Made by a program: the position numbers and the translations under genes
In this document: piece after piece, positions 1 through 47,136 of the stretch
Layout of the letters: each line of letters begins with the position of its first letter
How positions within the stretch are numbered: the first letter of the stretch is position 1
Notes under the pieces: model-generated
Database searches by the model: none
What the model saw: only the letters and a program-made list of their open reading frames with translations
What the model was told of the DNA's origin: nothing
DNA from: Chloroflexota bacterium
Lineage (GTDB): Bacteria; Chloroflexota; Dehalococcoidia; JACPPY01
Direction of reading: 5' to 3'
Assembly (NCBI GenBank): GCA_016190755.1
Contig: JACPPY010000001.1
Location: 1-47,136 of the forward strand
DNA: 47,136 nucleotides

Positions 1-88
1 CCTGTTACAAATGCTTCAGTTGCATCTGCCCCAGAGAATGAAGATTCAAGAATTGTAGTGTCAACTTTGAATCTGTCCGGTCACCCTC

Positions 89-1021
89 TCAGATACGAAA
101 CTGCGGAAGTTCGGCTAGTGTGCCGGATGGCTCAGCTGGATCCACATGTATTAGGCAATAACGGCACCCCGTATGCTCGTGGACGAGACGGCGCACCTCT
201 TCCGCTATATGGTCCGCGTCTTCTATGGTTATGCCTCGTCTGACCCTTATGTGCATACCCAAATTCACTATGTCCGGACCGACGTATTCAGCGCGCATGT
301 CGCTTACGCCGAGTACGCCTTCGACAGACATGGACAGCCTCGCGGCCTCGGCCAAAAAATCCGGGCCGGGCGAACGGCCTATCAGGAAGCTGGCATTCTG
401 GCGAAGCAACAATGCTGCACTAACCAGTATGACTGTGGCCACCGCCATCGACGCCAGCGGGTCAGCCAGGGGCACTTCCCTGGCAACAAATAGAGTACCG
501 GCTAGCGCAGCAGCTAGGCCGAGCTCGTCGTTGATAAGCTCACGTATCTGGGCACTTGCGGCGGCACCACGCTTGCTCTGACGGTACAGCCCTATGAGTG
601 GAAATGCGGCGACCACCATAGATGCTGATAGGACGACGATCGCTATTGTTGGGTTGGAGTAGGATGGTACTTCTTGGCTGAGGAGCCTGCGTGCTGACTC
701 CTCGTACAGCTTGTAACTGGTGAACGATATGAAGAGCGTGGCGGCTACCAGAGCGGCAACATTCTGTGCCCTTCCATGACCTAACATGTGTTCCACATCC
801 GCTTCCCTCCTGGACCAGAGCAAGGCGACCATCAGGAAGGACGAAATGAAGATATCGCTCAATGTATGCAAGGCCTCAGCGAGAAGCGCCATGATCCCGG
901 TGAGGAAGTATGCCACCAGCTTTGCGGCGAAGATGGCCGAGTACAGCAGGAGAGAAAGCTGCAGGCCGCGCAGTTCTCCAGTATTAGAGGTCCCCAAGCT
1001 AAATCTCCAGGCGGCGCTCAA
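89..1021 (-). CDS. Cation diffusion facilitator (CDF) family transporter
   Basis: Translation with multiple TM segments, 'AEALHTLSDIFISSFL' and 'HGRAQNVAAL' CDF-like motifs, C-terminal cytoplasmic domain. Confidence 0.85.
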   Translation of the reverse strand: MSAAWRFSLGTSNTGELRGLQLSLLLYSAIFAAKLVAYFLTGIMALLAEALHTLSDIFISSFLMVALLWSRREADVEHMLGHGRAQNVAALVAATLFISFTSYKLYEESARRLLSQEVPSYSNPTIAIVVLSASMVVAAFPLIGLYRQSKRGAAASAQIRELINDELGLAAALAGTLFVAREVPLADPLASMAVATVILVSAALLLRQNASFLIGRSPGPDFLAEAARLSMSVEGVLGVSDMRAEYVGPDIVNLGMHIRVRRGITIEDADHIAEEVRRLVHEHTGCRYCLIHVDPAEPSGTLAELPQFRI

Positions 1022-2117
1022 ATGTTGTTAGGACGGTTGGTCCCTGCGGCCCGACGACCAATGTGTCTTCCACACGGACGCCCCACGGGCCAGTGTACAG
1101 GCCGCAGTTGCCAACGGCGATGACAACGTTTGCCCTCAATGGAGATGGCTCTTTCTCGCCATGGAAAAAGGCGTGGCCGGGAGGCAGCGGAGACTCTTCA
1201 AAGTCTATGCCCACTCCATGGATTGGCGGGCCGAGGCACTCTCCGTATCCGGCATCCCTGAGAGAGCCTTGCAGTATGCGTTCTAGCTCGGCCACTCCAA
1301 TGCCTTCGCGTGCCCGGGATATCGTTACCTGCTGGGCAGTCAAGTATGCATCGTAGGCCGCGGCCTGCGGTTCGACCGGCCTCCCAAGGCAGACGGTGCG
1401 GCAGATATCGGCACTGTACCCGTTAACAATGGGATGCAAATCTATCATTACCAGGTCGCCCTGTGCCAGCTTCCTCTGGGTCAGCAGTCCGTGGGCAATG
1501 TTAGTCCGCGGGCCGGACGAGATATAAGTGCGCCAAAACTCTTCCGCGTCTGCGTTGCGCATAGCGTATTCCGCCGCAGCAGCAACATGACTTTCGGTCA
1601 TCCCGGTCTCCGCAGCTTTGACCGCCGCTGCCATGCCTGCGTCCGCCACCTTGGCGGCAGCCTTGATAAGCTCCACCTCCCCAGCATCCTTAACTGTGCG
1701 CAACTCCGACAGGATATGTGTGCAATCCTTGACGGTCACGCCCGGAGGTTTAGCGTGTGGGTGCGTGAACATACCCATCATAGATAGGGTGAGATATGTG
1801 TACTCCAATCCTACGGAACCATTGGTGAGCTGGATGCGTTCGAAAGCATGGGCGATGGAATGCACCATGCCGACTTCATCTTCGAAGCCATCGAGCACAT
1901 CGAATCGAGCCGAGCGCCGCACGTCCTCGACATCCGTCTTCGGTACACCCAGCAGGACCTTGCCTTCACGTGAGACCATGGCGTAGGCGCATAGACGGCC
2001 GTCGCCGGTCAAATAAGCCATGTTGGACGGCTTGGCGAGTAAGAGCGAGTTGAACCCTGCTTGAGACATTAACTCGCTGCAGTTTCGTAGCCGTCGTTCG
2101 TAATCGTGGCGTACCAC
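999..2117 (-). CDS. M24 family aminopeptidase (Xaa-Pro peptidase-like)
   Basis: 'HGLLTQRKLAQGDLVMIDLHPIVNGYSADICRT', 'GPPIHGVGIDFEESP', 'VRVEDTLVV' metallopeptidase motifs; 3' end overlaps the CDF gene. Confidence 0.88.
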   Translation of the reverse strand: MVRHDYERRLRNCSELMSQAGFNSLLLAKPSNMAYLTGDGRLCAYAMVSREGKVLLGVPKTDVEDVRRSARFDVLDGFEDEVGMVHSIAHAFERIQLTNGSVGLEYTYLTLSMMGMFTHPHAKPPGVTVKDCTHILSELRTVKDAGEVELIKAAAKVADAGMAAAVKAAETGMTESHVAAAAEYAMRNADAEEFWRTYISSGPRTNIAHGLLTQRKLAQGDLVMIDLHPIVNGYSADICRTVCLGRPVEPQAAAYDAYLTAQQVTISRAREGIGVAELERILQGSLRDAGYGECLGPPIHGVGIDFEESPLPPGHAFFHGEKEPSPLRANVVIAVGNCGLYTGPWGVRVEDTLVVGPQGPTVLTTFERRLEI

Positions 2118-2209
2118 GTTGCACCTCCCTGTTTCTTGGACCAGCTCTGGAACAAGGAAAGTGTTGAGGAAGGGTCAAGCTGCAAGCTGGGAATACTGGC
2201 GCCCGGTGC

Positions 2210-3343
2210 CTAAGACCTTCCCTCGACCTCTGTCTTGATCGACAGATAGTCCAACATATCTTTGATAGCCACTATTCCGAGTAACTTGCTATCTTGAACA
2301 ACCATGAGCCGGCTGTTTCTGGTGCGGCTCATCTTGGCCAGGGCTTCCATGGCACTGGCCTCCGGGGATATGGTGTTATCCGGTGAACATGATGTTGACA
2401 GTTGCTGGACCGAGCGAGCGCTCCATTCATTGCGAGGAACATCCTGCAATTGCTTGGTGGTAACGCAGCCGAGGAGCCGGTCTCCCTGCACGACAGGGTA
2501 CATTTTGAAGTGATACTTGTAAATGTAGTCGTCCACAAGTCGGTCCACCGATGTTGATGGGGCAACAGTCACCACATCCGGCTGCATGAAGCGTCGCACT
2601 GTAAGCCCTTGGAGCCCCTGGCGCAAGAGCACCTGCTGATAGGATGATTGGGCGGCGCTTCGCAGGAAAATGCCGATCATGAACCACCAGACACCATTAA
2701 CGAATTGCCCCAGCAGAACATAGACCACTCCAACGACGATCAGAACGACGCCGAAGACAGAGCCTATGCTGGATGCGATGCGCGTCGACGACAGCAGGTT
2801 CTTTTTCCACCTCCACAGCCCAGCCCGGAGCACGCGGCCGCCGTCAAGAGGGAATGCAGGCAAGAGGTTGAATCCGGCGAGCAGGACATTGACCAGGCCC
2901 AAGTATGCCAGGACAGCCGTAACAGGTACAATCCATCCGGCGCTTCTTCCCAGGTAGTTGAAAGCATAGAACAGACCGCCCAGAACGAGACTGGAAGCTG
3001 GCCCTACGATCGCCATGCTGAACTCGGCCTTCGCACTGGGGGGCTCATCGACCATTTCTGACACGCCCCCGAAGATAAACAGTGTAATGCCTTTCATCGG
3101 CATGCCGAATCGCCTGGCGACCAACGAGTGACACAGCTCGTGGAAGACAATGGAAACGAATAAGCCAACGGCTCCTACGACGCCCATGATCCAGTATGTG
3201 GTTGAGCTGAGGTTTTTGAAGTAGAACGGGAATAGCCCATCAGCCAGAGACCATGCGACCAGGGCTCCTATGACCAGCCAGCTGAGGTCCATCTTGACCT
3301 CGAAACCAAATAGCTTGAACAGTTTGAATGACTTCCAGAACAT
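2210..3343 (-). CDS. Site-2 protease family (M50) metalloprotease with C-terminal CBS domains
   Basis: 'FHELCHSLVARRFG' HExxH and 'LLPAFPLDGGRVLRA' motifs, CBS-like tail; start placed at internal Met (ORF extends to 3403). Confidence 0.88.
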   Translation of the reverse strand: MFWKSFKLFKLFGFEVKMDLSWLVIGALVAWSLADGLFPFYFKNLSSTTYWIMGVVGAVGLFVSIVFHELCHSLVARRFGMPMKGITLFIFGGVSEMVDEPPSAKAEFSMAIVGPASSLVLGGLFYAFNYLGRSAGWIVPVTAVLAYLGLVNVLLAGFNLLPAFPLDGGRVLRAGLWRWKKNLLSSTRIASSIGSVFGVVLIVVGVVYVLLGQFVNGVWWFMIGIFLRSAAQSSYQQVLLRQGLQGLTVRRFMQPDVVTVAPSTSVDRLVDDYIYKYHFKMYPVVQGDRLLGCVTTKQLQDVPRNEWSARSVQQLSTSCSPDNTISPEASAMEALAKMSRTRNSRLMVVQDSKLLGIVAIKDMLDYLSIKTEVEGRS

Positions 3344-3465
3344 GGTCCCCCTCCTTTTCGGCAAAAAGGTTACCGTGCCCCTACATGCAATTATATACCG
3401 CAAAACAGGAATTCATAGCTTATAAGGTTGGGGACACCAGCAAAGATCAAGGAAGCATACGGAAC

Positions 3466-5646
3466 CTACTCGACTTTTTCGAGGTGGGCATAGGCCAGGA
3501 GGAGCCTTTTCATACCGACGTCCTTGAAAGCGACGGTTATCTCTTCATCTCCCCTGGCGGCGGAAAACCCGACCACTACACCCTCGCCGAACTTGGTGTG
3601 CCTGACGTGGTCTCCTGGATGCAAGTCCAGGCGTATTCGGGCCCGTTCGATAGCGTCGGTCTGAGGCACGAAGCTCTGGAGCGGAGGGCCCCAGTTGGAG
3701 ACGCTGGCGACGGGAGATGTCAGGATAGTCTTGATCATGTCTGATGGTATGTCATCAATGAAGCGGGAAGGAGGATTGGCGGTCGTAGCCCCCAGGAAAG
3801 TGCGCCTCTGGGCATGCACCAGGTAAACGAGCTTTTTGGCCCGTGTTATTCCTACGTAGCACAGCCGGCGCTCCTCCTCCATCTCTGATACATTGTCGAA
3901 AGCACGGGCATGCGGAAAGAGTTTCTCTTCCATGCCGACGATGAAGACCACGGCGAACTCGAGCCCTTTCGCCTGATGTAACGTGATCAGCGTAACGACA
4001 TTCTCTTTATCGTCGTAGGTGTCTGCCTCGGAAACGAGCGTTACCCCTTCCAGGAAGGAGGACAACCCTCCATTGGACCCCGAGCTGTTGTATTGTCTGG
4101 CCACGGTGCGTAATTCGAGTATGTTCTCCCAGCGCTCCTCCCCATCCTCGTCATCCATTATGTAGTTCTTGTAGTTGGTCTGGTCAAGCACCAGATCAAT
4201 AGTATCAGTGGCATTCAGGGTCTTGCTCTTATCGGTAAGATTCCGAACAAGTGTGTTGAATTCCGCCAGAGCATGCTGCGCCCGACCCGTGAAAGGGCTT
4301 CCGCCTGACGCATCGCCTACGAGGGCAAGCGCATCGAACACCGACATGCCGCTTCCCTTGGCCCATTGCCAGAGTGAATCGACCGTTCGCTGCCCTATGC
4401 CTCGGGCCGGAGCATTGATGACCCGCTTCAGGCTCACGTTGTCATGTGGGTTATCGATGAGCTTGAGATAGGCCAGGATATCTTTGATCTCTCGCCTCTG
4501 GTAGAAACGCGTGCCACCCACGAGCCTGTACGGGATGCCGTACCTGAGAAAGGCTTCTTCGAGTGCGCGGGACTGGGCGTTCACACGATACATTACGGCG
4601 CATTCCTTAAGTGTGGTCTTGCCTTCTTTCAGCAGACGTTCCACCTCCGCCGCCACGAATCGCGCCTCCTCCTCCTCGTCGTAGCTCTCGACCACGGATA
4701 TCGGTGAACCCTCTTCGTTCTCCGTCCAAAGCTCTTTGGGCTTGCGCTGTACGTTGACGGAGACAATGCTCTGGGCGGTGTTGAGTATCCTCTTCGTTGA
4801 CCGGTAGTTCTGTTCCAGCAGGAACACCCTGGCATCCGGAAAATCCTTCTCGAAGCTCAGTATGTTCCTTATGTCAGCCTGGCGCCAGGTGTAGATGGAC
4901 TGGTCGGGGTCTCCGACGACACATACATTGCGATATCTGCCCGCCACCTGTTTGGTGAAGGTATACTGCACTATGTTGGTGTCCTGGAACTCATCCACGA
5001 GTACATGAAGATACCTGGACTGATACCTGGACAACGTCTCGGGCGACTGGTTGAATAGTTCGACAGCCTTCACCAGCAGATCATCGAAGTCCAACGCCTT
5101 GCATATGGCGAGTGATTGCTGATAACGTTGGTAGGCCTGGTGAACGAACTTCTCGAACTGACTTTGCGCCCGCTCGCCATACTGCTGTGGAGTGATGATC
5201 TGGCTCTTGGCGGCGGACACGGCTGATAGGAAAGCCCTGGGAGAATACCTCTTAGGATCGAGCCCGCAGTCTACAATGGCCTGTTTCATCAGGTTCAACT
5301 GATCCTCGTCGTCGTAGATCACGAAGTTACGGTCGATCCCGATATCTTGACCGCGCTGGCGAAGGATACGAGCGCATATCGCATGGAATGTACCCAGAGT
5401 CAGATCTGTCACAGAAGCCCCGAGAAGGTCTTCAAGCCGCTCCTTCATCTCCCGGGCTGCTCTGTTGGTGAAGGTGACCGCAATAATGCGGTCGGGACTA
5501 ACGCCACATGTCTTAACCAGGTAGGCAATTCGATGAGTGATCACCCTCGTCTTGCCACTACCAGGCCCGGCGATGATCAGTATGGGACCTTCTGTTGTCT
5601 GCACTGCCTGCTTCTGGGCGGCGTTGAGGCCAGATAGTATGTCCAT
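3466..5646 (-). CDS. UvrD/PcrA-type ATP-dependent DNA helicase
   Basis: 'LNAAQKQAVQTTEGPILIIAGPGSGKTRV', 'LVDEFQDTN', 'VVGDPDQSIYTWRQAD', 'YRSTKRIL' SF1 helicase motifs. Confidence 0.95.
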   Translation of the reverse strand: MDILSGLNAAQKQAVQTTEGPILIIAGPGSGKTRVITHRIAYLVKTCGVSPDRIIAVTFTNRAAREMKERLEDLLGASVTDLTLGTFHAICARILRQRGQDIGIDRNFVIYDDEDQLNLMKQAIVDCGLDPKRYSPRAFLSAVSAAKSQIITPQQYGERAQSQFEKFVHQAYQRYQQSLAICKALDFDDLLVKAVELFNQSPETLSRYQSRYLHVLVDEFQDTNIVQYTFTKQVAGRYRNVCVVGDPDQSIYTWRQADIRNILSFEKDFPDARVFLLEQNYRSTKRILNTAQSIVSVNVQRKPKELWTENEEGSPISVVESYDEEEEARFVAAEVERLLKEGKTTLKECAVMYRVNAQSRALEEAFLRYGIPYRLVGGTRFYQRREIKDILAYLKLIDNPHDNVSLKRVINAPARGIGQRTVDSLWQWAKGSGMSVFDALALVGDASGGSPFTGRAQHALAEFNTLVRNLTDKSKTLNATDTIDLVLDQTNYKNYIMDDEDGEERWENILELRTVARQYNSSGSNGGLSSFLEGVTLVSEADTYDDKENVVTLITLHQAKGLEFAVVFIVGMEEKLFPHARAFDNVSEMEEERRLCYVGITRAKKLVYLVHAQRRTFLGATTANPPSRFIDDIPSDMIKTILTSPVASVSNWGPPLQSFVPQTDAIERARIRLDLHPGDHVRHTKFGEGVVVGFSAARGDEEITVAFKDVGMKRLLLAYAHLEKVE

Positions 5647-5768
5647 TTTGTCTCAAAGGAGATACCGGAATGGGCTTTGATATTGGGTGTCGCTGGCCGG
5701 TATGAGTAACAGGGCTAAATTATAGCATTGCTGAGGGGGTATTGAGAAAATACTGTCCAGAGGGCCGG

Positions 5769-6707
5769 CTAAATGCACAGTGGAGAGGCGTCCGTGATTA
5801 TCCGTCGCTCTTCATCAATGCGCTGCCGGATGTGTTTGGGTAGCGAGAACATATGGCAGTGCGCCAGACCGTCGTAGAACCCTAAGCCCGTCAGCTTCCT
5901 GCGGGCGAGGTGCCGGTCCACCTCTTCCGGAGTAAGGCCCATGGGGTCCACTTCTTGCGAGGCGACACTGAATCCCCAGGAACCACCGAAGGAAGGAATG
6001 TGGACCTGATATGGACGAACTACGCGAAAGACGGCTTTCAACGTGTTGACTATCGCAGGGAAGCCGTTCATGTAGCCCCATGATGCGTTGTCCGATTGGA
6101 GCGCCACTACACCCCCTGGTTTGAGGCAGGCAAGGACATGACGGTAGAACTCTGTGGTATACAGCATGCACGCCGGTCCTTGCTCCAGGGACTCGGGTAT
6201 GTCCAGGAGTATCACGTCGAACTTCCTGTCACTCTGTTCGATGTATTTTCTGGCATCTCCTATCACCAGTTCGAACCGTGGGTCATCGAAGGACCCCGCA
6301 TGCCATTCAGGCATCTTGTCGCGGCAGAGGTCGACGACCTCGGAGTCGATATCGACCATCACGACGGAGCGTACCGATGGATGCATGAGTACATGGCGCG
6401 TAGTTGCGCCTTCGCCACCACCCGCTATTAGTACATCAATCGGGCCGGGATGCGAAACCATGGCCGGCTGCACCAGCGCCTCATGGTAAATGAATTCGTC
6501 TCCATGGCATGATTGTATGCGACCATCCAGTACCAGGCACCTGCCATAGCTGCTGGTCCTTATTATGTCGACTGCCTGGAACTTGGTCCGTCCAGAGTAC
6601 TCCCTGCCTTCGACGCGGTGCAGTTGCACCAGGTCATCGGACAGCTTGTCCCTGAACCATTCCCGTTGTTGAGCTACATTGTCCGGGTCGTTTGACTCTT
6701 TGCTCAT
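5769..6707 (-). CDS. speE: Spermidine synthase
   Basis: 'VLIAGGGEGATTRHVLMHPSV', 'LDGRIQSCHGDEFIYHEALVQPAM'. Confidence 0.92.
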   Translation of the reverse strand: MSKESNDPDNVAQQREWFRDKLSDDLVQLHRVEGREYSGRTKFQAVDIIRTSSYGRCLVLDGRIQSCHGDEFIYHEALVQPAMVSHPGPIDVLIAGGGEGATTRHVLMHPSVRSVVMVDIDSEVVDLCRDKMPEWHAGSFDDPRFELVIGDARKYIEQSDRKFDVILLDIPESLEQGPACMLYTTEFYRHVLACLKPGGVVALQSDNASWGYMNGFPAIVNTLKAVFRVVRPYQVHIPSFGGSWGFSVASQEVDPMGLTPEEVDRHLARRKLTGLGFYDGLAHCHMFSLPKHIRQRIDEERRIITDASPLCI

Positions 6708-7102
6708 AACCTACATGCTGCCGCCTGGGGTTGATGAGGGTGTTCTTCGATTCCTGGAAGCACACCGCGGCGTAACTCAATTATGGAGTAGTTGTTCGAG
6801 CCCAGTTCCTTCGCCAGCCATTCGGCGGCCTTATCAGCGCGCAACGAGGTGCCGCACGTGAATATGTCGACCGCCGCAAAGCCATGTTCGGGCCAGGTAT
6901 GTATGAAGAGATGTGACTCGGCTATGATCACAACGCCGCTCACGCCATGTGGGTTGAACTGGTGAAACGCTTTTTCGACTACAGTAGCACCCGCTTCCCC
7001 GGCAGCTTTGACCAGAATACCCTGGAGCCTCTCCAGGTCATTGAGTGTATCCCTGTTGCAGTCCTTGATCTCCAGCAACATATGATATCCTAGCGCATTC
7101 AA
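6704..7102 (-). CDS. speD: S-adenosylmethionine decarboxylase proenzyme
   Basis: 'AESHLFIHTWPEHGFAAVDIFTCG' processing/active site; 4-bp overlap with speE. Confidence 0.93.
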   Translation of the reverse strand: MNALGYHMLLEIKDCNRDTLNDLERLQGILVKAAGEAGATVVEKAFHQFNPHGVSGVVIIAESHLFIHTWPEHGFAAVDIFTCGTSLRADKAAEWLAKELGSNNYSIIELRRGVLPGIEEHPHQPQAAACRL

Positions 7103-7305
7103 TCACCTGCCCTCCTCGCTTGATTAAGTTGTTGTCCGCCGCTCTTGCCAGCACGGACAAAACCCTGCATCCGCAACACTCCCGAATTCAGATTACCAAA
7201 CTAGCCTTTAAAAAGGCAACGGGAATTGTATATAATGCGGATGTTTTTTACAATACCTGTTAGCCCTGGATCGGACTATTTCCTTCTGCCTGGAACGGTT
7301 GGACA

Positions 7306-8346
7306 ATGAGCAAGATCAGCGTTGGAATAATAAATGTCACCGGCTATGTGGGCGCGGAACTGGCGCGCATATTGATGCGCCATCCCAATGTGGAGATCAA
7401 CTCGGTCACCGGCAGGAGCGCCGTCGGGCAGAAGCTCGGCGATGTCTTTCCGCATCTCGCCGCCCTGGACCGGACTATCGAAGAGAAGCTGAAAGATGTC
7501 GATGTGGCCTTCAGTGCCTTGCCCCACCAGGCCAGCGCTGAGGCGGTGGTCTCAGTACTCAAGCGTGGCATACGTGTAATAGATACAAGCGCGGATTTTC
7601 GTTTAAGGAACCCAGCGGATTATCCCAGGTGGTATGAGCACGATCACCCCTCTCCCGATCTCCTCGCTGAAGCCGTATACGGCTTGCCCGAACTGCACCG
7701 GGCACAGATTGCACGCGCGAACCTGATAGCCAATCCGGGGTGCTACCCAACCTGTTCCATACTCGCGCTAGCGCCGGCGGTACAAGAGGGCATCGTCGAG
7801 GGACATATTGTAGTAGACAGCAAGTCCGGGGTATCCGGGGCCGGGCGCACGTTGAGCCTGAACAGCCACTTCTGCGAGGCAAACGAGAATGTGTCGGCCT
7901 ACGCACTGCGGGGACATCGCCATCTGCCGGAAATATTGCAGGAGCTGAATGGCGTCAGCAGAGACGGACCTGTTTCGCTAACCTTCCTCCCGCACCTGAT
8001 ACCAATGAGTCGCGGCATGATGAGTTCTTGTTACGCCCAACTGAAGCGGGGCAAGATAACCGCGGATGGGAAAGGCGAGTTGGCCCTGCGCACCCTGTAC
8101 AGGGACTTCTACAAGGAGGCTCCTTTCGTGCGGGTGGTGGATAATCCTCCCCAGACCAAGCAGACGTGGGGCAGCAACATCTGTCTCATCTACCCGACGA
8201 TAGACCAGCGGACCGGAACGCTGATGGTTGTTAGCTGCCTGGACAACCTGGTAAAAGGGGCGGCGGGACAGGCCGTGCAGAACTTGAACCTGGCCATGGG
8301 GCTTCCTGAAACCGCCGGCCTCGACATGGCGCCCGTATACCCATAG
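7306..8346 (+). CDS. argC: N-acetyl-gamma-glutamyl-phosphate reductase
   Basis: 'NPGCYPTCSILALAP', 'HRHLPEI' motifs; preceded by TATAAT at 7231-7236. Confidence 0.94.
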   Translation: MSKISVGIINVTGYVGAELARILMRHPNVEINSVTGRSAVGQKLGDVFPHLAALDRTIEEKLKDVDVAFSALPHQASAEAVVSVLKRGIRVIDTSADFRLRNPADYPRWYEHDHPSPDLLAEAVYGLPELHRAQIARANLIANPGCYPTCSILALAPAVQEGIVEGHIVVDSKSGVSGAGRTLSLNSHFCEANENVSAYALRGHRHLPEILQELNGVSRDGPVSLTFLPHLIPMSRGMMSSCYAQLKRGKITADGKGELALRTLYRDFYKEAPFVRVVDNPPQTKQTWGSNICLIYPTIDQRTGTLMVVSCLDNLVKGAAGQAVQNLNLAMGLPETAGLDMAPVYP

Positions 8347-8476
8347 TCCAGACTACTACTTGCCAGCGTGGGCAGCGTTACCACATTGCCAGCACAGATA
8401 GACATGAACTGCTTTTCCACATTGACGTATTGAGCGCCGGCCTCTATGCTGGCCGTTAGAGGGGTGTATACCATCC

Positions 8477-8863
8477 GTGGATGATCAAGAACAAACGGAA
8501 GGCGAAACAGCGCCCAGGGCATACAGGACAGACCTCAAGTCGCTGGCCAGGGACGTTAAGGTCGAGACATACAAGTCCAGTGGTCCCGGGGGCCAGAAGA
8601 AGAACAAGACCGAGTCTGCGGTCAGGCTGACCCACATTCCAACTGGTATTGCGGTAATCGCTACCGAGTACAGGTCCCAGTCCAGGAACAAGGAACTCGC
8701 GTTTCTACGCTTGCAGGAGAAGCTGCGCCGGCTTTCTCGACGCCAGAAAACGCGTATTAGCACTGCGCCGTCCCAGGCCTCAATCCTCAGACAGAAGGTG
8801 CGTAAGAGGAAACTGTCGGCTAAGAAGTCTCTACGTCATCCTCTCTCAGAAGAGGAAAGCTAG
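8477..8863 (+). CDS. Peptide chain release factor-like protein (GGQ domain only)
   Basis: '[27 protein letters not shown]' catalytic GGQ motif, no codon-recognition domain; GTG start. Confidence 0.88.
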
Positions 8864-8903
8864 GGTAGCAGCGTTTCGCAGATTGCGTTAGAATATTCAG
8901 CAG

Positions 8904-8978
8904 GCCAGCGTAGCTCAGCGGTAGAGCAGCTGTTTCGTAAACAGCTGGCCGTCGGTTCGATTCCGACCGCTGGCTCCA
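8904..8978 (+). tRNA. tRNA-Thr (anticodon CGT), CCA encoded
   Basis: Cloverleaf: acceptor GCCAGCG/CGCTGGC, D-arm GCTC..GAGC, anticodon stem GCTGT/ACAGC with loop TTCGTAA, T-arm GTCGG TTCGATT CCGAC, TCCA end. Confidence 0.93.
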
Positions 8979-8979
8979 G
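8934..8979 (+). repeat. attL direct repeat (46 bp) within tRNA-Thr 3' half
   Basis: ttcgtaaacagctggccgtcggttcgattccgaccgctggctccag, identical to 18577-18622. Confidence 0.95.
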
Positions 8980-9050
8980 AAAATAGATACGAAGATGGCC
9001 CGTCGGGGATAACCCCAGCAGGCCATTTTTGCTTTTCTTCTAACCGAATT

Positions 9051-10227
9051 CTAACCAACGGTTCTAACAACCTGTTCTGGCGCATTCGCCTGGGCCATGG
9101 CATCGTCGAAGGCTAAAGCGGCCTTTTCTGCGAGGCCTGGGAGCAGGTGAGAATAGGTGTCCAGAGTAAAGGATGTGGACGAGTGGCCCAATCTCTCGGA
9201 TATAGCCTTGATGTTGACGCCCTGCTTTAACAGGATCGAGGCGTGAGAGTGACGCAGGCAGTGTAGGTGAACATCTGAAAGGCCACATCTCCTAGCTATC
9301 TTCTTAAAAGCCGTGCTAATGCCGTCCGGGAGCATCGGCATTCCATCGGCATAAAGGAACACCAAGTCATCGTCGGTGAGCGTCTTCCCGATTTCATTCA
9401 TGGCCGCTTCTTGCTTGTCGTGGTAGGCTCTCATCGCAAGGGCCATTCTTGGCGTGAGCGCAACGGTGCGCCGGGAACGCGCCGACTTGGGTTCCGCGAA
9501 GGTGATCTTGCCACCCTTAAGGACATGCATCGAGCGACGGACTATCAAGGCACATCCGAGTAGGTCGATGTCTTTCCAAGCCAGTGCCAAGAGTTCGGAT
9601 CGCCGCAAGCCTGTGGCAGCGTCAAGTTCGAAAAGAGTTCGATACGGCGTGCCGTTGCATGCCTCCAAGAAGGTGACAAGCTCGGCCCCGTCCATGGCCC
9701 GCATTTCCTTGCGGCGAGTCTTAGGCGGGTCAATGCACGTCGCAACGTTCCTTGGGCACAAGCCCCCAGCGCATAGCATGGTTCAAGCCTTCCGATATGA
9801 GCCTGTGCGCGTGCTTCACCGTCATGGGAGACAGACCGCCCTTGCCATTTGCGCGGCCCTTTTCCAGCATTTGCCGATAAGCTGTCTGTAGATGTGCCGG
9901 CTGAAGCTGCTTGAGAGGCACATGGCCTATATATGGGTCTATGTACTGGCGTACCTTCTGGCGATAGCCTTCAAGAGTACGGGGCCTGACGTTCACGGCT
10001 GCATAGTCAGCTAACCAACGTTGGAAGAATTGGCCCACAGTCTGCTTTGTCGGCTTTACAAAAACGCCGTTGTTGTATTGGTGCACCAACTCAATGAGAC
10101 GTTCCTCGCCCCGCTTCTCATTAGGACCAACGGCAACCCACTTCGGGTGTCGCTTACCGTCCGCACCCCGGCCCATATCCAGGACTGCATAGTAATTGTT
10201 CCCTTTTTTGACTAAGCTGCCTCTCAT
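9051..10227 (-). pseudogene. Phage-type tyrosine recombinase/integrase, split by a 1-nt frameshift (ORFs 9730-10227 and 9051-9779)
   Basis: N-terminal SAM-like DNA-binding part and C-terminal catalytic part ('TGLRRSELLALAW', 'HCLRHSHASILLKQG', 'LGHSSTSFTLDTYSHLLP') in different frames; removing one A in 'gtgcccaaggaacg' (minus strand) joins GLVP-RNVATCIDPPK. Confidence 0.88.
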
Positions 10228-10229
10228 TG

Positions 10230-11276
10230 TTATTCCTCCCTGCTTTCGTTAGTTGTCTTCTCGGACGTTTCGTTCTCCGGAACTTCGTAGCCAACTGACC
10301 TCAGAAGATCGGGCGGGATACTGGCGACAGCAGTTGGCTCAAGCGCCAAATTCTCCTTCCACTTCTGTCGCCAATCTGTCTTGCTCCATTCCTTCAACTG
10401 CCGGGCGATTGTCTTCCGATCCTCAATAGGCAGGTCATTCCATTTTGGTGCCTTCCCCAGATACTGCAGGCAAATAGCGTATATCCACTCGGATTCTTCG
10501 GATAGCCCCTCTTCTTGTTGCTGTGCCTGTACCTGTTGCAGCCATGGGCCGTCTTGCCAGTCGAATGTCTGCAGCCCGACAGCCACTTCAGCCGAAAAGC
10601 TAGGCACGTTCATAAAAGTTGGCTTATCAGGTTCTTCTGCCCGACGTACCAATTCCTCTGGCGATATGTCAGATTGAGACGGAACAGCGCGTATGGATTG
10701 CGCCACTTGCCCTTGCCAAAAACCTAAGGCTTGCGCAGCATCAAGATCAGCGGTGCTCACCGGTGCCGCTGGTCCTTCTAAGATGCCTGTGATGTATTCT
10801 CGGGTCGCATACCTCCAACCCCAATACAACATGTATTGGATGCGGTTCGGACTCTTAATATGTGCGAACATTGGTCGTAACCGGGCTATCCACTGGGCCT
10901 GGCGCACTGTGAGAGGTCGACCGAGAGCCAATGAGAGTTTCCACGCAGCGAACAGGTCAGGAACGGCATCAGCGGGAATTTCCGGGTGTTGGACAAGCGA
11001 GCCAAGTTCCCACGGCTTATCCACCTCGAACCCAGCCTCGACACGAGGCCATATCTCCGCTAGCCACCCCTCAACAGTTCTTTGGGCAGGAATGAATACA
11101 GATTGGATGGGAATGCGTTTCTCCTTGACCTCTTCAGTGACCCTTTGCTTAAACATGCGATAGAACTGTGACCCAGTAGGCTTTGGCTTATGGTCTCGCC
11201 ACAGTTTTTCACATATCGTCGCGGCTGTTGTCCTCAGAGGGTTTGGCTTTCTGTCCCTCCTTGTCCTATTCCCCAC
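10230..11276 (-). CDS. Hypothetical protein, 348 aa, directly upstream of and co-oriented with the integrase
   Basis: Long ORF, 2-nt gap to the integrase; no family recognised. Confidence 0.75.
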   Translation of the reverse strand: MGNRTRRDRKPNPLRTTAATICEKLWRDHKPKPTGSQFYRMFKQRVTEEVKEKRIPIQSVFIPAQRTVEGWLAEIWPRVEAGFEVDKPWELGSLVQHPEIPADAVPDLFAAWKLSLALGRPLTVRQAQWIARLRPMFAHIKSPNRIQYMLYWGWRYATREYITGILEGPAAPVSTADLDAAQALGFWQGQVAQSIRAVPSQSDISPEELVRRAEEPDKPTFMNVPSFSAEVAVGLQTFDWQDGPWLQQVQAQQQEEGLSEESEWIYAICLQYLGKAPKWNDLPIEDRKTIARQLKEWSKTDWRQKWKENLALEPTAVASIPPDLLRSVGYEVPENETSEKTTNESREE

Positions 11277-11450
11277 TGGTGACTCCTTTCAGTTCGCTAT
11301 GGCATAAGTCGCATAGTTGCATAGCTATACATTGCGCTGCAGCACAGATTTAATTGTCTTGCGGAACACATATACGTTAACATGGGAGCCATGGTAACAC
11401 GCGGACGGCACCAAGTCAATACACAAAGGTCAAAGGGGGAATGCCACAAA
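11277..11450. promoter_or_regulatory. Divergent control region between the leftward int module and the rightward replication module
   Basis: Only divergent intergenic region in the element; contains 'gcatagttgcatagctatac' and palindromic 'gctgcagc'. Confidence 0.55.
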
Positions 11451-11699
11451 ATGGACGGAAATCGGATTCGTGAGCTCAGGACAAAGAGGGGATGGAACCA
11501 ACGGATGCTTGCCGAAAGGGCTCACACGCCGCAGGCTTGGATTTCGGCTCTCGAACTCGGAAAAGTGAAACCCTGGGGGGCAGTGGTCAAAAGGCTGTCC
11601 AAGGCGCTCAGGGTAAAGGCTGAGGAGTTGTTCCCGGATCGAATGGAGGCAATTGATGAACGAGCAGAATCCAGAACGATTGACATTGACTGTCGCTGA
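11451..11699 (+). CDS. XRE/Cro-CI family HTH regulator
   Basis: 'NRIRELRTKRGWNQRMLAERAHTPQAWISALELGKVKPWGAVVKRLSKALRVKAEELF'; start at internal ATG preceded by aaaggggga. Confidence 0.85.
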   Translation: MDGNRIRELRTKRGWNQRMLAERAHTPQAWISALELGKVKPWGAVVKRLSKALRVKAEELFPDRMEAIDERAESRTIDIDCR

Positions 11700-11859
11700 G
11701 GTCCAGAAAGCTTTGGGCCTCTCCAAAAGCACCGTCCTTAACATGATCCACGAGGGCCGAATACGGAGCGTGCGTGCGGGATCAAAGCGACTTTTGATTC
11801 CAAAGTCTGCCCTTGCTGAATTTTTGGGCGGCACAGCAAAGCCAGCGGGGGTAGCGTAA
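11653..11859 (+). CDS. Excisionase/MerR-like HTH DNA-binding protein
   Basis: 'LTVAEVQKALGLSKSTVLNMIHEGRIRSVRAGSKRLLIPKSALAEFL' excisionase-family HTH. Confidence 0.82.
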   Translation: MMNEQNPERLTLTVAEVQKALGLSKSTVLNMIHEGRIRSVRAGSKRLLIPKSALAEFLGGTAKPAGVA

Positions 11860-12507
11860 TTGGGAAACGGGACATGTGACTGCTGCGGCCAAGTACACCC
11901 CAGCGAGGAAGTTGATATCTTCTGCATGCCTTCCCTACCTACAGATATCCGGCGCACACCTGATATCGACCTCACAGGCGAGTTTGACTATCTGCTGCGA
12001 GAAATGTGCGAACTAGGGGACGCACGAATCATGGAAGATGGCGGCGTAACGCTCTGGCGGCTGGGATGCCTGAAAGACGAATACGACAGGCGTATGAGGC
12101 TCTCGAAGTCGGGTGGGCCATCGGTAAAGACGTTGAATGTCTCCGAGGTAGCCAAGGATATTAAGGCACGTATGTCCGGAGATCGATTCATAAGCCTGGT
12201 CGAAAGCGCGACAGATGCCGTAGTGCTGAAGAAGGGCACCCGATACTGGGGCACATGCCCGGCACACACAGATAAGCACCCTTCCCTATGTGTTTTTCCT
12301 GACAAATGCCGCTGTCATTGCTTTCAGTGTCATAGTCGCTGGGACGTGTTCGACATGGTTATGTGCTTCCCGCCTCATATCTCCAGCTTCACCGAAGCGG
12401 TGCAATATGTGGGCTCGTTGGCCGGCATCGATATTACCGTCCAGCGAATGCAGCTGGTACGCAGCAACCTAGAACTAGCAAAAGGGGTGACGCTTGTCAG
12501 AAGTTAA
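11860..12507 (+). CDS. CHC2-type zinc-finger DNA primase-like protein
   Basis: 'GTRYWGTCPAHTDKHPSLCVFPDKCRCHCFQCHSRWDVFDMV' zinc-ribbon of DnaG-type primases; TTG start. Confidence 0.78.
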   Translation: MGNGTCDCCGQVHPSEEVDIFCMPSLPTDIRRTPDIDLTGEFDYLLREMCELGDARIMEDGGVTLWRLGCLKDEYDRRMRLSKSGGPSVKTLNVSEVAKDIKARMSGDRFISLVESATDAVVLKKGTRYWGTCPAHTDKHPSLCVFPDKCRCHCFQCHSRWDVFDMVMCFPPHISSFTEAVQYVGSLAGIDITVQRMQLVRSNLELAKGVTLVRS

Positions 12508-13825
12508 GCTTGATCTGGAAGCACTGGAGATAGGGCCGGAAGTCACAGCGGAACAAATCAGAGCAGCACTTCAAGAGAAGTTTGCTCGCAATGGCAACCA
12601 CAATGAGCAGACATGGCCCGAACCACTACAGCCGGAAGCACTGCATGGACTCGCCGGTGATGTAGTGCGGAGCATTGATCCGCATACAGAGGCAGACAAG
12701 GCAGCTATCCTGATGACGTTCCTGGTTTACTTCGGCAATGCAGTGGGAAGAGGCCCACATGGTGTAGCAGAGCAGGACAGGCACGGCTGCAACCTCTTCG
12801 TCAATCTTGTGGGAGAGACTTCGAAGGGACGCAAGGGCTCAAGCCAAGGGCATATCCGTGAGTTGTTCGCAAGGGTTGATCCTACCTGGACGGACAATAA
12901 TGTACTCTCGGGGCTATCCAGTGGCGAGGGCTTGATTGCGGCAGTGCGGGACCGCGTGACGCGGGTGAAGGATGGCGAAGAGGAAGTAATCGACCCGGGC
13001 GTTTCAGATAAACGACTGCTCGTGGCTGAGTCCGAATTCGCCGGAGCTCTCAAGGTAATGAGCAGAGAGGGCAATACCCTTAGCGCCATCTTACGCCAAG
13101 CCTTCGACAGTGGAACGCTTCGAATCCTCACCAAGAACTCGCCAGCAAAGGCCACAGGCGCCCACATCTCGATATTGGGCCACGTGACCAAGACCGAACT
13201 GCTTCGATATCTCAATGACACAGAGTACGCGAATGGTTTTGCCAACCGCTTCCTGTGGGTGTGCGTCAAGCGAAGCAAAGTCTTACCCGAGGGCGGCGGC
13301 ATTGTGGATCACTCGAACCTGATCCCGCGTCTGAGGGAAGCATTGGAAAAGGCCCGAAGACTGGACGTTATCAGGCGTAACGAGGAAGCTAGGGAAATAT
13401 GGGCAGCGGTCTATCCTTCACTATCTGACGGTAAGCCGGGACTATTTGGAGCAGTGACAGCCAGGGCGGAAGCGCTGGTGCTGCGATTGTCTGTGCTGTA
13501 TGCCGCGCTGGACGGAAGCCCAGAGATCAAGGGCGAGCACCTGAGGGCAGCTCTGGCAGCTTGGGAATACTCCGAGCAATCAGCGGCCTATATCTTCGGC
13601 GGCACGATCGGAGACCCCATATCAGACAAGGCTCTTGCGCTATTGCGAGGCAGTGAAGGCAAGGTGGCCAAAGGCGACCTGTTCAAACTGTTCAAAGGGC
13701 ATGTGGCGGCTGAGCGATTGGACCAGGCTCTAAGGATACTCAAAGAGCGCGGTCTTGTTGACTACCAGACGGTCGATACTGGCGGACGACCGGGCGAGTA
13801 CTGGGAGGCAGTCCATGGGACTTAA
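12494..13825 (+). CDS. DUF3987-like replication protein / putative helicase
   Basis: 'NLFVNLVGETSKGRKGSSQGHIRELF' P-loop-like segment, winged-helix-like C terminus; overlaps the primase ORF. Confidence 0.7.
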   Translation: MSEVKLDLEALEIGPEVTAEQIRAALQEKFARNGNHNEQTWPEPLQPEALHGLAGDVVRSIDPHTEADKAAILMTFLVYFGNAVGRGPHGVAEQDRHGCNLFVNLVGETSKGRKGSSQGHIRELFARVDPTWTDNNVLSGLSSGEGLIAAVRDRVTRVKDGEEEVIDPGVSDKRLLVAESEFAGALKVMSREGNTLSAILRQAFDSGTLRILTKNSPAKATGAHISILGHVTKTELLRYLNDTEYANGFANRFLWVCVKRSKVLPEGGGIVDHSNLIPRLREALEKARRLDVIRRNEEAREIWAAVYPSLSDGKPGLFGAVTARAEALVLRLSVLYAALDGSPEIKGEHLRAALAAWEYSEQSAAYIFGGTIGDPISDKALALLRGSEGKVAKGDLFKLFKGHVAAERLDQALRILKERGLVDYQTVDTGGRPGEYWEAVHGT

Positions 13826-13935
13826 TTCTCTTTATTCTCTTTATTCGCATCAGGAGGAAGCATGGGCCGATATCTAGACATTGCCAACAAGGTTACCAGT
13901 GAGAATGAGAATAAAGCGAGTAAAGCGAATAAAGG
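13825..13935. repeat. 9-bp periodic inverted iteron-like repeats (CTTTATTC x2 ... GAATAAAG/GAGTAAAG x3)
   Basis: ATTCTCTTT ATTCTCTTT ATTCGC at 13825-13848; GAATAAAGC GAGTAAAGC GAATAAAGG at 13909-13935. Confidence 0.8.
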
Positions 13936-14266
13936 TCAGGCATCTCCGCCCGTTGGTCACAGACTGAGGTATCCAAATCGGCCAACGGACAATACGGAGG
14001 CCCAGGAGATTGCCCACATGGTAGCCACTCAAGGCATTGTACTCCTGTGGAGCGAGACCATGGGCGACCTCATAGCCTTCTATCGCGATGAGGACAGCCA
14101 ATGCCTGATACCTCCGGGCTTTGTCCCTTATAGCAGTGATGAACTCAGGGAACTATTTGGCGGCGACGGCAAGGAATTGTCTATTGAACACATAAGGCTG
14201 GTACATGCGGCCAAGAAAGCAGCTGGGGGTGAAGTGATAACACAGAAAGGATCGTTACATGACTAG
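13862..14266 (+). CDS. Hypothetical protein
   Basis: ORF with aggagg RBS upstream; no family recognised. Confidence 0.65.
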   Translation: MGRYLDIANKVTSENENKASKANKGQASPPVGHRLRYPNRPTDNTEAQEIAHMVATQGIVLLWSETMGDLIAFYRDEDSQCLIPPGFVPYSSDELRELFGGDGKELSIEHIRLVHAAKKAAGGEVITQKGSLHD

Positions 14267-14552
14267 CTCATCGTTGACTTTCGAGCAGCTTTGCCAACTG
14301 GAACCCGGCCTTAAGACACTGTACGACGAAGTTAAGGCAATATCCCGCAAGGGCAATCCGAAGTTCTGCCCAAACTCGGTTTGGTATGGCTACGGCAATT
14401 GCGAGGCTGGGTTCAAATACCGCATGAGTCGCCTAGTTGGGCTTCACAGAAAGCCAGCGGATCCCGTCTTGAGTTCGAGCCGGGCATATGACGTCTGCTA
14501 TGCGGTGCTCTATGGCGCTTTGAAAGGTAACAGCCATGGTAACCACCAGTAA
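14259..14552 (+). CDS. Hypothetical protein
   Basis: ORF overlapping the preceding stop by 8 nt. Confidence 0.6.
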   Translation: MTSSSLTFEQLCQLEPGLKTLYDEVKAISRKGNPKFCPNSVWYGYGNCEAGFKYRMSRLVGLHRKPADPVLSSSRAYDVCYAVLYGALKGNSHGNHQ

Positions 14553-14755
14553 CAAGCCTTCACGTACTATGCAGGGCTGTCCTGGATGCATGGCTGGTGC
14601 TCCGGTTCAATATGACGCCTATTCTTAAACATAAGAAAATCGGGTAGGTGAGGTTAGGTTGTTTCGATACCTGCTGCAAACTCAAAGGGAGTTGGATAGG
14701 GTTTGAGAAATACCAAATGGAATTTTTGGGTCGTATCTAAAATAAGGATTTTTAG

Positions 14756-15067
14756 ATGGCGCACACTCAAGAAACAATCGTTAGCTTCATTGACGGTGAG
14801 GATTCAGCCAACATCTTCACGTGCTCCCGCCGCTGGCAGAGGCACTTGGCCAAGCTCGGGATTAACCCGAACCAGGGCAAGGGCGGGCACGACTACGTCG
14901 TGCCCAAGAGTTGGATAAAACTTCCGGGCCCACCGGCGAGACGATCCCAGACCCAGCGCGACGCCGCCCGGCGGAACGCTCAGGCGTTGCACAAAACAGG
15001 CCATCTTGCCGTATTGAACATGGCAGCCACTCAGGGTTCAGGGACGGAGATTCCTGCCGATGCCTAA
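14756..15067 (+). CDS. Hypothetical small protein upstream of the terS-like ORF
   Basis: ORF overlapping the next start by 8 nt. Confidence 0.55.
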   Translation: MAHTQETIVSFIDGEDSANIFTCSRRWQRHLAKLGINPNQGKGGHDYVVPKSWIKLPGPPARRSQTQRDAARRNAQALHKTGHLAVLNMAATQGSGTEIPADA

Positions 15068-15440
15068 TCCTTCACGCCGAAGAGGCAACCCCCGCTGGAA
15101 CAATGGCTTGTCTCCGAACCCCAATGGCAGACCACGTGGTCAGACCACCTTTGAAGCCTTTTGCCAAAACCCTCAACGCTTTGTGCTTCGCCATCCCGGC
15201 CTCAGATGGGCGCGCTTCGCTCTTGGACTTTTGGAGCCACCTTATACCGGGGCAGCGGCGGCCAGGCGCGCAGGGTATAGTCCGAAGTCGGCCAGGTTCA
15301 TCGCTTCTCGATTACGGAGAAGGCCGATTGTCAGGGCTATGATTAGGGAGTTCAGGGAGATTACCAGCTCACGGATAGCATACGAGGAGTACAAAGCTTT
15401 TGGCTTTTTCAGGGGCAGACCGCCCAGCCAATGGCCATAG
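15060..15440 (+). CDS. Terminase small subunit-like protein
   Basis: 'NPNGRPRGQTTFEAF' plus 'GAAAARRAGYSPKSARFIASRLRRRPIVRAMIREF', resembling the terminase_2/TerS helix-turn-helix. Confidence 0.62.
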   Translation: MPNPSRRRGNPRWNNGLSPNPNGRPRGQTTFEAFCQNPQRFVLRHPGLRWARFALGLLEPPYTGAAAARRAGYSPKSARFIASRLRRRPIVRAMIREFREITSSRIAYEEYKAFGFFRGRPPSQWP

Positions 15441-15455
15441 AAGATATTAGATAAA

Positions 15456-15592
15456 AGTCAACGTTCCTGCTTGACTGGTAGTGTATGAGTTTGAACAGAA
15501 TGCTGAAAATCACTTCCGTAAGTAAAAGTCTCAGAATTATGTCCACTGCCCCTTGACGTCATATGCCGCAGGCCAATAAAGTCAACTTGACT
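15456..15592. promoter_or_regulatory. Two AGTCAA...TTGACT inverted repeats upstream of the Panacea pair
   Basis: AGTCAA-N9-TTGACT at 15456-15476; AGTCAA-C-TTGACT at 15580-15592. Confidence 0.55.
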
Positions 15593-15657
15593 GGTGCGAA
15601 CGCGGTGTGTGGTGATGTAGTGATTCAGGTGGATAGTTAGTAGTTTTAGAGGGTCAT

Positions 15658-16086
15658 ATGTTAACTGCGAGTGATGTTGCCCGCTATTTTCTTGCAAGCC
15701 AAGATGATGATTGTGGCGAACTGATCACTAATCTTAAGCTACAGAAGCTTTGCTACTATGCTCAGGGATTCAGTTTGGCTATTCGCAACGAGCCGCTGTT
15801 TGCCGACAGGATAGAGGCATGGAAGCATGGTCCTGTTATTCCTTCGTTGTGGCAGGAATATCGGGATTACGAATATAGACCTATAGATGTTCCGGAGGAT
15901 GTCGACTTCGACTTATACAACCAAGACACGAAAGACCTTTTGGATGAAGTCTATAACGTGTACGGTCAGTTCTCCGCCTGGAAGCTTCGCGATATGAGCC
16001 ACGAGGAACCGCCTTGGCGAGAAGCCAACGGTGGGGAGATTTCTATCGAGTCTATGAAGAAGTACTTCAAGACTCTCTTGAACTAG
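15658..16086 (+). CDS. Panacea/DUF4065 domain protein (putative antitoxin)
   Basis: 'ITNLKLQKLCYYAQGFSLAIRNEPLFADRIEAWKHGPVIPSLWQEYRDY', 'SAWKLRDMSHEEPPW'. Confidence 0.9.
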   Translation: MLTASDVARYFLASQDDDCGELITNLKLQKLCYYAQGFSLAIRNEPLFADRIEAWKHGPVIPSLWQEYRDYEYRPIDVPEDVDFDLYNQDTKDLLDEVYNVYGQFSAWKLRDMSHEEPPWREANGGEISIESMKKYFKTLLN

Positions 16087-16092
16087 CTAGCC

Positions 16093-16506
16093 GTGTCTCA
16101 TAACCGACTAAGACGACCTGAGCCTAACAAATCAACCAGACTCAGTACTCCACCAACAACACCGGACTTTGATCAGATGCCACCCTATTTCTCCCTACAT
16201 CATATGGTAGATGGTTTTTGCGTTAACGATTGTGAGCCTGATGATCAAGCTGCTTTTGCTCGATCTCTACGCAAAAGAAGCCAGATGACATGGCAACAGA
16301 TCAGGCAAGACAAACGCCATGGATTAGGTACCGAGAAGATTGCCCGGTCCTCTATGAAAGTACCTATCCCATCCGACATTACTGACGACGTTCAACTCTT
16401 GGCCATGAGATTCAATGGTGCTAAGGCAATGGTTGGATACCGCGAGGACAACATCTCCCACATAATCATATTAGACCCGAAGTTCAGAGCTTACGACCAC
16501 GACTAG
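16093..16506 (+). CDS. Putative toxin partner of the Panacea protein
   Basis: 6-nt gap to the DUF4065 gene; 'YFSLHHMVDGFCVNDCEPDDQAAFARSLRKRSQMTWQQIRQDKRHGLGTEKI...ILDPKFRAYDHD' matches a remembered family that neighbours DUF4065 genes. Confidence 0.65.
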   Translation: MSHNRLRRPEPNKSTRLSTPPTTPDFDQMPPYFSLHHMVDGFCVNDCEPDDQAAFARSLRKRSQMTWQQIRQDKRHGLGTEKIARSSMKVPIPSDITDDVQLLAMRFNGAKAMVGYREDNISHIIILDPKFRAYDHD

Positions 16507-16522
16507 TCGCCTTTTTCATTTT

Positions 16523-16656
16523 TCATACCAACCCCACTATCTCTTCCACCTTCCAGATATGATTAGTCAACCCTGCCGCCATTGCTGGCGTCCTGTCGTA
16601 GTGGTTCCGCAGACTTTTGTGGGTCTTCACGCAGTTGTAGTACATAAAGAAGGGCC
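16523..16656 (-). pseudogene. C-terminal remnant of an IS/DDE transposase
   Basis: Minus-strand translation 'PFFMYYNCVKTHKSLRNHYDRTPAMAAGLTNHIWKVEEIVGLV*', typical transposase C terminus. Confidence 0.75.
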
Positions 16657-16679
16657 GGGGACTGTTACCCCCGGCCCTT
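16650..16679 (-). terminator. Terminator-like hairpin, 11-bp stem
   Basis: aagggccgggg-actgttac-ccccggccctt; on the minus strand followed by 'cttta'. Confidence 0.55.
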
Positions 16680-16702
16680 ATGGTTTACCTGTCGTGGCTC
16701 TT

Positions 16703-16789
16703 CTACTGGTCGAAGAACACCATAGCTTCAATTCTTTCCGGTTCGTTTGGTTCTCCGGGTTCTTCCGGAACGTGGTAGCATCCTACCAT
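16703..16789 (-). CDS. Putative 28-aa acidic micro-ORF
   Basis: MVGCYHVPEEPGEPNEPERIEAMVFFDQ*, followed by the hairpin at 16650-16679. Confidence 0.35.
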   Translation of the reverse strand: MVGCYHVPEEPGEPNEPERIEAMVFFDQ

Positions 16790-16836
16790 GTTAATTGTCG
16801 CCCTGTATAAAAAGGGCAAAAACAGCTTGCGGCGCC

Positions 16837-16845
16837 TGTTATAAT
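16837..16845 (+). promoter_or_regulatory. Extended -10 promoter (TGtTATAAT)
   Basis: 'cctgttataatgg' upstream of the 16929 CDS. Confidence 0.5.
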
Positions 16846-16928
16846 GGCCTCGACCTCGGCACTATCGGAAGCCTTGTCGCGTGGTAGGGGTCGCGCCCCA
16901 GATACGAGGGATATAGGAGCGAACTGCC

Positions 16929-18242
16929 ATGACTCTGCAAGAACAGAAGCACCTCAAGCACATTAGGAACATCTGTTATTGGATCTATATCGTCATGTTT
17001 GTGGCAGGACGAACGGCCATGATGCAACAGGATCGTGCCTTGGTAGCATGGGAGTGGTCTGTTGTTATCGGACTTACCGCGGTACAGGTTGCCATAGGGC
17101 TATATGGCAGCTATAACTGGATGAGGGCCAAGAGCCGCAATACTTGGCTCACATCCATCGGAATACTCGGCCCTATTGGTTGGCTTATCCTCATATTCTT
17201 CAAGGAAAAAACGGTGATCGTTGAAGTGCCTGACAAGAGTGGCCCCGCAATGCAGGTGCAGATGCGCAAGGCTACTCTTGTCTTCATGAGTCTCGCTCTG
17301 GGAGCAACCGTCTTTTACGGTGTTGCTATCACCGTGAATGCCTCGAATACAGCACAAACTCTTGCCGTGGCACAATCGGAATTGTCCGCCGCAAAGACAG
17401 AACTGAAATCTGTTCAAGGTGCTCATGCCTCTATGCAGGACGCCCTTTCTTCGGCTGAGCGGACACTTGCCTCAACACGGTCAGACTTTACGTCCGCGAG
17501 CCAAAGACTGTCGTCTACTCAGAATGAGTTGTTGGCTACCAAAAACAAATTGAATGACATGGACGCTAAACTCAAGCTCTACGAGGACACTATGGGTATT
17601 AGGATTTTTTCTGGCGTACAGCCTAGGGCTAGGGGTGCCGGACCAATTGAGCTCGTCAACAATCCCGTTGCCGTTGACCCGACTTGGCAGCAACTAGTTG
17701 CATTCCTGCGGGCGGACACTACAAACGCTAGAACATGGACGGAAGGCGTCTTCGTTTCAGGAGACTTTGCTGAGATGCTTCACAATAATGCCGAGGCGGC
17801 TGGAATCAGGGCCGCTCTAGCTGGTGTATATTTTGAGGGCAAGGTCATCGGCCACGGGTTCAACGCTTTCAAGACAGCGGACAGGGGATTGGTGTACGTA
17901 GAGCCGCAGTCGGACGCGATAGCATATGTGACTAAGGGGAAAGAGTATGGCACCGTGGGTTTGAGTCACGATCTCCGCTTTGATTACGGCTACTACGAAA
18001 GGGTGAAAGCTGACTGGAACTCTTATATCCAGCAATTGGAAGCATTCAACAGGGATGTTCAAGCATTCAACAGGGAAATCTCCGGGAAGGTCTACTACAT
18101 AGGGACTAGGGAGTGGTTCCGAGTCAAGGAGTGGAAGAGTGACCTGGCAGCAAAAGAAAAGGCGCTCGTTGACCTACGAGCACAACTCGAACAAGTCCGC
18201 GAACCGATGGGCATCGTCAAGACAATCGAGATATACTGGTGA
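16929..18242 (+). CDS. Membrane-anchored coiled-coil protein with C-terminal transglutaminase-like domain (Cys to Ser)
   Basis: Several N-terminal TM segments, long Ala/Ser/Leu coiled coil, then 'GVFVSGDFAEMLHNNAEAAGIRAALAGVYFEGKVIGHGFNAFKTADRGLVYVEP'. Confidence 0.65.
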   Translation: MTLQEQKHLKHIRNICYWIYIVMFVAGRTAMMQQDRALVAWEWSVVIGLTAVQVAIGLYGSYNWMRAKSRNTWLTSIGILGPIGWLILIFFKEKTVIVEVPDKSGPAMQVQMRKATLVFMSLALGATVFYGVAITVNASNTAQTLAVAQSELSAAKTELKSVQGAHASMQDALSSAERTLASTRSDFTSASQRLSSTQNELLATKNKLNDMDAKLKLYEDTMGIRIFSGVQPRARGAGPIELVNNPVAVDPTWQQLVAFLRADTTNARTWTEGVFVSGDFAEMLHNNAEAAGIRAALAGVYFEGKVIGHGFNAFKTADRGLVYVEPQSDAIAYVTKGKEYGTVGLSHDLRFDYGYYERVKADWNSYIQQLEAFNRDVQAFNREISGKVYYIGTREWFRVKEWKSDLAAKEKALVDLRAQLEQVREPMGIVKTIEIYW

Positions 18243-18248
18243 ATGTGA

Positions 18249-18416
18249 GAGCAATCAGCGTCGGGCTTGTATCAAAATGTTGCCGACGACGAGGGCCGTG
18301 TCTCTTGGCAATGGAAGGTGAGCAGCCGCACAACCCCAGGAACATGGCGCATTGTCGTGACTGCCACCAAGGACGGCCAGACAGTTTACAAGACGACTTA
18401 CTTCACGGTTGAATGA
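18249..18416 (+). pseudogene. C-terminal fragment of an Ig-like secreted-protein domain
   Basis: Frame translation 'EQSASGLYQNVADDEGRVSWQWKVSSRTTPGTWRIVVTATKDGQTVYKTTYFTVE*' with no start or N-terminal part. Confidence 0.65.
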
Positions 18417-18576
18417 AGACCGTGCACTTTCAAGCGAAAGCTGGTAGTCTTCTAACCAAGTTCTAACGCCCTGATTAGACCGCCCTGCACCAGGCCATCC
18501 CTCGCAAAGCTAACAGGGGGTCGGTTGTTGCCCTGACTCACCTATATCAGCCCATGTCGACCCAGTCCATGAGGGA

Positions 18577-18622
18577 TTCGTAAACAGCTGGCCGTCGGTT
18601 CGATTCCGACCGCTGGCTCCAG
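18577..18622 (+). repeat. attR direct repeat (46 bp)
   Basis: Identical to 8934-8979. Confidence 0.95.
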
Positions 18623-18744
18623 TCCCCAATCATATCTGCGCTAGATACAGCGGCAACCCATGCAAACACTGCCGTTGTCATGTCAGAAAGTCTGTTGCGT
18701 GGCAAATTCGTGGCAAATGACACCCTGAGCACTTGGCGCCGTGG

Positions 18745-19017
18745 CATATCGGAAAGGCAGCATTCGAGCCGCTCTTTGGACTGGCAGTGCCACGCCTCCA
18801 CGACCTTCGCTGCTACCAGCAGGTAGTCGATATGCCAATGGAGACGCTTGTCCTCTCTGAAGTGCCTACCGACCCTGCTGCCCAAGCCGCCGAGGGCGCT
18901 GCCGCAGAAGACGTAGAACCCGGATGGGAAATCAGCTACTCCGAGCTTGCCTATCTGGATTTGAGATTTCCTGTTCAGGCAGGCGACCAGTAGGTATGAG
19001 CCGAGGCAGCCCTTCAT
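18745..19017 (-). pseudogene. DUF123 (GIY-YIG-like Uri superfamily) endonuclease, 3'-truncated
   Basis: 'KGCLGSYLLVACLNRKSQIQIGKLGVADFPSGFYVFCGSALGGLGSRVGRHFREDKRLHWHIDYLLVAAKVVEAWHCQSKERLECCL'; the expected C-terminal part is missing and the ORF runs on into att DNA. Confidence 0.7.
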
Positions 19018-19299
19018 GGCAACAGCCTACACCCTCAACAAGGCGACGAGGCAGCGCATGACTGGCGATGAAATCGACAGATATGCCCGGGCATTGCTGT
19101 ATTGGTCGACGTGACCTTCACCTGCCCTCGAAAGAAACCCCAAGAGAATGGCAATCCCGCGATTCTTCAATTATTCATTTTCGGCCAGAATTCAAGGTCT
19201 GAACCAATGCCAGCGCAGTCAATCTGTCAATGGTAAGTTCGGAACCCTGCTACAGCCCCTCCACTGACAATGATCCCGTCAGAGCGCGGGACGCGCGTC

Positions 19300-20271
19300 T
19301 CAAAGCGGACCGCCAATGCAAGCGGGTGGCGGCGGAGACCGCACAAATACAATCCTTTTGCTGTCCGGCGACCAGGCGGGGTCGTCATCCCAAGCTGCAC
19401 CGCTAGTAAGTTGGATCCGGTTGGTGCCGTACTGGTCCATCACCCAAATATTGCCGTCTAGCGAAAACGCAATCTTTGTCCCGTCCGGGGGAACTGCCGG
19501 CTGGTCCCCCTTACCGAGGTTTTTCAGGCCACTGCCATCGGCATTCATCAGGTAGATCTCGCGTGGAGTGCTCTTAAAAGAAGCAAGAACTAGTCGGTTA
19601 TTGTCTGGAAACCATGCATGAAGCGACCCCGGACCCGTAGAACCTGCAGAGAATGTCCTCGTATTCCCAATGAGGACTTGCCCTGTACCGTCAACCAGTT
19701 TGACATAGATATCGGAATAACCGGTTTCGTTTCGATACACGCTAACAATCCGTTTCTTCCCGTCGGGAGACATCCCGAACCCCATGTATGGCTCTGTCAG
19801 GCGGTCAACCTGTCTGGTTTCGCTACCGTCCGAATTCATCACAATCATAAGCCCACCGACAACCTCGAAGGCGAGCCGTTTGCCGTCCCGCGACCAAAAG
19901 GGCCCACCCAAAACGCTAGCCTCGGGATTGGCCGTCGTACTGCTGGGGAGGCTGCGCACACTAGTCCCGTCTGCATTCATGACACCTATTGTTGGTGTGG
20001 TTGTATGCATGGGCCATTTGAATGCAATTGCGGAACCGTCCGGCGACCAGGTCGGGCTGCGACCTTTCACTCCCAATCCGGTAAGACTGCTACCATCTGC
20101 ATTTATTACCCAAAGCTCTGAACCGGAGCCACCGCCAGAGGCTGACAATGTGAAAAAGGAAGCAAGCAGGACCAGGCCCAGTACCAAGAAACGAAAACGG
20201 CGCTTCTCGTTGCTCTGGCTGGTAGCACGAGGTTCAGCTGCACGTTGTGGTCTGTTTGCGCAAGCGCTCAT
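19300..20271 (-). CDS. TolB-like beta-propeller protein with N-terminal TM/signal
   Basis: Repeated 'SPTWSPDGSAIAF', 'WSRDGKRLAFEV', 'AWSPDSKRIVFV' PD40-like repeats. Confidence 0.85.
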   Translation of the reverse strand: MSACANRPQRAAEPRATSQSNEKRRFRFLVLGLVLLASFFTLSASGGGSGSELWVINADGSSLTGLGVKGRSPTWSPDGSAIAFKWPMHTTTPTIGVMNADGTSVRSLPSSTTANPEASVLGGPFWSRDGKRLAFEVVGGLMIVMNSDGSETRQVDRLTEPYMGFGMSPDGKKRIVSVYRNETGYSDIYVKLVDGTGQVLIGNTRTFSAGSTGPGSLHAWFPDNNRLVLASFKSTPREIYLMNADGSGLKNLGKGDQPAVPPDGTKIAFSLDGNIWVMDQYGTNRIQLTSGAAWDDDPAWSPDSKRIVFVRSPPPPACIGGPL

Positions 20272-20478
20272 GTTCTGCTCGTGGCCGCAATACTAGACCA
20301 GCGCCACAGTCATGTCAACCATAGAGGGCCACTGTAAGCCGGCGTTCTGACTGAAATCACTGGCCGCAAACGCGGTAAGGCTTACGGGGCCAAGAAAGTC
20401 TGAAGGCATTGGACGGAGAGGCAGTCGGCCAATAAACAATCGGTCAAGCCGATATCAAACTTTATTGATCAGAGATCT

Positions 20479-21231
20479 TCACCCTTTCAAGGCGGGGCAC
20501 CGATGGCTCCCGTCACAGAATGGCTTGTTGGCGCTTCTGCCGCAACGGCAGAGGGTAACCCGGTTGCGCGTTTCGTAGGCTGTGCCCTCGGCGCTTTCGA
20601 TTCTTACATTGCCACGGACCCAGATGGGACCGTGTTCCCCGGCGGCAGGACCTTCGACTATTCCAATCGACGGTTCAAACCTCGGCTCAATAGCCTCTCC
20701 TTCCGTGTCCCACGCCACGAGGCGGCCGGAGGGACAATCACATGCCTCCTCGATGGCCTTCTTCCTAGCTTCGGGGTCGGCTGAACCCTTCGTCAAATTC
20801 CACACTCCGCCGGACCTATCACAAAACCCGGCATGCGCACAAAGCGGGCGCTTATCTGTGAGCTGCAATGCAGGACCTTCGATGAGATCAGCTTGCTCCA
20901 GGTAGAGCTCATGGTCAGCCGTCTCAGTCCCATCAAAGCCTGAGGTCGAATGTGTGCTGTCGCAAAACGGTCGGGCCTTGGACCGTCCGCAGCGACAGAG
21001 GGAGTAGTTCTCCTGTGTGAGATATCTCTGCTCTTCCCGCCAGCCGTGACGCTGCCCTTCGGCGTCGAGACAGATTACCTGGTCCGTCAGTGGGATGGAA
21101 CCGGATATTAAGTAAGGGCCATTCTTGGTCACTTTGATCTTATGCAGCCGCTTCTCACGTGTGCTGCGGGTTATTCTGTGCTTGGCCATAGTCTCCTCTA
21201 ACAGCGTAAATAACGACCCGGCCATGTGCAC
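20479..21231 (-). CDS. Dual CDGSH-type iron-sulfur domain protein
   Basis: 'CRCGRSKARPFCDSTH' and 'CRCGRSANKPFCDGSH'. Confidence 0.9.
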   Translation of the reverse strand: MHMAGSLFTLLEETMAKHRITRSTREKRLHKIKVTKNGPYLISGSIPLTDQVICLDAEGQRHGWREEQRYLTQENYSLCRCGRSKARPFCDSTHSTSGFDGTETADHELYLEQADLIEGPALQLTDKRPLCAHAGFCDRSGGVWNLTKGSADPEARKKAIEEACDCPSGRLVAWDTEGEAIEPRFEPSIGIVEGPAAGEHGPIWVRGNVRIESAEGTAYETRNRVTLCRCGRSANKPFCDGSHRCPALKG

Positions 21232-21504
21232 CGAGTTCGTTCGGAGTCGAGAAATGGAATCCTACCACCGACCGCTGCTATCCGATCACAACATCTGTAT
21301 CAACGGGTGATTCATTGAACCATTGCCCGTAGGCGCCATATGAAAGCGATCATATCTCTCGCGGGAAATGAAGCGCAAAGATATGGCTAAGGCACTGACC
21401 TTGTTTCCGCCCCTTAATATCATGCTACCACTCTCAGCTTGGGGCAGGCACAATGAGCACGTGATCTCCCTCTGCTGCTCTGCGGTTCCCTATTTGGCTT
21501 TGGG

Positions 21505-22179
21505 TTAGTGAGGCTGAGCTTTTTCAAGTTCGGGCGTTTGAGACACTTTCGCCCGGCGGAGACGGCGGCTGAAGGAAAACCATACGGCTAAGGCGGCCAT
21601 GCCACAGGCAAGGCCGATGGTCAGCCATCTCAAGACCGGCACGTGAAGGTAGCTTGTTCCCTGTCCAAAGGCCACACCCACCCCCGCCAACACAGAATCC
21701 CAGGCGATTGTGTGAAGCACTACTCCCAGGGCGAAGCCAGGGAAAGGCATGTGCAATGCCCCGGACGCCACAGTCGTCGGCACCAGCATGCCCGGGGTCA
21801 TCCTACCGGCGGCGACAGCGAATGGGGTACGTCGCCCGATCTTCGCCCGCACCCGTTCAATACTGCCGATCCGTGGTACGCGTTTCTGGATGAAGGCAGT
21901 CAGGCGATTGCCTGTCAGGCGGATCAGCCAGTACAGGACAGATGCGCCCACCTGCCTGCCCATAACGAGTACGAATGCGACAGGTATGATGTCGGGCAGC
22001 GAAACCGTCCCCTGCACGACCTGGTAGCCGATGAAAACGAGCGTTCCCTGTACGACAAAGGGAAATGGTATTCCGGCCTCGCCAAGTACTAGCACGGCAG
22101 CCAGGGCACCCAGCGCAACCAGGTTACCCTGGCCTAAAGTCGCGATCGCATTAGAGAAGAAGGCGGTATATCCATCCAA
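21505..22179 (-). CDS. DedA/VTT-domain membrane protein
   Basis: 'GEAGIPFPFVVQGTLVFIGYQ', 'AAGRMTPGMLVPTTVASGALHMPFPGFALG'. Confidence 0.85.
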   Translation of the reverse strand: MDGYTAFFSNAIATLGQGNLVALGALAAVLVLGEAGIPFPFVVQGTLVFIGYQVVQGTVSLPDIIPVAFVLVMGRQVGASVLYWLIRLTGNRLTAFIQKRVPRIGSIERVRAKIGRRTPFAVAAGRMTPGMLVPTTVASGALHMPFPGFALGVVLHTIAWDSVLAGVGVAFGQGTSYLHVPVLRWLTIGLACGMAALAVWFSFSRRLRRAKVSQTPELEKAQPH

Positions 22180-22303
22180 CTACACATGGTCTCCCACGTT
22201 CAATACGGGCCTGACCGCTCGGGACGAGATGTCAGGGAAACGGCTCCGGAACAGGACAAGGGGCCGGGGAAAGCCTTTGTCAGACAGGTGGGCGCCCTAC
22301 ACC

Positions 22304-23137
22304 TTATCCGTCCGCCCTTGCGAGAACCGGCACGGGAACCGGTTTCTTGTGTCCCAGGAAATCTTTAAGTAGCTTCGAAAACTCCCCCACATGCTGGCGG
22401 TGGACATTGTGCCCACAATCGCCCAAAACATGCACACGGCAGTTAGGTATGAGCTTGCCGGCATCGTAGGCATGTGTTACGGGCACGATGTTGTCCCTGG
22501 CTCCCCACACAACCATGGTAGGCATCATCAACTCGCCCAATCGGTCACGCAAAACGACTACCTGTCCTTGTCGGGTTATTATCTTTTTGCTCATGCTCAA
22601 GGTGGTGCGTGTAAACAGGTCCAGAAACCTAATCGGGATGGTAAGGGCGCGTAGCCCCTTTCTCAGAGCACCGAGAAGTGCAAACATTGGCTCGCCTACA
22701 ACCGCATAGAAGATCGGAGAGCAGAATATGCGGGCCCAGAGCGCGAAGCCCTTGCCGAGTCCCATGCTGCTTACCAGGACCAGGCTGCTAACCCTTTTCG
22801 GGCGTTGAAGTGCGTATTGAAGCGCTATGCAGCCACCAAGCGAATGTCCCAACAAATGAAACTGCTGGAGACCCAGGAATTGCGAAAAACGGTCAACAAA
22901 CGTGACGAAGTCGGAGTAGTCGAACTCATCTCGCAGCGGCTGGCTGTCCCCGATGCCGGGAAGGTCGGGTACAAATACCTTGTGATGTTTCGCCAGTTCT
23001 GGAATATTATGTCGCCATTTATCAGAACCGGCACCCCCGCCATGTATGACCAGGAGAGGGCTTCCGTGTCCCGCTACCAGGTAGTGTACATATCTTCCAT
23101 CCAGCCTTATCCTCTTGCGCCGGATATATGCAGGCAT
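22304..23137 (-). CDS. Alpha/beta hydrolase
   Basis: 'LLVIHGGGAGSDKWRHNIPELAKHHKVFVPDLPGIGDSQ', 'HLLGHSLGGCIALQYAL'. Confidence 0.9.
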   Translation of the reverse strand: MPAYIRRKRIRLDGRYVHYLVAGHGSPLLVIHGGGAGSDKWRHNIPELAKHHKVFVPDLPGIGDSQPLRDEFDYSDFVTFVDRFSQFLGLQQFHLLGHSLGGCIALQYALQRPKRVSSLVLVSSMGLGKGFALWARIFCSPIFYAVVGEPMFALLGALRKGLRALTIPIRFLDLFTRTTLSMSKKIITRQGQVVVLRDRLGELMMPTMVVWGARDNIVPVTHAYDAGKLIPNCRVHVLGDCGHNVHRQHVGEFSKLLKDFLGHKKPVPVPVLARADG

Positions 23138-23432
23138 TACTTCTCCTCGCCGGAAAACGCATGGTTTATCACCTCGACACCGGAAGACCGTGGGCTTTTA
23201 GGCTCTCACTCCAGTGCATTCCCGCGACGCTCGCATGCGTCTAATAACCTACCATAAAAGATTACGTCTGCCAATTCCTAGTATTACGAGGGTATTACAG
23301 AGACGGCGGCAGGCCCCTCGGCTCCAAAGGTAAACTACGCTTACCGGGGCATTACACGCCACGCACCGCTTTTGAACCAATTGTGGTCGCAGATTTGCCG
23401 CACGGTAGACAAGGCGTTTCAGGTCGGCTAAT

Positions 23433-24443
23433 ATGGAGCCAAGCATGGAGTCAAACAGCCATCCATCGTGTGCTCCACCCGTGCTGGCAGTTGATATCGG
23501 CGGCACCAAGATACTCACAGCCCTGGTGTCCACAAATGGTGATATCATCGCGCGTGATTACGCTTCGACGCCTTCCCAGAAAAGCGCCGAAGCAGTTGTG
23601 CAGCAAGTGGCCGAGGCCGCAGAGCGTGTCATGGGAAAGACAAGAGGACGCGTTGGCCAGCCTTCCGCTGTGGCCGCGGCAGTCGCCGGTCTAATAGAAA
23701 TCAGGAACGGAGTCGTCACCACATCTCCAAATCTCCCGATGTTCCATGACACCCCCGCAAGATCTATGCTGGAGGAGAGACTCGGCCTCAAGGCTTTCTT
23801 GCTCAATGATGCCACGGCAGCGACATGGGGAGAGTACCGTTTGGGCGCAGGGCGAGGCACCAAGGACCTGATATTCATAACCGTCAGCACAGGCATTGGC
23901 GGGGGCATAGTAATGGATGGAAGGTTGTGCCAGGGGACTTGCGGCGCTGCGGGTGAGGTTGGTCACATGATCGTGTGCGACGGCGGGCCGGAGTGCTCGT
24001 GCGGCAACCGAGGCTGCCTTGAGGCATTGGCCTCGGGGACTGCTATTGCACGCGAGGCGCAGGAGCATGTCGCAAGGGGAGCGGAGACCTCTATCTCCAG
24101 GCTTGCGGGCAGGAGGCCGATTACCGCCGAGGTTGTCGCAACGGCGGCAAAGGCCGGAGACGCGATCGCTCAGCAGGTGATTTCAAGGGCGGCGTACTAC
24201 CTCGGAATAGGCCTGATGAACCTGGTACACATATTCAACCCTGATATGATAGTCATCGGCGGAGGCGTATCGCAAATGGGTGAGATGCTGTTGGAACCTG
24301 CACGGAGCGTTGTGCAAGATAAGGCGTTCAGGCTTCCGTCCGGGTCGGTCCGGATTGTGCCAGCGAAGATGGGAATCAATGCGGGCATCGTTGGTGCCGC
24401 ATTGTATGCGTTCGAATCTGCCACCAACGGCATGGCACAATAA
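23433..24443 (+). CDS. ROK family sugar kinase (glucokinase-like)
   Basis: 'LAVDIGGTKILTALV', 'VSTGIGGGIVMDGRL', 'CSCGNRGCLEALASGTAI'. Confidence 0.92.
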   Translation: MEPSMESNSHPSCAPPVLAVDIGGTKILTALVSTNGDIIARDYASTPSQKSAEAVVQQVAEAAERVMGKTRGRVGQPSAVAAAVAGLIEIRNGVVTTSPNLPMFHDTPARSMLEERLGLKAFLLNDATAATWGEYRLGAGRGTKDLIFITVSTGIGGGIVMDGRLCQGTCGAAGEVGHMIVCDGGPECSCGNRGCLEALASGTAIAREAQEHVARGAETSISRLAGRRPITAEVVATAAKAGDAIAQQVISRAAYYLGIGLMNLVHIFNPDMIVIGGGVSQMGEMLLEPARSVVQDKAFRLPSGSVRIVPAKMGINAGIVGAALYAFESATNGMAQ

Positions 24444-24446
24444 AGC

Positions 24447-26612
24447 ATGAATAGCAGCCATGCGCCGCCATCCGACCAGCACCGCATGTTCCTCGGGCTC
24501 GCCATCCACAACCATCAACCAGTAGGTAACTTCCCGACAGTATTCGCCATGGCCTATGAAAAGGCCTATTCGCCGATGGTCGAGGCTCTGGAACGTCACC
24601 CCAGAGTACGGCTTTCGATGCACTACAGCGGGCCACTTCTCGATTGGCTGAGGTCACATAGGCCTGACTTCATTCACCGGGTGGCAGCGCTAGCAGGCCG
24701 CGGCCAGATAGAAATAGTCGGTGGTGCATATTATGAGCCGATATTGCCCAGCATACCCGACGCCGACAGGGTGGGCCAGACAGCGTTGATGGCCGATGTC
24801 TGCGAGCGGGAATTCGGGCAGAGACCAGCCGGGTTCTGGCTTGCCGAACGAGTCTGGGAGCCTGACCTGCCACGGGCACTATTCCAGTGTGGAGTGCAGT
24901 GGACGATAGTGGATGATTCTCATTTCAAGATGGTCGGGTTGGATGATGAGGACCTGTTCGGGTATTACCTGACAGAAGACCAGGGGTTCCCGGTGAAAGT
25001 GTATGCTACCAGCAAGTTCTTGCGATATTCCGTCCCCTTCCGACCGGTAGAACAGGTCATAGGTTTTTTGCGTGCCCATGCCTCAGAGGGAAGGCATCCG
25101 ATCGCTGTGATGGGCGACGACGGCGAGAAGTTCGGCTTATGGCCGCATACTTATGACCATTGCTGGGGACCTGACGGATGGGTCGAAAAGCTGCTCGTAG
25201 CCCTGGAAGGAAACCAGGAGTGGCTACAGACGAAGCCACTAGGCGAGTTCGCGCGACAGTACACGCCGCTCGGACGCATCTATCTTCCCTCCGCCTCATA
25301 CGACGAAATGCTGGAGTGGTCTCTTCCAACTGCTAGTTCCAAGGAGTTTGTTGATGTCAAGCGCCGGATGGAGGCGGAAGGCAAAAACGACGTCCTACCG
25401 TACATGAGAGCCGGATATTGGCGCAATTTTCTGGTGAAATATCCCGAGGCCAACTGGATGCACAAGAAGATGCTGCGGGTACACGGCAAGGTGTATCGGG
25501 CCCCCTTTGTCGATGGAGCCAGGCCCGGCATAGAGGAATTGTGGAAAGCGCAGTGCAACTGTCCTTACTGGCACGGCGTTTTCGGCGGGCTTTACCTGAG
25601 CGATATTCGCGCCGCGACCTATCAGCATCTGCTCACGGCAGAACAGCAGGCGGACAATGCGATGCATGCGGGGCGCACGCGATTGGGCTGGGAACAAGCA
25701 GATTTTGATATGGATGGGCATGACGAGCTGTTAGTGGATGGGACGGACCTCAGTCTATATTTTACGCCTCACCACGGAGGAAGCCTGGCCGAATGGGACC
25801 TGCGCGACCCGCCCTTCAATGTACTGTGCACAATAGCCAGGAGGCCTGAGGCATACCATCGGGAGCTAGCCCAGGCGGAGCGTCAGCCTGCGGGAACTCA
25901 GACTATACACGCGGGCATACAACTGAAAGACCCACGGGCGGCCAGGCTTCTCGCATATGACAAATATCCCAGATACAGCATGGTCGACCATTTTCTGAAG
26001 CCTGCCGTGAACCTGAACAACTTCGCTGCGTGCGACTATGAGGACATGGGAGCCTTTGCGGGCCATCCGTATGAGACGAAGGTCGAAGGCGTCGGCTCAA
26101 AGCTGACCCTGACTTTCAAGCGGACTGCCGACCTGCACTACGAGGAAAGCGCCGTGCCCTTTGAAGTGTCCAGGACTGTAGTGCTTGAGACCGGGCAGCG
26201 AGTTTTAAATATCGTTTACCGGATCAGGAACCTGGGGAACAAGGTCGTGTCGGCGGTTTTCGGCGTCGAGTGGAATATCAATCTGCTTGGAGGTGGACAC
26301 AACGACCAGGCGTACTACGAAGTGCCCGGCCTCAGCCTCGATGACTGGCGCCTGGACTCCACAGGTGAACTGCCGAAGCTAGCACACATAATAATGGGCA
26401 ATAGGTATCTGGGTATCAGGCTGCACCTGGAGGTCCGGCCTGAAGCCGAGGTATGGCGCTTCCCGGTGGAAACGGCGACAAACTCCGAGGCTGGCGTCGA
26501 AGGCCTTTATCAGGCCAGTTGTGTGCTCGTCAGAATTCCGTTTACGCTGGCACCGCAGCAGGAAACGAGCACCGGTATGATTTGGTCACAGGAGCCAGCA
26601 CAAAGGGATTGA
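24447..26612 (+). CDS. Glycoside hydrolase family 57 (4-alpha-glucanotransferase/amylase-like)
   Basis: 'LGLAIHNHQPVGNFPTVFAMAYEKAYSPMVEALE', 'GFWLAERVWEPDLPRAL', 'MGDDGEKFGLWPHTY'. Confidence 0.9.
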   Translation: MNSSHAPPSDQHRMFLGLAIHNHQPVGNFPTVFAMAYEKAYSPMVEALERHPRVRLSMHYSGPLLDWLRSHRPDFIHRVAALAGRGQIEIVGGAYYEPILPSIPDADRVGQTALMADVCEREFGQRPAGFWLAERVWEPDLPRALFQCGVQWTIVDDSHFKMVGLDDEDLFGYYLTEDQGFPVKVYATSKFLRYSVPFRPVEQVIGFLRAHASEGRHPIAVMGDDGEKFGLWPHTYDHCWGPDGWVEKLLVALEGNQEWLQTKPLGEFARQYTPLGRIYLPSASYDEMLEWSLPTASSKEFVDVKRRMEAEGKNDVLPYMRAGYWRNFLVKYPEANWMHKKMLRVHGKVYRAPFVDGARPGIEELWKAQCNCPYWHGVFGGLYLSDIRAATYQHLLTAEQQADNAMHAGRTRLGWEQADFDMDGHDELLVDGTDLSLYFTPHHGGSLAEWDLRDPPFNVLCTIARRPEAYHRELAQAERQPAGTQTIHAGIQLKDPRAARLLAYDKYPRYSMVDHFLKPAVNLNNFAACDYEDMGAFAGHPYETKVEGVGSKLTLTFKRTADLHYEESAVPFEVSRTVVLETGQRVLNIVYRIRNLGNKVVSAVFGVEWNINLLGGGHNDQAYYEVPGLSLDDWRLDSTGELPKLAHIIMGNRYLGIRLHLEVRPEAEVWRFPVETATNSEAGVEGLYQASCVLVRIPFTLAPQQETSTGMIWSQEPAQRD

Positions 26613-26632
26613 TCCCAACGCAGTGGTGACGC

Positions 26633-26668
26633 GCAGGACTATCTGTATCAGCAGGACTATCTGTATCA
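26633..26668. repeat. Perfect 18-bp tandem duplication
   Basis: gcaggactatctgtatca x2 between convergent GH57 and cimA. Confidence 0.95.
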
Positions 26669-26691
26669 GTTGTTGGAAAGTAGCGTACAGC

Positions 26692-28290
26692 TTACCTGCC
26701 GGCTGTCTTGCCAGCCCGTTTCAAGAGCCAATATTCCAGGCTGTCGGCAAGCGCAAGCCATGACGCCTCGATGATGTTGGTAGAGGAGCCGACGGTGTGC
26801 CATCGCTCTTCGCCGTCGGTTGATTCAATAAGGACACGTACGCGGGAGCCTGTCCCCGAGGTCTCATCAAGTATGCGAACCTTATAATCCAGGAGCTTGA
26901 CGGATGTCAGCTCCGGGTAGAACTCGACAAGGGCCTTACGCAGGGCGCGGTCAAGGGCGTTCACGGGGCCATCTCCCTCGGCGGCAGTGTGCATAACCTT
27001 AGAATCAACGCGGACCTTGACCGTGGCCTCAGCAAGCATGTCTTGCTGGGAACCTTCCGACGGGCGTCTCCTGGTCTCTACCACGATCATGAAGTCCACC
27101 AGCTCGAAGGGCGATTTATACCTCGGCTGAGCCCGCCGCAACAGCAGCTCGAAAGAGGCTTCAGCCCCGTCGTACTGAAAACCATGGCTCTCAAGGTCCT
27201 TTATCCTTTTCAGTATGGCCTGAGTCTGCCTTGTGTCGGGTGGGAGAAGTCCTATCTCTCTGGCCTTATATATGATGTTCTGCTTGCCCGACAATTCGGA
27301 TACGACTACCCTGGGTCGGTTGCCTACCAGGGCCGGGTCAATGTGCTGGTAACTCTCACCGCACTTCATGACGCCCGAAACATGCAGTCCAGCCTTGTGT
27401 GTGAATGCGCTTAGCCCCACATATGGAAGGTGTGCATCCGGCGGCATGTTGGCCACCTCACTTATATAGCGCGAAACGTCCGCCAGACGCGCCAGTTCGG
27501 TGTCGCCGATACAATCAATTCCCATCTTGAGCTTCAATGCGGGTATAATCGAGCACAGATTCGCATTGCCACACCGCTCCCCGTAGCCGTTGATCGTCCC
27601 CTGTAAATGGCTGGCACCAGCCCTGACAGCCGCGAGTGTGTTGGCGACGGCCAGTTCAGCATCGTTGTGAGCGTGTATGCCTACGGCCGTCCTGCACACA
27701 GCGCACGCACCTTTTACACCCTCGACTATGGCGGTTGGCAGGCTGCCACCATTCGTGTCGCACAGTACGACTGCCTCGGCCCCGGCTTCGCAAGCGGCCT
27801 TGACCACGGCGAGCGCGTAATCGTGATTAGCCTTGTAGCCATCGAAGTAGTGTTCCGCGTCGAAAAACACATGCATACCCTGTGACTTCAGATACTGGAT
27901 AGATTCTGAAACCATACACAGGTTTTCGTCCAGCCCTGTCTCCAGCACCTGGGTGACCTGCAGGTCCCAACTCTTCCCTACCAGTGTGGCATACTTCGTT
28001 CCTGCCGAAAGCAGGGCGAAAAGGTTGGCGTCACCGTCTGGCGCCGCACAGGGTTTCCTGGTGCTTCCGAATGCTACCAGTGATGCCCGTGACAGAGACA
28101 GGCCGCTACGTGCGCGGTGAAAGAACTCGGTATCCTTCGGGTTTGCGCCTGGCCAACCCCCCTCGATGAAGTGGACTCCCAGTTCGTCCAGCTTCGCGGC
28201 GACCTTGAGCTTGTCTTCCACCGAGAAGGAGATGCCCTCCCGCTGGGCGCCATCTCTCAAGGTCGTATCATACAGGACTACTCGATCCAA
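26692..28290 (-). CDS. cimA: (R)-citramalate synthase
   Basis: 'YDTTLRDGAQREGISFSVEDKLKVAAKLDELGVHFIEGGWPGANPKD', LeuA-dimer-like C terminus. Confidence 0.92.
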   Translation of the reverse strand: MDRVVLYDTTLRDGAQREGISFSVEDKLKVAAKLDELGVHFIEGGWPGANPKDTEFFHRARSGLSLSRASLVAFGSTRKPCAAPDGDANLFALLSAGTKYATLVGKSWDLQVTQVLETGLDENLCMVSESIQYLKSQGMHVFFDAEHYFDGYKANHDYALAVVKAACEAGAEAVVLCDTNGGSLPTAIVEGVKGACAVCRTAVGIHAHNDAELAVANTLAAVRAGASHLQGTINGYGERCGNANLCSIIPALKLKMGIDCIGDTELARLADVSRYISEVANMPPDAHLPYVGLSAFTHKAGLHVSGVMKCGESYQHIDPALVGNRPRVVVSELSGKQNIIYKAREIGLLPPDTRQTQAILKRIKDLESHGFQYDGAEASFELLLRRAQPRYKSPFELVDFMIVVETRRRPSEGSQQDMLAEATVKVRVDSKVMHTAAEGDGPVNALDRALRKALVEFYPELTSVKLLDYKVRILDETSGTGSRVRVLIESTDGEERWHTVGSSTNIIEASWLALADSLEYWLLKRAGKTAGR

Positions 28291-28291
28291 T

Positions 28292-29386
28292 TCATTGCTC
28301 CAGCTTGCGTGCTATTAATTGTCCCATCTCATTGGTACTGACCTTTGTCTTACCTTCACTCATGATATCGTAGGTGCGGTACCCTTCGTCCAACGCCGCG
28401 AGGACTGCGGCCTCAATGGCACTTGCCCCATCCGCGAGGCCCAGCGAGTAGCGCAGCATCATGGCCGTGCTAAGAATAGTGGCAATAGGGTTAGCCATGT
28501 TCATGCCTGCTCGCCGCGGCGCACTGCCGTGTATTGGCTCGTACATGCCAAAGGCTTTCGCGCCGTTGGATGGTATTCCCGCCAGGCTCGCTGAGGGCAA
28601 CATACCCATCGAGCCGGCCAGCATCGATGCCTCATCGGTCAGGATATCGCCAAAGGTATTCTCCGTCACGAGTACATCCAGATCGGACGGCTTTTGTATC
28701 AGCCGCATGGCACAGGAATCAACCAGCATATTCTCTACTGCAACGTCCGGGTATTGTGGCGCCAGCTCAGCGACCACCTGGCGCCACAGCCGGGATGTTT
28801 CCAGCACATTAGCTTTGTCAACGGAAATCAGCTTCTTGCGGCGGCCCCGGGCTACCTCAAACCCGACTTTGGCTATTCGCTCAACCTCCCAATCGGCGTA
28901 GGCCATCGTGTCGACGGCCCGCCGTCCCCTGGTGGTGCGCCACTGCCTCTTCGGCCGGCCAAAGTACAGGCCTCCGGTCAGTTCCCGCACGACCACCAGG
29001 TCGACGCCCCTAACGGTATCCGGCTTAAGGCAGGTGGAATCAACCAGCATAGGCAGGACTTTTACGGGGCGGAGGTTGGCGAAAAGGTCAAAGGCTTTTC
29101 GTATACCCAGGAGCCCGTCCTCAGGCCGCACCTTCGCTCGCGGGTCGTCCCACTTGGGTCCTCCAACCGCGCCCAGCAAGATCGCATCGCATTTTCGGCA
29201 CATATCTATCGTTTCCTGGTTGAGCGCGACACCATACTCATCGATGGCGACGCCGCCGATCAGGCCATGATGGAAATCAAATACGTGCCCGAACCTCTTG
29301 CCTGCAGCTTCAAGCACACGCAGCCCCTCCGCCACGACCTCCGGCCCCACACCATCGCCGGGCAGAACGGCTATATCAAACTTCAT
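28292..29386 (-). CDS. leuB: 3-isopropylmalate dehydrogenase
   Basis: 'VLPGDGVGPEVV', 'VRELTGGLYFGRPK', 'DILTDEASMLAGSMGMLPSASL'. Confidence 0.95.
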   Translation of the reverse strand: MKFDIAVLPGDGVGPEVVAEGLRVLEAAGKRFGHVFDFHHGLIGGVAIDEYGVALNQETIDMCRKCDAILLGAVGGPKWDDPRAKVRPEDGLLGIRKAFDLFANLRPVKVLPMLVDSTCLKPDTVRGVDLVVVRELTGGLYFGRPKRQWRTTRGRRAVDTMAYADWEVERIAKVGFEVARGRRKKLISVDKANVLETSRLWRQVVAELAPQYPDVAVENMLVDSCAMRLIQKPSDLDVLVTENTFGDILTDEASMLAGSMGMLPSASLAGIPSNGAKAFGMYEPIHGSAPRRAGMNMANPIATILSTAMMLRYSLGLADGASAIEAAVLAALDEGYRTYDIMSEGKTKVSTNEMGQLIARKLEQ

Positions 29387-29434
29387 TTTGCCTCCCTGTA
29401 GTATGCGCCCAGTCCTCGGCTCGCGACCCTTACC

Positions 29435-29935
29435 TTACCGGGCTCTTGCCAGCTTCTTCTTTGTCTGGCTTACCAGCCCACCGGACTTAATTATGTCGAG
29501 TAAGAACTCGGGATATGGGCTGGCACGATATTTCTTCCCCGTGGTGACGTTCGTTATCTCCCCTGAGGTGAGATCAACCTCAATTATGTCTCCGGTACTG
29601 CAACCAGCGGCGGCCTCTGGGCATTCGAGAAGTGGCAGCCCGATGTTGATGGCATTGCGGAAGAAGATACGCGCGAAGCTGCCTGCGACGACGCAGGATA
29701 TCCCAGACGCCTTGATGGCTACCGGGGCATGCTCTCGCGAAGAGCCGCAGCCGAAGTTCGCCTCGGCTACTATTATGTCACCCGGTTTGACCCGGCGCAC
29801 AAAGCCGGTATCTATATCTTCCATGCAATGCTTCGCCAGTTCTTGGGCATCGGATACGTTCAGGTATCGTGCCGGTATGATGGCATCCGTATCGACATTC
29901 GATCCGTACTTGTGTGCAGTACCTCGTAGTTTCAC
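29435..29935 (-). CDS. leuD: 3-isopropylmalate dehydratase small subunit
   Basis: '[25 protein letters not shown]', '[10 protein letters not shown]'; GTG start overlapping the leuC stop. Confidence 0.93.
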
Positions 29936-31194
29936 CCTGCAACCTCCTGTGGACTGGCGATGCGGCCCGCGACGGCGCTGGCCGCAGCTACGGCTGGCCC
30001 GGCCAGGTATACCTCCGATTTGGTGCTGCCCATCCGGCCCACAAAGTTGCGGTTGGTTGTCGATAGACACCTCTCGCCCGCGGCCAGTATGCCCATGTAG
30101 CCACCAAGGCACGGTCCGCATGTCGGCGTGCTGACTGCGGCGCCGGCCTCGATGAAGCGTTCAATTATACCCTCGTGCATCGCCTGGCGGTACACCGTCT
30201 GTGTCCCCGGGAGCACGATACAGCGCAGGCGCGGGTGCACCTTTTTGCCGTTCAAGACCTGTGCCGCGACCCTCAGGTCCTCCAGGCGCCCGTTGGTGCA
30301 GCTTCCGATAACCACCTGGTCGAGGCCTACTGTCCCTGCCTGGCTTACCGGCTTTACTTTTGATGGCAACGATGGAAAAGCGACCTGCGGCTCAAGGTTG
30401 GATACGTCTAACTCGATGGTCTGTGAGTAGCGGGCGTCGGGGTCGGGGTCAAACACTTTGTATGGTCTTTTTGCCCTGTCCTTCACATACTCCAAAGTCT
30501 TCTTGTCCGCACGAAACAGACCCGCCTTGCCGCCGGCTTCTATAGCCATGTTCGCCATTGTGAACCGGCCGTCCATGGACAGTTCGCTAATAGCCTCTCC
30601 GGTGAACTCCATCGAGGCGTAGAGTGCGCCATCCACACCAATTCGGCCGATAGTGTGAAGTATGAGGTCCTTCCCACCTACCCAGGGTCTCAACTTGCCG
30701 GAGTACACGAACTGGATTGCAGCAGGAACTTTCATCCATATTTCGCCCGTAGCCATAGCCACGGCGATATCCGTGGAGCCCATGCCGGTGGCAAAGGCTG
30801 ACAGAGCCCCATATGTACAAGTATGTGAGTCTGCGCCAACGACCACGTCGCCGGGGACTACGAGTCCCTGCTCCGGAAGCAGCACGTGCTCGATGCCGGC
30901 TCGCCCGACCTCGAAGTAGACCAGGAGTTGCTCCAGTGCGAACTCCCGCATCAGCTTACATTGCTCCGCGGACGGGATGTCCTTGTTAGGCGCGAAATGG
31001 TCGGGAACCATGACCACGCGCTGCGGGTCGAAGACGCTCTTCGTTCCGAGATTGCGGAACTCCTTTATGGCAAGCGGTGCCGTGATGTCGTTGGCCAGTA
31101 TAAGGTCAACCTTGACGTTGATGAACTCTCCAGGAGTCACGGACTTTCTCCCGCAATGTGCCGCCAATATCTTTTCGGTGAGATTCATATTCAA
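29932..31194 (-). CDS. leuC: 3-isopropylmalate dehydratase large subunit
   Basis: '[24 protein letters not shown]', '[16 protein letters not shown]', 'TCGPCLGG'. Confidence 0.95.
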
Positions 31195-31604
31195 CCCCTA
31201 AATCCGGGATGGGCCATCAGGATCAACAGGCACAGGGCAGCGGCGACTGCGGACAAAACATACATGCCGAGCGCCGCGGCCATGCCGATGGCAGCCACGG
31301 TCCATATGCTCGCCGCTGTCGTGATACCAACCACGATGTTTTCCCTCTGCTCACGGATTATGGCGCCCGCTCCTATGAATCCAATGCCCGTCACGACCCC
31401 CGCAGCAACCCGGGACGGGTCGGCGCCTGTCCCGGAAGCCATGCGTGGACACAATAGTCAGGAGTGCCACGCTCATGCACACCAGGGCATGTGTTCGAAA
31501 CCCGGCCGGTTTCCCCTGGCGCGCTCACGCTCAATACCGATAACCGCGCCCAGTACTGCGGCAAGTACCAGCCTGCCGATAACCTCCCAACCGATGCCGG
31601 CCAC
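31191..31604 (-). pseudogene. MgtC/SapB family protein with two compensating frameshifts
   Basis: Three minus-strand pieces: 'VAGIGWEVIGRLVLAAVLGAVIGIERERARG' / 'KPAGFRTHALVCMSVALLTIVSTHGF' / 'GTGADPSRVAAGVVTGIGFIGAGAIIRE'. Confidence 0.82.
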
Positions 31605-31610
31605 TAATGT

Positions 31611-33128
31611 CTAGGCCCTGCCTTTAGATTGTAGGAGGCGGTTAAGTGCATTCATGTAAGCCTTGGCGGAGGCGACGATCACATCTGTAGACGCGCCACG
31701 ACCGGAGTAGGTTATCCCGTCGCTCTCTATACGAATCAGGACCTCGCCTATGGCGTCGATGCCCTCGGTAACACTCTTGACACTGAACTCGGTGAGGTTG
31801 TTGGGCACTTTGACGATACGATTGATGGCCTTATATACCGCGTCTACTGGTCCGGTGCCCAGCGCGGCATCGGCCAGTGCCTGTCCATCTGGCCCGATCA
31901 GCCTCACGGTAGCTGTGGGTATGCTATGGTCACCGCACGAGACTTCGATGTGGTCAAGGTGATAAGCTTCAGCGACGCTGTGCCGCTCTTGGGCGACTAT
32001 TGACTCTATATCGCGGTCGTTGACCTCTTTTTTCTTGGCCGCGACCTCTTTAAATGCCTGGAAAGCCCGGTTCAGCGCATCTTCGCCCAGCGTGTAACCC
32101 AGCTCCGCTAGCCTTTCCTGAAAGCCATGCTTACCGCTTAGCTTCCCCAACACCAGGCTGCTGCCCGGTATGCCTATCTCCCGCGGGTCCATGATCTCGT
32201 ATGTTATGGCCTTCTTGATCACACCGTCCTGATGTATGCCCGACTGATGGCGGAAGGCGTTGGCCCCGACAATGGCCTTGTTCGGTTGCACCAGGAAACC
32301 CGTGAGTTCACTGACCATTCGGCTCGTCTTGTATATCTGTCGCGCGTTGACCGCCGTCTCAACGTCATACAGGTCCTTTCTCGTCTTGATGGCCATGACG
32401 ATCTCTTCCAAAGAGGCATTGCCGGCCCGCTCTCCGATACCGTTGATGGTGCACTCGACCTGTCGTGCGCCGCAGCGCACGGCCTCCAGACTGTTGGCCA
32501 CCGCGAGTCCAAGGTCATTGTGGCAATGGACGCTGATAACGGCCTTGCTGATGTTAGGCACATTGCTGCAGATGCCTGATATGAGCTTCCCAAATTCGGC
32601 GGGGATGGCATATCCCACAGTATCAGGTATATTGACCGTCGTGGCTCCGGCGTCTATTACCGCCTGGAGTATGCGGTACAGGTAGGACGGCTCCGTGCGG
32701 CTGGCATCCATAGGGGAAAACTCAATGTCGTTGCAGTACTGCTTCGCCCTGGCCACCATCTCCTGTGCCGAATCCAGGATTTCGTCCCTGCTCTTCTTCA
32801 ATTGGTACATCAGATGAATATCGGACGCTGACAGGAAGACGTGTATGCGCGGATGGGCAGCCTTCTTCACTGCTTCCCACGCCTGGTCTACAGCGTTGGC
32901 ATGGGCATGAGTAAGGGCACAAATGGCCGGCCGTCGCACTTCCTGTGCTATGGACCTGACAGCATCCAGTTCGGTCGCTGAGTTGGCAGGAAAACCGGCC
33001 TCTATGACATCTACGCCAAGGGCATCAAGCTGGCGCGCGATGTCCAACTTCTCATGGAAGTTCAGCACGCCACCAGCTGCCTGCTCTCCATCCCTTAGCG
33101 TAGTATCAAAGACTATGACTCGGTCCAT
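31611..33128 (-). CDS. leuA: 2-isopropylmalate synthase
   Basis: '[41 protein letters not shown]', '[19 protein letters not shown]'. Confidence 0.95.
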
Positions 33129-33163
33129 ATTTCTCCTCCAGCCCCAGACTCTTTATAGGCAAG

Positions 33164-34168
33164 CTATGATGGCTTGCCTTGCTTGAGCCATGGCATCATG
33201 TCTCTTAGCCGCTTGCCGACTTCCTCGATCTGGTGCCCGGCGTCTCGCCGCTTCATGGCGTTGAATCCAGGTCGTCCTGCCTGGTTTTCCAGTATCCACT
33301 CCCGGGCAAATGAGCCATTTTGGATCTCGCCTAAAATAGACTTCATTTCTTTCTTCGCTGCATCGCCAATCACCCTGGGACCTCTGGTATAGTCTCCGTA
33401 TTCCGCCGTATCGCTCACGGAGTAGCGCATGTAGTTGAGGCCTCCCTGGTACATAAGGTCAACGATCAGCTTTAGCTCGTGGAAGCACTCAAAGTATGCG
33501 ATTTCGGGCTGGTATCCCGCTGCTACAAGGGTTTCAAAACCTGCCTTAACGAGTGCAGATGCGCCGCCGCAGAGGACGGCCTGTTCGCCGAACAGGTCGG
33601 TCTCAGTCTCCTCCATGAACGTCGTCTCAAGTATACCTGCCCTGGCACAGCCGATGCCTTTCCCGTAGGCAAGGGCCATTTCCTTTGCTTTGCCGGATGC
33701 ATTCTGATGGATCGCAATAAGAGCAGGCGGGCCACCACCTTCAGTGTACACACGGCGCAGCATGTGTCCGGGGCACTTCGGGGCGATCATGCTGACATCT
33801 ACGCTTGCCGGGGGCACTATCTGGCCGTAGTGAATGTTGAATCCATGTGCAAACATCAATGTCTTGCCGGGTCCCATTTGCTTCTCAATAGACTCTTTGT
33901 AGACCGATGCCTGAAGAGTGTCCGGGACCAGCATCATAATAATATCGGCAATCCGAGCGGCCTCTGATACCTGTACGACCTTGAGGCCGGCCTTCTTTGC
34001 CTGCTCCCAGCCAGTGCCGCCTACCTTTGAGGCAACGACGACCTGACATCCGCTGTCCCTGAGGTTGAGTGCATGGGCGTGGCCCTGGCTGCCGTAGCCG
34101 ATTATGCCAATAGTCTTACCCTTCAACAAACCCAGATCGGCATCCTTCTCGTAGTAGATCTTTGTCAT
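33164..34168 (-). CDS. ilvC: Ketol-acid reductoisomerase
   Basis: '[40 protein letters not shown]'; start set at internal Met. Confidence 0.95.
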
Positions 34169-34235
34169 TATTCCTCCGTTCAAAAGTAGTCTTGCAACCC
34201 CGCGGCGCCCCACCTTGCGGGGACTATTCCTTTTC

Positions 34236-35534
34236 CTACCCTGCTACAACCCTGTCCACCTTGAACTTTCCTTGCCTGCTGAGAACTCCATAGTGCACCA
34301 ACTCAACATCGGTCTCAACACCCAATGACCGGGCGATCTCAGACCCCAACCTTTTACGCAGGCTGGCAGACGGCGTCTCGTCCATGCCACATTCAACTCG
34401 TATCCTCAGGCATTCCTGCGTACCCGTGTGGTCCTTGATCAATTGAAACTCTCCGTCGCACTCCGTATGTGTCAGAAGGATCTCCTCAACGTCGCGAGGG
34501 AACACATAGGCATTTTTCACTTTGACAAGGTCAGACAGGTTACCTTTGATTCTTGTAATCATGGAGAAGTTCCTGCCACAGGTACAGCGGCCATGACCCA
34601 TTGCTGTTGCGACATCGCCTGTCCTGTAGCGGATCAACGGCATAGCATCTCTCCACATCGGCGTCACGACAAGCTCTCCCACCTGGCCGGGCTGGACCGG
34701 TTGCTGGGTTTCTATGTCCAGTAGTTCCAACACGTAGAGGTCTTCCCAAACATGCATACCGTTTCTGGCGCTGCATTCGGCGGCGGGGTGTCCCACCTCA
34801 GCTGACCCATAGAGGTCGCAAAACATGGCGCCGAGGTTGGCTTCCATCCGCCTGCGGTAAGTCTGGGACCAACTTTCCCCGACGAGTATTACGAGCTTGA
34901 CTCCGAGGCTTTTCAGGTCGATGCCTAACTCTCTGGTCCGTTGCACCAGGCGCGACAATCGACCGGGTGCGGCGATGATGACGGTAACCCTGAGCTGCTC
35001 CAGTTGTTTTACCTGGTTGTCCTGGTCCAGCGAGACGGACGTGAATGGCACGAGCCTGGCTCCTGTAGCCGTGAGGCCTTCGATGAAGTACGGCATGGGA
35101 ATGCAGGAAATTATGACGTCGTCGCGGTCGATCGCCCAGAATGCGGCGAGGCGTGCGAACTGCGCCTTCCACCTGTCCAGGTCAGCATTGCTAAACAACG
35201 TTGTCTTCAGCGTTCCTGCCGGACCAGGACTCGTGAGCACACAGGTAACGCGCTCGTGGGGAATGGCTAGAAAATCAGTGGCCTGGTGCTGTCCCTGAAA
35301 TCTGGTCGGAGGTATTCGCGACAGGTCTTCGGCGCTCTTGACGTCCGCAGGCCTTAGCTTCAAGCTATCCATCAATCTGCGATAGTATGCGGAACCGCGA
35401 TATGCTTGCTCTACGCACGCAGCCAATCGCTCGTCCTGTGTCTTGCGAATCGTGGACAGAGGAGCGGTATCGAACTCAGCGATCCCCGCCATAGGTTCCT
35501 GGGCTATTGATGCCCGCCAGTTCATCTGAAACAT
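34236..35534 (-). CDS. PaaK-like (phenylacetate-CoA ligase family) AMP-binding protein
   Basis: '[15 protein letters not shown]', '[12 protein letters not shown]', 'KIDR'-like C-terminal '[11 protein letters not shown]'; nonstandard '[19 protein letters not shown]' at the P-loop position. Confidence 0.82.
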
Positions 35535-35566
35535 ATCGGTACGTCAACAGAGAAGCCAGTATGCCG

Positions 35567-36103
35567 CTACCTCTGGCGCCCCGTTGCCGCTTCTTCCTCG
35601 GCCTTTATTGACCCGATTGTGCCTCCGCGAGTCATGGCAACACGGCCAGTGCGCGCTACCTCCCTTATCCCGTAGCTGCGCAACAGATTAAGCAATGAGT
35701 CAATCTTGTCTTCATCGCCTGTGACTTCGATCACCAGCGTGTTGGAGCCGACGTCAATGATCGCTCCCCGGAAAATGTTGACCATCTGGACTATCTCGGC
35801 TCGGGTCGCTGTCGTAGCCTTGACCCGCACCAAGGCAAGTTCCCGCGACACCATATCGTCTCCGGTGATATCAATTATCTTCACCACATCGACGATCTTG
35901 TCCAGTTGCTTGCGCACCTGTTCGACAGTAGCATTGTCACCGATGACTACTATAGTCATCCGGGACAGCTTCGGGTCGTCTGTGCGCCCGACTGCGATGC
36001 TCTCAATATTGAACCCACGACGCCGAAACAGGCTGGCAACACGATTCAAGACACCAGGCCGGTTGTACACCAGTGCCGCGAGGGTACGTTTTGAATTAGC
36101 CAT
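35567..36103 (-). CDS. ilvN: Acetolactate synthase small subunit
   Basis: 'TLAALVYNRPGVLNRVASLFRRRGFNIESIAVGRTDDPKLSRMTIVV' ACT domain. Confidence 0.94.
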   Translation of the reverse strand: MANSKRTLAALVYNRPGVLNRVASLFRRRGFNIESIAVGRTDDPKLSRMTIVVIGDNATVEQVRKQLDKIVDVVKIIDITGDDMVSRELALVRVKATTATRAEIVQMVNIFRGAIIDVGSNTLVIEVTGDEDKIDSLLNLLRSYGIREVARTGRVAMTRGGTIGSIKAEEEAATGRQR

Positions 36104-36134
36104 TGCAGATATCCCTTTTTACGACCGAGCAGGA

Positions 36135-37874
36135 CTATACATTACTTACAGTAAATGTCGATGACGCATTAGCCCTTCTCGCGTCGGGGTGCTCCATGAG
36201 TTCAGCGAGAGATGCTCCCGGAGGCACCATTGGGTAAACGTTCTCTTCTGGCTCGACCATGAAATCAATCAGATAGGAACCATCGTAGCTTAATGCCGTG
36301 GTTATGGCAGCAGATACATCTTTCTTGTTCTTCACGCGGCAGGCCGGTATCCCGTAGGCTTCCGCGATCTTGACGAAGTCCGGGCTCCACAAAGGTGTTC
36401 CCACATAGCGCTTATCGTAGAACAGTTCCTGCCACTGCCTGACCATTCCGAGGTAGCCATTGTTCAATATGGCTATCTTCACGGCGACCTTGTCCTGCAC
36501 TGCCGTGGCCAGTTCTTGCATCGTCATCTGGAACCCACCGTCTCCTGCAATACACCACACCGTCTCCTTGGGACACCCCACCTTCGCGCCAATGGCTGCA
36601 GGGAGCTCAAATCCCATAGTGCCCAACCCGCCAGAAGAGATGAGTGTCTTCGGCCTGGTATACAAGAAGTGCTGGGCGCACCACATCTGGTTCTGGCCGA
36701 CGCCAGTAACTATGGTCGCATCGCCGCCGGTAAGCTCATATATTTGGCTGATCACGTGCTGTGGCAGCAGCTTGTCCTCTTCGGAGCTGACGCAGAGCGG
36801 ATGCTCCCGCTGGTATTTCTGTATCTGTTCCAACCACGCGGGCCTGGACTTGCTATTGACAAGCGTATTTAGTACCTGGAGGACCACTTTCAAGTCGCCC
36901 ACGATTGGCACGTCCACGCGCACGTTCTTGCCTATCTCGGCAGCATCGATATCAACATGTACGATCTTGGCCGCCGGAGCAAATGCGCTGACTTTGCCTG
37001 TAGCGCGGTCATCGAACCTGCTGCCAAGGCAAATCACAAGGTCAGAGTTCTGGATGGCCATGTTGGCATAGGCTGTGCCGTGCATACCCAGCATGCCCAG
37101 ACTGAGCACATGAGTGCCGGGGAAACCACCCATGCCCAGGAGCGTGGTCGCAACAGGTATTTGAGATTTCTCCACCAACTCTCTCAATTGCTCGCAAGCG
37201 TCGGAGATTATTATGCCTCTGCCCGCAATGATAACCGGGCATTCCGAGGAATTGATGAGCTCGGCGGCCCTTTTTATCTGTGCCGGATGTCCCTGATGTA
37301 TCGGCTTGTAGCCGGTAAGCTCTACCTTATCCGGATAGTTGAACTCCGCCTCTTCCACGAAGACGTCCCTTGGTATGTCCAACAGCACAGGCCCGGGCCT
37401 GCCGGTGCGAGCCAGGTGGAACGCTTCTTTGACCACGCTTCCGATGTCAGATGCATTCATGATCAGGTAGTTGTGTTTCGTGATGGGTAGTGTTATACCT
37501 GTTATGTCGACTTCCTGGAAGGCGTCCTTGCCGATGAAGGCCCTAGCCACCTGCCCGGTTATGGCAACCACCGGCGAAGAGTCCAGATGGGCATTCGCAA
37601 TGCCTGTAACCAGATTAGTGGCACCCGGGCCGGATGTGGCCAGACAGACGCCCACCTTGCCGGTGGCCCTGGCATAACCATCGGCAGCGTGCGCGGCCCC
37701 TTGCTCATGACGGACCAGGATATGCCTCAGTCCCTGGAACTCAGGCAACACATCGTACAGCGGTAGTACCGACCCACCTGGAAACCCAAAAATGACGTCT
37801 ACGCCCTCATTGATGAGGGCTTGACACAGCATCCTGGCGCCACTTAACTTCATGCTGAAAACAGCTCCATTCAA
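36135..37874 (-). CDS. ilvB: Acetolactate synthase large subunit
   Basis: 'VIFGFPGGSVLPLYD', 'VRHEQGAAHAADGYARATGKVGVC', ThDP motif 'GDGGFQMTMQELATAVQ'; likely ATG at 37853. Confidence 0.95.
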   Translation of the reverse strand: MNGAVFSMKLSGARMLCQALINEGVDVIFGFPGGSVLPLYDVLPEFQGLRHILVRHEQGAAHAADGYARATGKVGVCLATSGPGATNLVTGIANAHLDSSPVVAITGQVARAFIGKDAFQEVDITGITLPITKHNYLIMNASDIGSVVKEAFHLARTGRPGPVLLDIPRDVFVEEAEFNYPDKVELTGYKPIHQGHPAQIKRAAELINSSECPVIIAGRGIIISDACEQLRELVEKSQIPVATTLLGMGGFPGTHVLSLGMLGMHGTAYANMAIQNSDLVICLGSRFDDRATGKVSAFAPAAKIVHVDIDAAEIGKNVRVDVPIVGDLKVVLQVLNTLVNSKSRPAWLEQIQKYQREHPLCVSSEEDKLLPQHVISQIYELTGGDATIVTGVGQNQMWCAQHFLYTRPKTLISSGGLGTMGFELPAAIGAKVGCPKETVWCIAGDGGFQMTMQELATAVQDKVAVKIAILNNGYLGMVRQWQELFYDKRYVGTPLWSPDFVKIAEAYGIPACRVKNKKDVSAAITTALSYDGSYLIDFMVEPEENVYPMVPPGASLAELMEHPDARRANASSTFTVSNV

Positions 37875-39548
37875 CTACGGCAGGCCACGAGCTATCGCGC
37901 CCTTACTTGCCGAGGAAACCGTCTCGGCATATCGGCGTAGGTAACTGCTCTTCACACCAACGCGCCGTGCAGGCAGGCTGGAAAGTCGCGCCGCGATTTG
38001 GGCACTACTCAAGCCGACGTCCAGGCGGCCGTTAGGAATATCGATAGAGATAGTATCGCCGTCTTGCACAACTGCGATCGGCCCTTCCGCTGCTGCCTCA
38101 GGCGCAACGTGGCCGATGGAAGCCCCCTTAGTTGCACCGGAGAAGCGTCCGTCCGTCACCAGGGCGACCTTGCTGTCCAAGCCCATACCGGCCAGCATGG
38201 ACGTTGGAGTGAGCATCTCGCGCATGCCAGGCCCACCCCTGGGGCCCTCGTATTTGATAACGACAACCTCGCCAGGCTTAACGGCGCCCTTCATGATCGC
38301 AGAAGTAGCCGCCTCTTCGGAATCGAAAACCCTTGCGGGACCGGAGTGGACCAACATCTCAGGCGCCACGGCAGCACTTTTCACTACCGCGCCGTCCGGA
38401 GCCAGGTTGCCGAACAAGATGCTAATGCCGCCCCTTGGAGAGTAAGGCCTTTTTATCGAGCGAATGACCTTCCTGTCTTTCACCTTCACACCGGAGATAT
38501 TCTCTCTCAGCTTCTTTCCTGTCACCGTCACGGTATCGACGTTCAGGAGGCCGCGTAGCTCTCGCATGACGGCCGGAATGCCGCCGGCGCGGTCGAGGTC
38601 TTCGAGCCTGTGTTCGCCAGATGGACTTATCTTCGTCAATTGTGGCGTCTGTCGGCTTATTTCGTTGATCTCGGCCAGAGGGAAACTGAGTCCAGCCTCC
38701 GAGGCAATAGCCATGAGGTGTAACACCGAGTTGGAACTGCCACCCAGAGCCATGTCAACAACAAAAGCATTTCGTATGGCGTCCGGCGTCACAATCTCCC
38801 TTGGCGTGATTCCTTGCTTCCATACTTCCACGGCTTGCCTACCCGCGGCTCTCGCCAGCCTCGTGCGGCGGGAGTCTACGGCCGGAATAGTTCCATTTCC
38901 CGGCAGCCCCATGCCCAGGGCCTCGGTCAAGCAGTTCATGGTGTTGGCTGTGAACAAGCCGGCGCAGCTGCCGCATCCCGGGCAGGCCACTTTGGCCAGC
39001 TCTTCGAGTTCCTCTTCGGTCATGGTCCCTGCAGCAACCTGGCCAACACCGACGAACATGGAATTGAGGTCGACCGTGATAGTTTTGCCATTGCGCTGAA
39101 ACCGACCGGCCAGCATCGGGCCGCCGCTGATGAAAATAGCCGGCAGGTTGACTCTCACCGCAGCCATAAGCATCCCCGGTATGATCTTGTCGCAGCTTGG
39201 GATGAACACCAGGGCGTCAAATGCATGGGCTTCCACCATGGTTTCCACCGAATCGGCGATAAGCTCCCGGGAAGGCAGGCTGTACTTCATGCCGTAATGG
39301 TTCATGGTTATGCCGTCGCACACGGCCACCGTGTTGAACTCGAACGGGACCCCACCGGCGGCACGGACACCTTCCTTGACCGCTTGCGCTAGGCCGCGCA
39401 GGTGCAAGTGTCCTGGGACTACCTCCGTGAAGGAATTAACTATGCCCACGAACGGCTTGTCGAGGTCTTCTTCGCGACAGCCGAGAGCGTAAAGCAGCGA
39501 GCGGTGTGGGGCGCGCTCGACGCCTCGCTTGATAACATCGCTCTTCAT
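37875..39548 (-). CDS. ilvD: Dihydroxy-acid dehydratase
   Basis: '[23 protein letters not shown]', '[24 protein letters not shown]'; ORF continues in frame to a GTG at 39626. Confidence 0.94.
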
Positions 39549-39592
39549 GTGTTTTTCCTGTCTCATATGGCTTGTCCACGCCAGCACAGAAC

Positions 39593-39619
39593 AAAAATCC
39601 GTCCCACAGGGGACGGATT
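39593..39619 (-). terminator. Terminator/attenuator hairpin in the ilvD leader
   Basis: Minus strand AATCCGTCCC-CTGT-GGGACGGATT followed by TTTG: 10-bp perfect stem, 4-nt loop, T-tract. Confidence 0.8.
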
Positions 39620-39650
39620 CCCACACCGGTTCCTCCGAGGTTTATGTCGC

Positions 39651-39680
39651 AACATAGCACACGGCATATCTACGTGTCAA
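39651..39680 (-). promoter_or_regulatory. Candidate sigma70-type ilvD promoter (TTGACA-N18-TATGTT)
   Basis: Minus strand TTGACA at 39675-39680, TATGTT at 39651-39656; -35 overlaps the 3' end of rpiB. Confidence 0.55.
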
Positions 39681-40125
39681 GCTGAGTGCGGCATTCCAGA
39701 CCATGTATCTTCTCCACTCGCCTGGAGTGTCTCCCGTTTTCGAAAGGCGTCTTGAGGAATATCTCCAACATCTGCCTGGCCACGTTGGTATCAACGATAT
39801 CTGCGCCCAGGCAAAGCACGTTGGCATCGTTATGCAGGCGAGACCGCTCCACAGTAAAAACATCGTGGCACAAGGCCGCCCTGATGCCGTTGATCTTGTT
39901 GGCGGCCATGCTCATTCCTATGCCTGTGCCACAGACAAGGATGCCCCGTTCGCTCTTCCCCGACATCACGGCCGCGCAGACTTTCTGTGCAATATCTGGG
40001 TAGTCCACCGAGTCCTCGTTATAGCATCCACAATCCGTGCTTTCGTGCCCCAAAGAACGCAGATGGCTCGCCAGTGTTTCTTTGGTTCGAAACCCTCGAT
40101 GATCAGAGCCTATCGCTACGCGCAC
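39670..40125 (-). CDS. rpiB: Ribose-5-phosphate isomerase B
   Basis: 'MRVAIGSDHRGFRTKETLASHLRSLGHESTDCGCYNEDSVDYPDIA', 'GILVCGTGIGMSMAANKINGIRAAL'. Confidence 0.95.
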   Translation of the reverse strand: MRVAIGSDHRGFRTKETLASHLRSLGHESTDCGCYNEDSVDYPDIAQKVCAAVMSGKSERGILVCGTGIGMSMAANKINGIRAALCHDVFTVERSRLHNDANVLCLGADIVDTNVARQMLEIFLKTPFENGRHSRRVEKIHGLECRTQLDT

Positions 40126-40876
40126 CGTTCATCTCCTTGAATGCTTTCATGACATCTTTGGCAGGTATGGCGCATTCCCGCAATACGACAGGGACCCGGC
40201 CGGTCAGGTCGACTATCGTCGATTCAAGGCCACCTGGTGATTCACCCCCGTCGACTATCAAGTCCAGCTCACTTCCGAATTGAGAGTGCACCTGGGCCGC
40301 TGTCGTGGCGCTCGGCATACCGGTTATATTGGCGCTTGTGCCTACGAGCGGCGAGCCGAGAGCTCGGGCTAAGAAAACCGGCACAGCATGGGCAGGCAGC
40401 CTGACAGCGACCGTGTCTCCTATGGCGGTGACAATGTCGGGCACATCAGGATGTTTTGGCAACACGATGGTAAGGGCGCCAGGCCAGAACATTTTCGCCA
40501 GGGCCAGTGCCTCCGGAGGCACATCCCGGGCGACTCGATGCAGTTGGTCCATGTCTCCGATGAGGAGCGGGACTGCCATGTGCCACGGCCGGTGTTTGAT
40601 CTCGTATAGTCTGACTACAGCGGTGGTACAGAAAGCATCGCAACCAAGACCGTAAACGGTATCCGTCGGGTATGCCAGCACTCCTCCCACACGCAGCACC
40701 CTCACTGCCATCCCAAGCTGGGCTTTCAAGGGTTCAGACAGTTCCATGCACATTGGTGGTTTCGTGTTCCTGCGTATGTCGCCAATCGATACGGGAGTAT
40801 ACCATGTACGCTTTCCCGGCACCAAAGATGGCATTTCCCCGCGGCGCCGGTTATGGTCAAGTGGCGAAGCCGACAA
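40103..40876 (-). CDS. L-threonylcarbamoyladenylate synthase (Sua5/YciO/YrdC)
   Basis: 'GGVLAYPTDTVYGLGCDAF', 'YEIKHRPWHMAVPLLI', 'SPLVGTSANITGMPS'. Confidence 0.92.
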   Translation of the reverse strand: MSASPLDHNRRRGEMPSLVPGKRTWYTPVSIGDIRRNTKPPMCMELSEPLKAQLGMAVRVLRVGGVLAYPTDTVYGLGCDAFCTTAVVRLYEIKHRPWHMAVPLLIGDMDQLHRVARDVPPEALALAKMFWPGALTIVLPKHPDVPDIVTAIGDTVAVRLPAHAVPVFLARALGSPLVGTSANITGMPSATTAAQVHSQFGSELDLIVDGGESPGGLESTIVDLTGRVPVVLRECAIPAKDVMKAFKEMNGARSDRL

Positions 40877-40914
40877 GTGGGCTCATGGTTCCGGCTTGAC
40901 CACAGGGAAGCCGG

Positions 40915-42723
40915 ATGTTAAGCTTTGCCATGCAAACCAACCAGGTGAACAACAACCTATTGTCTAATCCCGGTTTAGTTACATCAAAAGGCGTACCAGC
41001 ATCAACTGGCTCCGGCATTGTTGCATCGCTTTCCGGTTCGCCAACTCAGGAGGATGTGAAGACCGGTGCGACCGACAGCCGCCGGATCAGCGCCAGCGGC
41101 GATATGGAAGTATCTACCTATTTGGAGATTGCCAGAGAAAAGCAGGGGGAGCAGCCCTCTCCACGGGCAGACCAGCCGGCAGTCGAGCAAGAGGCTGTTG
41201 CCATCATCGACTTCGGCTCTCAGTACAGCATGCTGATTGCCCGGCGAGTGCGGGAGTGTCGAGTTTACTGTGAGATACTTCCACACGACGTATCTAAAGA
41301 AAAGCTCGCCTCGTTGCGTCCAAAAGGCATAATACTATCGGGGGGGCCGGCTAGCGTATATGCACCCGGAGCTCCCACGCTGCCGGCGCACATATTCGAG
41401 AGCGGTCTGCCGGTATTAGGCATTTGCTACGGAATGCAGGTGCTTGCCTACCAGCTTGGCGGTGAGGTAGCGCACTCGACGCAGCGCGAATACGGGCATG
41501 CCGTACTTCACACTAGTCCCGAAGATTCGGCCCTGTTCTGCGACCTGCCGGAATCCATGCCTGTGTGGATGAGCCACGGAGACCAGATATTGACCCTTCC
41601 CCCGGGCTTCAAGGCGCTGGCGCATACCGAAAACTCACCGGTGGCCGCCATGGGCAACGCCAAGGGCACGTACGGCCTTCAGTTCCATCCGGAGGTAGCT
41701 CACACACCCGATGGGCTGGCTATATTGCGGAACTTCCTATACAAGGTGTGTGGGTGTAAGGGAAACTGGACGCCCGGGAACTTCATCGTGGATACGACGC
41801 GCCGGATAAGAGAAAATGTGAAGAATGGCAGGGTCATCTGTGCTCTGTCGGGAGGGGTGGACTCGGCAGTGACAGCAACAATAGTGCACCGGGCCATCGG
41901 GGAGCAGTTGACCTGCATTTTTGTAAACAACGGCCTGCTGCGTCGTGATGAGGCCGAAAGGACGCTCAGCACATTCAGCCGGAACATGAAGATGCACGTC
42001 GTGTATGTGGATGGGTCTGAAAGATTCCTGGAACGACTCAAGGGCGTCACCGATCCCGAAGAAAAACGGCATCGTGTTGGAACTGAGTTCATAAAGGTGT
42101 TCGAGGAAGAGGCCGCGAAGCTGGGACAGGCCGAATTCCTCGCTCAGGGCACTCTTTACCCCGATGTGATAGAAAGCGCTACGCCTGAGAGCAAGGCCTC
42201 GGCGCGCATAAAGACCCACCACAACGTAGGCGGATTGCCGGCACGTATGACATTGAAGTTGCTGGAACCAATGCGCTATCTGTTCAAAGATGAGGTCCGG
42301 CAGGTAGGGCTGGCGCTTGGTTTGCCTGAGGACATGATCTGGAGGCAGCCGTTCCCGGGCCCCGGACTTGCCATACGAATAATCGGGGAAGTAACAAAAG
42401 AGCGACTTGAAATCCTCCGGGCGGCCGACTGGATCGTGATGAATGAGATCAAAAAAGCCAAACTCTATCGCCAACTCTGGCAGAGCTTCGCGGTGCTGAC
42501 GGACGTTCGCAGCGTCGGTGTTATGGGAGACCACCGCACCTACGGGCACCTGGTTGCAGTACGGGCCGTGTCGAGCGGAGATGCCATGACCGCAGATTGG
42601 GCGCGCCTGCCGTACGATTTATTGGCGCGAATCTCCAACCGGGTGGTCAACGAGGTGCCGGCGGTGAATCGGGTGGTCTACGACATTACGAGCAAACCAC
42701 CATCAACGATTGAGTGGGAATGA
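40915..42723 (+). CDS. guaA: GMP synthase (glutamine-hydrolysing) with N-terminal extension
   Basis: '[19 protein letters not shown]', '[11 protein letters not shown]', '[16 protein letters not shown]', '[12 protein letters not shown]'. Confidence 0.94.
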
Positions 42724-42741
42724 GATTGAGGAGAAGCAATC

Positions 42742-43005
42742 ATGTCATACGAGAACAACGGGGATGAATGGGAGGAAGAGGAAGGGGCGAACCTGGACCT
42801 GCAGATGTTGCGTGATGCGCTGGTAGCAGAGCTGCAGGCCATCAATCAGTATGAGGAAAATGTCGATATGATCGACGACGAAGAAGCACAGGAGATGTTG
42901 CTTCATATCGCGAGCGAGGAAAAAGAGCACGTCGCCGAGCTCGTTAAGATGATAAAAAAGCTGGACCCCGAGCAGGCAGAGAAACTGGATAAGATAGGGA
43001 CCTAG
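42742..43005 (+). CDS. Small ferritin-like protein (EncFtn-like/rubrerythrin-like)
   Basis: 87 aa, 'LVAELQAINQYEENVDMIDDEEAQEMLLHIASEEKEHVAELVKMIKKLDP' with ExxH iron-binding motif. Confidence 0.75.
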   Translation: MSYENNGDEWEEEEGANLDLQMLRDALVAELQAINQYEENVDMIDDEEAQEMLLHIASEEKEHVAELVKMIKKLDPEQAEKLDKIGT

Positions 43006-43037
43006 CGGCCCTTCATGGCTAAAAAGGAGTTCATAAC

Positions 43038-43181
43038 ATGTCGCACCGAGTCCGACTCAAAGGTACCAGGAGCAACCGGGGCACTCACTCCAAGAAGCGG
43101 ACGGAGCATCGTCTCCCCTGGGAAGAAGATATGAAGAAGTTGACTGCTGGCCAGGAGCCAAAAGAAAAAGCAGCGAAGTGA
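43038..43181 (+). CDS. Small basic 47-aa protein
   Basis: MSHRVRLKGTRSNRGTHSKKRTEHRLPWEEDMKKLTAGQEPKEKAAK*, preceded by aaaaaggag RBS; absent from the supplied ORF track. Confidence 0.55.
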   Translation: MSHRVRLKGTRSNRGTHSKKRTEHRLPWEEDMKKLTAGQEPKEKAAK

Positions 43182-43299
43182 AGCTACTTATCACCGGCCT
43201 CCAAAGGCAGCAACCTTCAAGCCGACTCCGAAGCATCCGGTCTGCGCACTTTGAATGCCGCTGTCACCGCAAGGACATCGCAATGCCGGAGGTGAGCTG

Positions 43300-43758
43300 A
43301 TGCCAACAGTTGGAGTCGTGATAGGGAGCAAGTCCGACGCCGCAGCCATGCAACCTGCCCTCGACATATTGCAGGAGCTGGGCATCGAGTTCGACGTTTC
43401 GGTCATCTCAGCCCACAGGACCCCTGAAAAGGCAAGAGACTACGGCCTGAAGGCGAAGAACCGCGGAATCGAGGTCATTATTGCCGCAGCCGGTCTGTCA
43501 GCCCACCTTCCGGGGGTGCTGGCGAGCTGGACCACTGTGCCCGTCATCGGTGTGCCACTCGCTGCCGGTGAACTCAGGGGACTGGATTCCCTCTACTCTA
43601 TTGTTCAGATGCCCGGCGGTGTGCCGGTCGCCTGCGTGGGCATAGGCCCTGGTGGGGCAAAGAATGCCGGGTTGCTTGCCGCGCAGATACTGGGAATGAA
43701 GTATGGGCCGGTCCAATCTGCCTATGAAGAATACAGGAAAAGGCTGTCTGGCGAGTAG
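43300..43758 (+). CDS. purE: 5-(carboxyamino)imidazole ribonucleotide mutase
   Basis: 'MPTVGVVIGSKSDAAAMQPALDILQELGIEFDVSVISAHRTPE'; start after ggaggtgagctg. Confidence 0.95.
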   Translation: MPTVGVVIGSKSDAAAMQPALDILQELGIEFDVSVISAHRTPEKARDYGLKAKNRGIEVIIAAAGLSAHLPGVLASWTTVPVIGVPLAAGELRGLDSLYSIVQMPGGVPVACVGIGPGGAKNAGLLAAQILGMKYGPVQSAYEEYRKRLSGE

Positions 43759-43801
43759 GCATTAACCTCGCATTACTCACGGGAAGGATGACAACCACAG
43801 G

Positions 43802-45151
43802 ATGATCGAGCGATACTCGAGGCCCGAGATGAAGAGGGTCTGGTCCGAAGATACGAAGTTTGCAACCTGGCTCCAGGTGGAGGTTGCTGTATGTGAGGCT
43901 TGGGCAGAAATAGGGGCCGTTCCCAGGGATGCTTTGGCCGTAATAAGGAAAGCCAGCTTCGACCCGGAACGTATGGCGCAGATACTGAAGCAGACCCACC
44001 ATGATATGACCGCTTTCCTTGCGGCTGTCGCTGAGGTAGTGGGGCCTGAATCGAGATTCATACACCTCGGGCTTACTTCTTCGGACATCATGGATACCGC
44101 CCTTTCACTGCAACTGATAGCCGCCTCGGACATATTGGAACGGGACGTAGCTGCACTGATTGGTGTCTTGGGACAGAGGGCTGTTGAGCATAAGGACACG
44201 ATGATGATGGGACGGACTCACGGGGTGCACGCTGAGCCCATAACCTTCGGGCTCAAGCTGGCCTTGTGGCGGGAGGAGATGAAACGGAATGCTTCCCGTC
44301 TGTCCGAAGCAAAGAAAAATATAGCAGTTGGCAAGATCTCGGGCGCCGTAGGAAGCTACGCCACCGTGCCGCCGGATGTGGAGCGGATAGCGTGCGCCCA
44401 GCTCGGGCTGTCCGCTGCGCCGGTTTCCAATCAGGTGATCCAGCGAGACCGGCACGCGCAGTTCGTCACAACACTGGCAATAATAGCGAGCTCGCTCGAG
44501 AAATTTGCCACCGAGATCAGGGGGCTTCAACGCACTGAAGTGCGTGAGGTAGAGGAGCCCTTCGCAGCCGGACAGACCGGATCATCTGCCATGCCGCACA
44601 AACGCAACCCAGAGCTCGCCGAGCGCGTGTGTGGGCTATCGCGTCTGATCCGCGGCCATGCCGTGACGGCGCTGGAGAACGTCGCCCTATGGCACGAGCG
44701 CGATATCAGCCATTCGTCGGCAGAGCGCATAATCCTGCCCGACTCCTGTCTCGCCCTGGACTACATACTCAATATCTTTACCGAGATCATGCGCGGTCTG
44801 CTGGTGTATCCGGAGAGAATGAAAGAGAACATCAACATTACGCGCGGGCTGGTATTCTCCCAGAGGGTAATGCTGGCGCTGATAGATAAAGGTCTGAGCA
44901 GGCAGGAGTCATACAAGCTGGTACAGCGAAATGCGATGAGGGCGTGGCGGGAACGTGCGGACTTCCTTTCATTGTTGGAGGCTGATCCGGACGTCACCCG
45001 ACACTTAAAAGCCAAGGAGTTGCGCTCCATCTTCGACTACTCCATGTTCACCAGGCACGTTGATGAGGTTTTCTGCCGCCTCGGGTTGATCAAGAGAGGC
45101 AGTGAGAAAGGAAGGGCCGGGAGGCCGGCTGGAGCCAAAGCGGGCGCATGA
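43802..45151 (+). CDS. purB: Adenylosuccinate lyase
   Basis: 'MMGRTHGVHAEPITFGLK', 'GQTGSSAMPHKRNPELAERV'. Confidence 0.95.
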   Translation: MIERYSRPEMKRVWSEDTKFATWLQVEVAVCEAWAEIGAVPRDALAVIRKASFDPERMAQILKQTHHDMTAFLAAVAEVVGPESRFIHLGLTSSDIMDTALSLQLIAASDILERDVAALIGVLGQRAVEHKDTMMMGRTHGVHAEPITFGLKLALWREEMKRNASRLSEAKKNIAVGKISGAVGSYATVPPDVERIACAQLGLSAAPVSNQVIQRDRHAQFVTTLAIIASSLEKFATEIRGLQRTEVREVEEPFAAGQTGSSAMPHKRNPELAERVCGLSRLIRGHAVTALENVALWHERDISHSSAERIILPDSCLALDYILNIFTEIMRGLLVYPERMKENINITRGLVFSQRVMLALIDKGLSRQESYKLVQRNAMRAWRERADFLSLLEADPDVTRHLKAKELRSIFDYSMFTRHVDEVFCRLGLIKRGSEKGRAGRPAGAKAGA

Positions 45152-46047
45152 ACACCTTGTTCGAAACGACGCTGCCCCTGCCGCTCTACCGCCGCGGCAA
45201 GGTGCGGGACACTTACGACTTGGGGGACAGGCTGCTTATCGTGGCCACTGACCGCATCTCAGCGTTCGACGTGGTCCTCCCCTGTGCTGTTCCATGCAAA
45301 GGACAGGTGCTCAGCCAGCTATCTACCTTCTGGTTCAGCCGGACCTCGGACCTGATACCAAACCACGTCGTAACTTCCATCGACAGTCTGTCTGTATTAA
45401 ACAAGACTTTGCCGCAGCTATCCCCCTTTGCGGAACAGGTCGTAGGTAGGAGCATGGTTGGGAAAAAGGCGCAACTGGTACCCGTGGAGTGCGTTGTTCG
45501 GGGGTATCTGTCGGGGTCGGCATGGGCAGAGTACCGGGAACGTGGGACAGCATGTGGCATACAATTGGCTCGTGGCCTGGAGGAGTCGGCAGAGTTGCCC
45601 CAGCCGATATTCACTCCCACGACAAAGGCGGAGACAGGTCACGACGTGCCGCTCAACAGGAAAGGCCTGGTAGGCCTCGTAGGCAAGCGAATGGCCGATA
45701 GGCTTGAGAGCGACAGTATCCGCATATACCAATATGCGCGCAAGTATGCCGCGGGCAAGGGCATTATCATAGCCGACACCAAAATGGAATTCGGCACTAT
45801 CGATGGCCGGCTCATACTTATCGACGAGTTGCTTACGCCGGACTCCAGCCGTTTCTGGGAAGCCAGCAAGTATGTTCTGGGCCGGTCACAGCCAAGCTAC
45901 GACAAGCAGCCCGTGCGCGACTGGTTGACGGAGTCCGGATGGGACAAGAATCCGCCGGCGCCTGCACTGCCGCCAGAGGTCATCAGGCAGACGTCCGAAA
46001 GATACTGTCAGGCCTACAGTCGTCTCACGGGTCAAGACCTGACATAG
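45148..46047 (+). CDS. purC: Phosphoribosylaminoimidazole-succinocarboxamide synthase
   Basis: 'RRGKVRDTYDLGDRLLIVATDRISAFDVVLP', 'IIIADTKMEFGTIDGRLILIDELLTPDSSRFW'. Confidence 0.95.
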   Translation: MNTLFETTLPLPLYRRGKVRDTYDLGDRLLIVATDRISAFDVVLPCAVPCKGQVLSQLSTFWFSRTSDLIPNHVVTSIDSLSVLNKTLPQLSPFAEQVVGRSMVGKKAQLVPVECVVRGYLSGSAWAEYRERGTACGIQLARGLEESAELPQPIFTPTTKAETGHDVPLNRKGLVGLVGKRMADRLESDSIRIYQYARKYAAGKGIIIADTKMEFGTIDGRLILIDELLTPDSSRFWEASKYVLGRSQPSYDKQPVRDWLTESGWDKNPPAPALPPEVIRQTSERYCQAYSRLTGQDLT

Positions 46048-46197
46048 GCCAGCGGGCAGTGACCCTTGTGATGCACTCGCCACGTGTACCCCCTTTGCAT
46101 ATGGGTGCGGGACGATGATGTATAATCCGTGTTTTGGAGAACCGGGGAGTCTAGTGGCGAAAGCCGGTACATTAGCGAAAGGATGTAAGGCACTGAT

Positions 46198-47007
46198 ATG
46201 GAATGGGGAATGGCTAACCGCATGGCCCAGCTCATTCGGAGTGACGGCCGCTGCTGTTTTCTGCCTGTGGACCACGGCTATTTTCAGGGTCCGACACGCA
46301 GGCTCGAGCAGCCACGCAAGACGATTGAGCCCTTGTTGCCATACGCCGATGCGCTGTTCATAACCCGGGGCGTGCTGAGAAGTTGCGTGGACCCGGATAA
46401 CAGCAAGCCCGTGATCTTGCGCGTATCGGGTGGCGCCAGCATGGTAGGCAAAGACCTGGCCAACGAGGGACTGACGACGAGCATGGAGGAGGCTATCCGG
46501 CTCAACGCCTCTGCGGTGGGGATATCCATTTTCGTGGGTACGGACTACGAGCGGGAGTCATTACTAAACCTAGCCAAACTGGCGGATGAGGGCGAGCGCT
46601 ACGGCATACCGGTCATGGCCGTCACAGCCGTCGGCAAGGAGTTGGGGAAACGCGATTCCCGTTACCTGGCATTGTCATGCCGGATCGCGGCCGAATTGGG
46701 CGCACGGTTGGTCAAGACCTACTGGTGTGCGGAGGGCTTCGAAAAGGTGGTGCAGGGGTGTCCCGTGCCGGTGGTCATGGCTGGCGGGCCACAGGTGGAT
46801 ACGGAGATGGAAGTGCTGGAGTTTGTATACGACGGCATGGAGAAGGGCGCCATAGGTGTGAATCTGGGCCGGAACATATGGCAGAATGACCATCCGGTGG
46901 CCATGATGAAAGCCATGCGGGCGCTGGTGCACGACAAGGCAACTCCGAAGCAGGCCCTGGAAATCTTTACTGAAATCAAGGCCCAGGACCTGAAGGCCAA
47001 GAAATAA
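46198..47007 (+). CDS. DhnA/LsrF-type class I aldolase family protein
   Basis: 'CCFLPVDHGYFQGPTRRLEQPRKTIEPLLPYADALFITRGVLR', 'GARLVKTYWCAEGFEKVV', 'GAIGVNLGRNIWQ'. Confidence 0.85.
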   Translation: MEWGMANRMAQLIRSDGRCCFLPVDHGYFQGPTRRLEQPRKTIEPLLPYADALFITRGVLRSCVDPDNSKPVILRVSGGASMVGKDLANEGLTTSMEEAIRLNASAVGISIFVGTDYERESLLNLAKLADEGERYGIPVMAVTAVGKELGKRDSRYLALSCRIAAELGARLVKTYWCAEGFEKVVQGCPVPVVMAGGPQVDTEMEVLEFVYDGMEKGAIGVNLGRNIWQNDHPVAMMKAMRALVHDKATPKQALEIFTEIKAQDLKAKK

Positions 47008-47026
47008 CCCCTCGCACGGGTGCGCG

Positions 47027-47136
47027 TCACTTTTTTGCGTACGCCTGCGCCTGCACATTGTTATTCCCGCCGCCGGTTCCCTTGATGTATATCCTGCCGG
47101 GCAAGTAGTAGCCAGTGCCGGCAGCAGGTTTCTACC
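47027..47136 (-). CDS. C-terminal end of an unidentified protein, cut by the window edge
   Basis: Minus-strand frame '...AGTGYYLPGRIYIKGTGGGNNNVQAQAYAKK*'. Confidence 0.45.

Follow-up and report, generated by a model that had tools for sequence, protein, structure and literature searches.

An att-bounded island of 9,643 bp (att start to att start) in a Chloroflexota genome is probably a PICI-like phage satellite. It lies at a tRNA gene within the window, the whole stretch of 47,136 nt that was analysed, and encodes a small terminase subunit (TerS) without a large one (TerL). A first-pass annotation had proposed a satellite from the lone TerS-like gene. That reading is supported by confirmation of the TerS call and by the absence of TerL, screened with four families, from both the island and its genome. 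It is strengthened by the att repeats and by five parallel TerS islands without TerL in the same class. The features of the island, from the integration site to the second repeat, are the following.

8904..8978, plus strand: tRNA-Thr (CGT), the integration site, whose 3′ part is attL (ARAGORN, Rfam RF00005)
8934..8979, plus strand: attL, a 46-nt direct repeat corresponding to the tRNA 3′ end (100% identical copy at 18577)
9051..9779, minus strand: tyrosine integrase, catalytic half, in the other frame (PF00589, 9e-28)
9730..10227, minus strand: tyrosine integrase, N-terminal half (aligns to residues 7–166 of the 393-aa L034 integrase)
10230..11276, minus strand: 348-aa protein directly upstream of int (no family match)
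11382..11699, plus strand: XRE/HTH_3 repressor-like regulator (PF01381, 2.6e-10)
11653..11859, plus strand: AlpA/excisionase-like HTH_17 protein (PF12728, 6e-13)
11860..12507, plus strand: CHC2 zinc-finger primase-like protein (PF01807, 2.2e-13; phrog_6444 DNA primase, 6.4e-14)
12494..13825, plus strand: primase/helicase-type replication protein (phrog_10514, 4.5e-10; phrog_5311, 1e-7)
13862..14266, plus strand: small protein with an N-terminal MGRYLDIA motif, adjoining the helicase (no Pfam or PHROGs family)
14259..14552, plus strand: 97-aa protein (no family match in Pfam or PHROGs)
14756..15067, plus strand: 103-aa protein whose ORF, with its stop at 15067, overlaps the start of terS by 8 nt (relative at L032 7953–8255, 37% over 81 aa)
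15060..15440, plus strand: TerS-like gene, 126 aa, ATG start (Pfam, PHROGs, predicted structure)
15658..16086, plus strand: Panacea/SocA-domain protein, antitoxin-like (PF13274, 3.6e-23; phrog_1281, 4e-50)
16093..16506, plus strand: probable toxin partner, MAG6450-like (phrog_8366, 5e-42; NF046006, 3e-5, below cut-off; weak PADLOC NsnC)
16929..18242, plus strand: membrane/coiled-coil protein, cargo (coiled-coil matches only, below cut-off)
18577..18622, plus strand: attR, the second 46-nt copy (repeat search)

Between the repeats, the replication and cargo ORFs are uninterrupted and closely spaced. The island ORFs scanned include no gene for TerL, portal, capsid, tail or lysis, in agreement with the earlier statement that terL, portal and capsid genes are missing. 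A frameshifted terL downstream of the TerS gene, which had been named as evidence that would count against a satellite, is missing from all three frames of 15301–15720 and from the list of ORFs. The Panacea/SocA gene and the MAG6450/phrog_8366 gene (15658–16506) form a probable toxin–antitoxin pair carried as cargo, to judge from their family matches. This cargo, the size of the island and its tRNA target would also fit an integrative mobilisable element transferred by conjugation. However, a TerS gene is unexpected in such an element, and no relaxase or conjugation family was found among the island ORFs scanned (the scan covered protein families, with oriT outside it); this reading is very improbable.

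Both integrase halves align to one 393-aa integrase, which indicates that the window gene is frameshifted or misassembled. The integrase of L035 (12169–13346) is split as well, at a different point from that of the window (9051–10227). The position of the 348-aa protein beside int is held by ORFs of 223–335 aa in L032, L034, L035 and L036, among which only the L035 ORF has a short tblastn match to it.

The TerS-like protein matches small-terminase helix-turn-helix (HTH) families over residues 52–107. Pfam Terminase_2 (PF03592) aligns to residues 65–107 through profile positions 19–61 (26.7 bits, E 1e-5), just over its cut-off of 26.1 bits. PHROG matches were obtained to phrog_51 (9.7e-8), phrog_641 (1.3e-5) and, more weakly, phrog_2606 and phrog_5334, and none of ten control searches, nine with shuffled versions and one with the sequence reversed, produced a PHROG match at E ≤ 1. 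In an AlphaFold2 model made with 16 relatives as input, residues ~50–107 reach pLDDT 80–95. The best PDB matches to the modelled domain are the DNA-binding domains of phage SF6 TerS, 2cmp and 4zc3 (TM 0.81 by target, rmsd 1.4–1.9, probability 1.00), at an E of ~0.6 that is due to the small size of the domain. The peptide originally picked out as a TerS-type DNA-binding HTH, 'GAAAARRAGYSPKSARFIASRLRRRPIVRAMI', occupies residues 64–95, and both the profile searches and the fold of the model bear out that assignment. The 'NGRP' segment reported ahead of it is likewise present, in 'NPNGRPRG' at residues ~20–27. The DUF5681 Pfam match over this segment is weak, at 18.4 bits under a cut-off of 27.5. 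In L080 a DUF5681 protein is encoded immediately 5′ of TerL, and this arrangement supports a role in packaging for this type of N terminus.

Several searches gave less. The protein has no match in NCBIfam, and phmmer against the PDB returned the SF6 domain at a nonsignificant 0.49. A single-protein tblastn against phage GenBank records found no match because the query is too diverged and short. Most matches to it within the class (L004–L008 and L010–L012) look like chance and fall in unrelated ORFs.

An HTH of this kind could instead belong to a DNA-binding regulator, or to a replication or excision factor, in an ordinary integrative element with another mode of transfer; that the HTH half alone is kept would suit such a protein. 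Against this, every matching PHROG with a named function is a terminase small subunit (the other matching families are without function), the best structural matches are to SF6 TerS, and the DUF5681 protein of L080 directly precedes TerL. A role as regulator or accessory factor is therefore improbable.

The protein was previously described as merely short, and the missing part can now be specified as the TerS C-terminal domain. Positions ~62–141 of the Terminase_2 profile, the C-terminal oligomerisation/TerL-contact domain, have no match in it beyond position 61. The TerS relatives found with an alignment query are full-length, at 155–235 aa, and keep a C-terminal block, 'K..AL..L..HLGL', that is absent from the 126-aa protein; every aligned phage relative has the C-terminal domain that it is without. 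On these alignments, the protein is the DNA-binding half of a TerS with a DUF5681-like N terminus, lacking the usual C-terminal oligomerisation/TerL-contact region. At the viral loci examined, TerS is followed by a long ORF that is TerL-like by sequence in 12 of 13 cases, with L141 as the exception.

A TerS without its C-terminal region suggests either nonstandard work with a helper TerS or TerL or a copy that is partly decayed, and the absent domain together with the frameshifted integrase indicates that this island copy may be decayed or specialised. In its full form the decay explanation holds that a prophage or satellite lost terL and its structural genes, leaving the TerS stub and the integrase as functionless relics. 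The missing domain, the frameshift and the loss of structural genes all favour it. Against it, the remaining replication and cargo genes keep open, closely packed frames, and the att repeats remain identical over 46 nt. Part of the evidence also runs against a random truncation. A relative in the class, L161 (genome G261), is 55% identical over window TerS residues 61–126 and so reaches the last residue (tblastn 3e-18), which raises the possibility that the shortening is not random. The short form may thus be conserved, a suggestion resting on two sequences. The earlier idea of a truncated relic may hold, given the lost C-terminal half and the frameshifted integrase, although the shared short tail speaks against a random truncation.

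The L161 match (4033–4446, minus strand) covers 66 window residues, and its own frame continues further. It sits on a contig of 4.7 kb on which no island genes are recognisable, a setting that favours the regulator reading.

Five other att-bounded islands with TerS and without TerL were found in the same class. They span 8–10 kb and carry an integrase and replication genes.

L029: 7,953 bp, tRNA-Gln, Terminase_4
L181: 8,225 bp, tRNA-Leu, Terminase_4
L159: 9,518 bp, tRNA-Lys, Terminase_2, TerS of 164 aa
L162: 8,186 bp, tRNA-Arg, Terminase_2
L184: 8,912 bp, tRNA-Arg, Terminase_4, TerS of 160 aa

The host genomes of L159 and L184, each a single contig and ~99% complete, yield no TerL with the four families, and the full-length TerS proteins of these two elements argue that the short protein in the same kind of element is not simply a regulator. 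That the layout recurs with two unrelated TerS families and at different tRNA genes makes independent decay unlikely as its source. Partial decay is a serious alternative for the window copy and less so for the islands as a group; as an account of the island as a whole, decay into functionless relics is unlikely. In the 8.2-kb att-bounded element L162 (4982–13205), TerS is accompanied by a packaging-related gene, that of an HK97 major capsid protein (PF05065, 2.4e-45), and by a Panacea-like gene, with TerL absent. For seven other elements (L047, L049, L053, L092, L093, L114 and L115), no direct repeats of ≥26 nt were found, and their ends are therefore not fixed.

The replication module is far more widely distributed than these islands. 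Relatives of the window helicase (44–59% identity) come from many phyla and occupy at least 253 stretches in the GTDB genome collection, 80 of which were examined together with 16 viral contigs. The closest named relative, at 59%, is from a Dehalococcoidia MAG, in keeping with a class that is apparently Dehalococcoidia. The helicase found no viral relative as a single-protein query, whereas an alignment query did. A 'DUF3987' label once attached to it was dropped for want of Pfam support. A small gene whose product starts M(G/S/N/D)-x-YL lies immediately downstream of the helicase in 29 of 100 loci, across many phyla, and is apparently a conserved partner.

Local HMM searches place different packaging genes near this helicase: TerS in a few loci (L029, L115, L117 and L126), TerL in others (L051, L061, L071, L073, L079, L080 and L098), and HK97 capsid and portal genes in the IMG/VR viral contigs L118–L120 and L122. 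Several further HTH proteins resemble TerS PHROGs. Many loci have neither TerS, TerL nor capsid by these searches, whose profiles will miss diverged TerS. The many same-helicase elements found without TerS, such as L092 and L100, are what would be expected if the HTH protein were a regulator. The variety of packaging genes suggests that the core is common to elements with different packaging solutions. Because the family occurs both in elements without TerS and on contigs with capsid, portal or TerL genes, the module alone implies no packaging parasitism. In L118, L119, L120 and L122 the helicase family lies directly upstream of the HK97 capsid/portal genes, a cfPICI-like arrangement.

A life cycle for the preferred satellite reading can be proposed. 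Upon infection by a helper phage, or its induction, the island would be cut out by its integrase with the AlpA-like factor and then amplified by the replication module. The HTH of TerS would next recognise a site in the island and direct the TerL and procapsids of the helper to it, so that helper particles would carry the island; the Panacea pair might meanwhile affect other phages. Excision, replication, recognition of the packaging site by the TerS HTH and the use of helper TerL and capsids are inferred steps, as is a defensive function of the Panacea pair. A broader and more tentative proposal, which we regard as possible but doubtful, is that there is a satellite lineage in the Chloroflexota, apparently in the Dehalococcoidia. 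In it, TerS genes from unrelated families would be exchangeable modules placed behind different primase/helicase cores, and the shortened TerS of the window would mark DNA for the helper motor without an oligomerisation domain of its own.

PICIs are recognised by an integrase, a replication module, a regulator and att sites, without structural or lytic genes, at ~12–15 kb, and some direct helper packaging through a TerS of their own (PMC6092414). The window island resembles PICIs, including SaPIs, in being att-bounded with an integrase, a replication module and a master regulator and in having no structural or lytic genes; at its 9,643 bp it falls below their size range. It differs in its Chloroflexota host, in replication proteins not matched to those of PICIs, in having no known capsid-redirecting gene and in a TerS reduced to the HTH with a DUF5681-like N terminus. 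Because the gene content is that of a PICI and the size is not, and because helper and interference are putative, the island is called PICI-like and is not filed as a PICI.

The PICMIs of the Vibrionaceae are small islands with an integrase, AlpA/HTH_17, a primase and a gene beside int; they insert at fis, are without terS and have a model that uses DUF3987/DUF5906 primases (PMC10803314). The window island shares the integrase/AlpA/primase plan and the gene next to int. In contrast, it uses a tRNA-Thr site, has terS and shows no DUF3987/DUF5906 Pfam match in its helicase. Likeness to cfPICIs appears in the helicase family beside HK97 capsid/portal genes and in the TerS and capsid gene of L162, whereas capsid and portal genes are absent from the window island. 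VEIMEs and tycheposons, marine virion-encapsidated islands known from environmental virions, are like the window island in being small and integrative. Both are named in PMC10803314. Satellite families are mainly known from Proteobacteria and Firmicutes, with Cyanobacteria and Actinobacteria as recent additions (2024 review, PMC11389934). A literature search that covered few subscription papers found no paper on satellites in Chloroflexota.

The genome that holds the window is a MAG of 98 contigs, 81% complete, in which the four TerL families (phrog_2, PF03354, PF03237 and PF04466) found nothing; no cognate TerL adjoins the TerS-like gene in the island or elsewhere in the genome. Given the 81% completeness, a prophage with TerL could sit in the missing part. 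A second TerS in this genome (Terminase_4, 3e-30; L180:10185–10679, contig C69) lies beside ParB/methylase and primase genes, near the contig end and without TerL.

Across the class, 17 of the 30 genomes with a TerS match lack TerL according to the four families; most of the TerS matches, not all, are over the family cut-off, and weak phrog_2 matches (E 1e-6 to 1e-3, over 60–130 positions in long frames the size of a helicase) were excluded from the TerL count. These figures suggest common packaging parasitism in this Chloroflexota class, which is ecologically important and mostly uncultured. An att repeat with an integrase and TerS but no TerL provides a genomic signature for finding satellites, and a TerS cut to its DNA-binding half would directly test which TerS parts a satellite needs. 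One class genome, G206, has four TerS loci (L029, L181, L182 and L183) close to tRNA genes; the four families detect no TerL in it, and it probably holds several satellites in one lineage.
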